This document shows, one piece after another, positions 1 through 64,000 of a stretch of 64,000 nt of DNA (the first letter of the stretch is position 1; the number at the start of each line of letters is the position of its first letter). The stretch covers positions 66,006,923-66,070,922 of the forward strand of contig CM055092.1 in NCBI GenBank assembly GCA_029204225.1, written 5' to 3'. A program made the translations under genes and the position numbers. This DNA is from Diphasiastrum complanatum (lineage: Eukaryota; Streptophyta; Lycopodiopsida; Lycopodiales; Lycopodiaceae). Under the pieces are notes generated by a model. That model was not told the origin of the DNA, did not search any database, and saw only the letters and a list, made by a program, of their open reading frames with translations.

Positions 1-944
1 TATAATAGGGCCCAACAATTTTGTATCACTTGATCCTTTGAAAAATGTCTTTGTACCAATTTTTAATCAATCATAAGTTCCAAAAGTGTCATGGATCAAC
101 TTATTGATGTGTGAAAAAAAGGTGCGTAATTTTCAATTCACAAGATTAAATATTTCATATAACAACAAATTGTCTAAATCATTGGCCATCCAAAACTTTT
201 TTGCTAGTCATGGAGAAAAAGGCCCCAAAAATAAAATAGTAAGTTTTTTGAGTTAAATCTAGTGGAATTAATATCTAAGCTTTGGTTTTAGAATAAGCCT
301 AATGCATTAGATTACAATAGTTGGTTTTTTCTTTTTTTGGCCTAATGAGAGAACCAAGGCCAAGGCCGTTGCCGCTCTCCCTCACAAAGGCATAAGAGTC
401 ACAAGAATTGGCCCTTCCAGCAGGTAATGTCAACTTTGAAATTTTTGTCTTGCTATCCATTTTTAAACAACTTTTTTTTATTTTTGAACTAGCATTCCAG
501 ACAAGAGGTTTGTTCAGATACTTACTTGATATTGTGTTGAGTGCGGTGGGCCCAATACACAAGGGTGAGAAAAAGGTTCTTCAAGACTTGTGTGACTTCC
601 TCCCCAATGCCCATGGTTCCTATAGGCTTCGCCTTTGTCTGTATCTTAATCATGTTTTTATATTCTAAACTGACCAACACGATGCGTAACACTAGAATAC
701 TTTTGGCCTACCTCCACTTGTGGCACCTCCTCGCTACGCGGAGGCTGCCTTCGGAGGCAAGCCCTAACATGTGGCTGAGCTATGAGCCTACCTAAGCCCT
801 CATCATCCAATAATAAGGGACTACCTAAGAGGCTAAGCCCTCATCATCCAACAATAAGAACAGATTGTAGTACTACTCTCGTGAGTGTGACAGCAAGCTC
901 AGGTTAGCATCATCATTCATGGCCGTGAGTCTTCTTCTCCAGCA
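1..944. other. Window start, no gene recognised
   Basis: No coding region is supported here. The only structure I see is a short direct repeat: the phrase TAAGCCCTCATCATCCAA occurs near 793 and again near 834 (41 bp apart). Open frames in this stretch have no recognisable motif. Confidence 0.5.
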
Positions 945-1356
945 ATGTATTCAACTTTATACTTCACACCTGCAAATTGCAGATCTTACTTTTTGCAAAT
1001 CAATGTCTATGTCAGAATCAACATGCAAATGCAATTCATCTACTGGAGACTTAAGGCCTGTGAGCAATTTGTTGCACCCATTCAGATTTCATGCAGAGGT
1101 AGCTCAGTCTTTCACGTTCACTTGCAGATAAATGTTGAGGTGGTCTGATGTCAGTTTCATCTGCATGGAAATATAATTCATGTATTGGAGAGATCTGAGC
1201 ACAGTTGTTGCACTAATTCACATAGCACATTGTAGAGCTTACTATTTCATATGCTCTTGTAGATAAATATTTTTGTTAGAATAACATGCAAATCTAGCAC
1301 ATGTATATTGGAGACTAGAGAGATCTCGTCACATTTGTTGCAGCATTTCACACAGC
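945..1356 (+). repeat. Degenerate tandem repeat (~3 units) upstream of dirigent gene
   Basis: Three diverged units of roughly 120-145 bp follow one another. Landmarks are a (T)ATTGGAGA phrase at 1041, 1183 and 1305, followed each time by a TTGTTGCA phrase and then a CAT(A/G)GCA-type stretch, and before it a GCAGATAAAT or GTAGATAAAT phrase (1125, 1259) and an AACATGCAAAT phrase (1020, 1282). A partial unit precedes 982. The third unit runs straight into the start codon of the dirigent gene. Whether these are promoter repeats or duplicated 5' gene ends cannot be decided from the sequence alone. Confidence 0.6.
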
Positions 1357-1896
1357 ATGATGCAGGTCATTAGAGCTATTTTGATGGTGTTTTTCTTCGT
1401 AAGCTGTGTGCAGGATGTGGTGGAATCAAAGAAGGTAGTGCAGCTCCATTGGTACATGCACGACACACCTTTCAATGGGCCGGCTCCATCTGCCGTACCT
1501 GTTACAGCCTACAACGCAAGCGACTTCCAGAATGAATTAAAGAATTTCTTGTTTGGACAGATCTACGTGTTCGATGATCCGCTAACACAGCAGTCTCCTC
1601 CGACATCTGCAAGCTTTGGAAGAGCTCAAGGCACTTATTCTTTTGTCTCCAGAGAGGAGTTCGTTGCGTACGTGAGCTACACAGTTACTATCCAGACTGG
1701 AACATACAAAGGCAGCACTCTTAACATACTAGGAGCTAACCCAAATGCCAAACCGGTCAAAACATGTGCGATCGCGGGAGGAACAGGACATTTCATTCTT
1801 GCAAGGGGGATTCTCACATCACAGGTTCTCAACCTTTTTGGACCATTTAATGCATCAGCCACCTTATTAAACCAAGCAACTATCTACTTAGATTAA
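1357..1896 (+). CDS. Dirigent-domain protein
   Basis: Single-exon 179-residue protein. Dirigent proteins are secreted beta-barrel proteins that steer stereoselective coupling of monolignol radicals to lignans, or organise lignin-type polymers in the wall. Residues 1-25 form a hydrophobic signal peptide. The dirigent domain fills the rest: HDT near 35-37, FGQIYVFDDPLT at 66-77, GRAQGTY at 88-94, YKGSTLNILGANP at 117-129, and AIAGGTGHFILARG at 138-151. These are the family's conserved strands and the length is typical. Two NAS glycosylation sequons sit at residues 53 and 165. The C-terminal strand (LNQATIYLD) is shorter than usual. I took the first ATG of a tandem ATGATG because the signal peptide follows directly. 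The start lies inside a tandem repeat unit. Family assignment is secure; the specific product or subfamily is not. Confidence 0.93.
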   Translation: MMQVIRAILMVFFFVSCVQDVVESKKVVQLHWYMHDTPFNGPAPSAVPVTAYNASDFQNELKNFLFGQIYVFDDPLTQQSPPTSASFGRAQGTYSFVSREEFVAYVSYTVTIQTGTYKGSTLNILGANPNAKPVKTCAIAGGTGHFILARGILTSQVLNLFGPFNASATLLNQATIYLD

Positions 1897-4255
1897 GTCA
1901 GAACATTTCTTTTCCAAATTAGCTGCGACTTCTTTAGGTTGAATGCCGATGTGGTAGCTACACATCAGATCATTGGGCAGTTAACAGGACACGAACTTTT
2001 CTCATCTGCTTCTAGCAATCTACATGCTACATGGAGCTGTAATGGTGGATGAGTTCAAAATCCATGCATTAATCAAAAACTTGCTTTTTGGCTTGCTTCA
2101 CTGAAAAGTAAGACCTTATTTTTTAGTTTATATGGAAATAGCTGTACAATGATGTAGTATGAACTGTTTACAAATCACCAGATCTACAAATAGTTCTTCT
2201 TTTGAAATGCTCTGTGGATGAAAATTATGGAAGCTCTCTCATTCTCTCTACACTGCTGCTGTATGCCAGTTGGTTCATCTATCATTGGACTGTTGAAGTT
2301 AAGAACCCCAGTTCTTCTTTCAAGCAAGTGTAGGCATTGCTTTTGGATTCTAGTCTCTTGAGTGTGTGGTATGAGTAGATTTCCCAAGTAGTAAGTTTAC
2401 AGCATTGGTACAATATATAACTGAAAGGACTAATTCCAGCATGCTTTCATATATTTGAGTAAGTATTACATATTATGGATGGTACCGGGCAGAGTACATT
2501 TTGCCTGGCAAGGATTTCCAGGAGCCTAAAAATTCTAGAAAGCCTAACGGGCATAATATCCTCTGCCTGGGCACCTTCCATTGCATAATGGATACCTCCG
2601 CTTTTCTTCACATAAATTTTATGAAACATATTCAGCACTTGAGCTGTCATTTTTTTAATCACATGACACTTACAAAACAGAATAGGCATTATGAAATAGA
2701 ATAAGACTGTGTATTTTTTACAATATTTATGACTTGAAATCATGCCATGTAATATGCCACTTGGATGTTGCAAAAATAGCAGTGACACATTCTGCTTTTT
2801 AAGCTGTCCAAAAAATGGGCAGAATAAGCAAGAGGTATTCATTACTTCAATCTAAGTTGCCTCATTTTGTCAAGATTGGAATTTGGGCCATATCAACTCT
2901 TATGATTTGCTTCCACTGTGCACTAGTCGTGAGATATCTTCATGGTGCAAAAATACTGATGAATCAGTGATAAGAACACAAATTATCTCACGTCGTGGCA
3001 CCAAGGTGGTTCTAAGGGCTGCTCCGGTTCTAAATCAACATAAAGCCAAATAAGCAACACATAGAGACCATGACATTAGATCACCTGACATAGAGTCGAA
3101 TGAGCAATACATAGAGGTCAGGACATTGGGCCACCCAACCATAGATCAGAACTCATACTCACTCTCGGGCCATGGGAATGCACACATGCATCCAATGAGC
3201 ACTCATCTAGATAGCCACTCTCATACCATACCACCATAGCCCATTTCCTTGATAGAGATGCCTGGCCTAGGACAAGAGGATCATAAAGGGTTCATAGATC
3301 CATTATAACAACCTCAACCTCAACAATGAAATGCACAGTACCAGTATATACTTAGTTATTTGTGTAGTTTGCTTAAGGTGTATCTTATAACAAGTTATGG
3401 GCCCATTCCGTTGAGGATCCTAAGATGTATTGATGGATCCAAGAAGATGGCAAAAGCCCATGAATTGCTATACATTTTAGATCAATACATAATTTGGAAA
3501 ATGCAAATCTTTTTTTGGAAGAAAAATGTTTATGGGAAAATGAAAAAAAGGGATTTAATTTATCACATCAAAGGGTTGATGACAACAATTTTCATGGCAC
3601 GGAAGGGCAAGCAAAATCAATTATCACAGCAATGGGGAGCGGTTGGAGAGTGGGGAGCATGAGGTGGAAGGAGCCGAGGGTGGAGAAGAACTAGAGAAGA
3701 TCTTCTTTCTCTCGATCTAGTGAAGATCTTCAGGTGCAAGTTGATAATGTAGCTTGCAGGACAATGTTTGCTACAGCTTCTCAGGGTTTCGGAAGCAGAA
3801 AGGCTTAAGCTGGAATCTTGGTAGAAAGGACAAAACTTATGGAAAAGAGAACCTGAGTAAATATCCTGAAGATTATCGGACAGGGAAAGGGACGTCATAA
3901 GAAAGCGTGAAGGATAGGGAAAGTGTTGTTTCTGAAACTGACATGAACAGGAAAGTGTGTTATTCTAGGTTTCATCTGGGAAAGTGAGCCTGTGGAAACG
4001 GTTTGGTGGAGCTTCTACAGGTTCTGGCCATTTCACATTGCTTCTGTAATCGTAAAGGTCAGGAAAATGAGCTCTTTAAGATCCACCTGGGCTAGTGTGG
4101 CTGGTGAAGCGGAATCGGAGGAGCTACTTCCTTGTACTGGTTCTGACCCGTTCCCCTCAGCTCCTTTCAGTCATTTTTCGTGGAGCACTTTTGTTTAGCG
4201 AAAGACTTTTAGTTTTTCCCCATCTGTTTTAGACTGACAGGTTGTATCTTGTCTT
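1897..4255. other. Intergenic, no gene recognised
   Basis: AT-rich sequence downstream of the dirigent gene. Open frames are short and carry no recognisable motif. The stretch 3000-3310 has direct-repeat-like phrases (ACATAGAG(A/G)CCA(T/G)GACATT types) but no coding content. I see no RNA gene. Confidence 0.4.
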
Positions 4256-4792
4256 ATGGCTGGTCACTCACGTAAACGTGACTTCTTCAGACGTGATAAA
4301 GCTTCTCCTCCTCTTTCGAACAGGCCCCTTCTCTCTGCACCCCATCTTGGCAATCTTAACTCTGCTCCTCATTTCATAAGTGCTCCTAACAACATACCGA
4401 TAAACCCTAGGGGTCTTCTACCTCTCCCTTCTCCTTTCAACCCTGCTATCAGTTATCGTGCTGCTCTTAGGAATAAACCTTCTTCTACTGCTCCTCTTCC
4501 TTCCACTAAAGGTAAATGGGCCAGTTTGAAACATGTTAATATTTATGTGGAATCTAGGAATCTTTTAGATGGAACCTTACTCCTTCCCTTCTTCCTAATC
4601 TCGAAGCCCACAATGCTTCGCAAGCTTCGCTTCTTGACTCTTCAGTGGTCCTTTTCTTCGGTGATCTTATCCATGTTCCTCCTACTGTCAAAGACTTCAT
4701 TAGCCATCTTATTATCCCTCAAGCATTTTATCAACTTAGATTGGTTGGGATCTAATTGTTTTCTTCTCCATTTTGGCTCTAAAAGATTATAG
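4256..4792 (+). pseudogene. Decayed retroelement ORF1/gag-like remnant (tentative)
   Basis: A 178-codon open frame opens with a basic Ser/Pro/Asn-rich segment (residues 1-90). From about 4570 the plausible protein lies in another frame: it reads FFGDLIHVPPTVKDFISHL and QAFYQLRLVG, then falls back to the first frame for GSNCFLLHFGSKRL. This pattern, a short alpha/beta stretch ending in an N-x-F-L-L-x-F-type strand, resembles the DUF4283-like domain in the first ORF of plant LINEs and related elements. At least two frameshifts would be needed, so it is a remnant if correct. It could also be chance coding-like sequence. Confidence 0.3.
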
Positions 4793-5118
4793 CATATGTT
4801 ATGTATTGGATCAGAGTGAATTATTTTGGTTATATACGTCTCAATCTTGTGGATCTACTATGTGTTTCCTAAGTACTGAGTTTATATCGTATACTTAAAC
4901 TAGTCAGTAAACATAGACATATGAACAAGTAATTTTTGTAACAATTACCTATAGGTTAATGGTTCTTCTTATAGAAAGGTTGAATTATTGACTCCGAAAT
5001 TATTTAGAAGAGGGTCTAAATGTGTTGTTGTTCTGGGATAGAACAATTCGGCAAGAAGTAAACACATTGAGGTTACACACAATCCATGAAGGAGAACACT
5101 TCATATAAGTGCCAAAAC

Positions 5119-5120
<2 letters not shown>

Positions 5121-5171
<51 letters not shown>
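5121..5171. repeat. (GT)n(GA)n compound microsatellite
   Basis: About 33 bp of GT followed by about 18 bp of GA. It sits about 60 bp outside the left LTR of the adjacent retrotransposon. Confidence 0.97.
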
Positions 5172-5228
5172 CCTTGCAGAGCCATTTGTTGTTGTAGTCA
5201 GAGATCAAGGTGGTAGAGAGAGGGCCAA

Positions 5229-5714
5229 TGTAAGGATCGCCAAATGAAGATCTGACTAGATCCTGTTGCAAAACAACCAAAAGGACACCTGTGGAGCAAA
5301 ACCACTCATCCAAACTTAGATCCCTCCTGGAGTTTCCTCCTGGACCTAGCCCCCCAAGCCGTAGTGAAGAACCTAAGAGATAGGAGGAGAGACAGGCTGA
5401 AACTGAATTTCTAATGGGAGGATGGGCGAGTTTCCAATGGACATATTCTCTTCATGAGAGAGAGAATATTCCCCTAAGATCCCCATGCAACCTATACTGA
5501 GCTATTGACCTCCTATTCTTGCATTAAAACAGTCATTCACTATGCATGTGCTCCTATGCCCAATTATAGGTATGGGCCCTCATATGATCATTAATTACTT
5601 TACAAGCCAAGCCCGGAATGACGAGGCATAACCAATAACCATATACACCTGGAGTGACCGGCTATCCACGTTAGGAATTATTTTGATTCCTTTATATAGG
5701 ACATGGACGTAACA
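5229..5714 (-). repeat. 3' LTR of the 5.2-9.6 kb element
   Basis: 486 bp, about 90% or better identical by eye to 9134-9614, with terminal TG/CA in minus orientation. Confidence 0.88.
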
Positions 5715-8700
5715 TTCTTCCCCCCTTAAACCAGTTCTGTCCTCAGAACGAGTAACTAGGGAAAACACAATTTGTATGCTTTTAACTCTTCCCATGAATC
5801 ATTATCCTCAATTTGACCAACCAACCTAAGCAAGCACACAGAGATAGAACAATTTCTCAATTGTTTGTCTCTAATCCTGAGTACTCATTCAGGGTCCAAA
5901 GGTACATTGAGCGATAAATCTTCCAATGGGCAAGATCTTCAATACATCAAACTGTCATCATCATATAAACTAAATTTACATGATACACCGGATGAGCAGT
6001 CGACCATACCTGAAGATTAAGTTCAAAAGCTAACAAATCAATCATTTAACTTTCACAATTATCCTAAAAATCAATCTTTAGTCTGACTTCAATATCAAAT
6101 AAGTATTTAGAGATGGGATAATTCTCAAGTTATTTGTCTCTACACAAATACTATATCGACCTTTAGAATTACACTAAAAGATAAATTTTCCTATTGGGTT
6201 TGATTCTCTCCAATCTAATAACATCACCTTCATGTACCTCAATTTACATGAATCATTGGGTGAGTCCTCATCTTACACTAGAAATCAATGTTCAAAAGCT
6301 AAAGATCCACAATTATAGTCCAAGACTATCCACAATTACTTGTAGACCTGTCATAAATGCTTCTTGGTACAAAACTCATCCCACCAAAATCTCTTAGGAG
6401 ATCCATCAAGATAAAAATGACTTCAACTCAGTCCTGAGTATCCCAAATACTCTCCTGAGATAAGTGCTCTATCCCTAGCATCATATGCCAGAAAAATAGC
6501 AACCATTCAATCTTGATAGACTTAACTGCTCCTAATTAACCGGAGATTTTAGGCTGAAAAATAGTACACAAGCATTCCTTGACTACAATCTGTAAAGGTA
6601 AGCAAATTTCTCATAAATAAACAATTACTTAATGAAAATGCATGTGAGATCCAAACAATCTCAAGTTTGTACACAAATTTAGAGTTCAAATAACAAATCT
6701 AAATTTTATCTCCACTAATTGATCAAGAATTACTCATCATCTTAAGAATCATCATATTTCCATATAATCATCTAATGACCTTTAAGTATCAATCTATGAT
6801 CCGTCAATCATAAACATTTAGAATCTTATGATTCGTCAATCATAATCTATCGGATTCTAAACCCATACTTAATCATTTAGAGATACTGGAGTATATGCAC
6901 AACTTACCACTCAGGAAATATAAGAAACATTCTGAAATCTTTTCCACAAGGAAAATTACTGGATTCCAAAAATATTCTTCCACTTCGATTCTTAACCAGA
7001 TTATGAGTTCCAAATTCTACAATCAATCAAGTGACTAAAGACCAATATAACATTTGTCTTTAACAATAATAAACTTTATATAATCACCTAGAACCACATC
7101 TAGAGATTATAAAGTTCTGCTGAATTCCAACTGAATTCAGTGGTTATCCTTGACATTAGTTAGACTCTGTCATCCAATGTATGTGTATGAGCTCACTGGG
7201 ATATAGTCAATAACTTAAGATATTTCCCCTTCAAGAAATATTCTATATCAAGAATCTTCTATATTTTATGCACAGTTCTCATAAATGAATTCAAATGACT
7301 CATTAATCATGTGACTTATAAGCAGTATAGATCAAAATAAACATTGCTTATTTATCCAATTAACTTCTAATCAGGAGTAATCCATTTACTCAAGTCAATT
7401 GTAAATGATTCATAAATCTTAAATGTCTAGGTGCAGATCTCAATTATACATGTATAACACCACATTTAGATCTTCTTCTAAACCATAAATAAGTTAATGA
7501 ATTATCCTTTCCACAACAAGTAACTATTCCACACATTACTTGTTCACATGTCTATGTACTCTGACTAGTTTAAGTATACGATATAAACTCAATACATAGA
7601 AAACACATAGTAGATCCACAAGATTAAGATGTACATAAGCAACTTATCCAACTATGTTCCTATACATAAACATAGGCTATAAACTGACAGATGTCCACAA
7701 TCTGCATATGTTACTCACATAATTCATCGAGAATCTTGCAACTCAGCTACCAAAGAACTCTATTTCTCATGAGTAAATAACATATCTGGGAAATCTTTGA
7801 AGTGAATAACTCCACATCATAAGTTTTCCAACCATCTAACTCTTATTAACAAAATTTCTTCTACTAATCAGCCTACAACAGATTTTAGCGTACAAATCAA
7901 GATTAGGCTAACTCATACGGACATCTTTGGACATAGTGTTAAGATTAAAACTTTATTCTACTGATCCAATCCATATCAAAATGGTACTTGGTTACAATCA
8001 GTGAATCTTAATTTAATCTTTATCACTACTTTCCATATTAATGAATATCTCACAGCTCAATAACTCCAAAACTCCTCTAGTTCCAGATTACTCAAAATAA
8101 TCACTTAGAGAGTTCCTCTATTTCAAATTGGATAGTTCTACCATTGCACACATACAAGATTTTTTTTTCAAAATCAATGCAACTGGCTGATTCCTCGAAA
8201 GACTTATTCCTATCTTTTCTTCCCCCCTTTTAAAATAGAAATTTCATAATTTCGATTTAAAAGTTCCCAGGAGACAACGTATAAGATATCAAAGATTCGG
8301 AAAAGTCAGTAATAAGTATCCAATACTATTACAAACAGGACTTTTTCCTTAGAATCGTAGAATATCTTATCCCGAATGATAGAAATATTATCTCTCAATA
8401 ATCAACTATCAAATAGAGACTAACGTTAGGGTTCAGGAGACCTAAGTTTCGAGCCATATTTCAAAAATCTTATATGGAAGTACAATCTCATATAATTATA
8501 ACAGTCCTTTAGAACAGAGTTCTACACTAGAAGGAATTATATGAATCTCAATCCAATTGTCATGTATTAAGAAAGTTCTAAAGAGTAGAAGTCTAATAAA
8601 ATAGAGAAATCGATGTAAGGGCTTCCATATTTTGTAATTAATAAGATACCATTTAGGGATCGATCTATATCTCATAATTCCCAAAATACCCTTAATAAAA

Positions 8701-9133
8701 ACCAATGGACTCTGTTAGTATTACCATACAGCAATCACTAACCATCGGTCTACAGATCATTCTACCCAAGAAATCCCCTTTAGAATCATTGACGTCCCAT
8801 ACCACCAACTTTTCCTCCAAGAATTCTCTGCATCCAGATCTGTTTTGCCCAAAAAGTCAAAAAAAGACGATTTGGCTATCCTATACCCAGATATAGGATC
8901 AAATTCACAACCAATTCCAAGAGATAATCCTAACAATTGAAATCTCTCGTGCTTCTTTAGTGTTACTCAAAGAATATCATTTCATATTGTACCCTCATGG
9001 ACAAACAGAATGTATCATCCTAGTACAGTAGAATGTATCACTAACCCAAAAGAAACATAGATTTCAACAAAAACCGAATCTCATATTGTCCTAGATATCC
9101 AATATCTACTAAAGAATCAGTTAAAAGAACCAC

Positions 9134-9614
9134 TGTAAGGATCACCAAATGAAGATCTGACTAGATCCTGTTGCAAAACAACCAAAAGGACACCTGTGGA
9201 GCAAAACCACCCATCCAAACCTAGATCCCTCCTGGAGTTTCCTCTTGGACCTAGCCCCCCAAGACACAGTGAAGAACCTAAGAGAGAGGAGGAGAGACAG
9301 ACTCAAGAAACTGAATTTCCAATGGGAGGATGGGTGAGTTTCCAATGGACATATTCTCTTCATGAGAGAGAGAATATTTTCCTAGGATCCCCATGCAACC
9401 TATATTGAGCTATTGACCTCCTATTCTTGCTTTAAAGCAGTCATTCACTATGCATGTGCTCCTATGCCCAATTATAGGTCTGGGCCCTCATATGATTATT
9501 AATTCCTTTACAGGCCAAGCTCGGAATGACGAGGCATAACCAATAACCATATACACCTGGAGTGACCGGCTATCCATGTCAAGAATTATTCTGATACATG
9601 ACATGGACCTAACA
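9134..9614 (-). repeat. 5' LTR of the 5.2-9.6 kb element
   Basis: 481 bp partner of 5229-5714. The outer end lies next to CCCAA; the inner end abuts the presumed primer binding site. Confidence 0.88.
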
Positions 9615-9619
9615 CCCAA

Positions 9620-10074
9620 GGTCTCCATTGGAGAAGGCGAAGGAAAGAAAATTAGATTCGTGGGAGGAAAGGTCGAGTTCAGTCTTGAGTTGGGATAGAC
9701 TAAGAGAGTAAATGGAGTTCATAATGTGGTCCCAAGTGAAAAATCATTATCGGGTAAGACTAAGGCAAATTATTTTTTTCAATCAAAGCGAGAGGCTTGG
9801 AGTTGATGGTAAAAGCTTTAGAAACCATGGGAGCTCAAGAGGAGAGATTGAGTTCTCACCTATCCAAAAAGTATGCTCTCACATAGAAAGGACTTTAAAA
9901 ATGGACTTGAATAAAGGAGGGAGGGAAGTGAAGAAGAGGAATGAAGATCGGGTAAACTCAAGGAAGTAAGATTGGGAATTGGTGCCATTAGTAGAGGGAA
10001 GAGGAAGAAGAGTAGTCGTCCTAGTAAGAGCCCAAGGCTGAGGACAGGCAAAACTAAAGTAAATTCGAGTATAA

Positions 10075-10135
<61 letters not shown>

Positions 10136-11020
10136 GTCGTAGAGGCTCAAGATGTCCTAGAAGTCGTGCAAATATTCCAATTCAAAAGACTAGGGCCATT
10201 GTTCTAGAGAAACATTCTAAAACTATTAACAATGGAGAGAGAATAGGAGGAAGGGAGAAACTAGACGAAGAGGAAGTGCGTGAAGTAAGAAGAAATAATG
10301 TGCTTGAGGACAATGAGCCTAGCTAGAAAAGAGAGGTCAGGATCTAATTCTCTCAAATATCCAGTTAAAACGATCTCTGTCGAAAAAGGAGGCTTGAATA
10401 GGGAAACCAAGATATTTGAAAATGGTACCATGCGGGAGGACGTTAAGGCCTAGTTCTTGACACCAGTCAAGAGTAGAATCATGAGAGAGAGAACAAGATC
10501 AGATTTTTGAAAGTTAACTAAGGAATCAGAGTTATTGCATAACCGAGCAACCTCAAGGAGTAGAAGAGAAGCAAAAGGATAATAATACAAGCAAGATCAT
10601 CAGTGAAGAGCTAAGGGCCAAGAGGTGCGTCACGAAAGATGAAAGAATGAAAGGAGAGAGAGGAGTTAAGTCTATGAATATGGTAGATAAGCGGCTCTGT
10701 GGCAATTACAAAGAGGTAGGGAGAAAGGGGGCAGCCTTGCCTGATGTCGCAAGAAGTAGAGAAGAAGGATGAAATGACTCAGAAGTATTAGGAGCATAAA
10801 TGTTGATAACATTGAAGGAAAACCCACATTTAGACACAGAAGTTAGCTTGTCTTCTAGGGAGGGAGGAGTGATTTCAAGTCTCTAGAAATAAGAGTTATC
10901 AAGCCACCACATGTACCATCAGTAGCAGTGTAGGAATAATTAAAATTCCAGACAAAAGAATTGATCAACACGTCTAGGAGAAAACAGCTCCTATCTCTTG
11001 AAGACACTCCACCAGATTGG
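9620..11020 (-). pseudogene. Decayed LINE (L1-type) fragment: endonuclease joined to RT
   Basis: No long ORF survives, but minus-strand translation gives LINE landmarks in the right order. At about 10,980-10,790 there is an endonuclease-type segment (DGTCGGLITLISRDL, then FNVINIYAPN). At about 10,755-10,590 the RT signature CDIRQGCPLSPYLFVIA follows, with FTDD in place of FADD. At about 10,450-10,370 a later RT segment reads LPHGTIFKYLGFPI. The endonuclease runs into the RT with much of the intervening region missing, so there is an internal deletion. Stops and frameshifts are frequent. A 53 bp GA tract lies inside it at 10,078-10,130. Confidence 0.7.
10078..10130. repeat. (GA)n microsatellite
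   Basis: Pure GA dinucleotide run of about 53 bp within the LINE remnant. Confidence 0.97.
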
Positions 11021-11108
11021 AATGGCAGAAAGATGAGAGAGAACGGAAGAGCAATGAGCGGTGGATAGGGGAGTTTAGCCCTCTAACATTCCGTCCTAGT
11101 GATCACAT

Positions 11109-11151
11109 TCATGAGTGTAGTGAGAGCGAGAGCGAGTGTAGTGAGAGCGAG

Positions 11152-11193
<42 letters not shown>
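11109..11193. repeat. 21 bp tandem duplication grading into (GA)n
   Basis: A 21 bp unit (GAGTGTAGTGAGAGCGAGAGC) occurs twice in tandem and continues into about 38 bp of pure GA. This shows an imperfect repeat passing into a perfect microsatellite. Confidence 0.9.
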
Positions 11194-11195
<2 letters not shown>

Positions 11196-12581
11196 GCATG
11201 TCTGCTAAGAATACAAAACAAGAGATAAGAATACAAAACAAGAGATAGGAGCAACCTGAAATAAAGTTCTTTGATAACAAAATGTAAGAGTCCTTAGCTT
11301 TTGCACGTGCCAATGCCTGACGGGTGTGAAAACTTTGTTTATTTCGTTTAGTCCCATTTCAGTAGGACTTCATAGATGAGAAGACGGAGTAGGAGTGGCC
11401 GTAAATAGACTCTCGTAAGAAAGTTCATCAGAATGAGCTTCTTTGTCTTTGTTTTTTTCTGGTTTTCCTGTCCCCATTAGAGTAGGTTCTGAGCTTAAGA
11501 AGTTCTGAATCTGATGAAGTGAAATTTATAGGGCTCGTAGATAGAAGTATCTCTTTAATGGTCATGACCTTAGGGTCAGCAGGCCTCTTTGCCATTGTTA
11601 ATTTCAAATGGTTGTCTCGTAATTTGTGGCTATGGTTGTCTCGTAATCTGTGGCTAGGCGACATGGATTTCGACCGTGTTTTTGGGACAACAACACAATG
11701 ATCTGTTAGAATTGGGCTATCATCAAGGTTGGGCTGGGCTGAAAAGGAGGCTCTGCTTCCTCAAGACTCCGCTTCTAGAGGTTCTCTTTTTTGTCAACTT
11801 AGTGGGTGAGCTTATCCTAATAGAGGATCTCTGGATGCTTGAGACATCTTCATTAAAACTGGATTTGCTTATGTCAACAATTTGGATATTCTGATCTTCG
11901 AAGGTCTGTCCAAAAGTGTGGCTATGTTGGTGGTATGCATCTCCAATGACAGGATGGAAAAGAGTCTCTTTATTCTGATCCTCAGTTCCTATCGCAAAGA
12001 CATGGAAATCTGAGAGTTGCGGTATTGAGAGAATACACTGAAATTCAGTAGATTTCTGAGCGCACTTCTAGTGAAGCTAGGAGTCCGCTGGATTTATTCC
12101 ATAAGCGACAGAATCCAGAACTTTCTGCTTCATTTCTGCATTGATAAGATTTGAAAAATCCACAGGCTCTAGCTCAAGAATGTTGAGGTGATGTATCGCT
12201 GCTCTCTCTCCCAGGGAAAGCGTAGCCTTCACAAATTGTTGCACATCATCTGAGGTGCGATCCTCATCAAGTAGGTTTCTGGCAGCAGAGAGTATAGTTT
12301 GTTCTTTGTCAGCTTCAACTTGGGGAGGAGTTTGGTTTGCCTCCGACAAGAATTTCAGGTCTCTGACCTTTTGGTTCTTCCTGCAAGCGGTCCAACCAAT
12401 TGAGCAGCTGTTAAGCAAGGCGAAGTTGCATTTGTTTCCTTTTCAGAAGGTCCCAAACCTACTCTCATGGGAGGGAAAACCTGACTGCTAGTTGAAGTTT
12501 CATCCGTTTCAGGCAATTTCGTGTCAAGCTTCTCTTTGTAGACAATAGAGTTCGAGTTGAGAGAAGAGTCTGAGTTGGGAG
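11194..12581. other. Unclassified stretch with minus-strand open frame 12077-12418
   Basis: A 113-codon minus-strand frame (12077-12418) has ordinary amino-acid composition, with phrases such as LLDEDRTSDDVQQFV and LNILELEPVDFSNL, but I do not recognise it. A direct repeat of about 25 bp (GGTTGTCTCGTAAT...TGTGGCTA) occurs at about 11610 and 11635. Given the neighbours it is probably retroelement-derived, but that is inference. Confidence 0.25.
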
Positions 12582-13088
12582 ATGCGTAGAGAGCCCAAGC
12601 ATCTTGAATTGCACAATGGAAGGACTATGCATATCCAAGAACAACATTTTGTTATTGATTCTTTCGGTATAACAAATGCATCAGCCATTTTTTGCAGGTT
12701 GATGAACAACATTTTTCAAGACTGCTTATCATTGGTGTTTAGTAGTAGTCTCAAAGATCACATTAAACATTTAAAAACGGTCCTCCAACGACCGAGGAAA
12801 AATAGCTTGTTCGCGAAAAGAGAAAAATGTGAGTTTGTGGTAGAGGAAGTTGATTTCCTTGGACATGTTATAGGCTACGTACGAATTCGGATAGATCCTA
12901 AGAAGATCAAGACTATCTTGGATTGGCTGGCTCCTAAAACTGTTCACGACATCAAATCCTTTGTGGGGTTATGTAACTTTTACAGGAGATTCATTGAGGC
13001 ATTTAGCAAAATTGTGGCACCATTGTTGGAGCAGACAAGGACTCATCTAAAGATGACATGGACACCGGAATGTGAAGCAGTGTTCTAA
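12582..13088 (+). pseudogene. Ty3/gypsy reverse transcriptase fragment
   Basis: The 168-codon frame shows the second half of a gypsy RT: FGITNASAIFCRLMNNIF (thumb approach), KREKCEFVVEEVDFLGHVIG, DPKKIKTILDW, SFVGLCNFYRRFIEAFSKI and WTPECEAVF. The YxDD catalytic segment expected between residues 45 and 60 is missing; LSLVFSSSLKDH stands in its place. The frame then hits a stop just after the Phe that normally leads into FQELK. It is therefore a truncated, catalytically dead copy. It ends within about 30 bp of an opposite-strand copia fragment. Confidence 0.85.
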
Positions 13089-13104
13089 GAACTAAAATGA
13101 CGGA

Positions 13105-14040
13105 GCTCCTTCGACTAGCATCATGTTTCTTCTTTCTGCTACACCATTATATTGTGGTGTGTAAGCAGTTGTGAATTGATACTCTATTCATTTGTCTTGG
13201 CAGAAGCTTGAAAACTCTTTGCTTGAATACTCACCTCCATTGTCGGACCTGATTGTCTGCAACCTTTTGGAGGTGTGTCTCTCAACAAATGCCAAGAACT
13301 TCTTGAAGGCGTCAAACACTTCTGATTTTTTCTTTATGTAGTATATTGTTGTCATCCGGCTGTAATCATCAATGAAAGTGACAAAATATCACGATTCTAA
13401 GAGAGAGTCCACATACATCTTAGTGAACAAGCTCAAGAATGTCCTTGCTTCATGTACAAATGGACTTCGATGCTATTTGCCCTTCTGACAGGCTTCACAG
13501 AAGTCGGTGTCTGGTCTTGTTATCTTTAGACCTGTGACAATCTCGTTTCTGCTCATGTCGTACACACTTCTCATATTCTGATGATACATTCTTCTGTGTC
13601 AAAGATAATTTTCGTTCTGATGCATTTAATATGCTATCATGCCTGGTGATGATCTTTGATTGGTAAAGATTTGATCCGACAGTCAGCAGCTTACTTGATT
13701 TTTGCTCAATTATTCGGAATACATTCCCATCAAACAGGATTCGTGCTCCAAGATCGGCGATTCTCAACACAAAGGGCAAGTCTCTTCTGAGCGTTGGCAC
13801 GCAAAGTGCTCCTTGCAGTTCTGCATATCCAGACAGTGTACGTAGATGTAGAGTGTTGATGCCTTCGACATCGTGTCTGCTTCCATCATCTAGTATCACT
13901 GCTCTTGCATTGTCGAGCGCCTTGTAATTGATCAAGACGTTTTTGTTGCATGTGATGTGTGATGTAGCACCTGAGTTGATGACTATGGCGTAGTCGTGCT
14001 CAGTGTAGCTGGTTGATGCTTCATCGATGATCATGAAGCC
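13105..14040 (-). pseudogene. Ty1/copia protease-integrase fragment
   Basis: On the minus strand, 14034-13495 encodes a copia protease start (INSGATSHIT, with N where the catalytic Asp of D-S-G is expected) and the following linker. Further down, 13490-13130 carries an integrase core: FVTFIDDYSR, RSDNGGEYSSKEF and AYTPQYNGVAERRN. At least one stop interrupts it. The GAG-pre-integrase zinc finger is degenerate. RT is absent: the fragment stops where the gypsy piece begins. Confidence 0.8.
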
Positions 14041-15829
14041 ATTGTCATGGGTTCAATTTGCAGGACTTGATACACGGCTATCGATCACAGACATTGTAGC
14101 AATCAATCAATCGATCTAATGTAATGCAATAATCAGAGATGGAAGGCCATAATGTATTTTGTATTTGTGTCTTGAATGTAGATTGAGTCGGCAGTGTCTC
14201 GCTCATTGGTGGGCCTGACGCTCCTCTTACAATCCTATTGCGCAGATATTTTCTGCGTATTAATCACTTGAATGATGATTGAACAAAATGATGATACTAT
14301 TCTGAAATCTAACCTATTCTTATGTCTCACCAAGTGAGATTACAAGATAGTTTAACTAATCATTACAAGAGAGGTTTAGGCTAAAACATTGGTTAACTAA
14401 CTCTCCGCAACGTTAGTTTTTGAGTTGAGCATGACAGTTTTGCCCGACGGGCTAAGGTCCCGATAGTTCGGCCTTGGCCGACAATGTCTTCTATTCTTTG
14501 TCTTTGTTGAGGCTTTGGTTGGGTCCTTATGTGTCGTTGTCGATGTGTCCTGATATGTCGGGACTAGGGAACGCAGGAAAATGGTTGCTGAGACACAATT
14601 TCCAACAGGAGAGAACCGGGGGAAATAATCCCAAGGCTCCCGAAGATGCAAGCTGTTCTAGAGAGAGAGAGGCCAGCTTTTTGTTCTGTTGCTTTTGATT
14701 GTTCACAAAGATAACATATTGGCATTCTCAGTTTCTTTGAAATCTTTACCAAATCGAAATGCCTTTTGTAGATTTAATGACGTACGAATAACTACATTCT
14801 TGGATAGTGAAAATTCTCTATACATGATTTTTTTTTTTTTAACTTCATAGAACTATTAAGACAAAAGAAAATGATAACTCTACCAATCTTTGTACATGCA
14901 TTATTATATTTTGCATCAACCATGCCTTTGCATTCCAGGCATATGAAGTAACCATTTATCCTAAATATAGAACCTTGAAAACCTGCATTCTTTTGTAATC
15001 TCACGTGCAAGTGATCCAGCATGGAATTTCCTATGGCATGAACAATTTTATGCTCTTTTTGACAAACTTTTTTGTGTTAAAAAATCCAAAATAACATTTC
15101 AAATTAAAAATCACGTTTGAACACAATAGATAGTTCTGCTCATTTTTTGTCATGAAATTACGATTGCAATTGTTTCATTTTAAAAAACTCAATTTTTACA
15201 AATAGGCAAAACTGCAACAGACAACATTTTTTTTGCTTTGAATTTATGGTTTTGTGAGTAATTGTTTTTGGTGTTTAGTTAGAATATGATTATTGGACCT
15301 TGTTATTGATAGAATGGACAAGAAAAATGACATCATTCTCTTGTTACAATACCAAACGAGTTTATACACGTTCATGTGATCAGGACACATTTAAAAGTAT
15401 GTCAAATTCAAAAGTCTTTTACTTATTCTAATGTGCACAATGATCCCAATTTGACTATCACAATAATTCATAAGATAATAACTAAATTTGGGAATAACCT
15501 TCAAGAAATTCTCTAGTTAAATCTTGACAATATAGTCATGGAAGACATATTTTTGGACAATGTTGGAATATTTGTCAATTCTGATATCCTTAAAAAATTT
15601 CAAGAAAACAAAATGTGAGATTTTTTGTTATGGGTCACACCCATCATAGATTAGATCTAATGTTCCGCGAGTTGTCAACTCCCCAAAGGGATAAAACTTA
15701 AAGAAACTACACCATGCAAGTAGGCAGTCCAACATAAACTAAGGAGCATCTACAAAATATAAAGCAAAGCATAAGCATAAATTCATCGAGAGATGGATCG
15801 TCGAGCCGTCAAAAGTGTACAGATTGTGT
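14041..15829. other. Intergenic, no gene recognised
   Basis: AT-rich DNA with short open frames only. The part 14170-14660 has higher GC and could be LTR or leader sequence of the adjoining copia fragment, but I see no matching partner or primer binding site. Confidence 0.3.
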
Positions 15830-16090
15830 GTCATTCAAACCTTAACAGAACCGACAACCTGCACACGTGCCAAAAAGCCAAGAGTGGACTCACGAGGTGA
15901 GAGTCGCCCAAGAGAAGGGACTAAACAACAGGAGATGGAAAAGTCCTCCAACGGCTGAACAATGCAAAAATTGCAATCAAGGATCTCTGCAACAATAGAG
16001 AAACATGCGCTCCATGATTTTCTCCTCCAACTGGCAAACAAGGCAAAGGTGGTCAGCAAGGAAAGGCCAGTTGCAAGCAGAGGCAGAGAG
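15830..16090 (-). pseudogene. LINE C-terminal zf-RVT fragment
   Basis: Minus-strand translation at about 16,085-15,990 reads NWPFLADHLCLVCQLEEKIM followed by ERMFLYC. That is the C-x2-C ... (H/E)-x3-(F)-x2-C pattern of the zinc-binding domain that follows RT in plant LINEs. The rest is frameshifted. Only this C-terminal scrap remains. Confidence 0.55.
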
Positions 16091-16130
16091 TGAGTTAAAA
16101 TACATTAGGCCAAGTATCTAAGCTTGTGAC

Positions 16131-16801
16131 TCTATATGCAAATATAAATAACAAAAAATTCATGTCCCTCTCCTTTTACTGCATGCATCCATGCGCCCTC
16201 AACTCGAATGATGCACTAACATCATTACCAATAAGAATAAAGATTAATTAAAGACTATTTATTTGCATTCACAAAATCATGTCATATATGTTGTGATATC
16301 GCTATTCATGCACACACTTTGAATAGGATATACGTATCGGCCTTATTTATAATAATATTGGGTGGATATAACGTATTTCTATGTACGATTGGTAGGTATT
16401 AATATTCAAATACATCAGGTATATATCACTTAGAGAACCAATGATTGTTGAGAACTATGCGTAAAGGGTTAGCTAATACATATATCGATACCCTATCAAT
16501 AATTGGCCTCATACCCAGTACCCGCTAAACATTGCTAATAAGTAAGACTTCAATCGATATTTATAAACGGTGGATACATTAAAATAGAAAGTTTCATAGG
16601 CTTGAAATTGGCTATTATATTTTGCTTAAGCCAACAATTTTAAGAACATACTAGCAATGTGAGCCCCCAAGTCTACGGGCGGGCGACGTTTAAAGCGGGC
16701 AGAGCAGGTGGGTGGGCAAAGGGAAGGAAAATTTGAAAAACCTTCATGTTTTTTTCTGGGCAGGGTCAGGCTGCCCGTGGGGCAACGCGACCGCTGTCCG
16801 G

Positions 16802-16837
<36 letters not shown>

Positions 16838-17262
16838 ATGAAGGAAAATTTTAAAAAGAAGGGTCTCGGGCCAACGCTCATGCTACCTGTCACAATGTGA
16901 GCACTACCAGGATAGCGTGAGCTGCCCGCTCACACTATTATTTTAATTATAATAGATATATAATAGTCAACTGATATAGAATTTAAAAGTTCATATACAT
17001 TGTGTATACTTACGCTAAAATTTTAAGAAAGCTATAAATATCATGACATTGGCTAGTTTTAAAAAATGGGGGTCTTTTTAGTACTAAAAGTAATCACACT
17101 CAACCAACATTGAATTCAACTTCAAACACCCATAAAAATATCTTATTTTTCTATTGAATTCTTATGAGAGTCAAATTTTTTCATACCAAGGTGGGGTACT
17201 CCGGTAGTTGATAAAGTGTTGCACCTCATTGTTTATACTTAGACCAAGGGGTACTATAAATT
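16131..17262. repeat. Repeat family R1, copy A (~1.13 kb)
   Basis: Aligned along its whole length with 36560-37680 at about 95% identity by eye, and a third, partial copy lies at about 45980-46100. It contains 35 consecutive A residues (16802-16836) and a 15 bp inverted repeat (CCTTCATGTTTTTTT at 16741 and its complement at 16830-16844) that would form a hairpin. No ORF, LTR or terminal repeat is evident, so I cannot class it. Confidence 0.85.
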
Positions 17263-17265
17263 AAA

Positions 17266-17556
17266 GTTGCTTATGTATCCAAGCCTTCAAAGGAGGATGA
17301 TCACACAAGATGCACATATTTTCTTTCTTCAAGACTAGCGAAGTGTGCCCGTCGATGATGGACGCGGGGGGCGGCGATCTGGGTGACGGCTGATGATTTG
17401 GGTGACAGCCGATGATTTGGATGGCAGCCGATGTTTTAGGAAGAAAGCCGGTGGTCGTTGATGGGTGGCCGATGTATGTGTGCATGTACGTGGCCAAAGT
17501 GTTTCCGCTGATGGCGGGTGGCTGATGAGGTGTGTGTGCGTGCATGCGCGTGACGC

Positions 17557-17558
<2 letters not shown>
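17266..17558. repeat. Duplicated block 2, copy A
   Basis: About 290 bp, nearly identical to 39908-40204. Both copies end in ACGCGT immediately before a GA array. Confidence 0.85.

Positions 17559-17595
<37 letters not shown>
17559..17595. repeat. (GA)n microsatellite, 37 bp
   Basis: Pure GA. The same locus in the second copy (40205-40315) is 111 bp long. Confidence 0.97.
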
Positions 17596-17598
<3 letters not shown>

Positions 17599-17770
17599 CG
17601 CACATCTCGCACAACTCGCATATCTCGCATACTCAGAGAGAGAGTTCGGGTCAGAGAGAGGCCGAGAGAGAACTTCGGGACCTTCGCATATCTCGCACAT
17701 CTCGCAGTCAGAGAGAGGCCGAGAGAAACCTTCGATACCTTCGCATATCTCACATACTTTCACAGATCTC
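17596..17770. repeat. Short-period TCGCA/GAGAGAGGCCGAG minisatellite
   Basis: The words TCTCGCA and TCGCATA recur eight or so times, and the phrase GTCAGAGAGAGGCCGAGAGA occurs twice (about 17652 and 17708). It is absent from the corresponding place in the second duplicated copy. Confidence 0.8.
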
Positions 17771-17910
17771 GCGACCGATACCCCAAAAAAAAAACATGAA
17801 GAAATATGTGGTTTCTTGGCAACGAGAGATGCCTGGGAGCACTAAAGTTTTAATATATAGATAGTGAAGTGTGCTCGTCGATGACGAGCGGCCGATGGTG
17901 TGTCTGTGTG

Positions 17911-17913
<3 letters not shown>

Positions 17914-17993
<80 letters not shown>
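17914..17993. repeat. (GA)n microsatellite, 80 bp
   Basis: Pure GA run preceded by a short degenerate copy of the GTGTGC(T/C)CGTCGATGA phrase that also precedes the 17.5 kb array. Confidence 0.97.
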
Positions 17994-17996
<3 letters not shown>

Positions 17997-18184
17997 CCTC
18001 CCTTGCATGCGTCCTTGCACCCTCCCCACACCTCCGCCCTTATGTCCTCCCCGCATGCACTCCCTTTGCCGTCCCTAAAAGCGCGCTCTCCCGACGTGCC
18101 CTCCCATCACGCCCTCCCATCATTGGGCCCCCAAAATAAATAAATAAAAATTTAAAAAAAAGGTGGGAGGGGGCATGGTATACA

Positions 18185-18375
18185 ATGCCCCCACCAACCC
18201 AACCCCCCACCCCCCCCCCCCCCCCCCCCCCCCCCTTTTCTCCCTCCCTCCCCGTACCCGCTCCCTCCCCCTTTGCAGCTCGCTCTCCCACCCCCCGGGC
18301 CGCTAGCCCGATTGGGGGTGCAGCGGCCCGGGGGCGCCATGGCACACACCCGGGCAGCGCGAGGGGGGGCTCCCA
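18185..18375 (-). other. C-rich tract with 26-base homopolymer, G-quadruplex potential
   Basis: C26 at 18210-18235, flanked by further C4-C7 runs. The minus strand is therefore strongly G-run-rich and could fold into quadruplexes. GC content here is far above that of the surroundings. Open frames across it are low-complexity Pro or Gly runs and are not credible genes. Confidence 0.75.
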
Positions 18376-18698
18376 GGCAGCTTGAGCGGCTCATGAAACA
18401 CTATTATTTTTCTAGTGTTCAAGGGGTTTCTTCTTCAACCGAACTAATCTAGTGTGAACAAAAGTCAATCCTCTTTTATGTTCTCCCAGTTAAATGAAGT
18501 TCTCCGAGAGCTTGTCTTATGTATTTACCATGCTCAAAATGGATTTCATCTCAAGTTTGAACGTGTCATTGAAGTAGTAGATTAGGAAAGAAAGTGCAGA
18601 ATATCTTTTAGTCAAGTTCTTAATAAGTTGGAAATTTGGAAGAAGTACATTATTGTACAACGATCTATTCATTCTTTGATTAAAATCTTGCACTCTAC

Positions 18699-19177
18699 TG
18701 GGCAATTTATTTAGCTATTAACTTTGAACGCTATCTGCAAAAAAAATATGAACTTGAGAGGCTTCAAAAAAACTCCAAAAATGCTACATCCTATTTAAGG
18801 ACTCAAAAGCACTCTTATGGCTTGTTGCTCTCGCCACGAACATGTTGCTGCAAAAGCACGTCGTCCTTGCATAATAATGACTCATATATGCGCCCGCAAT
18901 CCACCCAAACCTGCAGTAAGCTCAAAGCAAAACCAAATACGTCGTTAGTCCAACGTGCGATCTATTAAAGCAGATGGATCGATCAATTGTGCTGCAACCT
19001 ACTGGCATGGAGCGATAAATGAAAATGAAAGATCGACGACGAAAATCGGAAGCAACCCAAAATTGAAATGAATGAAAGCGCAGGAGTGAAGAAACTCTCT
19101 AATAGTAAGGGTCCCAGGCAGCTCACGCCCCGAAGACGAAGGACTATTATCAATGATGCTTGATTTCGAAATTTAAA
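18699..19177. repeat. Duplicated block 3, copy A
   Basis: Matches 40317-40764 and then 41254-41276. The second copy carries an extra 489 bp between CAAT (19154) and GATGCTT (19155). Confidence 0.85.
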
Positions 19178-20258
19178 AGCCATACCTTAGTAAATCTATT
19201 GTCCCACCACTAGAATACAATTTAGCATGCTCTAGCATTGATATCTTCTCCAAATCATTGCAAAATGATCTTTGGTTAGAGAAAGAAGCAGTTCACCAAT
19301 CTTGCCCATGTAAAAAAATCAGCATCTACACTAAGAATGAGATGCAAACTCTAATAGATCTTAATCAAACATGAACCAAAACATAAAATAAATTTGTTGT
19401 TCGTACAATAACAATAAGCTACTATATTTCACACGTGTGGATCTGAAAATAGCTTTTAATGAACATTCTACACACAAAATTGCAAGATATCATAAGTATA
19501 GTGCACCAATGGATAGTAGAACCTAAGAGAACCATGTATAAGCATGAATGATATAAGAGAGAGAGAGAATTGTATCTCTTCCCACGAGTTACATCCTTTT
19601 ATAACAGGTCCAAACCTTATTTCAAACTTGGTTTCCCTCCATAACAGAAAACCCTACTATTATTGTGACTAGATTCAATGTCTCTACTACTCAAATTTGA
19701 ATCTACTAAAACTCGTGTAATATGAATTCCCACACTTTCCAAAAATGTTTATTCAAATGCTTTTAGACTAATATAATGTTGAAAATTCAAACTCTAAGTC
19801 TAATATGCAATTGGCCTCAAATGCAAATAAACAAATGTAGCAAATATGACTAAACTAGCTGAAATCTCTCACACTAAGGTGTACAGACATTACTAAATAC
19901 AAAAAGTTAATTATTGTCGAAAAAAGTCTGAAACAATTTCATTTCTATCCTATACCTAGGTTGAATTCTTGATATACAAAAATCATCCCCTGGTATGAAA
20001 AACAATACTAATCTGATCTTTTGCATACAATTCACCATAGGATTTAACCAGGAAATAAAATCAAATTTTTTTTTTATGCTTTTGATCAGTTCTCGTCACT
20101 TACAATTTTTCCAATAAAATTGGACTATTTTTTCTTTTTATTAACCGGTTTGGCGTTACTCCGTCAATATTAGCAAAACTATCAAAATGTCAAAATATGA
20201 AATTACATGAATGGAAATCCTACCAATAGGATTTCAGTAACTCTTAAACTATATCCTA
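19178..20258. other. AT-rich stretch, no gene recognised
   Basis: Present only in copy A of the duplication. No ORF of note. It contains one CACACGTGTG palindrome (19430-19439), which in this window otherwise marks copia-LTR-like sequence. Confidence 0.35.
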
Positions 20259-22440
20259 TGAAATTTCAAAGAAATGGACTCAATTTGATCGACAAAAGAT
20301 CAATAAGAGTGATTGGTAACTTGGAATCTTGATCTATATCAAAACTAGCATCCAAATCTAGCTTCTACTTGACGATTTCTATATATCCAAGCAAGAACAA
20401 CAAAAAATAACGATCCAAAGGCTTCACACGTGTGAAGTACACCAAGACGGCCTACTAACAGCAAATAAATTTACTTAAGAAATCCTAAGCATCAAAGAAC
20501 TTGTTTAATAGAGTGAAAACACCAAGATTGCTCTCAAATCAATATTTTTCATCATTAATGGATCACATGGATGATATACAAAATCTTCATAATCTCTCTC
20601 TAAGCCGTATCCAGCACGTGTGAGACAGCTCATAGTGCTTATCCATATCCACTTATCCTCTTAGATAAACTTGATTTGACTCTTGGAAGTGCCTATCCTC
20701 CCTATGGTGTTTAGAACAGTTTTAGTCTCTCTCCAGAACTAAAAACATCAGCCTCAAAGCTCACTCTCAATGATTTAGAGGTTGATCAAAGGACTAACAC
20801 CAGTTCACATCAAATCTACAATGAGATGATTGGATTTTTGCAAAGCAAATCACTAGTTTCACTCTCACAATCTTGTTTGAAGCACAAATATGGAAAAATC
20901 ACTTAGATATGGTGAAAGTACAATTCCATCAGCCTCTCACATGTGTGGGAAGTACACTTGAACTTTACACACCCATTTGAACTTCAAATCTTCAAGTAAA
21001 CTATTGGTTAGAGTCGCCCTCCTTCAAATTGATTTTAGCACCAATGCTTTGTGCAAAATGAAGAGTTTTAGATCAATATCAAAGCTCTTAGACTTGGATA
21101 TGATACCATGTGAAATTTCAGAGAAATGGACTCAATTTGATCTACAAAAGATCAATAAGAGTGATTGGTAACTTGGAATCTTGATTTATATCAAAACTAG
21201 CATCCAAATCTAGCTTCTACTTGACAATTTTTATATATCCAAGCAAGAACAACCAAAAATAATGATCCAAAGGCTTCACATGTGTGAAGTACACCAAGTG
21301 TACGACCTAATAATAGCAAATAAGTTAAGCATTCATCCACAAAGAACTTGCTTAAGAGAGTGAAAACACCAAAATTGCTCCCAAATCAATGTTTTTCATC
21401 ATTAGCCTCCCAACGGATCTCACATGGATGATATACAAAATCTTCATAATCTCTCTCTAAGCCATATCCGACACATGTAAGACAACTCATAGTGGCTAAA
21501 ATTCCACTAATTTGCCACATCATCATTGGTGGCTAGTGTTGAGCTTCTAGCTTCCTACAATCTAGAAGATAACTCCTACAATTTATGAGATTTGACATTT
21601 AACTCATATGAAAAGTATATACAATGGATTTGAACTCAATACTTGATATTTCACACGTGGGAGACCACTCCTACCTATGTGATATAGCATTTTCTACCAC
21701 TAGAATGGTGCCAAGGGACATAGTATTACTAAACCAGTTTTTGGCCAATTTAACCACTAGTTTTCAAATTAAATGAGATGTACAACCTATATGATCTATC
21801 TAAATGACTTAGGCATAGATTTTACACGTGGGAACAGGATCCACACATGTATGATGATGATACGTACAAGTCATTATGGTATTTACAAGATTTGATCAAG
21901 TTAGCTTTTGCCAATTATAACATATCCAACCAGATTTCACTGTCCGGATAAAGAGTTCTATCACCACTCATTCTATCTAGCTATTTCATATTGCTTGAGG
22001 GCTTTTAAATCCAATTTTGATGAGTATCTTGCACAAACATTCACTTGTTCTAACGGTCAGTATCCATAAAAAATATATCAAACAAGTAACCAATTTCAAA
22101 GTTTAACCAAATATGAAATTCAACAGAAAAGAAAAAAATTCAATTTTAATTTCAACTTGGGAGTACCATACTCCAAAAGTTAAAATAACATTATAGTATA
22201 AATTGCTGGCAAATTCATTATGATTTCTTCTGTCAGTTTAAAATTATCTATACCTGAGAAATATTTTAGGTTTAGTGAAAACACTGTGACTAATTTTACT
22301 GATAAATTTAGTATAGTCGATTCACTAATCTAAACTCATTCCATAGATAACGAAAAAATGATTGAAATTTTGGTTTTTTGAAAAAACTCGATTTCTGGCA
22401 CAGTTTACGTAATTCAAAAATTCTGACAAAAATACTGTTA
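20259..22440 (-). repeat. Copia LTR-like sequence, two partial tandem units
   Basis: A segment of about 380-395 bp occurs twice, at 20259-20655 and 21111-21493. Next to the second unit lies TGATACCA (21101-21108), the complement of the initiator-Met-type priming word TGGTATCA, followed by TG at 21109, so this is the inner end of a 5' LTR on the minus strand. The 20932-22440 part is collinear with 41288-42832. It abuts a copia coding fragment at 22441 without a proper element order, so the region is rearranged. Confidence 0.65.
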
Positions 22441-23307
22441 ACCAGGAGGATGTTTCATGTAAATCTCCTCCTCAAAGTAACCATTGAGAAATGCATTGGA
22501 AACATCAAGCTGGAACATACTCCAATTGTGAAAACATGCAAGAGATATGAGTATTCCAATTGTTACCATTTTTTAAACAAGTGCAAAGGTGTCTTCATAG
22601 TCAAAACCTTTGATTTGTCAGTAGCCTTTGGCACAAAGTCTTGCTTTATACTTATTGATAGATCCATCATAATTATACTTGATTCTGAAAACCCACTTAC
22701 ATCCAATCACATGCATGTTGTTTGGTGGCTCCACAGGCTCCCGTGTGTTGTTTGACATCAAGGCTTCAAACTATTGGGTCATTGCTTCAACTCACATCTT
22801 GGATTGAAGTGCTTCTTGGACATCTTTAGGCTCTTCATCTGATATGAAGAGAGCATGATAGGAAGTTTCACCTTCCACTTGCCTTCCTTCCTCATCATAT
22901 GTGAGCCTCCTTGGCTCAGATCTTTCTCTTGTAGATCTTCTTGGTGTGGTTGCTTGAAGTTGTTCCTCCTCAAGCCTCAGCCTCACCACTTCTTGAGCAG
23001 CATCAAGATTGATAATTGTAGATCTTGCATGAGACTCCTTGATCTGTGCATCATCCAAGTTAAACTTTTGATCTTCATGGAAGATCACATCTCTACTAAC
23101 AACATTCTTGTCAGTAGAGGGAAGATATACTTTGTATGCTTTTTTAGTAGATGCATATCCTACAAAAATTCCTTTAACAACACTAGGATCTTCCTTCTTC
23201 CTAGTTTCTAGGGGTACATGCACAAAGCATACATAGCCAGAAATCCTAAGATGATCTACCTTAGGCTTTTTCTTATACAACATCTCAAATGGTGTTTTTC
23301 CTCCTAT
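22441..23307 (-). pseudogene. Ty1/copia integrase-to-RT fragment, copy A
   Basis: The minus strand encodes the integrase C-terminus (MLYKKKPKVDHLRI, GIFVGYASTKKAYKVYL, VVSRDVIFHED), an acidic linker, and then a disrupted RT start (VIGCKWVFRIKYN, YKARLCAKGY, AFLNGYFEEEIYMKHPP). Stops occur in the RT part. It overlaps 43911-44455 at over 95% and runs further into RT. It is cut at 23307 within GGKTPFE and at 22441 within RT. Confidence 0.85.
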
Positions 23308-24479
23308 GGGCAGTAGAAAATCTCTTACGCCACGTAGCAGTAGGGTCTACCAACGATCAGCAAGTATTGAAGTAGGCGGAGAGGAGAGACGGAAAGTGTC
23401 GAAGATGGATCGCATGGTAGGCAAGGAGAGGGGGAGGGGACATCCATGATTTGACAGGGGGGCACATGGACGAGCTCAAGACGAGGGTGTTGGGAGAAGA
23501 GATAAGGCGAACCAAGAGGGAAGAGAGACAAAGTCTAGATGGATTCATCCGACAAGAGGAGAGGTAAAGGCGAGTGATGAAAAAGATGAGGTTTTCAAAG
23601 ATTATGTTAGAACATCAAATAATGTGCCACATTGCATCACAAAAACTAATGACATTTTCAGCAAATTTGATTGATGGAATTTTTTTAAGTACTTTTCGAA
23701 TCCAAGTGATGCAAACTTGTTTGAGTAATGTTAGTGGCCCACATCTTAGGATAATGTTTGTAAAAGGTCCTTGCGCTCCACAAATTTGCTACAATTAATA
23801 AGGTCAAGAGTGTGAAATGTATTTGGGTTCAAAAAAGAAAATAGACAAATAACTAAGGTCGCTGTAGCTGCAAGGCCTAAAACCAGCTTAGATTAGCAAG
23901 AATTAGTTTTGAAATAGTGCATGGTCTGTATATTACTGTGCATAAGTTGCATCATGTGCTCCTTTGCAACAGCCGCACTTCATTGAAGCTCCATTCTAAC
24001 ATTCAGACAAAGATGCCAACATCAAACCATCATCCTTGCCTTAAGATCAATTCAGTTGTCTTCAAGCATCAGATGACAACAAAGAGTCTTAGTGACTGAA
24101 ATTTCTGAGTTATAAAACAAAGCTGTAGTTGAGCTAAGACATACAGAAAACTACCGATTTGATTGTATGTAACTTCATGGTACCCATTGGGCAGGAACAA
24201 TATTGTACGATAAAGAAGCTAAATTACTACTAAAATTCTGAATTCTAAAGCATGTACACCATCATGGATTTAATAAAGGCGTACAACAAATAACCCATTT
24301 GATTGTATGTGACTTATTACTATTCACCAGAAACAACTTATTAGTATTTGCCGGGAACAATACCGTACAATGAAGAGCCTACATTGAGACTAAAGTTTCT
24401 GAATTATGAAACAGGTACGTCGTCCTTTAAGGTAAAGCTGCCATTAGCCTGGTGACTTAATGTCATCTTGGAGTGCAGA
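23308..24479. other. 3' flank of the BBX gene, no further gene recognised
   Basis: 23330-23560 is purine-rich and of higher GC, with no identifiable product. The remainder is AT-rich and should contain the 3' UTR of the BBX gene on the minus strand, but no clear polyadenylation signal can be singled out. Confidence 0.35.
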
Positions 24480-24764
24480 TCAGACTTCCATGTAAGTCCT
24501 CCTCTTTACAAAATAAGGTGACTCTGCAGTTGATCTAATGCCAAGGTCAGGGACTATCAAAGTATCAAGGTCATTAGGGTAAAACATTTCGTTCTCACCC
24601 TTAAACTTTGCAGGTCCAGCTACTCTCCTGGACCTTGAAAGCCCGGAAACTGTTGGTGGTGAAGGGATCTTTGGAACCTCATGGATATCATCTCCAGAAG
24701 CTTCCTCGTCAGACAGGCATGTATCTGCTGCCCAGTCACAGTCTCCAAAATTTGTGGTGTCACC
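24480..24764 (-). CDS. BBX exon 3 (C-terminal region with VP motif)
   Basis: 94 codons and stop, lying 9 kb from exon 2. The match to the C-terminus of BBX22-type proteins (acidic stretch, [15 protein letters not shown], basic tail) and the compatible phase tie it to the gene. No other B-box coding sequence occurs nearby to claim it. RNA evidence would settle the join. Confidence 0.78.
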   Translation of the reverse strand, partial: GDTTNFGDCDWAADTCLSDEEASGDDIHEVPKIPSPPTVSGLSRSRRVAGPAKFKGENEMFYPNDLDTLIVPDLGIRSTAESPYFVKRRTYMEV

Positions 24765-27700
24765 CTGAAGAGCATTCAAACCTTACATGTTTAAAGGCTT
24801 GATCTACTTCTATAGCTACCAAATTATGATGGCAATACCATCAGCCATCAAAGTTACTTGGTTGTGAAAACTGAAAGCCACCACCAAGCTTCCAACATTA
24901 TTTCTCAAACAAGTTCATAATAACAAATTCCACGACGTAGAAGCACTACAAATAATCACATTATGAAAGCCAAAAAAAAATGCAACAGAAAGACAAGCTT
25001 CTAATCTCATTATAATCATCTAGCTAATAGCCAATGAAATATCATTTGCTTTTCCCGGTACCCTGTTAAATTCTTCATTTAACTGTATTCTAATCTACCT
25101 ATTTGTCCCTTCAAAAGTCAACATCCTTAACTAATCAAAATTCTGGGCCATACTCATTTAGAAGCTCTTCGAGAGATCCAAGAGCCACTTACACAACTTT
25201 GACCATTTATTAGTGACAACCCAAAATTCACCAAATCATGTTCTAACAGGATTTTGTAATATGTGTCCCTCAAGCTTTGAACCATAGTTGCATGCATACA
25301 ATCCAAAACATGATCCGGATAGCGTTCAGGAAATTAGGCTTAGGGTTTTCCAGAACACAAGTGCATATTGGGGGAAGCCCATATGAAATCGGGAGCTATT
25401 GCAAATAATTATCACTCTTAATGTTAGTTGGGTTCCAAACTCATGAATGATGAGTGAGGATAAAGATGAACTTGTGAAGGACAACTTAATGGCCTACTCT
25501 ACAAATAAACTATCAATCATTTACACATCATGACATGGATAAATGAGCTAATTCTTTTCTTTGGAGCTTCGATCTGACAGGTAATTGAAATTCAGCCGTA
25601 CACAACCTGTAAAAAATCCTTGACTGAACCTCCCAAAACCAGTCTATGAAGGCCTATAGATTCATGTCATGGACCAATTTGCCCCCATTTAGTTGGATAG
25701 AGTAAGCTTGTAACATTGATTGTTTTCACTCCAGCATGTTTTTGGCTTACAGTGTATCTGTCTGTAATTGACCAGATCAATATAGCTCTGTGCAATGATA
25801 TTTTTGTCTCTTTCCAATTTATCAGTACTTTGTTCCTCTAATGTGTTCAATAATCATTTCTGAGTTCCATTAACACTAAGTAAACTATCAAAAAAAATTC
25901 AGCTTTTAGTCTTTTTCAAAAAAAAGATTATCCATAACACACGTCCCCGAACAATTTTGCAGCACATCACAATCCCCCACAACTATGCTTTGAACTAAGA
26001 AAATCTAAACAGAACAACGTTTATAAAAGACACGAGGTCGCTGACTGTCAAGTATATTCGTTGTTCGAATCAATTCGACACCGAAGTCAATGTGATTCAG
26101 TCAGATTCGACTTTAAAGTATGCCTTTAAGTAATATCATTCTACCTTCATTATAAGTCTGCCTTTATGTTGAGGTAGCTTAATGTTCCAGTCTTCAAATT
26201 ATACTTGGCCGAATAAGTTCATGTGAATATAGAGTCAGACTTCCGATACATAGCTATCCAGACTCCAGTAGTGCTTCCTTCTTTTGAATATGAGACTTCA
26301 TTTTTTATATTATTTTTTATTAGAATAAAACGGAGTAAATATAATGTAATTTTGAAAAATGCGACGTAATAGGGTATTACAGCTAGCAATACCTGATTTT
26401 CATACCCTTTTACTTCATTGGACGGATTGGCCCATGTTTCAAAATTTTCCAACTTGGATTCTTCAAGTATGTTTGAAATCTGCCAATATGGCATATACTC
26501 CAGGGGAAACGGCCTCAGTGCCAATGAGTCCACAGGTTCTATATGCACCATTTAGTCTAAGATCCTCCTAAGTTCAACATAGAAGATATAACACCAACAG
26601 TGTATTGCAAACTTACTGCTTCTCTAGCATTTAGTAACTGTGCCCTTATCATATCTGCCCTGCATATAATTTTTACATGTACCTTACAAGTTTTGTATGA
26701 CATTCCTTTGACTCCCTTGATGTTTGGCAGAAACAGTGTCGACTTTTCTTGTGAATTCTGACACACTAATGCTGCTAGATTTTGATGCACAGGCGACAAC
26801 ACTGATATAAGAACAGCCGGTCACCAGCTTAGCAATTTGTATACAATAATGAATGTACTGGAATGCCTGTGCTACTATATTACATTGATGGAGCTCCATA
26901 GGCATTTGAACAACTTCGAATCTCAAACTGACTTGACAGTAAAGGACTGATGTGGTAGTTTACTCATCGGTCCTGAAGTGCACATATATTGGCATTCCTC
27001 AGGAATTTATGTGCTGCAGCAAGATTCGGCAGATTCCATGGATTCTTGAGACCGTAAAACAAATGTAAATCACATTATAACTTTTAAAAGCGACATGCCA
27101 TCAGGTTATGAATCTTGAAGTCCATAAACATGTTCTAAAGCAAATACGGTATATATATATTATATATATATATATATATATATTATATATCATAGTACCC
27201 CCTGGTACTGCTGGTATGGTACCGCCGGTACGGTACCGCCCTGGGATCCGCGGTACCAGGGCTGTACCATTTTTTTTAATATATTTAATAGTTTTTTTTT
27301 GCCTATTACTTAACCAAAAAGGACAAAAAAATGGAAAAAAAAGGGGTACTAGGTGTAAAAAAAGAGGGTACAGTACGTGGTGCAGGGGACTAGTGCAGTG
27401 GCACATGGGCACTGTGGGTGAGCAGACCATGGGGCCAATGGGAGACCAACACATGGGGGGGAGCATCACATGGGGGCAGGTACAGAGGCACATGGGCACT
27501 GTGGGTGAGTAGACCATGGGGCCAATGGGAGACCAACACGAGGGGGGAGCATCACGTGGGGGCAGGTACAGAGGCACATGGATGGATGATGGGGATCCAC
27601 ATGGCCGATCAGGCTGTGGGGATAAATAGGCACTCACAATGCCATTGTGGTCGACATTTTCAGAGGTTGTGAGAGAGCTAGTGATAGACAATGAGAGAGC

Positions 27701-30700
27701 AAGCGATAGTGAGAGAGCTAGTGATAGCCGGTGACAGGCTGTGAGAGGCTGTTTGAGAGCCAGGGTGCTGTGAGACGGTGTTCAAGGACCAGGGTGCTGT
27801 GAGGAGAAGGTCGATCGAGATGGCAGAGTGCATACCACCGAAGCCCGAGGGCGAAGCTAGGAGGAAGCTTGAGGAAGATATCCAAAGGCACAACGAGAGA
27901 CATCGGAAGCAAGAGGCAGATATCCGAGAGATGTTGCGACAGACTCGGCAGAGAAATCCGGAACCGGAGCCACCCGCCCCCGCTGTGGATCATGTCCTCG
28001 CTGTCGAGCTGGATCTGGATGAGCAGATCGGAATGAATTTCACACGACGGCAGCTCATCATGGTCAAGGAAAGGGCGGCCAGACGTCAGGCTAACCAGGA
28101 GGCAGCTCGGGCTAACCGGGAGGCAGAACAAGAGTGACAAAACAATGCACCAGACGAGGGCGAGGAGTCGGTGGAGGATCAGTGAGGGATGTTTAGAATA
28201 GATAAGGTCCAGCCGTATGTGGCGGACTGTTGCTATGTAGTTTTCGGCAGTTTATGGTGCAGCAAATAACTAGATGGCTGCTTAAAAAAATGACAGTATA
28301 TGTGATGTTATCTTGATACAACGGTTGAATATATACATAGTTGTTTTTTGTGCAACGCGAGCCTGGTCATGTAAGATGCAATCTCTGTAATTTTTTTAAA
28401 TGCAGATGTATTACACGTGTTTATGAAATGTCGTTTGGGGTGTAGGGGTGATTGTTGTGCTCATGATGTAGGTGCATATATGTGAAGCTAGCATTCACTT
28501 CAAACGAAATTAAATGAAAATAGGATTCACACACGCACATAGAATTTGACATAAAATTGAAAATACAGCATCACATGTACAGAGCGACATACGCAAAACG
28601 TGCAGCAAATAATGTAGGCCAAACACTGTATATAATGTGAAAAATCATCTGAGTACAATGGTGGACCGTCTGCTGGAGACAAACTACTGAAACTAAAACA
28701 ACAGAGCCACAATCAATGCTCTGGCTCTGACTCAGACGAATGCTCTTGAGACAACTCAGGGCCCTGAGCTGACTCTCGCAGCCGATATCTCTGCCTGTCT
28801 GGAACTGGCATGGGCTGTGTGTCCGAGGAGGAGGACTCGTCACTAGCATCATCCCAGTCTACCTCCGCATCAGCCCCCAAGCAGGCCAAACCAACAACAC
28901 CTTCTCCAACTGGCTGTGATACTGCACCTCTACCAGTACCTGGGGCCCTGCATGGTCGTCCTCTCCTCCCTGGCAGTTTCTGTGCCTTGCCTTTCTTGTT
29001 CGGTGCACCCTTGGGCCTTCCTGGTCTCTTGCGGACAAGAGGAGCTGTCAATGCCTCGTCACCCCCATGCAAATCACCTGGCTGGCTAGGCTGGGCCAAA
29101 GCTGAGGCCGGCTGGGATAGGGAAGCAAAAGAGGGAACTCCCTGTGCACCTGAGCGAGGAGGATGAGCTCGTGGAGTGTGTGCCCATGGGGCTGCTGCAG
29201 GTGGAGGAACTGGCTGTGCAGGAGGCGAGTACCGCGGTGATATGTACTAAAAGGGGCGCTGCGGTGGCCAGTACTGGTACATCCTGGGTGCTGCCAATGG
29301 GAGAGCCAGTGGAGTGGGTGCTGCTAAAGGATGAGGATGTAGAGTGGGTGCTGCCACTGGAGGAGCCACTGTGGATGTGGGCGCTGCGAGAGAAAACCTG
29401 GGCACAGATGGTGACCTGCCATGGAGACTTGGTGCTGCAGAAGTGGACGGCGATGGAGGGGCTGCAGGCCTAAATGGCATCGGTGGCACTAGAAGAGCTG
29501 TGCGACGCACATACACCCTCTGAGGAGCTGGAGGAACTATAGGCACCTCATGCGGCTGCTCTGGCTGAGACTCTGTGTATGGCATGCTGGCAAGAGATGA
29601 TGGGGGCGCCCTGACACTTGGCATCTGCTGGGCCTCTGAATCCAATGTGACAACCAAGTCGTCCAGCTGGGCATCTGAATAAATGCTCTGGGCTCTGGGA
29701 CTCATCCTGTGCACCAGCCTCTAAATCATCCTGTGCACCAACCTCTGAATCATCCTACGCACCAACCCCTGAATCAACCCGAGCCTCATCCCGTGCCTCA
29801 TCATGTGCACCCTGTAGACCTTGCATGGCCTCCCAATCTGTGCAATCAAAGCCATCTGGTGCCTCCTCTGGTGTGCTGTCGTAGTAACGGCCATGACTCT
29901 GTACTGCACGCATCCAAACATCTGCCGAACTGGCATCTAAATCACTTTGCCCTCTATCAAGAGCCTCCTCCATCATGTCGGCATAGGTAGGTATGCCACT
30001 GGCCCCCCCTGTGTGCCCTGCCTGTCTCCCGGTATAACCTGTGCCATGTGTCCCACCTCAGCCACGTGATGCACCTGTGACCCCTGCCCGTGGCGTGTGC
30101 CCTGCACCTGTATCATCTGCCTCATCCCTCTCTGATCTGGCAAACACAACCCGAATGGGCTCATCCTCATCATGCTCATCCTCTGACACTAGCTCATCTG
30201 CCTCATACAATGGGGGCTCTCTGTGCTCAAGCCCAAGCTCTCTCTCTCTCATCTCGGCAAGCTCCCTCTCTCTCTCTGCCATCAACTGTGTGCCCAGGTC
30301 ATCTGCAGGCATGGGATGGGTAGTGTCCGTAGGCAAGTCAATCTAGTGCTCCAAATTAGATATCTTCGTCTGCAAGGTTTAAAATTTGCATGTCAGAGAG
30401 ACAACTTTATGAAGAAATGAAACCAACGTATTAGGAGTCAACCAACATGCTATGGGAGAATAGCAAATCACCTGCAATGCGCTCGTAATGGTCGGAAGTC
30501 TCCTGGCGAGACGTGCCTTGGTGCTACAGAACACCAACCGCTCCAACTGACTCACTGACAACCGGTTTCTTCTCCTCGTGTGAATCAATGCACATGTGCT
30601 CCAATTACGCTCACACACAGAGGCAGCACAGTCCTGTGGTACGTGCAATGAAATGCTTCAGCACATGTGCACGGGTGGAAGGTCAACGAAACACAGCAAT

Positions 30701-33450
30701 GGAGGATGAAATGAGATGCATACCTGAGAAAGGACACGCAGTGCAAGACGTTGTATGGATGGATAGGTGCTACCGAACATGGTCCACCAGGTAATGGGAA
30801 GCTGCCTCCTCTCTGGATCCTGAGCAGCCGGGTGGCCGAACGTGCCCATGCCGAAACGAAATGCAGCGAGCTCCTCCATGAGCCTGATAGGATCCAAACC
30901 TATGTGTGGATCCACCCTGTGAATGTACTGAAGCCAATCGGCCTCGAGCTCCCTGTCTGCGATCTGTGTCGGAGAGAGGAAGAGGGGATGCAGCATGTGT
31001 GCAACGCTGTGGATACTCCTGTGGAAGTAGTTCCACCGCGTCTCCCATATGAACTTCAGCTCTGTCATCCTGCAGGTGAGAGGCATGTGGTTTAGGGCAT
31101 TACGAAAAAACTTAACACTGACAGAAAAACAAACTAGCAATTACTAAAAAGATAAAGGCCAATTACAGTACTATACTGCTTACCTCTCTGGCTGCAAGAT
31201 GGGCAGCTGCAGGAACTGTCCAATCCGGTCCATGAGCTCATATACAAGTCCAAGTGTCGACCCCTCGCTGTCAGCCATGCGGAGCACAATGTAGAGTGGT
31301 CGAAGCAGTCCTGACAATGTCTGTGCATCCCTCCAGAACTGGTCTCCCCTCACCGTGGAAGAAAAGTGCTCCCCATCCTCAGTGTGCTGAAACGTACTGG
31401 CACACCAAAGATCACTGGCAACCATCTGTAGAAGCTGTGCCCTGCACCTGATCAAATGGTCGATGACCACCAAGTCAAATGCAAAGCGTGTGGGGGCTGG
31501 CTTACGGAGGTCCAGATGGCTGAACACCCGGAACATGGCAAGAACACGCCTCTTTCTGGTGACAAAAGTCACCAGGAAGAGGGCCTCACGGACGATGGCT
31601 CTAACCCAGGGAAGTGCACCTATGTCCCCAATGAAAATGTCGTGCGCCGCACAGGGGGTATGGACGATGTGAGGGAACTCGGCCTCTAGTAGGACACCCA
31701 TCTGAACATAGTTGGTGGCATTGTCCGTCACCACCGTAACGACATGCTGGGGGCCTATGGACAGTAAGACCTAATGACATCGTACATGAAATCTGCAGAT
31801 ATGACTCTCCCCCCCCCTACTGCAATCCACGGCTCTCAAAAACTGTGTACCCATGCAGCTGGAGACCAAGATGTTGAGGATCGGCCTCCTCCTGACATCA
31901 GTCCAGCCATCGGACATGATGCTACATCCATATGTGGCCCAGTGGCGGCGTAGAGGCTCCATCTCTCTAGACAAGGACTCAACCCTATCTCTCAACATGT
32001 GTGTGCGGACAACCTCCGAACCAGGGACTCTCTAGCCAGGGCTGACAGACTGTGCAAGGCGGAATGCCCTTCTGAAGGGCTCAGAATCGGTGATGGCAAA
32101 AGGTAGGTTCAGCTCGTAAATCAAACTGGCCACGACCTGTGTGGCCTCTCTATCCATGTGTGGCTGATGCGCGCCGCGAATGGTCTGCTGCACAAGGGCT
32201 CTACTTGGTGGGCAACGGGTGGTGGACCTCCAGCACGGTGCACCAACTGTGACGGGAATGGACGATGACGCGACAGGCTGGGCACTGGTGGATGCATCGG
32301 CTGTAGACGTGGCATGGGGAGAGTGGGATGCACTGGCAGGGATGGGTGCAGCAACATAGGTGGGGTGCACTGGTGGAGGGGCAACATCTGGCATGGGGTA
32401 CGAAAACTGCTGGCTGAGGAGGTCATCCGGATGGGAAGGGAAGGAAGAAGGGATCTCTTCCACATCCTTGAAGGCCTCAGTAGTAGCATCCTGGGCCTGC
32501 TCGGGTGGCGGAGAGTCCATGAGAAAGTCGTAAACCGGGGCGTGCAAGCAACAGGACGTGGAGGTGGAACCACAGTGGCAACTGGCGGACGCGATGGGAC
32601 GGGATCCACCGGAATCTGAGCAGATGGAGGTGCGTGAGGCAGAACTGTCTGAGGGGGATGAGGGGCAAAGGGACTGGACGAGGATGCACTCCCTCTCCTC
32701 GTGCGTGCCAGCCAAGCAGGCAGCAACTCTGGGTCAGCCACATAAGGAGCGGTGCAAAATCGGAGAATGCCCTCCGAAATGGTGTTCTCCCCCGCCACGA
32801 GCCGCGGCCCGTAGGTGTCTAGTAGTCGTTGCCTGTCGGGGACGATCATGCTCCCACAAGGGACAGCATTCAAGGTGGCACCATTTTTGGCGCGTGCACC
32901 GAGTAGATGGCCTTAAAGGCGAGTGAGGGATGCAGCAAATTCGACGAGACGGTATCGGCAGCGCACGATCTTCTGTTCGGTCTTGTTGGACTTGTCGGCA
33001 ACCCGCCTGACAATGTCTACCTCGTTTCACAGACCGGAAAGGTCGGATTGCACCATTGCGATGGAGAAAACTAGGGACAAAATGCAGATGAAGCTAAAGC
33101 TAAGGCTGGAAAAAAAAACAGCAGGGTACACTGTGTGAGAGATGCTGAAAATGGGTGAAGGCAGGTTCTGGCAAATCAGATGCAAGGCAGGGCGGTATGT
33201 GGGCGAAGGGCGAAGCAAATCAGACGCAAGGCAAGACAGCAAAACCAGTAGCGAAGGCAGGGCAACGATGGCTGCAAAAAAACTGGGAGAGAAGCGAGGG
33301 GGGCGGGTAGATTGGGTTTAAAAAAATTTCAAAAAATATTAAATATTAATTATATTAATATATTATGGTACCGCGGTACCATCATGGTACCGCGATACCA
33401 GTACGGTCCCACGGTACCGGGATCCGTGGTACCCAGTACCGCGGGACCTA

Positions 33451-33491
<41 letters not shown>

Positions 33492-34586
33492 GGTGGAGAA
33501 ATGGAAGATATTGTAGCCACTTAAAAAGTCAAATTGTGGGCCATAGATTTCTTCGACCGTCTAGAAAATGCTTGTCAGGGATAGATCTTTTAGTGACTCC
33601 GTCCAAATATGGCTTGGACTAATGGCTTCGCAATAATATTGCAGCCAGCCATTTTACCAGGTAGAAAGGCCACTAAACAATCCATTCCCAAATACAAAAA
33701 CTCAGCCAAGTGGAAAGATTGCGAAGGCAAGGTAATTACACATCAAAGCACAAGATAAGTACCTTAATATTGGGTTCTATATCACCAAAATCATAGCCTC
33801 CTGGAATATCAGGAATATTAAGAAGCTCGTCCACTCTCCAGCCTGGAACCGTTTCGGTTAGGAACTCCGATATACTGCTCTTTCTTGAAACATTTCCAAA
33901 TCTGCTCTGACCGCCAGATTTTGATATTATTGTATCTGAATTTTCTCTTGCATTGAGCTTTTCGTTGGTCATCGGGTGAGCAGACTCGGAAAGAGGTTGT
34001 GTACAAAGCACCTTTGTGTGCATCATGGCATTCGCTTTTCGAGATGCAGGGCACAATAACGCCCCCGCAGCAGGTCGAGGAGAGCCTGGTGTCCCCAAAG
34101 CACTTAGCGCAACTCTTGCTCCCGTCACAAGGAACCTTTGATGATTTGAGGAAATCGTGTTAATAGTATGTATAGACACATCGCAGTTTCTGCACAGTAA
34201 AGCTCGATCCTCCATACAGAAAAAATAGCCTGTCTTCTCCTGCAAGAACAGTTGACAATAAAGGTTAACTCGTACACGACCACATCACTTAAGATACAGG
34301 ATAAATCCTCCTTCGATCATCCAAAGAACCGGGAACATTTGATAAAGAACTTTGGTAGCACAGCAACCACACATGATAAGGAAAAATAAGGCATATCATG
34401 AACCTGGCAAATATCACAGCGGGGCGAGTCAACGATAGGATTGATCAGAGGCACGCGCTGATGCTTGTTTGCTAGCTTATTTGCCTCGTGGACCTCAACA
34501 TCACACTCCGAACACAAAGCCGCTTCGTCTGCAGAACATATTATAGTGGCTTCCGCTTTCTCGCATACATCACATAATATTCTCAT
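24480..34586 (-). CDS. Double B-box zinc-finger transcription factor, BBX20-22 type (3 exons)
   Basis: Three exons (34586-34404, 34239-33763, 24764-24480), all phase 0 with GT...AG junctions (CAG|GTTCAT, AAG|GTACTT; acceptors TTGCAG and CTTCAG), give a 314-residue protein. B-box 1 (residues about 5-45) and B-box 2 (57-97) keep their Cys/Asp/His zinc ligands. No CCT domain follows, which marks structure group [15 protein letters not shown] mirrors the SxSISEYL-PGW motif of BBX20-22. In exon 3, [12 protein letters not shown] matches the VPQIQSPPTASGL stretch of Arabidopsis BBX22, and VPDLG at 291-295 is the VP-type motif used by group IV members to bind COP1. Such proteins act in the nucleus with HY5 in light signalling. 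I chose the ATG at 34586 because family members begin M(K/R)IxCDVCE; upstream in-frame ATGs exist. Orthology within BBX20-25 is not settled. Intron 2 (9.0 kb) holds a hAT element. Confidence 0.85.
27150..27190. repeat. (TA)n microsatellite at left hAT boundary
   Basis: TA-rich tract of about 40 bp immediately outside the left terminal inverted repeat. A matching tract lies at the right boundary. Confidence 0.9.
27191..27276 (+). repeat. Left terminal inverted repeat of hAT element
   Basis: Begins CATAGTACCCCCTGGTACTG. It pairs imperfectly in inverted orientation with 33366-33452 and carries three GGTACC words. Confidence 0.75.
27401..27580. repeat. ~87 bp subterminal tandem repeat (two copies)
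   Basis: A unit beginning GCACATGGGCACTGTGGGTG starts at 27401 and again at 27488, with the first bases of a third at 27574. The copies are over 90% alike. Confidence 0.88.
27820..28137 (+). CDS. Charged coiled-coil-like ORF inside hAT element, function unknown
   Basis: Starting at the ATG at 27820, this frame encodes about 105 residues that are very rich in Glu, Arg, Lys and Gln ([40 protein letters not shown]) with a Pro-rich hinge (EPEPPAPA) in between. The two charged segments look like long helices. No known domain is recognised. It runs opposite to the transposase and lies at the left end of the element, so it would be a second gene of the transposon. The TGA at 28135 is followed by 15 further in-frame codons with an acidic bias ([11 protein letters not shown]) up to another TGA at 28183, so the original end was probably 28185. 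Codon use and GC content resemble the rest of the element, not the flanks. Confidence 0.5.
   Translation: MAECIPPKPEGEARRKLEEDIQRHNERHRKQEADIREMLRQTRQRNPEPEPPAPAVDHVLAVELDLDEQIGMNFTRRQLIMVKERAARRQANQEAARANREAEQE
28713..30057 (-). pseudogene. C-terminal tail of hAT transposase: Pro-rich region and AT-hooks
   Basis: Three successive open minus-strand segments continue from the dimerisation region. The first (29976-29755) reads [16 protein letters not shown] and W(M)[11 protein letters not shown]. The second (29714-29247) is a Pro/Ala/Ser-rich linker. The third (29099-28713) has two AT-hook-like cores, RKRPGRPKG (29033-29007) and GRRGRPCR (28970-28947), and an acidic Ser-rich end. Stops separate the segments. 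Whether all belonged to one polypeptide is inferred from orientation and order. Confidence 0.5.
30058..33056 (-). pseudogene. hAT transposase (BED finger, DUF659-like, dimerisation), broken
   Basis: Read 33056 to 30058. A BED-type finger lies at about 33,020-32,860, with the second Cys of its C-x2-C replaced by Arg and a stop in place of the residue before GHLLG. A Pro-rich linker follows. The DUF659-like region (about 32,190-31,180) shows [41 protein letters not shown] and TPCAAHDI. Then come [12 protein letters not shown] and [15 protein letters not shown], and the hAT dimerisation motif [22 protein letters not shown], continuing after an apparent intron to [19 protein letters not shown]. 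Apparent introns have GT/AG ends (for example GAG|GTAAGC near 31,185 and CAG|GTATGC near 30,725). Lesions include stops near 33,030, 32,917 and 32,033, a frameshift at a G9 run (31,809-31,817) and another near 31,770. It cannot encode an active enzyme as it stands. Confidence 0.8.
33366..33452 (-). repeat. Right terminal inverted repeat of hAT element
   Basis: On the minus strand it begins CATAGGTCCCGCGGTACTGG. It carries five GGTACC words and is followed on the plus strand by about 36 bp of TA repeat. Confidence 0.75.
33453..33488. repeat. (TA)n microsatellite at right hAT boundary
   Basis: Pure TA run of about 36 bp directly abutting the right terminal inverted repeat. Confidence 0.95.
33763..34239 (-). 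CDS. BBX exon 2 (B-box 2 and linker)
   Basis: 159 codons. It starts at [16 protein letters not shown] and ends DIEPNIK before a GTACTT donor. It includes the SISEFL...PGW motif. Confidence 0.88.
34404..34586 (-). CDS. BBX exon 1 (B-box 1)
   Basis: 61 codons, from MRILCDVCE to CDICQ. It contains all of B-box 1 and the first Cys pair of B-box 2, the usual split point in this family. Confidence 0.9.
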
Positions 34587-34871
34587 TTTCGACTTTGCCC
34601 TCTCTGCTCCTTCATCTAGCCTCGCCATCCACTGCTTACAAGCGCCAAAACATATGCCACAAGGGAGCACAAAACTTTATAAGATCTTCGCACCTGCCTC
34701 TTTGCAGGAAACAAATGGAGTGGCAAGCAATCACAACGAAATATCGTAAAAGACAGAGACGCTACTCCAATAATTAGTGAGTTCGTTAGGACTTCCGTAC
34801 CTCTCCTTGAGGTCAAGAGTTGGACTCCAATCCGCCGCACAAGTGACATACGAGAGAAAAAAAAGGCGGAA
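34587..34871 (-). promoter_or_regulatory. Presumed 5' UTR/promoter region of BBX gene
   Basis: Lies directly upstream of the chosen BBX start and downstream of the tandem repeat. I see no unambiguous TATA box or G-box. The role is inferred from position only. Confidence 0.3.
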
Positions 34872-35830
34872 ACCAGCAAACAACCACAAGAAACAATGCC
34901 TTATCAAACACAATAATACGGTGATCAACTACCATACAGCGAGGGTTTTTCTTCTTTTAGTTCCGCGGGGCTCACAACCACATACAATCTTTCGTTGAAG
35001 AAATGTTCAAAAAACGCAAAAATCAATTGGAAGGCGAAGAAATATCAAACAGACAACAGAGACCAGCAAACAACCACAAAATATACTACCTTATCAATAC
35101 CAAAACAATAAAATAATAATGGTCTAGCAAACACAATCACCTGATAATCGAAAATCGTAAAGTCAGTTTACAGATACATTGAAACTCTCATTAGATTAAA
35201 ACAGTTCTGGTAACACTAGAATCAAGTGGAAGACGAAGAAATATCAGAGAGGATAGAAAAAAAATAGAGACCAGCAAACAACCACAAAGGATACTGCCTT
35301 ATCAATACCACAACAATAAAGTAATACTTTTACTGGTTTAGCAAACACAATTGTGCGATAATCAAATATCATACAGCCAGTTCACCAAGACGTTGAAACT
35401 CTCATAAAATTAGTTCAGAAAACACAAGAATCAGGCAAAAAAATATCAAAGAGGATTGCTAAAAAAACAGAGACCACCAGTAAACAACCATAAGAGATAT
35501 TGGCTTAGCAAACACAAACAGGAGACGATCAAATATCATACAGCCAAGTCACAAATACATTCAATGTATTGAAACTCTCATCAAAACAGTTCAGAAAACA
35601 CAAAATCAAGTGGAAGGGAAAAACATATCCAAGCGGATCGCGAAAAACAGAGACGAGAAACACAAGAACGAGCAACAGTGTGTGTATGGCTCAGCCTCGT
35701 CGCCCCTCTCCATGGTGATCAAATATCGTACATGAAAGCCAGCTCACAAATACATCCACAAATTTTCATTAAAAACCAAAAAACAGTTCACAAAACACAA
35801 CACAGGCCCTCCAGGATATAGGAAAGAGGC
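34872..35830 (-). repeat. ~200 bp tandem repeat, about five units, upstream of BBX
   Basis: Units start with AGACCAGCAAACAACCACA or a close variant at about 34872, 35062, 35270, 35473 and 35653 (spacings 190, 208, 203 and 180). Each continues through CCTTATCAATACC-type, GATAATCAAATATCATACAGCC-type and TTGAAACTCTCAT-type segments to GAAGAAATATCA. Neighbouring units look roughly 70-85% alike, and the last is the most diverged. No coding content. Confidence 0.88.
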
Positions 35831-36090
35831 CTCACCACCACTTAATAATAATACTACTCAATTTTTTTTTAACTTCATAAATCAACTATTGGTTGGTGAT
35901 TGTTATATACCCCATCCCACGCAATTTACAAGGTAATATCTCCTTAGATGTCACTCATTACATAATGGTCTCGATTTAAGATGACTCCTTTTCGAATGCA
36001 GTCAACAACTCTACCCAATGCCCATACACCCCCACTATGATGTACATAATAATGAGTTTTTTAGGAAGGATTTCCAAAAATTGACTTTAT

Positions 36091-36149
<59 letters not shown>

Positions 36150-36559
36150 CTTCCAAAGGCCATAGACAGTATAGGTTTTCAATTGTATCAAGGAATTAGT
36201 GCTCAAGAAAATCGGCGAAATATAAAAATGAGATCGGCATAATTTATCAAAAATTGATATCATAAAATTCCTAATGATTTTTTATATATGTGTGTAAATC
36301 CTTTTGTGTAATAGCCTTCAAAAAATCGAAAACCTTTAAAAAAATGCAACTTTTTTTAGGATAACTAAAAAATTATTCTCGAGCACTGCAAGAAACTTGC
36401 TTCTGTGGTGTATGTCAATGTTCTAGAAAGTCAACAAAGTGTAGAATTGGAATGGGCATTATTTTTTAAAAGTCAATATCATGAACCAATTTTCATCATG
36501 GACTTACAAAATGGATTGCTAAAAACTTTATTGCAAGGGCTAGGTCCTTTAGATGCACC
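35831..36559. other. Intergenic with (GT)n(GA)n at 36092-36149
   Basis: AT-rich, no gene recognised. It holds one compound microsatellite of about 43 bp GT and 15 bp GA, like the one at 5121. Confidence 0.6.
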
Positions 36560-37680
36560 TCTATATGCAAATATAAATAACAAAAAAATCATGTCCCTCT
36601 CCTTTTACTGCATGCATCCATGCGCCCTGAACTCGAATGATGCACTAACATCATTACCAATAAGAATAAAGATTAATTAAAGATTATCTATTTGCATTCA
36701 CAAAATCATGTCATATATGTTGTAATATCGCTACTCATGCACACACTTTGAATAGGATATACGTATCGGCCTTATTTATAATAATATTGGGCGGTTATAA
36801 CATATTTCTATGTACGATTGGTAGGTATTAATATTCAAATACATCAGGTATATATCACTTAGAGAACCAATGATTGTCGAGAACTATGCGTAAAGGGTTG
36901 GCTAATACATATATTGATACCCTATCAATAATTGGCCTCATACCCAGAACCCGCTAAACATTGCTAATAAGTAAGACTTCAATCGATATTTATAAACGAT
37001 GGATACATTAAAACAGGAAGTTTCATAGGCTTGAAATTGGCTATTAATATTTTGCTTAAGCTAACAATTTTAAGAACATACTAGCAATGTGAGCCCGCAA
37101 GTCTACGGGCGGGCGACGTTTAAGGCGGGCAGAGCCGGTGGGTGGGCAAAGGGAAGGAAAATTTGAAAAACCTTCATGTTTTTTTCTGGGCAGGGTCAGG
37201 CTGCCCGTGGGGCAACGCGACCGCTGTCCGGAAAAAAAAAAAAAAAAAAAAAACATGAAGGAAAATTTTAAAAAGAAGGGTCTCGGGCCAACGCTAATGC
37301 TACCCGTCACAATGTGAGCACTGCCAGGATAGCGTGAGTTGCCCGCTCACACTATTATTTTAATTATAATAGATATTTAATAGTCAACTGATATAGAATT
37401 TAAAAGTTCATATACATTGTTTATACTTACGCCAAAATTTTAAGAAAGCTGTAAATATCATGACATTGGCTAGTTTTAAAAAATGGGGATCTTTTTTAGT
37501 ACTAAAAGTAATCACACTCAACCAACATTGAATTCAACTTTAAACACCCATAAAAATATCTTATTTTTCTATTGAATTCTTATGAGAGTCAAATTTTTTA
37601 ATACCAAGGTGGGGTACTCCGCTAGTTGATAAAGTGTTGCACCTCATTGTTTATACTTAGACCAAGGGGTACTATAAATT
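36560..37680. repeat. Repeat family R1, copy B
   Basis: Full-length partner of 16131-17262, about 95% identical by eye. Its A-tract is 22 bases (37232-37253) against 35 in copy A. The hairpin arms are conserved. Confidence 0.85.
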
Positions 37681-37829
37681 GAAGAAAAATGTCATATTGT
37701 GGAATTGTCTAGTTTCAAAAAATAGAAAATCTTTTAATACCAAGATCATGACTATTTTTTCTTTTTCTCTCGAAAGAAGTTAACCATAGATTAATGACTT
37801 TTTACAAAAGTACATGAAAAGCTCAAAGA

Positions 37830-38089
37830 AGCATAAGTTTTTTGGCTTCCTTGAAAAGAAGTAGGGGGCCGATGACAAAGTCGCCCTTCCCAAATTCCTT
37901 ACTATTCCTTTCTAGCCAAATGTTCCAAAGAGTAATTATTGTAATGCATTGCCAAAAAGCATTTCACAAGAGAAGCATAGTTGGAATGGATTCGTCTGTA
38001 AAGGAGAGAAAGAGAAGTCATAGAGGGATTGAGAAGACCAAAACCTCCAAGTTTCTTAGGAATAGTACAGATATCCCCAATTAAGGAGA
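37830..38089 (-). pseudogene. LINE RT C-terminal fragment
   Basis: Minus-strand translation from about 38,080 reads IPKKLGGFGLLNPSMTSLSL, the (C/V)PK-x-GGLGLRN segment that follows RT in plant LINEs, then decays. Stops are present. The fragment ends where a copia LTR begins. Confidence 0.55.
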
Positions 38090-38423
38090 TGTTAGAATAA
38101 GTAAGCCCGAGTTTCTCTTACAATTCTAGGACTACTTCATGTTTTAGCAATGATTTTAAGTTCTTTCTATTTATGTAACAATTCGCATGTATGCTAGTTT
38201 GACGGTACATACTGAATAGAGCCCGTAATGGGGACCATAACACCATGCAGCGATGCTCCCAAAAAATAAGACTGTATATATCTATCTACTCTTTAGTCTT
38301 TTTGGTGAATATAGTTCATGTAGTGTTCTCTTGGGTTGAGGAGTAATCTCTCTTTCAATTTATTTGTGTGTATGTTGATTGCTTGCAAATTAGCTAACTA
38401 CACTGCTAGTAAGATCCTTGACA
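38090..38423 (+). repeat. Copia-type LTR (334 bp) with primer binding site
   Basis: Begins TGTTAGAATAAG and ends TCCTTGACA, immediately followed by TGGTATCAGAGCC (38424-38436), the initiator-Met-tRNA primer binding site of plant copia elements. No partner LTR is visible in the window; only about 0.5 kb of leader follows before rearranged copia coding fragments. Confidence 0.8.
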
Positions 38424-38940
38424 TGGTATCAGAGCCTCGATGTGGTGCAGTTAGGTGAAAGCTGAATTTTGGGAGAATTCGAGGAACTGTTTACGCAAAT
38501 TATTCAGTACGTACTAGGGAATTGAATCCTCAGTATAGACTATTGGCTTGATCCGTTAGAAAGGCCGGAAGATAGCCGAAATTCCAAGCTTATTGGAACA
38601 AGCAAGGTTGCTGAGGAAAGCAGACAATTCACACTTGATTATGCATCAATTGCCATGCTGTCAATTCTAGCATAAATCTAGTAGTAGGACGACCTACTGT
38701 GAGTGCTAATTAGCCATAAGAATCTCAGAAAAACATGAAGGGAGTCCAAGAAAGTGTCTTTCTTGAAGGAGCCAGGTTTTCTACCCTGACAACCGTATAA
38801 TTCTCTGCATAGGAAGTATCTTTCTAAGCTGTAAACACACAGTGCAGGGTGTTGTGGTACAATGTGAATGTTTGCATATGGTCGTGGACGTAGGATCTTT
38901 TACATTAACATCAAGAATGTTAGATCCAAAACCATCATCA
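38424..38940 (+). other. Primer binding site and leader of the 38.1 kb copia remnant
   Basis: TGGTATCAGAGCC at 38424-38436, then about 500 bp without a reading frame, as expected for an untranslated leader. gag is missing. Confidence 0.55.
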
Positions 38941-39488
38941 TCAATCATACTTTTGGAATGTTTTCCTCATCAAAAATGACATCTCCCTTGCATTTTTGAA
39001 CTTAACAAAGACATCGTACACTTCAGCTTTGCTCTTTAGTAGATAAATCCAACAAAATCTACTAAAATCATCAATGAAAGTTACATACATCTTATCTCCA
39101 CTATTGCTAATTGTAGTAATAATTCCATGAATATCCAAATGTACAACTTGAAAAGGCTTTGTAGATCTACAAGATGTAGATCTAGTAGAGTCTATGTGAC
39201 TTTGACAAAGCACAAGCCTCACAAACATGATTGACGTTTCAAGGTACTTGGAAGACCAATCACAACTTGCTTTCTAGCCATTACCTCCAATGACTTGAAG
39301 TTGAGTTGTCCCATCCTTTTATGCCAAGCCTCTTGAATAGGTATTTGCTCTCTTGCAACACATCCAACTTGGTTAGCAATAACACAAGCATCTAGTTTGA
39401 ACAAGTTCCCTTGCCTTTTACCTTTTGCAATCAAGATATCCTTCCTTTTGATCATACAAGCATCTCCATTAAACTCAACGTTGAGGCC
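38941..39488 (-). pseudogene. Copia protease end to integrase fragment (minus)
   Basis: The minus strand encodes NVEFNGDACMIKRKDILIAK (protease tail), WHKRMGQLNFKSLEVM (pre-integrase, with Q for the usual H) and an integrase start (FQVVHLDIHG, VTFIDDFSRFCWIYLLKSK). Frameshifts are present. It is joined head to head with an opposite-strand copia piece. Confidence 0.75.
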
Positions 39489-39890
39489 TTTACTTAGTGA
39501 GAAGGCTCTCTTATGGCATCAAGCTTCTCCTCTTTCACCTTCAAGAAAGATGATTCTTGGTATATTGATAGTGAAGCATCTTCACATATGTGTAGCTCCA
39601 AGGATTCCTTTTCATCTATTATGCCTTATGAAGGATCAAGAAGTCCATCTACATTGCAAGTGATCAAGATAGCAAAATTGAAGGAGTAGGGACTATTCCC
39701 TTGAAGCTTTCATCATCAAAAGTTCTAACTGTACACAAGGTTCTTTTTGTTCCCAAATTTACGAAGAATCTTTTAAGTGTTGGCCAATTACTTGATGGTG
39801 GCATTGATGTCAATTTCCATATTGAAAATTGTGTGATCAAGAAGGACGGTGAGATCCTTGCTCATGGATCAAGATATGAAGGCATCTAGA
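39489..39890 (+). pseudogene. Copia protease fragment (plus)
   Basis: The plus strand encodes DDSWYIDSEASSHMCSSKDS (the catalytic D-S-G reads D-S-E), then VHKVLFVPKFTKNLLSVGQLLDGGIDV and HGSRYEG. One frameshift lies near 39,690. It covers the same protease end as the minus-strand neighbour, so two copies meet head to head near 39,489. Confidence 0.75.
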
Positions 39891-39907
39891 GTGCAAAATC
39901 TCTTGAT

Positions 39908-40764
<857 letters not shown>

Positions 40765-41253
40765 CATTTTGTGATCTTTTGTTGTCCTATGAGAGAGGGA
40801 AATAAGCTTTGGAGGCTTGGAACCAAAATTACCTTCTAGCATTGAGCAACCTCTCCAAAGAAAGATGAAAGCTCCACAGCATCAATCATGAAAGGCTAAA
40901 GAAGAAAAAATTGAAGGCCCAATGCATAGAAAGGACAACAATCCCGATAGAAAGCAAGAAAATTTTAGCTTTGACTTATCAGCTCTGTTCAAAAGAAATT
41001 ATATTCTAATTCTAGGCAAAGCGTGTTTTTCAAAATATTGCTTCTCGGACTCTTTGCCTTCCTCTCGAGGGCTAGTAGGAGGCATCAAATGCTTCATCTT
41101 ATTGGATTTCTGATCAAGCATTAGGGGAGGAAGACTCGCAGCTCGTTTTAGAATCTCTTGGAAGAAAGGGAGGCAGAAGAAAGGTAGGAGGGGATCGTAA
41201 AAATCCCATGTTGAGCCCAAATGTCTAACGAAAAGGACTCTTTAAAGAGCGTA
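40765..41253. other. 489 bp insertion relative to copy A
   Basis: Splits the alignment between CAAT and GATGCTT. No clear terminal repeat, target duplication or recognisable protein. A minus-strand frame of 73 codons (40999-41220) is not recognised. Confidence 0.6.
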
Positions 41254-41287
41254 GATGCTTGATTTCGAAATTTAAATGCTTACTTTA

Positions 41288-42832
41288 AATTCCATCAGCC
41301 TCTCACATGTGTGGGAAGTACACTTGAACTTTACACACCCATTTGAACTTCAAATCTTCAAGTAAACTATTGGTTAGAGTCGCCCTCCTTCAAATTGATT
41401 TTAGCACCAATGCTTTGTGCAAAATGAAGAGCTTTAGATCAATATCAAAGCTCTTAGACTTAGATCTGATTCCATGTGAAATTTCAGAGAAATGGACTCA
41501 ATTTGATCTACAAAATATCAATAAGAGTGATTGGTAACTTGGAATCTTGATTTATATCAAAACTAGCATCCAAATCTAGCTTCTACTTGACAATTTTTAT
41601 ATATCCAAGCAAGAACAACCAAAAATAATGATCCAAAGGCTTCACACGTGTGAAGTATAGCAAGTGTACGACCTAATAATAGCAAATAAGTTAGGCATTC
41701 GTCCACAAAGAACTTGCTTAAGAGAGTGAAAACACCAAGATTGCTCCCAAATCAATGTTTCTCATCATTAGCCTCCCAATGGATCTCACGTGGATGATAT
41801 ACAAAATCTTCATAATCTCTCTCTAAGCCATATCCGACACATGTGAGACAGCTCATAGTGCTTATCCATATCCACTTTGGCTAAAGTTCCACTAATTTGC
41901 CACATCATCATTGGTGGCTAGTGTTGAGCTTCTAGATTCCTACAATCTAGGAGATAACTCCTATAATTTAGGAGATTTGGCATTTAACTCATATGAAAAG
42001 TATATACAATGGATTTGAACTCAATACTTGATATTTCACACGTGGGAGACCATTGCTACCCATGTGATATAGCATTTTCTACCACTAGAATGGTGCCAAG
42101 GGGCATAGTATTACTAAACTAGTTTTTGGCCAATTTGACCACTAGTTTCCGAATTAAATGAGATGTACAACCTATATGATCTATCTAAATGACTTAGGCA
42201 TAGATTTCACACGTGGGAACAGGCTCCACACATGTATAATGATGATACGTACAAGTCATTATGGTATTTACAAGATTTGATCAAGTTAGCTTTTGCCAAT
42301 TATAACATATCCAACCAGATTTCACTGTACGGATAAAGAGTTCTATCACCACTCATTCTATGTGGCTATTTCATATTGGTCTTGAGGGCTTTTAAATCCA
42401 CTTTTGGTGAGTATCTTGCACAAACATTCACTTGTTCTAACGATCAGTATCCATCAAAAATATATCAAACAAGTAACCAATTTCAAAGTTTAACCAAATA
42501 TGAAATTCAACAGAAAAGAAAAAAATTCAATTTTAATTTCAACTTGGGAGTACCATACTCCAAAAGTTAAAATAACATTATAGTATAAATTGCTGACAAA
42601 TTCATTATGGTTTCTTCTGTCAATTTAAAATTATCTATACCCGAGAAATATTTTAGCTTTAGTGAAAACACTGTGACTAATTTTGACTGATAAATTCAGT
42701 ATAGTCGATTCACTAATCTTAACTCATTCCATAGATAACGAAAAAAATGATTGAAATTTTGATTTTTCAAAAAAAAACTCGATTTCTGGCACAGTTTACG
42801 TAAATTCAAAAATTCTGACGAAAATACTATTA
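41288..42832 (-). repeat. Duplicated block 4, copy B: copia LTR-like sequence
   Basis: Collinear with 20932-22440. An initiator-Met-like priming word (TGGAATCAGATC on the minus strand) ends at 41474, and LTR-like sequence begins at 41475. It includes a CACACGTGTG palindrome at 41643. Only one of the two tandem units of copy A is present. Confidence 0.7.
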
Positions 42833-43910
42833 GTACAATAGGTAATCGAAATTGAAAAATCAAAATATTGTTTGATTCCTAATGTTATTAAGCCAATGTC
42901 TATCTTGCATGCAAAGCACACTACATCAGTCATAAAATGTTATTACGAAATTTTTACGTAAACTTCAGTTTTACGGAATTTGTCAACCAACTTCCCAAAT
43001 TTGTGACCCAACCGTCAGAGCACATGTGTACGACCACTCAAATCGACTGTAAATCCCTCATGCATGTCAGAATCACACTCATAGTCAACATGCAATCAAT
43101 CCATCCAAGCACAGTACCACAAATTAGGGAAAAGACTAGCATGCAATAAGAACAATTATGGATTTTGTCAATTTTGCTCACAAAACTACCAAAATTTTAA
43201 ACGGCCATAACTTTGGCTACAATATACCAAATCAAGTGTTGTAAAGCACAGAGGGAGACCAAGTGACCGAGATGCTTGCCACATCATCTTGCCACCTAGG
43301 CTACACACGTGTGAGAACAGAGTGTCGCAAAATCTGTAGTAGGGTGCACTTCTAGCAGGTCATATGATGTAAAATCAATCAAACACCTCCCCAAGCTCAA
43401 AAGTGATGTTTCCAACAATCTTAAATGGTCTATTAGGCTTCCGTGAAGCATTCATATAGAAGTAGTATAGGTTGAGAACGAAGATTTCTTGGTTTGTAGA
43501 AGTCAAAATAGTCAAACTTGATGGAGATGGAGCACCTTACAGGATCTTACTGAGGTGTTGTGATTGCACAAGATTGATCAAAGAACAGCATACTTGAAAG
43601 AGTACAATGGCATACATCTGACTGAAAAATCTAACTTCTTACTATGAGGAATGAATGTTTGAAATAATTCTAAGTGCTCAGTATGGGAAAAAAATAGGCT
43701 GCTCATGGATAGAGAGAGAAAATCAATGCTAGAACACTCGAGTAGAGAGAGAATGAGTGCAAAACACCAAAATCTCACTATTCACAATATGGCAAAACAT
43801 GCCAAGATTTTCCTACATCAAAGAGACTCGAATTCCTACAGTGGAGTTGCATGGAAAGTCCACTTAACTCAGTTAACTCAACTACGAAGGATCCACATGT
43901 GTAACTGCAT
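42833..43910. other. AT-rich stretch, probably LTR or leader sequence
   Basis: No coding content. CACACGTGTG at 43304-43313 suggests it belongs to the same copia LTR family. Copy A lacks it. Confidence 0.4.
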
Positions 43911-45984
43911 GCCACTTGCCTTCCTTCCTCATCATATGTGAGCCTCCTTGGCTCAGATCTTTCTCTTGTAGATCTTCTTGGTGTGGTTGCTTGAAGTTGT
44001 TCCTCCTCAAGCCTCGGCCTCACCACTTCTTGAGCAGCATCAAGATTGATAATTGTAGATCTTGCATGAGACTCCTTGATTTGTGCATCATCCAAGTTAA
44101 ACTTCTGATCTTCATGGAAGATCACATCTCTACTAACAACATTTTTCTCAATAGAGAGAAGATATACTTTGTATGCTTTTTTAGTAGACGCATATCCTAC
44201 AAAAATTCCTTTAACAACACTAGGATCTTCCTTCTTCCTAGTCTCTAGAGGTACATGCACAAAGCATACATAGCCAAAAATCCTAAGATGATCTACCTTA
44301 GGCTTTTTCTTATACAACATCTCAAATGGTGTTTTTCCTCCTATTGCAAGATTAGGAAGCCTATTACATAGATAGTTTGCACATGCAACTGCTTCTCCCC
44401 AAAACTCTTTAGGCAGAGAAGCTTCTAGCCTAATGCCTTTTGCACATTCACACAAAGTTCAATTTTTTCTCTCAACAACCATCATTTTGCTGAGGAGTAT
44501 ATGAACAAGAAAACTCTCTTTGAATTCCCTCTCTCTCACAAAAGTCTTTAAACTTATTGGAGGTGTATTCTCCTCCACTATCACTTCTCAAAGCTTTCAA
44601 CTTGAAAGAAAACCGCTTTTTTACATAAGCTTTGAAAGTAATGAGAACATCATAAACCACGGCTTTAGAAGATAGCATATAGATCCAAGAATATCTTGTA
44701 TAATCATCTACAAAGGAAACAAAGCAATTTGCTCCTCCTTTGCTCTTAGTTGATGAGAAATGAACATCAGAGTACACGAGTTCAAATGGTTGCTTTGTTT
44801 TGATGCTTGATCTTGGAAAAGGCCTTCTGTGTGATTTTGCCAAAACACAAGCTTCACAAGGTTGAAGCTCCTTTGACAATGTCTTTGGTAGTCCAACAGC
44901 TTTTCCTTCCTTGACCATAGATTGCATGGCTTTGAAATTGGGATGACCCAATCTCTTATGCCACAGATCTTCCTGAAGACCCTTGGTCTCATAAGCAATA
45001 TCTGAAATGTTAGCACTCTCCCTAGAATCTAGTTTGTACAATTTACCAATTCTAGATCCTCTAGCAATAACTTCATTTTCTCTTGAGATTATACATTTGT
45101 CAACTTGAAACTTGACATCCAATCCACTATCAAACAATTGTCCTACACTAATGAGATTCTTGGTTAGTCTAGGTACATAAAGTACATCATGCAAGCAAAA
45201 AGATTTTGATGATGATGCATGCAGTGGAATACTACCTATTCCTTCAATTCTACACTCTACATCATTAGCAATATAGATTGATCTTTTTGCACCTAGATAT
45301 GGCATGAGACTAGTGAAAGAGTTTCTAGAACTAGAGATATGGGAACTAGCCCCACTATCTATCCACCAGACTTCTTCATTCTTGAAAGAAAAAGATGAAA
45401 AAGTAGACATCATTAAAGAATCCTCTCTTTCACTCTCAACACCCTCACACTCATCCTCATTAGTAAGATTAGCTTGCTTAGATTGGTTCTTCTTATTCAA
45501 ACAATTTGATGCATAGTGTCCCTTCCCGCCACATAAAAAAAAATTTGATCTTTGACAGCTTCTTGTTGCAACTGGATGTTGCAACTTGTGAGGATTGATC
45601 CTCACCACCTTCCTTGGCTTTGTCCTTCTTGAAGTGTTGTTGTCCTTTGCCCTTGCCTCTTGACTTGTCTTTGATGAAGAGTGCTTTGTCATCTCCACCA
45701 TCTTTCAATGAAAGTCTGTTGATCCTCAGCATCTTGTTCTCTTGCCTGCTTTCTTCAGCAATGAGAACACCTTTCAGTGTCTCCAAGGATGGAAGATCCT
45801 CTCTGACAGCATAAGTTTGCACAATATTGTCATACTCATCTCTAAGTCCATTAAGGACTACTTGAACAAGTTCAGTGTTCTTAAGACCATCTCCAATGCT
45901 AGCTAACTCTTGATGAAGATCCTTTACTCTCATTAGATATGATGAAGCACTCTCATCTACTCTCTGACTAATATTGAAAACCAT
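43911..45984 (-). pseudogene. Ty1/copia gag-protease-integrase fragment, copy B
   Basis: Read from 45984. A truncated gag (ISQRVDESASSYLMRVKDLH, VVLNGLRDEYDNIV) leads to a zinc knuckle, LCGGKGHYASNC, whose first Cys is lost at an A-run frameshift near 45,535. Then come the protease IDSGASSHI, DVLYVPRLTKNLISVGQLF, pre-integrase LWHKRLGHPNFKAM...CEACVLAK, and integrase VDDYTRYSWIY, RSDSGGEYTSNKF. A frameshift at PQQND (about 44,465) separates the integrase C-terminus (44455-43918). RT is missing. The gag end at about 45,984 abuts an R1-type repeat. Confidence 0.88.
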
Positions 45985-46100
45985 AATACTCACCCAACAT
46001 TGATTTCAACGTTGAATGCCCATTAAAACATTTTAATATTTTCTAGAAACTTTGAACATCATATTTTTTGGGTGCTAAGGTGGGGTCTTCCAAGTTGGGC
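45985..46100. repeat. Repeat family R1, partial third copy
   Basis: About 110 bp, diverged, aligns with the end of R1 (17,093-17,206): CC(C/A)ACATTGA(T/A)TTCAAC near the start and AAGGTGGGGT(C/A)(T/C)TCC at the end. Confidence 0.6.
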
Positions 46101-48034
46101 TTAGCATATGCCCTCACCCCACATTTTTTAGTGCATAAGAACTTTAAGATTTTTGTTTTATTTTTTATTTTTGAGGGATTTATACAACCTCGGGACTTTT
46201 CTAAATCTTGAAAAACCAAGGGCGTTAAAACGTGGAAAGCCCTTAGGTTGAGGCCCCACTATACTTTTGCAATTGCATTGGCACCGTTGGCAACCATGCT
46301 CATAAAGCATTTGCAAGCCAACCTTATAAAAAGACTATGGCATTTCTATGGAAGGGATAGAATTCGAACCTAAATATACTCCTATATTTGAAAATCATGA
46401 CTTAACTCATTGCATTTGAAAATCATGACTTAATTCATTGCATTTTTCATAGGCTTTATAAAGCTTACAAATTTTGTAACTAATAGGTGAAATGTCAACC
46501 CCCGTAGTCAAGTTGGACAACAATGTTATATGCAAAGCTAATGAGCAAGGCTCGAATCATGGCCACGGTGGATATGAGACATGCTAGGAGCTTGCTCTGA
46601 AGCCTTGGGACTTGCCTAGGCCATCTTGTAAATGTTGTATATAAGTACAACTAGAGTTGTTAATGCTACCACACCCCCCATAAAAAAAATTGATAGGTGA
46701 AATGCCAATTCAAGTGTTTACCTATACAACTTTATCACTTTTTTACATTCATTGCTTGGTAGGCCATGCCCAAGCCAATGTGTGGATAGGGAGGAAGTTG
46801 ACAAGACTACTAGGGTGGCAAGTCACTCTCAAGCCACAGTGGGGGTATTAGGTGGTAGTGTGCAACCTCCATGCTTCTCCAAACCCTCCATTTCCTTAAA
46901 CAACATCACAACCATAGCTATGGAGGTTGCATGATGCTCACACTAGGCATGTCAATGATGTCACCATACATACGCCTCTATCCCCATCCTTCCATGTTAT
47001 TTGATCTCTAACTTCTTACTAGAAGAGCAACAACGCTCATCCTTGAAAGTCATAGTGTTCGTAAAGCTCTTTTAATGGTACAACCAACTACTTTCACTTC
47101 CTTTGAAACTCAAATGTTTTTCTTTTAGTGGATGATGTATGTGTTAAAGATATTTTTGCTTGGAATTGGGAACCCAAGTCCTTGTATAGGGGGTCAATAC
47201 CCCACAAAATATGCTTGAAGCATAACTTTCTCATTCACATGTATGAGCTACTAGAACTTTCTTTTCTAGGGGTTTGACATTTTGAGAGTAACTTTTTGTG
47301 ACTTCTTAAGTTTTTCTTGGAGATGGGCTATAGAAAAGTTATGGTGGTTTTGGCATTTTGTGAGTAAGTTTTTTGCGAGTTTCTTTATACCCATGATTTA
47401 ACAAGACAGGGGGCACATGATGTGCTACCCTTTTGACTTAATCAATTTGGTAAGGTTTCAAATAAACTATTTAGTGCCACTTTAAATTTCATGCTAGCAA
47501 CAATCTAATATGAGATCGAGCATCTTGAGGGTTTGTTGATGCCTTTTGTACGTATTAGTACCACATGCCCTTCTGCTCTATTGATATCGATTATATGAAT
47601 GCAAGCATAATCATGTTAGAAAATTCATTAATATTTGAACTGTTATAGGTCTCATGCAATTTCCAAAAGCTTAGTTGCCAAATATGTTTCTTCTAAATGA
47701 TTACTAGTGGTCAAAAAAATTGTGTTCACACCACCAATTTTTAAAATTAGGATGTTTAACTTGACCTTGGGCTAGTAGAATGGGAGGGGAGATTTCATTC
47801 TTCATAAATTCAATCAATTAATAGTGAAATTCAAATCTACTCTTATAAGCTTATGTTATTTAACATACAAATATTGTTCAAATTTTTTTTGTTTTGTCTT
47901 ATTTATAAAGGTTTTCTCTAGTGCTACCGTTTTCGAAGAAATTAGATTTGATTGTTTTATTTCAGTTATTGTTTGGAATGGGTTTGAGCTAAGGTGAAAT
48001 TAATTAAAAATTTGTACATATAAATTTTTTATCA
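46101..48034. other. Intergenic, no gene recognised
   Basis: AT-rich; open frames are short and carry no motif. No LTR pair, terminal repeat or RNA gene seen. Confidence 0.35.
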
Positions 48035-48615
48035 AATGACTTAGAAAGGACCAAAGATCAAAGGCTACGCACAAAGTAAAGGCATCGACTACGAGGAGAC
48101 TTTTGCACTAGTGTGTAAGTGGAATATTGTACAATTGCTTACTGCTTAGCTTCTCATTTTGGTTGGCCTTTACATCAGATGGATGTAAAATCTATCTTTC
48201 TAAATGGTGATTCAGAAGAAGAAGTGTTTCTGGATCTACTTGAAGGCTTTGTTGAGAGAGGACATAAGCATAAATTATGTCACTTGAAGAAAGCTCTTTA
48301 TGGCCTCAAACATGCACCACATGTATGTTATAGCAGGATTGATACATATTTCCGTTCAAGGAGGATGGTGAGAATACATTCAGACCCTAATCTGTATGTC
48401 TTACGGGTTTGATGGTATGATTGCTTTGGTTGCACTTTATATTGATGACTTGATTTTTACTGATAATAATCAAGAAATGATCAATATGATCAAGACTGAT
48501 CCCATAAATCAATTCAAGATGATAGATCTCAACCTACTAATGCACTATTGTCTTGGAGTGGAAGTGGAAGTGTGGCAAAAAGGACATAAGGTGGGGCTAA
48601 CATAGGTCAAGTGCT
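48035..48615 (+). pseudogene. Copia RT fragment, sister copy of the 49.97 kb element
   Basis: Encodes [50 protein letters not shown], then after a one-base shift GFDGMIALVALYIDDLIFT and HYCLGVEVEVWQKGH. It aligns almost residue for residue with the RT at 54,330-54,865, so it is from the same family. No LTR is attached. The catalytic YVDD reads YIDD. Confidence 0.85.
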
Positions 48616-49374
48616 AGAATCCCCATCATCGTGCCGGTCATTGCTAAAGCACAAACAGGTGATGAACGCTACGTTGCCACCCAACCATAGAGGTACTGCC
48701 ACCTCACCCCATGCACTGGAGCTATAGACCACCATCAAGCAAGCTCTACACCACCACAAACTTTCCCAGATATGGACGAAGAATATCGTTCATCATCTGC
48801 TGGACCTGAAACTCACAAAGGTTTCTAACTTGCAGTGTTTCACTCAAATGTTGACTTCTAATCCAACAGATGGATTTGTAATCACAGTTCTATCACTCCC
48901 TCACAAGCTGGAATGAAGATAAGATGAGATGAAAACTACACTCAAGCAAATCTTGCCAATCTTGGCTATTCTTGGACAAAAACTGACTCTATCTCTCTCA
49001 TTCCTTTGTACTTTCAAGACCTGATTTCCACTTTAAGAGGGTCTGAAATCAGCTTAGATTAATTAGTTTTCATGAAACAAATTCAAAACTAATCAATGGC
49101 AAGTGATCTTGGTAGTTACTCTAGGATTTGCACCAAAAATTACATTAAACTGACACCAGAGGAATTTTCTATGATCCAATGAATATGGGTTATTAAATGC
49201 TGGTTCAGAGATGCCCACACGTGTGAATAGTACGGATTTTGATCCTGAAAAAGTTTGGGATCAAATCCCCTCACCAAAACCTGGATACCAGCTCGCCCTT
49301 CCAATACTAGCTTTTTGCACCAAAACCTGCTAAAACTGGATTAGATTCAAACACAGATCAATGGCCTTGTACTT
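48616..49374. other. No gene recognised; likely copia leader on the minus strand
   Basis: Lies just inside a minus-strand primer binding site and carries a CACACGTGTG palindrome at 49216. No coding content. Confidence 0.35.
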
Positions 49375-49968
49375 GGCTCTGATACCATGTGAAAAATACA
49401 GTACTAAGGACCATAAATGGATCTTTGAATGATCCACAAGGTGATTGTATGCTTGTTAAACAATCTATCAGAAACTAGTCATCAAAAAACAAAATCTAGT
49501 TTAGCAGCTTGATAGGAAACAAGTATAGACAATCAAAGCATTGATCAAATAGTATAATCCAACTCCACACGTGTGGAGATAAGGCTGTAGTACGGCCTGT
49601 AGACAGTGTTTACAAAGTGCCAAAGCTGGGTTTCATTGGAAATCAAGAGTAATCACCATACAATGAGAGGAAACTCGAGTTTCTCCTTGAGGCTCCAAAA
49701 ATTTCTATCTTCTCACTATGGAGAATGGGAATACATAGTAAAACACACTTCCTTTGCAAAGTTAGGTGAAAATCCAGCATGTAATAAGGAAGTAGACTCC
49801 ACTTTCTTGCCCTAATGTGAAAACCCTAGCCTAGATCCCATGCTTGGTAGGTGCATGGTAGGTACAAATCTCATCATAAATCATGGTCTAGATCCTACAA
49901 AGTAGGAATCACTACCAAATAGACACAGCCACTCCTCTTGACTCGTGGTAACCTACTTTAGGTATGTA
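49375..49968 (-). repeat. Copia LTR end with primer binding site (minus strand)
   Basis: GGCTCTGATACCA at 49375-49387 is the exact complement of TGGTATCAGAGCC. Immediately outside it, TG at 49388 is the LTR's CA end on the minus strand. LTR-like sequence with a CTCCACACGTGTGGAG palindrome (about 49563-49578) follows. The outer LTR end is obscured where the next element is inserted. Confidence 0.7.
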
Positions 49969-49974
49969 TGTACA

Positions 49975-50248
49975 GTTAGAATTCAAGTTAGAATCACTGT
50001 GTGACTGTAAGTGGGTCCTATCATTGATAAGGATCAGTTGGCCTCGCCACGAGGCAAGTCGACGAGACACGCGTCCTGCCAACGGCAACCTGGGTCATGC
50101 ATGGGTTGCCTGAGTGAACAACTATATGTACAGTGTAATTTCATTTTGAGAGCAACACCAATGATTCTTGGTGGATTGAGGAGAGTGATTTTCTATCTGT
50201 GTTACTGTGTAGCATGATCTGTGTTCCTGTGCAAAGCAAATTCTAAGT
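49975..50248 (+). repeat. 5' LTR of copia element
   Basis: 274 bp. Matches the 3' LTR except for about seven scattered changes and one block (50150-50180) that is almost unrelated. Confidence 0.93.
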
Positions 50249-51540
50249 TGGTATCAGAGCCATACAGGGAGTGTACACAGTACAGTGTCGTCGTTGAAGA
50301 GAGCTTCGGAAGAACTGTCTTCTGAGAGTTCGGGATTTTACGACGGGTTGAAGATGGAAAGAGAAGCACTGGTGCATGGTTTCTAATTTATAGAGGCTTG
50401 CTAAGCTCAGCAGAGGGATTATTAGCCTGTGCATAGCATCAGACAGGGAAAAATTTGGTGAAAGATTAACAATTTCGAAGCCAGCTGGAACCGGACTTGG
50501 GGTTACGGCTTTTATACATAAATGGTGATTTCTTCGCTGTTTGTGCACCGTTTTGGATGTCGTAAGGACAGGAAGGAAGCTAATCACACTGTCAATCAGC
50601 CATGGAGAGATTCTGAGGTTTATGTCAGAGATCTGTCTCTAGACAGTTAACCTAGTAGATTTGCAGTAATAAGGTGAAAAAGCCACTTTGTCAAGACTGT
50701 TTCTCCATGGAATTTTCTGACTGAACATTCTATAGTCATGGATTCAGTAGGGCGACTCTGCTCCAGGCCTCAGATCGTGCTCAAAACGATCCACAGGAGA
50801 GCTTGATCCGATCTTTTTGAGGGAAGGGAGGCACGGCCGCAGGCAGGGAAGTCGCGGGCAGTTCGCGCGCCCAACGCGATGAAGAACTTAGTGTATCGAA
50901 GTCCTTAGCGTATGCAGGAGTTTGGTTCGATGCCTAGATATACTTTGAACCTGTAGATGAGGTGTCAAGTGAATCAACGGTCCAGAATCTGTGATGGGAG
51001 AGAAATTTGAACCACAAGATTTGGTTCAGCCATTGGATGAGCTTTAAACAGGGTCCTGAAGAATTGAAGTGCATTCTGGCCTTCAACTTCATTAAAAATT
51101 TTCATACTGAAAGTTGAGTTGGGTCCCTTCACAAGTGAAGAGTGAAGTTTCTTCAAAGTGAAGAGACAGTTCAAAAGCTAGAAAAGTCCCTATTTTTGGG
51201 TCCTTTGCCCGTTTTGACCCAAACGAAAGGCTATAACCTCCAAACGAAGGGCACCCGGACTGTACCTGCAAGTACGGTACAGCAAAACAGAGCGGTTGCA
51301 GCGGAGAAAGTGTTCAGAGTACGCCAGAAGTAGTTTCACCATTCCATTGGGCACGTTGTTGGGAATTGACGACTGAGTGCATTTCGGAAGGCGACGCCGA
51401 TTTGGCTTTCAAATTGGTGGAAAAGCGGCAAGTGGCCTGGTAAGAAAAAAAGTGCAGGTCATTATTTTCAACTTCTGACATCACTGTTGGCCTCGACATA
51501 CTGTTCTTAGCCTAAGGCAGAAGTTTTAAGCAGTTTTGCA
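50249..51540 (+). other. Primer binding site and leader of copia element
   Basis: TGGTATCAGAGCC at 50249-50261 followed by about 1.3 kb of untranslated leader. Open frames in it are short and without motif. Confidence 0.7.
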
Positions 51541-52086
51541 ATGGCAAACATGGGAGAGTCCATTTTGAGTGAAAGTAGCAAATTGGATGGGATTTCCAAC
51601 TATGCAGTGTGGAAATTCAAAATGAAAAACATACTGATGGAGAAAGACGTGTGGGAAGTCGTCACAGGTGATGAGAGAAGGCCGCCAAATGAAGCAGACA
51701 TCAAAGTGTTCGACAAAAAGATGAGGAAAGCTTTGACCTTCATTAACTTGTCAGTGAAGGATCACATCGTTACCCACATTTGTGATGCTATTACATCCAG
51801 ACAGGCATGGGATGTGCTAAAGGAGCAGTTCGAGACGTCAAATCCGTCAAGAATCATGTTTCTGAAGTCAAAGTTGAATAGTGCCCGCATGGAGCAAGGA
51901 GAGCACATTCAGACGTACATGACCAGAATCAAGACAATGAGAGATGAACTGCATTCTATTGGAGAACGCATACGTGATGTGGAGCTGGTGCATAATGCAT
52001 TATGCGGCATTGCAGAACCCTATCAGATGTTTGTGAGCGGAATAGCATCAAGAGAAAGATTGCCAACCTTTGACGAGCTCACATGA
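51541..52086 (+). pseudogene. Copia gag (UBN2-type)
   Basis: 181 codons forming the capsid part: LDGISNYAVWKFKMKNILM near the start, then W(D)VL-KEQFE and SARMEQGEHIQTYMTRIKTM, the retrotransposon gag pattern that assembles the virus-like particle. A TGA at 52084 and a TAG at 52096 interrupt the frame before the zinc knuckle, where family members read through. Both lie in the same frame as the pol part, so they are simple stop mutations. Confidence 0.9.
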
Positions 52087-52098
52087 ATCTTGATGTAG

Positions 52099-55000
52099 GA
52101 AGAGCAACGACGAGAAATGGTGAAAGCTAGACGTCAAAATACTGATGATCAGGCACTTGCAACATGCCAAAAACAAGGCAAGGGCAAGGGCAAGAAGAAG
52201 ACTAAACAGCAATTTGCCAAGTCTCAGGAGGATGAGGGATCTTCCAGCAAAACTAAGAAGAAAGGCAAGTGCTTCCATTGTGGTAAAAAGGGCCACTGGA
52301 AGAGTGAATGTCGCAAATTCCTGGCGGAACAAGGCAAGGGAAAACCAAAACAAGCAGGCAACCTTGTCGATGAAGGTGAGATTGAAGACTCTAGCATCTT
52401 CATATCTGCATTGTCATCTAATCAAGATGATCAAGCATGGTATATTGACTCAGGAGCCACAAGACACATGACAGGTAACAAGAACTGGTTCAGTAGTTTG
52501 AAGGCATTGAATAATGGAACATTTGTTTCACAAGCAAATGGTGAGGTGTGCATGATCAAGGGGATTGGCACAGTTTCAATCCAACTGCCTGACGGCAAAA
52601 GCAAGATGATCAGGGAGGTACTTTACGTACCAGGTTTGAAGAAAAAATTACTTTCTGTTGGAGTCATTACTGATCAAAATTTGAAAGTAGAATTGAAGGA
52701 TGCGAACCAAAAGTTCAAAGTTATTGCGAATGGAGTAAGAGAGCCCAATACAAAATTGTACAGGTTGAATGCCACAATCAAGGGGCAACATGGACTTGTG
52801 TTATCCATTCCTTCGCAAACTGAGTTATGGCACAAGAGGCTTGGTCACTTGAACTTGGGAAGCCTCAGTTTGATGAGAAAATTGGAAATGGTGACAGGAC
52901 TGCCTACAATAGAAGATCACTTGAAATCGATGTGCGAATCTTGTATATATGGGAAGCAGCATCGAGAGAAGTTCAATAAAGGGGGTGTTGCAAGAGCAAA
53001 GAACATCCTGGATTTAATCCATACAGATTTATGCGGGCCCATGAGGACCATGTCCTTAGGAAAAGCCTTCTATTTCATGACCTTTATTGATGATATGTCA
53101 CGTAAGAAGTGGATCTACTTCTTGAAGAAGAAATCAGATGCTTTTGATAACTTCAAGAACTTCAAAAACTTGGTCGAAAATCAGACAAGTAAGAAGATCA
53201 AAGTCCTAAGATCAGATAGTGGAGGTGAGTATAAGTCTAATGACTTCAATGATCTTTGTGATCAATGTGGAATTAAAAGACAATTAACGCAAGCTCATAC
53301 TCCTGCTCTCAATGGTGTAGCTGAGCGCAAAAATCGCACGATTGTGGAAAGTGCCAGATCTATGCTAGCTGAGATGAAATTACCAAAAGATTTTTGGTCA
53401 GAAGCATGTAGCATGGCAGTCTATCTTCAAAATAGAAGTCCTACCATTGCCATACCAAAAATTACAGCTGAGGAAGCATTCACAAAGAAAAAGCCAAAGG
53501 TGAACCACTTGCGAATCTTTGGATGTAAGGCCTTTGTACATATTCCTAAGGAAGAAAGACGTAAACTTGATGTAAAAGCTATCAAGTGCATATTCCTAGG
53601 ATATGATGATCGCGTGAAAGGCTATAGATGTTTTGATCCAGTCGAAACAAAATCCTTATAAGCCGAGATGTTATCTTTGATGAATCCAAGATGTATGAAG
53701 ACGAAGATGCTGAGAAGATAGACACATCCAGTAGGAAAAGTGGCATAGTGAGGATTCCACCTGATGATGATCCATTCATTGACCTTCCAAGTGATGAACA
53801 TGAGGATACATCTCAAGATACTACTACTCAACCTCAAGAAACGGGTTGGAGAGGTAGGGACAAACCTTTTGGTGCAAGAAGGATTGAAACTGCAGGTGAC
53901 AAATGCAAGGAGAAGGATGTACCGTGGGATACATTTTCACCAGGAAGCCGATCACCTGACATAAATCTCCCTAAGTGGTTTGAGAGATTGATGGAGAGCC
54001 GCGATATAGATGACTTTCCAGGATCATCTAACCAGGGAGAGCTACAAAGATCAACAAGAGAGAAGATACTACCTGAAAGGTATGAAGCAGATTATGCTCT
54101 GTTATCCAGCATTATTCAAAGCAAAGAACCTTCGACTTATGGTGAAGCGAAGGATGATGACATTTGGATCAAAGCCATGGGAGAGGAGATGGAGTCAATT
54201 GCTAAGCATAGCACATGGGACTTAGTAGAACCACCAGTTGGCAAGAAACCCATTGGTTGCAAATGGGTATATTACACTAAGTACCATGCAGATGGAAGCA
54301 TAGCAAAGCACAAAGCAAGATTGGTAATCAAAGGGTACGCACAAAATAAAGGCATTGACTATGAGGAGACCTTTGCGCCGGTGTGTAAGTGGAATACTCT
54401 ACGTCTACTTATTGCTTTAGCTTTACATTTTGGTTGGCCTTTACGTCAGGTGGATGTGAAATCTGCTTTTCTAAATGGTGAGTTAGAAGAAGTAGTGTTC
54501 ATGGATCAACCTGAAGGCTTTGTAACGAAAGGACAGGAAAATAAAGTATGTCGCTGGAAGAAAGCGCTTTATGGTCTTAAACAAGCACCATGTGCGTGGT
54601 ATAGCAGGATTGATGCCTACTTTCGTTCAAAAGGGATGGTGAGAACACATTCTGATCCAAATCTATATGTCTTATGCTTTGATGGTATGGTTGCTTTGAT
54701 TGCTCTTTATGTTGATGACTTGATTATTACGGGAAATAATCAAGAGATGATAGACATAATCAAGACCTCATGAAACAATTTGAGATGACGGATCTCAGCC
54801 TGATGCATTACTGCCTTGGAGTAGAAGTGTGGCAAAAAGGCCATGAAGTGGGTTTAACACAGGTGAAATATGTCAAAGAGTTACTACACGGGTTTAGGTT
54901 GCAGGATTGCAAACCAATAAATGCTCCTATTGAACCAGGTAAAAGGCTTTCTAAGCTTGATGAATCACAGTCATTTGATGCTATGCTATATAGACAGCTA

Positions 55001-55655
55001 GTAGGGAGCTTGATTTACCTTACCACAACTAGACCAGATATATGCTATGTTGTTGGCATTGTAAGTCAGTTTATGGCAGCACCTACGAAAACGCATTGGA
55101 AAGCAGCTAAACGCATTTTGCGTTATGTGAAAGGCACATCAGAGTATGGCTTGATTTACAGGAAGCATGATGGTTTACCTGAGTTGTGTGGCTATGTGGA
55201 TGCGAAATGAGGAGGTGACTATGATGATCGTAGATCCACCACAAGATATATATTCCAGTTTTGTGGTAATTGCTTTTCCTGGTCTAGTAAGAAGCAAAGT
55301 ACAATTGCTCTTTCCACCACAGAAGCAGAGTATAAGGCAATGTGTAGTGCTGCACAAGAAGCTATATGGTTGAGACAAATCTTGGAAGAGATTGGCATAA
55401 AGCAGAAAAATCCCACAACTTTACATAGCGACAGTCAGAGTGGCATTCAGCTAGCAAAGAATCCAGTGTTCCATGCGAGAACTAAACACATTGAGATTCA
55501 ATATCACTTACATACGCGAAAGACTGCTAAGTCGTGAAATTCATGTTGTTCATTGTAGCACAGAAGAACAACTAGCTGATATTTTCACTAAGCCACTTAC
55601 TGGAGAAAAGTTTGATAAGTTTAGATCAAAACTTTCTGTATTTAAAGTTTGTTGA
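52099..55655 (+). pseudogene. Copia pol: zinc knuckle, protease, integrase, RT, RNase H
   Basis: Zinc knuckle CFHCGKKGHWKSEC (52270-52311). Protease D-S-G at 52447-52455 (WYIDSGATRHM). Pre-integrase LWHKRLGHLN...CESCIYGK (about 52,825-52,960). Integrase catalytic core HTDLCGPM, RSDSGGEY and GVAERKN (about 53,020-53,345), then IFLGYD. A frameshift near 53,650 leads to the acidic linker and RT (VDVKSAFLNGELEE, KALYGLKQAP, YVDDLIITG near 54,710). A second frameshift near 54,765 leads to LMHYCLGVEVWQKG, QLVGSLIYLTTTRPDI. A TGA at 55208 stands in the RNase H (VDAD-W region), and a third frameshift lies near 55,510 before LADIFTKPL. Confidence 0.93.
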
Positions 55656-55709
55656 CTTTAAAGCTATGTATATGACTGTATAAAAAGTGACTCTACTTTA
55701 AAGGAGAGA

Positions 55710-55983
55710 GTTAGAATTAAAGTTAGAATCACTGTGTGACTGTAAGTGGGTCCTATCAGTGGATAAGGATCAGTTGGCCTCGCCACGAGGCAAGTCGACG
55801 GGACACGCGTCCTGCCAACGGCAACCTGGGTCATGCATGGGTTGCCTGAGTGAACAACTATATGTACAGTGTAATTTCATTTTGAGAAATACAATTGCTA
55901 TGTGAGCTTGCTGAGGAGAGCGATTTTCTGTCTGTGTTACTGTGTAGCATGATCTATGTTCCTGTGCAAAGCAAATTCTAAGT
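55710..55983 (+). repeat. 3' LTR of copia element
   Basis: Partner of 49975-50248. Followed by the target duplication TGTACA. Confidence 0.93.
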
Positions 55984-56104
55984 TGTACAAGTGGCACTTT
56001 GGCCATTCAAGTAACCAACAAACAATATTGACAAAATGTACAATATTCTACATGGCTAGATTTGCCAATGTAGGCAATTTTTCACAAGAATAAATTCAAC
56101 ATGG

Positions 56105-56260
56105 ATAAAAATGTGATTGGGTGTAGTGGGTTTTCAAGCTCAAGTTGAATCAATATGGGAGTATTTCTAAGCATAAGGCAAGGCTTGTGGCCAAGGGGTA
56201 TGCTCAATCCAAGGGCATAGATTATGATGAGGCCTTTGCTGAAGCGAAAAACATTACTGG
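56105..56260 (+). pseudogene. Copia RT N-terminal fragment
   Basis: Encodes KNVIGC and, after a short degenerate stretch, [20 protein letters not shown] followed by GIDYDEAFA, the start of copia RT. It breaks off at AEAKN. It may be the upstream half of the element whose RNase H lies at 57,080. Confidence 0.8.
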
Positions 56261-56497
56261 ATGGATTTCGGATATGATTGTTGGTCACTGCCTGCTATAT
56301 CATTCTTACAATTCTCCAAAAAATAGACAGACACTGCTGACCTATGTTGTAAATTAGTTTAGCATTCAACAAGATTGAACCAATGTGCGGAATAGATAAA
56401 ACAAGTGAATGAGATACACGAGCAATAACAGACAGTAATTTATTCGAGATCAGACAAGATTTAGAATGATATGTGCATAACACCTACAACATCATCG

Positions 56498-57070
56498 GAC
56501 TTCTTCTCTGTATATTGTCTATCTACTACTGTATGTATTTTATGCATTTAGTAATTGCATACATTTAGAGTAGCATCTCTGATTAGATAGATTGAACAAT
56601 CTATAACTAATTATGGATTACAAGAGTGGTGGGTTAGGCACGTCCTAACGCTCTTTTGCTGATGTCATCATATCAGATCAGGGATATGTACTTCATGGTA
56701 CTTGTTGGATCTTCCCGATCCTTTGGAACGTGAAGGTTGAAGTGTCGCAAGATTTTCGTGTCACTTCGAGTCATTTGACTTTCTCCCTTCTTTTTTTTCG
56801 TGTCGTTCCCACGAACAGTGTCTCGCTTACTAGCGGGCTTCTTGGATCTCTGTGGATCCTGCTACAAAATTGTCTCGCTCACAGGCGGACTTCTTTTCTG
56901 TATATTGTTTATCTGCTATTGTATGTATTTTATGCATCTAGTAATTGCATACATTCAGAGTAGCATCTCTGATTAGATAGATTAAACAATCTATAACTAA
57001 TCATGGATTAGAAGAGTGGTGGGTTAGGCACGTTCTAACACTCTTCTGCTGACATCATCATATCATGCAC
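56498..57070. repeat. Direct repeat of ~185 bp (56498 and 56888), inserted sequence
   Basis: GGACTTCTT(C/T)TCTGTATATTGT... to CATCATATCA occurs at about 56498-56683 and 56888-57070, about 95% alike, with some 205 bp between. The pair lies between RT and RNase H fragments, like a small inserted element with terminal direct repeats. Confidence 0.8.
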
Positions 57071-57079
57071 ATCAGGGAT

Positions 57080-57567
57080 TTGTACTTTCGGATTCAGATT
57101 TTGCAGGTGACAAGATGGATAGGAAGTCCATTAGTGCATTTGCAACATTTCTTTGTGGAGGAGTAATATCTTGGCTTTCCAAAAGGCAAGATACAATCTC
57201 ACTATCTTCTTGTGAAGCCGAGTACAAGACATTGACTTCAACAACCAAAGAGCTCCTATGACTAAGAAGACTCTTGATGGAACAACATGTGCTAGAGGCC
57301 GAGGAGATCCCTTACATATTTTGTGACAATCAAGCTTCTCGACAAATTGCTTCAAATCCTATCTTCCATGCTAGAACAAAGCATATTGAGATAGCTCACC
57401 ACTTTGTGAGGGAGAAGGTACAATCCAAGGAGGTGCAACTACATCATGTACCATCATCCGAATGCATAGCTGATATTTTAACCAAGCCATTGTCCAAAGA
57501 TCCATTTTTTAAGTTAAGATATGCTCTTGTAATTGTAGATAGATGTACATTAGATTTGCCAAGTTAG
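57080..57567 (+). pseudogene. Copia RNase H fragment
   Basis: Encodes FAGDKMDRKSISAFATFLCG, ISWLSKRQDTISLSSCEAEY, an in-frame TGA at 57258 (LL*LRRLL), then YIFCDNQASRQIASNPIFHA, RTKHIEIAHHFVREK, VPSSECIADILTKPL and the terminal stop. It differs from the 49.97 kb element in sequence, so it is another copia family. Confidence 0.88.
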
Positions 57568-57580
57568 AAGTGAGGAGGAC

Positions 57581-58932
57581 TGTTGAAAATTGTCACTTCT
57601 CACTTGACATTGGTTATTGTAGATATTGATCAAATATTAGAATAATGTTGATGATCTGATTTCACACGTGTGGAGCCTATTCCCACGTGTGAAAGGATGT
57701 ACTTTTCATACTTGTATATATCTAAATTGATTTTGTATCAATCTAGTTAGTGTGAACATGATATGACTAGTTTTTTAGTCAAGTTGACTAGTCACCTAGA
57801 AATTAGCCTTTCCTTGTATGTGCATGAGTAAATGCTCCCACATGGCAAGTGGATCTTCACACGTTTGTATAGAGTACCAGAAGATAAGAGTTGAACATTT
57901 TTCTTAGATCCTATTTTGTAGGGAATATTCCTATATTCTAGGAGACTAGCTTTTTGGATTTTAGCCATATTCTAGAAGGTCAACTTTTGGATAAGGATCA
58001 AGGATGGATCAAATGGATAGATTTGAGTGATGTGGCACTCTTCACACGTGTGAAGACTTGCTGGATTGTACCAGACTCATGGATGTACTTGATCCATAAA
58101 AGGATCATCATTTTGCTAAGAAGATTGATGAGACTTTTGCATTCTACACTTTTGTGAGATTTCTAGTCATTTGTCTTGTGATTTCTATGAGTGATTGCTA
58201 TCTAGGACTATTGTACTTGTTGTTTCAGGTGCAAGCCGTACTGTGGACAATTTTTCACATGTGTGAGGCTGCTCTCACTAATTTATGATGTGTTGATCCA
58301 TTGCTCTTGCTTAAATCCATGAGTAGTGAATCTAGATCAAGATCTAATGTGTAGAACTTGATAGATCCATTGATTAAGCAACCAATAACTCTCTATGATT
58401 GTTAAGTACGATCATTATTGTCCTAAAAACTGTAAAATTTATCAGATGGTAGAGGGCTAGTGATATTTCATCTCATGTTGTAATGTTGTCATGTGACCAA
58501 TCAAAAGAGAGAGATGCATAGAAATGGTCCAATCAAATGTAGGAGGTGACATCTCAATGGACCAATCAAATTTGGAGTTGCTATGTAAGAGATCCAGTAT
58601 ACTTGATTACTACTACTCTAGGATCTCGAGCTACCATGAGAGAGTGAGAGAGATCTCATTTACACGTAGTTTTTGAGAGTTCAACACTTAGTCTTTTCTC
58701 CATCTTCTTCTCTACCCGAGAGGTACATGTACTATTCTCTCTCTACCCGAGAGCAAGCCAATTCAATACTTTCCCTTTTGCAATCAAAGTTATCTCCTAT
58801 AGCGAATTATGTGTGGTGAATGATTGTTTTGTGTGCTCTTGCTTAAGAATTGTCAATCCTGATAGTATGGATCTATGTGTAATCACACCCACCTTAGAAG
58901 ATCAACCACATTGAATTGATGGTCCTCACATG
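57581..58932 (+). repeat. Long copia 3' LTR (~1.35 kb)
   Basis: Begins TGTTGAAAATTG right after a purine tract (GAAGTGAGGAGGAC) and the end of RNase H. Two CACACGTGTG palindromes lie at 57663 and 58043, with near-matches elsewhere. The outer end is uncertain; CCTCACA at about 58932 is a plausible CA end. Its reverse complement shows scattered similarity with the LTR-like blocks at 21 and 42 kb. Confidence 0.6.
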
Positions 58933-59760
58933 TGTGAAAAGTACACAGTAAGCATTGCTCGCACATTTGGTCCTCTAATCGATAGAACAATGTACGAAAA
59001 AAAATGGCAAAGATATTGCCAAAATAGAGTGAATAAATATTTTATCATGTGCGAATACATCGATGTTGTGGTGGCATGCAGTTCGTGTGTGAGAGTTAAA
59101 CTCAATTTCTATAGGCACTCCCTGAGCATTTGGGCCTCTGATCAACAAACAATGTGCGTAAAAAATTGATAAAGAAACGGCGAAAAGAAAGCAAAATAAA
59201 ATAATTGTAAATCCTTGTACCAGTCCACAATCCCGAACTATGTAATTTTATTATAAAAAATGTTTAATTTAATACTTTCACAAATGTGGCATGCATCCTT
59301 TGCCCCCCAAAACTACAGCTCCCGATGATCGATCCATCCATCTTTTCATCTATACATGCTTCTTTGTTGGTCAATGTCGCTTTACATTTTTGGACGAAGG
59401 AGTATCGTGTCTGCAGTTTGTGCTTAAGGATTGGCTCTGCCATGCCGATCGATGCCTGTTTGCTACAGCTCTGTGAATGCAATGAATGTTATGATGGAGT
59501 GTTTTACCAGTTTGATTTATTTTCCATGATTCAAAGGATTGCAATCATGTTGTCATGAAACCAGATCAAAGGCGAAAGATAGGTGGTGTACGGCATGAAA
59601 GGAAACAGTGATCTGCCTTCCAATGGATCCCACCCCCTTCTCTGAGATGTTTGCAGCTTGTTAGAACTTCTGTTCTCGAAGGAGCAAAAAGTTAGACTCT
59701 GAAACGATTCGAATACTGTCAATATGTATCATCTCGATGTTTGGACCATTCCTTTCTGAA
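58933..59760. other. Intergenic upstream of ZF-HD gene, no gene recognised
   Basis: AT-rich; open frames are short and lack motifs. Could contain distal promoter sequence of the ZF-HD gene. Confidence 0.4.
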
Positions 59761-59883
59761 GATTGGAAGCGAGAAACTCTTCATTCATTTTGAGCATTGG
59801 AAGTGAGAAAATATTCAGTCATTTTGAGCATTGGAAGTGAGAAAATATTCATTCATTTTGAGCATTGGGAGTGAGAAAATATA
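59761..59883 (+). repeat. 34 bp minisatellite (3.6 copies) upstream of ZF-HD
   Basis: The unit CATTGGAAGTGAGAAAATAT plus TCATTCATTTTGAG repeats with exact 34 bp spacing (ATTGG at 59762, 59796, 59830, 59864). The last copy is partial. It ends about 110 bp before the ATG, within the likely promoter or 5' leader. Confidence 0.93.
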
Positions 59884-59993
59884 TGTGTGAAGTTTCTATT
59901 ATAGATATACAGCTTTACTACCTTTTCCTGCATGAATGTGTGGAAGTTATATGGATGTAGACATCTGAATTCACAAGCTGGAGCAGATTTATT

Positions 59994-60737
59994 ATGGATT
60001 TTCCTTCCCACAGTGTAGATCTGACCATGCCGAAACCTTCAAGCTTTGGAACTTTTTTTGATAGGGTTAAGGTGGTGAATGGTCGCAATAGTACTTCGCC
60101 ACAAAATCGCAGATCAGAGATTGAGTTAAAGAAGTCTGTAAAGTACATGGAATGTTTGAAAAACCATGCGGCTAGCATTGGAGGTCATGCTTTAGATGGA
60201 TGCGGAGAATTCTCACCTAGCGGGGAAGAAGGCACGGCGGAGGCTCTTAAATGTGCAGCCTGTGATTGCCATCGCAATTTCCATCGAAGGGAAGAGGAGG
60301 GAGAGCCGTCGCTGTCGTGTGTAGAATGCCAACATCTTCGAAGGGATCGCGAGAAAGGCAACGGCCCGATGAGTCTACCACCACCACAGGTACCTCTCGA
60401 TCTTTCGATCTACTCAGCTTTTATCCGCCCTTCCTTAACGGCATTGGGATCCAGGCATAGTGACATTGATGATATGGATGCCTCCACGAATTTGTACTCC
60501 TCATCGTCCAGGGTAAAGAAGAGGTTCAGAACGAAATTCTCTGTAGATCAGAAAGACAAGATGTTTTGTCTAGCTGAGAAATTAGGCTGGAGGATTCATA
60601 CACACGATGAGGTGGAAATAGACAAAATGTGTACAGAAATTGGTGTAACACGGAACGTTTTCAAAGTCTGGATGCACAATAATCGAGGCGCTTCAAACAA
60701 AAAGCCTAGAGCAACATCGCCTACTGATTTTGCATAG
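59994..60737 (+). CDS. Zinc-finger homeodomain (ZF-HD) transcription factor
   Basis: Intronless, 247 residues, as is usual for the family. The ZF-HD dimerisation domain (about residues 50-99) contains KYMECLKNHAASIGGHALDG, CGEF and LKCAACDCHRNFHRR, with the Cys/His ligands in place; this domain mediates homo- and heterodimers. The homeodomain (about 174-235) has KKRFRTKFSVDQKDKM, AEKLGWRI and the recognition helix NVFKVWMHNNRG, the WMHNN that sets ZF-HD apart from other homeodomains. Both domains are intact, so a DNA-binding nuclear regulator is expected; family members act in development and stress responses. An additional C-x2-C (C109, C112) follows the finger. The first ATG is used; a second at residue 12 would also keep both domains. 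No stop or frameshift. Confidence 0.95.
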   Translation: MDFPSHSVDLTMPKPSSFGTFFDRVKVVNGRNSTSPQNRRSEIELKKSVKYMECLKNHAASIGGHALDGCGEFSPSGEEGTAEALKCAACDCHRNFHRREEEGEPSLSCVECQHLRRDREKGNGPMSLPPPQVPLDLSIYSAFIRPSLTALGSRHSDIDDMDASTNLYSSSSRVKKRFRTKFSVDQKDKMFCLAEKLGWRIHTHDEVEIDKMCTEIGVTRNVFKVWMHNNRGASNKKPRATSPTDFA

Positions 60738-63700
60738 CTCACATGCTCCAAGCAACTTCTTGGGGTTTTTTCATCACGTTACACTTAGAAATGAATAAGC
60801 CCGTCTTTCGAGAAAAAACAGTTAACCTGTAACAAAGTAACCCTTTTATTCGAGAAAAAATATTGAATTCAATTTCGCAGAGGGGTAAGGGTAAATTTTC
60901 ATTTAGATATCATGTTTCCGTACTTTTGGAATCTGATTATATTTTCACGCTTTTTTAATACACATTACCCTCTTTTTTTATATCATAGATCTCCCACTGG
61001 TCTGAAAGAATGGTTCTCAGCATAATTTGAGTCGCTTCTGTCTATATATTGAATCCTGTCGCTTCTGTCTATATATTGGCCCCTGGAGCATTGCACCCTT
61101 CGAAACAGAGCTAGTGAACTAGTAATTTTATAGGAATTGGTAGTCCTGCCAATGGGAGTTGGATGCATGAGCAGCCACAAACAGTTTTTCGTGTACTCTG
61201 CTCTATGCAGACAAGAATGCCACAGATGGTCTTCGTTAGTTCCTTCTTCAGATAAGTTTTCGAGCTTAATGACCAGTTGGCAGCATGTCTTCTTGTAGAA
61301 AAACGAGTATAGAAGAGTTTGACAAAGACTGAAGTTTCTGTCCCACACCTCATGCCTTTGTTATAGCAGATTTTGTTGCAATAAGTATATTAGTGATATT
61401 TTTACTTCCGGCTCTCTAAACATTTCACCATTGTTAGGGAGAGGCTTTTTTTTCGTAAGTTTGCTGGGCAGCCTTACAAATAAGATTTTAGAGTTTATGA
61501 GGCCCATACTTCCAGCTCTCCACCATAAAAATCGCGACTGATTCCACAATTGCCATAAAGGTTAGTAAATTTCAACATGTTTAAAGGTAATGGTGCTGCA
61601 CTGCTGATCAAGTTGAAGTGATTAGAGTATTGTCATAGCTCCTTCAGATTTGGAAGACTTTCCTTTGGGAATGTTGTCAGCAAGCACCAGAAACCATGAT
61701 ATGTATGAATCTCTAAGAGGGGCAAACAAATGATCACTTATGGTTGCCTTCAGCATTTAGGTATACGAACTCCGAGTGTTCATAATGACAGTAGTGGATT
61801 GAATATTTTCTGAAATAAGGATAAGGCTGCTTTTGAATTAGGAGGAGAAGAACAGGTGACTGTTGTACTAAAGCTTGTGCTTGATGACCATGCAAGCACT
61901 TGGAATCTGACTTTTTTCTTTGAAACTGCCTTGACACATCAAAATTATCTGAAGCATGGGACAAGCTTGGCCTCCAACAGAATTAAGATGGGATAAGAAA
62001 TTTGACAATAATCAGCTTCATAATAGAAATGATCGGTCTTACATCTCATAGTGTAGCATAAGACTCACTAAAGCTCTTGTTATAAAAAGTGAAAACTCAC
62101 TGGCAGAAACTGTGTACTGATTATTGTATCTTGTGCACTTGCTGGTGAGCTCCTTGTGTGTTTTGCAATTTTGCTAAAATTGGAAATTTGTATAGTTGGA
62201 AGGTATTCACATGTTAACCCATTTGCTGACACCTGTCATCTATGCACCGTTATCGGCAGTCACTTTGTTTCAAAACTCGCCTTTCCATCGTGTACTGGCA
62301 AGTCTCTCAGATACTATCCACAATTCTCAAGCTACTATTTCAGTTTACGTGTCTCTCTCTCTTCCTTCTTCACCACAGTTATCGAAATCCTCACCGTAGA
62401 AGGGAGCGCAGCTAGTTGCTCCACCTCCCTTGCAGGTATATTCTTCATGTTCAGATGGAGAGAGACACGGGTGCTGTGGCTACATAAAAGTAGCTCCAAG
62501 CCATGACGTTGAGCTGCCAACGACCTGCCCTTCACTTGAACATGTTAACAGGCCTATAACCACAAAAAACACCCAAAAATCAGCAAAACAATGTCAAACC
62601 TTGCTCCTCTTTCCATTTGCTATCTAAAATAGCTGGAATGAGGGTAATAGCAGGTCTTAGGATGTGGAATGTGAGCAGGTTTGATGGTTCTTGATCTCGA
62701 AAACACCCATAAAGACATACTAGAAGAGTTAGGATCCTAAAATGCAACTGGAGATCAAGCTGGTCGCTCTTTTGTGTGAGGTCATTGAAAGGTCATAAAC
62801 TCGGACATCTTGTGTGTAGCGCGCATTTTGAAGCCAAAAATGGGATCTCCATTGTGTTGGTGTCCAAAGACATTGTTTTGTGTTGTTTTCTAGATCTAGC
62901 TTGATTCTAGTGTTCACAAGGATTGTCATTGTGCTGGCATTCAAAGATGTTGGTTGTACTGTTCACAACCCTTTTGTTACCCTCAGCAGAAGGAGAAAGC
63001 AAACACAAAGCCAGTTTTGTGCAATTAGCTCTCATTTTGATGAACCATTCTTTATCATCGTGACTGAGGCTAGGGCAATTCTGATGGATCCTGTTGTGCT
63101 ACTATTCTGTTGTTATTTTGTACAGTGTGAATCTTTCTTTTTGCTGATGTAATTCGTGATTATCAAAAGTTGACACAGTTTGCAAGTGGAAATCCTATGG
63201 TGATGGTGTTCTTGACGTTGGTCATCTCAGCTTTTCAATCAGGTGGGGAAAGGTGGATAGCAATGCTTGGCATGTAGGTGGTGCCACCAGGGAGATGAAA
63301 CGTATCACACAAGTTGGCCTCTTTTCAAGGATGAGTGTCTGAAATGAGATCATTTATTGAAGTGAAAAGGAGTGGTACCTAGATACAGGAGCCAGTTGAA
63401 TCAGTACTGCAATTGCTTTGACGCTGTACAAGCTTGCTTGTGTCCAGTTATCTAGACAAGCAGCTGATAGGGTCAATGTGGATACAAGCACCTTGCAAAA
63501 GTACATGAAGCTTGACAAAATTATTGAGCTGTCCGCCGACGACACCCATGCCATACGCACAATATGTACTTGTTCCAATTGGTGACAGATTTGGCAGACT
63601 CATACAAATGTTTTATGCTGTGATGTTAATTTTGCAAATTGGAGGGCCACAACCTACTAAGAACTACCATGCACCAAGTTAATATCAAGTAACAATACCA

Positions 63701-64000
63701 TTATATTTTATTGCAAGGAGTGGTGTGTGAGTCGCACTACCATGCGCCATATTATTTCTCAAGAAACAAATATCATTTTATCGTACTGCAAAGATTGTGT
63801 AACTAGGACAAATTATTTTGAGACACTTGCTGCTTTGCACTTGGAGCTGTTCATGATGTGACACACTTCCCAATAATAAGCTCCTTGCACCAAAACCTGC
63901 TAACATCAATATATCTCAATGAGCCATAGAGGCAGGAAGGATGCCACAGATGTGATGGTTAGACCTTTCTCGATCAAAGATCGTGTGCATCCCATCCCGG
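60738..64000. other. Downstream region, no gene recognised
   Basis: No open frame here has a recognisable domain. Near 61,040-61,080 the phrase TCGCTTCTGTCTATATATTG occurs twice in tandem. A plus-strand phrase WYLDTGAS near 63,375 recalls a copia protease, but nothing around it supports that. Confidence 0.4.

Follow-up and report, generated by a model that had tools for sequence, protein, structure and literature searches.

A decayed hAT element at TA tracts in a long B-box gene intron and the TA-associated, two-gene family to which it belongs

The second intron of a B-box (BBX) gene in the window, by which we mean the whole 64,000-nucleotide stretch of Diphasiastrum complanatum DNA analysed here, is mostly occupied by a transposable element with a broken transposase and a TA tract at either end. 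We describe the anatomy, decay and mutation pattern of this element, the association of its family with TA tracts, the end-to-end arrays that the family forms, and the constraint on a second gene that it carries. As a whole, we consider it likely (probability about 0.78) that a dead hAT transposon lies in a TA tract of intron 2, that it belongs to a TA-seeking family with two genes, and that the BBX gene is still spliced. A hAT transposon would have entered a (TA)n microsatellite already present in the intron, in the sense orientation, and the copy would then have died, its transposase breaking and CG- and CHG-type mutations accumulating. The family would have spread recently, inserting mainly into (TA)n by ordinary hAT transposition, and TA beside earlier copies would have been reused repeatedly to give end-to-end arrays. 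The aiming may reflect a TA-like target preference of the transposase, perhaps aided by AT-hooks in its tail.

The host gene and its second intron

Three exons on the minus strand, joined in phase 0 with GT..AG introns, encode a B-box protein of 314 aa (a slash marks the splice junction here and below):

34404..34586, minus strand: BBX exon 1, B-box 1 and the start of B-box 2; donor CAG/GTTCAT
33763..34239, minus strand: BBX exon 2, the remaining B-box 2 and a middle region with WRVDELL; donor AAG/GTACTT
24765..33762, minus strand: BBX intron 2, 8,998 bp, GT-AG; short in the paralogues L031 and L032
25949..26953, no strand assigned: older repeat in the rest of intron 2, 77-90% identical to pieces elsewhere in the genome
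25281..25923, no strand assigned: another older repeat within the remainder of intron 2, 75-85% identical to pieces elsewhere in the genome
24480..24764, minus strand: BBX exon 3, 94 aa, C-terminal VPDLG (COP1-binding-type motif), stop

Pfam finds zf-B_box (6.5e-17) in two stretches of the protein, corresponding to two B-boxes, and reports no CCT domain at E 0.01; among solved structures, the chains closest in sequence are those of CONSTANS and CONSTANS-LIKE 2. The VPDLG of exon 3, invariant across the three aligned proteins, fits the V-P-E/D-hydrophobic-G core given for COP1-binding VP motifs (PMC6745501), and we regard it as a putative motif of this type. The two closest paralogues found, L031 (contig C3) and L032 (contig C2), have an identical three-exon layout with VPDLG in exon 3, and their second introns measure 362 and 386 bp, so that intron 2 of the window gene is about 23-25 times longer. 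The insertion is not common to these paralogues.

The original prediction had set exons 2 and 3 9.0 kb apart, and the interval proves to be an intron of exactly 24765-33762. It had also joined the right exon: when both paralogue exon-3 proteins were compared with the whole window by tblastn, they matched 24492-24761, within exon 3 (E 5e-16 and 3e-18), and no credible nearer exon 3 lies within the window, the next match (17141-17335, on the other strand) reaching only E 0.11. An error of assembly joining was rejected: contig C2568, a duplicate with 99.18% identity (5 mismatches and 38 gap positions in 5,231 aligned columns), also contains the junction of exon 2, TA tract and element, and contig C1732, whose start falls inside the TA tract, repeats the side towards exon 3. 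Because the differences in C2568 are mostly gaps, both contigs were taken as unpolished duplicates and were not counted as a second allele; stops in the BBX exon of C2568 are likewise not taken as real.

Anatomy, decay and transcriptional setting of the element

The element and its flanking tracts are laid out as follows:

33453..33488, no strand assigned: (TA)n tract, 36 nt, at the left (5') end of the element
27191..33452, minus strand: hAT element, 6,262 bp, 70% of intron 2, sense to the host gene
31183..33056, minus strand: transposase exon 1 with DUF659, predicted start; in-frame stops and frameshifts relative to copy L023
30724..31069, minus strand: transposase exon 2; spliced with exon 3 it gives Dimer_Tnp_hAT
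30472..30633, minus strand: transposase exon 3, the CERNWS end of the hAT dimerisation domain
28713..30369, minus strand: transposase exon 4, long acidic/proline-rich tail, predicted limits; a stop near its start in this copy
28953..29030, minus strand: two AT-hook-like motifs (KRPGRPKG .. GRRGRP) in the transposase tail, recognised by eye
27820..28137, plus strand: second gene, which converges on the transposase and encodes 105 aa in this copy (121 aa in copies L016 and L023)
27150..27190, no strand assigned: interrupted (TA)n tract at the right (3') end of the element

From its left end, CATAGGTCCC.., to its right end, ..GGGTACTATG, the element is bounded by short terminal inverted repeats, CATAG../..CTATG, which are imperfect further inward. 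The DUF659 region is linked to hAT transposases, and Pfam detects DUF659 (PF04937) in copy L023 (E 4e-38) and in the window copy (E 5.1e-13). Joining exons 2 and 3 of the latter restores the hAT dimerisation domain (PF05699 Dimer_Tnp_hAT, E 3.4e-10; score 40 bits, cut-off 21.4). No Mutator domain is listed by Pfam for the transposase, and no AT_hook is reported in its tail. With copy L023, open over 717 codons, as the reference for breaks, the transposase of the window copy is broken. The element is, as judged from its domains, a dead hAT DNA transposon, and the original prediction of a hAT element of about 6.26 kb, running with the host gene and carrying its own splice sites and stops, has held in each of these respects, and the limits that it set at 27191 and 33452 are correct to the base. 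Among close, decaying copies no codon constraint is visible on the transposase, since variation is about even across the codon positions and the ratios in control frames are similar.

The second gene gives a different result when subfamilies are compared. Across subfamilies, with the window copy left aside, its dN/dS is 0.24-0.35 in all six pairs, and frame controls for four of the six gave p from 1.5e-4 to 7.6e-7, values that are not independent because the pairs share sequences. For pairs within a subfamily or involving the window copy dN/dS ranges from 0.20 to 0.88, and the gene ends early in 9 of the 15 copies read, the window copy included. Stop counts alone did not single out its frame; the between-subfamily comparison did, and it shows, as judged by these dN/dS values, purifying selection on the second gene between subfamilies.

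Sites private to the window copy number 65 of 6,215 (1.05%, or 0.37% without C>T types), and 42 of the 65 substitutions are C>T or G>A. These C>T-type changes fall on 15 of 478 CG sites (3.1%), 17 of 724 CHG sites (2.3%) and 10 of 2,088 CHH sites (0.5%); in control copies, too, CG and CHG rates exceed the CHH rate in eight of eight. Such a bias of private mutations towards CG and CHG is the pattern expected of methylated DNA, and it lends some support to an effect on chromatin, which had been among the original suggestions. Hence, the element probably has sat in intron 2 as a silenced block, as its mutation pattern suggests.

The same prediction had raised the possibility of a short, B-box-only protein without VPDLG. 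Reading through into intron 2 after exon 2 adds VLILCFDV and then a stop, giving 220+8 residues; the last 94 residues, VPDLG included, are lost, while both B-boxes and the whole of exon 2 are kept, so that the description holds for the motif and not for the rest of the protein. A scan of the sense strand of intron 2 for AATAAA returned two instances, at 26321 and 25211, both outside the element; none lies on the element's own sense strand (27191-33452). Plant poly(A) signals are loose. The stops in the transposase are irrelevant to an intron that is spliced normally.

That the sense element instead cuts the gene in two, with transcripts ending inside it or splicing to the acceptor of the transposase at 31069 and yielding a stable VPDLG-less protein that escapes COP1, we think improbable. 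The transposase sites do match the plant consensus (donor AG/GTAAGC, acceptor CACCTGCAG/GAT), and BBX exon 2 spliced to 31069 would acquire about 100 foreign residues and a stop. In Arabidopsis, thousands of loci are described as giving transcripts that join transposable elements and genes, frequently with alternative ends, and loss of heterochromatin, IBM2 or EDM2 lets intronic elements cause premature polyadenylation (PMC10241880). In carrot, short intronic hAT-like elements are described as often retained in transcripts, giving new splice variants (PMC8227079), an observation that slightly lowers our confidence in the main explanation and raises it for a divided gene. Against this, the frame of exon 3 is open and its VPDLG is kept as in L031 and L032, and the full-length product looks maintained. 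Exon 2 is most likely still spliced to exon 3 over the 9 kb, with intronic isoforms predicted to be minor at most.

Family ends, TA tracts and arrays

In the window, TA runs of at least 10 nt occur only in the two tracts that flank the element. For the family we scored 40 places, a lower bound, with 95-100% identity to a 591-bp stretch, the window and the duplicate contigs included, and sequence was read at all of them. Ends were recovered for part of these places: of 40 short stretches, 19 lacked an element match of at least 60 columns (L038 and L054, among these, carry an end found by pattern). Pattern matching gave 56 left and 45 right matches, reduced to 30 and 16 distinct ends after removal of internal look-alikes, left ends read in reverse, chance matches, and repeats of a flank or locus already counted (L010, L030, L014, L036, L057 and L045).

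An end was scored as lying at TA if a TA run of at least 10 nt fell within 30 nt of it. By this measure 23 of 30 left ends and 12 of 16 right ends lie at TA (the right end of L023 is counted but doubtful), and 7 and 4, respectively, lie away from it, whereas only 8 of 35,785 background 30-nt windows, overlapping with a step of 3, qualify. Twelve of the 23 left ends share one tract with another end in an array and hence are not independent; among left ends without a family member across the tract, 11 of 18 are at TA. At ten junctions in nine loci two family ends share a single TA tract, end to end.

Is TA the target, or did it arise with the insertion? The tracts could have grown afterwards from a TA-like duplicated site, or could be part of the element's ends, and we regard this as unlikely. 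TA tracts are prone to slippage, (AT)4 would be permitted as an 8-bp site, and for Medicago MuTAnT elements filled sites are reported to have about 15 repeats and empty sites 9 (PMC4486113); here no empty site was seen, so that growth of TA after insertion keeps some probability. However, copies outside TA end at the identical bases CATAG/CTATG, and one of them, on contig C10 (L052/L072), has an exact 8-bp duplication, GTATAAAC, flush to its ends, the ninth base differing. Both ends are available for two non-TA copies, of which this is one; the other, L015, is without a duplication, and at the window locus any duplication is masked by TA. Furthermore, at L019, L038 and L051 the tract borders on (AG)n, and these compound (AG)n(AT)n flanks suggest that the microsatellite preceded the insertion; at L027 and L054 an unrelated repeat stands on the far side of the tract.

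A route without transposase, in which copies reach TA when a circular copy recombines with a microsatellite, as proposed for microsatellite-borne MITEs and SaTars (PMC8227079), appears less likely again. The end-to-end, non-nested arrays do resemble those of SaTars. Identical arrays, however, are also expected from repeated insertion into leftover TA, and at least one copy outside TA has a normal hAT duplication.

More tentatively, at somewhat under even odds, we propose that TA targeting evolved in this two-gene hAT family independently of Mutator-like elements, that the AT-hooks of the tail would steer the transposase with possible help from the second protein, and that intronic TA tracts would turn into points at which sense or antisense heterochromatin is loaded.

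Comparison with known systems

In its two B-boxes and VPDLG the window protein is like the STO/BBX24-type proteins, two-B-box proteins with a VP motif; it differs in that its role in light signalling is putative, and its intron 2 is far longer than in L031 and L032. The intronic heterochromatic elements of RPP7 and PPD7 (IBM2/EDM2 pathway; PMC10241880) offer a precedent for a silenced intronic element that is transcribed through, the silencing of the window element being, by comparison, suggested by its mutation pattern. The point concerning the host gene is the smaller one: a probably silenced 6 kb block directly upstream of the COP1-motif exon in one gene copy, for which L031 and L032, without the block, provide a ready natural comparison.

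To our knowledge, typical hATs carry one gene. With the plant hATs Ac/Ds, Tag1 and grapevine Hatvine the family shares hAT dimerisation and DUF659 domains, short inverted ends and, in one copy, an 8-bp duplication (grapevine hATs are given 8-23 bp terminal inverted repeats and 8-bp target site duplications; PMC2528002); it differs in lying mainly in (TA)n, in its end-to-end arrays, in its convergent second gene and in its AT-hook-like tail. Since duplications of 8-11 bp are given for Mutator-like elements (PMC5907723), 8 bp fits these as well, and the hAT class rests on the protein domains.

The literature that our searches returned held no hAT that targets TA microsatellites, and the TA-targeted elements of stated class in it are Mutator-like; maize TAFT elements are also listed as targeting TA, their class being left unstated there (PMC4486113), and how mobilised copies are routed to TA microsatellites is called unclear (PMC8227079). 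Insertion into TA microsatellites is what the family has in common with SaTar, MuTAnT, Micron and Ac-mMITE elements (PMC5907723, PMC4486113, PMC8449440), and SaTars and Ac-mMITEs are described as forming clusters joined at TA, like the arrays seen here. Those elements are, in contrast, Mutator-like, with mostly 9-10 bp duplications outside microsatellites, whereas the present family is hAT, with 8 bp seen once. If a hAT family does target TA, then the habit arises in another transposase superfamily besides the Mutator-like one, and this family would provide a second test system for TA targeting, one that offers a candidate component for the aiming and an additional, conserved protein.

The long intron 2 of the BBX gene

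The BBX gene encodes a predicted product of 314 residues, with two B-boxes and, at its C-terminal end, VPDLG, which matches the V-P-E/D-hydrophobic-G core given for COP1 binding in the available part of PMC6745501. The gap of 9 kb originally predicted between exons 2 and 3 was confirmed, its coordinates proving exact.

Features of the BBX gene and its intron 2
34404-34586, 33763-34239 and 24480-24764, minus strand: BBX exons 1-3, phase 0 joins, GT..AG introns
24765-33762, minus strand: BBX intron 2, 8,998 bp
27191-33452, minus strand, sense to the BBX gene: hAT element, 6,262 bp, ends CATAGGTCCC.. and ..GGGTACTATG
27820-28137, plus strand, convergent with the transposase: small ORF, 105 aa in the window, 121 aa in the family copies L016 and L023
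25281-25923 and 25949-26953: two older repeats, matching fragments at other places in the genome at 75-90%

The closest BBX paralogues found in the same genome (L031 and L032, with 48% and 53% identity to the window protein) share the three exons and VPDLG, and their second introns are 362 and 386 bp long, versus 8,998 bp in the window gene. When a nearer exon 3 was sought in the window with the paralogue exon 3, 24480-24764 was the sole credible match (next E 0.11). Given this single exon 3 and the short intron in both paralogues, the long intron would most simply be a change of the window gene copy. The 2.7 kb of intron outside the hAT element is mostly filled by the two older repeats, which suggests that the intron grew in several steps. 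Just downstream of the gene lies a piece of retroelement polyprotein (22792-23346, minus strand; SH3_retrovirus, E 5.4e-26).

Decay of the hAT element and its possible effect on the BBX transcript

The intronic insertion is, as predicted, a single hAT element, with 53% GC against 36% in the remainder of the intron. Its transposase carries DUF659 within one open stretch, and the dimerisation domain, matched weakly, at E 0.0017 and 0.014, in the unspliced sequence, reaches E 3.4e-10 once the next two exons are joined at GT-AG sites; this sharpening indicates that the junction is part of the transposase gene, and that the splice-like sites of the original prediction were correctly seen. The stops it had reported are also present: exon 1, open over 717 codons in L023 (on contig C4), is interrupted by comparison in the window copy by in-frame stops and frameshifts, so that, judged from its sequence, this copy cannot make an intact transposase.

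Methylated plant heterochromatin is expected to decay preferentially at CG and CHG sites. We scored private changes at 6,215 sites, each covered by at least five other family copies (copies of this element in the same genome). The window copy has 65, of which 42 are C>T or G>A, distributed over 15 of 478 CG, 17 of 724 CHG and 10 of 2,088 CHH sites. Eight further copies were scored: between 53% and 74% of their private changes are C>T or G>A, and CG and CHG rates exceed CHH in all eight, less clearly in L021; the bias is therefore a property of the family and not of the BBX intron alone. The footprint lends support to the earlier suggestion of an effect on chromatin, and the element is a dead transposon, probably methylated.

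Because exon 3 is intact, normal splicing across intron 2 is most likely. Reading through from exon 2 is predicted to append VLILCFDV before a stop, and a splice from exon 2 into the transposase, at its acceptor 31069, about 100 foreign residues before a stop; either truncation would lose 94 residues including VPDLG, and keep both B-boxes and a conserved 17-residue block. In Arabidopsis, the part of PMC10241880 available describes TE-gene transcripts at thousands of loci, and premature polyadenylation inside intronic TEs when heterochromatin, IBM2 or EDM2 is lost.

Association of the family with TA tracts and its probable insertion there

A transposon in a plant intron is fairly ordinary, and the greater interest lies in the family behind the element. 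In the 64 kb window, TA runs of at least 10 nt are confined to the element's two edges. For 40 family places, sequence chosen to include the ends was analysed, and ends were recovered for part of them; with duplicates and look-alikes removed, such a run lies within 30 nt of 23 of 30 left (5') ends and 12 of 16 right (3') ends, and of 11 of the 18 left ends that have no second family member across the tract. The background count, drawn from 108 kb that lie clear of the family, is 8 of 35,785 overlapping windows. Nine loci (L011, L018, L020 twice, L025, L026, L043, L049, L055, L074) hold ten junctions at which a further family end lies on the other side of one shared TA tract, and compound (AG)n(AT)n microsatellites form three flanks of family copies. 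Ends outside TA have the same end bases as those within it, and two copies could be read at both ends there: in L052/L072 the 8 bp GTATAAAC are duplicated exactly, and at L015 a target duplication was looked for and none was found. Read most simply, these data describe an element that moves by hAT transposition, mostly into TA tracts.

What lies across the tract at L027 and at L054 is a different repeat (74% alike over 335 columns). It is GC-rich and starts CTAAGG..GCGGACG directly opposite the hAT, and was seen by eye at L069, L039 and L022 also; it is possibly another TA-seeking family, yielding mixed arrays. L023 and L036, on different large contigs (C4 and C11), share an identical left flank, implying an insertion that was copied with its surroundings or that sits inside another repeat. 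Short contigs (C2568, C1732, C1929, C263, C3857, C4918) duplicate chromosome loci, C2568 differing for the most part in small gaps that would give the false appearance of pseudogenes.

The transposase tail, the second ORF and known TA-targeted elements

Among 11 distinct copies reaching the tail encoded by transposase exon 4, eight have an exact KRPGRPKG and nine RGRPR, which we take to resemble two AT-hooks; Pfam reported no AT-hook in this tail. Since AT-hooks bind AT-rich minor grooves, the tail could carry the transposition complex to TA tracts. More simply, a TA-like preference in the 8-bp target site would alone be enough for aiming at TA.

The small ORF ends early in 9 of the 15 copies whose start was read (the window included), as expected in a decaying family; four reach the common end and two run off the sequence taken. 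A seven-codon in-frame gap separates its subfamilies. Between them (the neighbours of L018 and L026 against L016, L023 and L024) dN/dS is 0.24-0.35 in six pairs. Four of these pairs were compared in all six frames. The ORF frame gave 0.24-0.27, with p running from 1.5e-4 to 7.6e-7; of the five control frames, four gave at least 0.82 and the fifth, which mirrors codon positions, 0.37-0.43. Between subfamilies the ORF evolves under purifying selection; for pairs from one subfamily, or pairs that include the window copy, dN/dS is 0.20-0.88. Pfam gave no match for the window version. We take the ORF, on this coding signature, as a real second protein, which might naturally be guessed to assist transposition or the choice of target.

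In the available parts of their sources, MuTAnT (PMC4486113), the SaTars, Micron included (PMC5907723), and the pineapple Ac-mMITEs (PMC8449440) are Mutator-like and TA-targeted, with 9-10 bp duplications outside the TA, the latter two being clustered. The part of PMC4486113 available also names maize TAFT as TA-targeted, its class not stated there, and states that TA targeting arose in several families unrelated to one another. No hAT with a TA-tract habit was found in the literature searched, and our claim of novelty reaches only that far. The single readable duplication of the present family, 8 bp, fits a hAT, yet also falls within the 8-11 bp given for Mutator-like elements at large (available part of PMC5907723). 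At TA the family behaves like MuTAnT, the SaTars and the Ac-mMITEs, but by protein domain it is a hAT.
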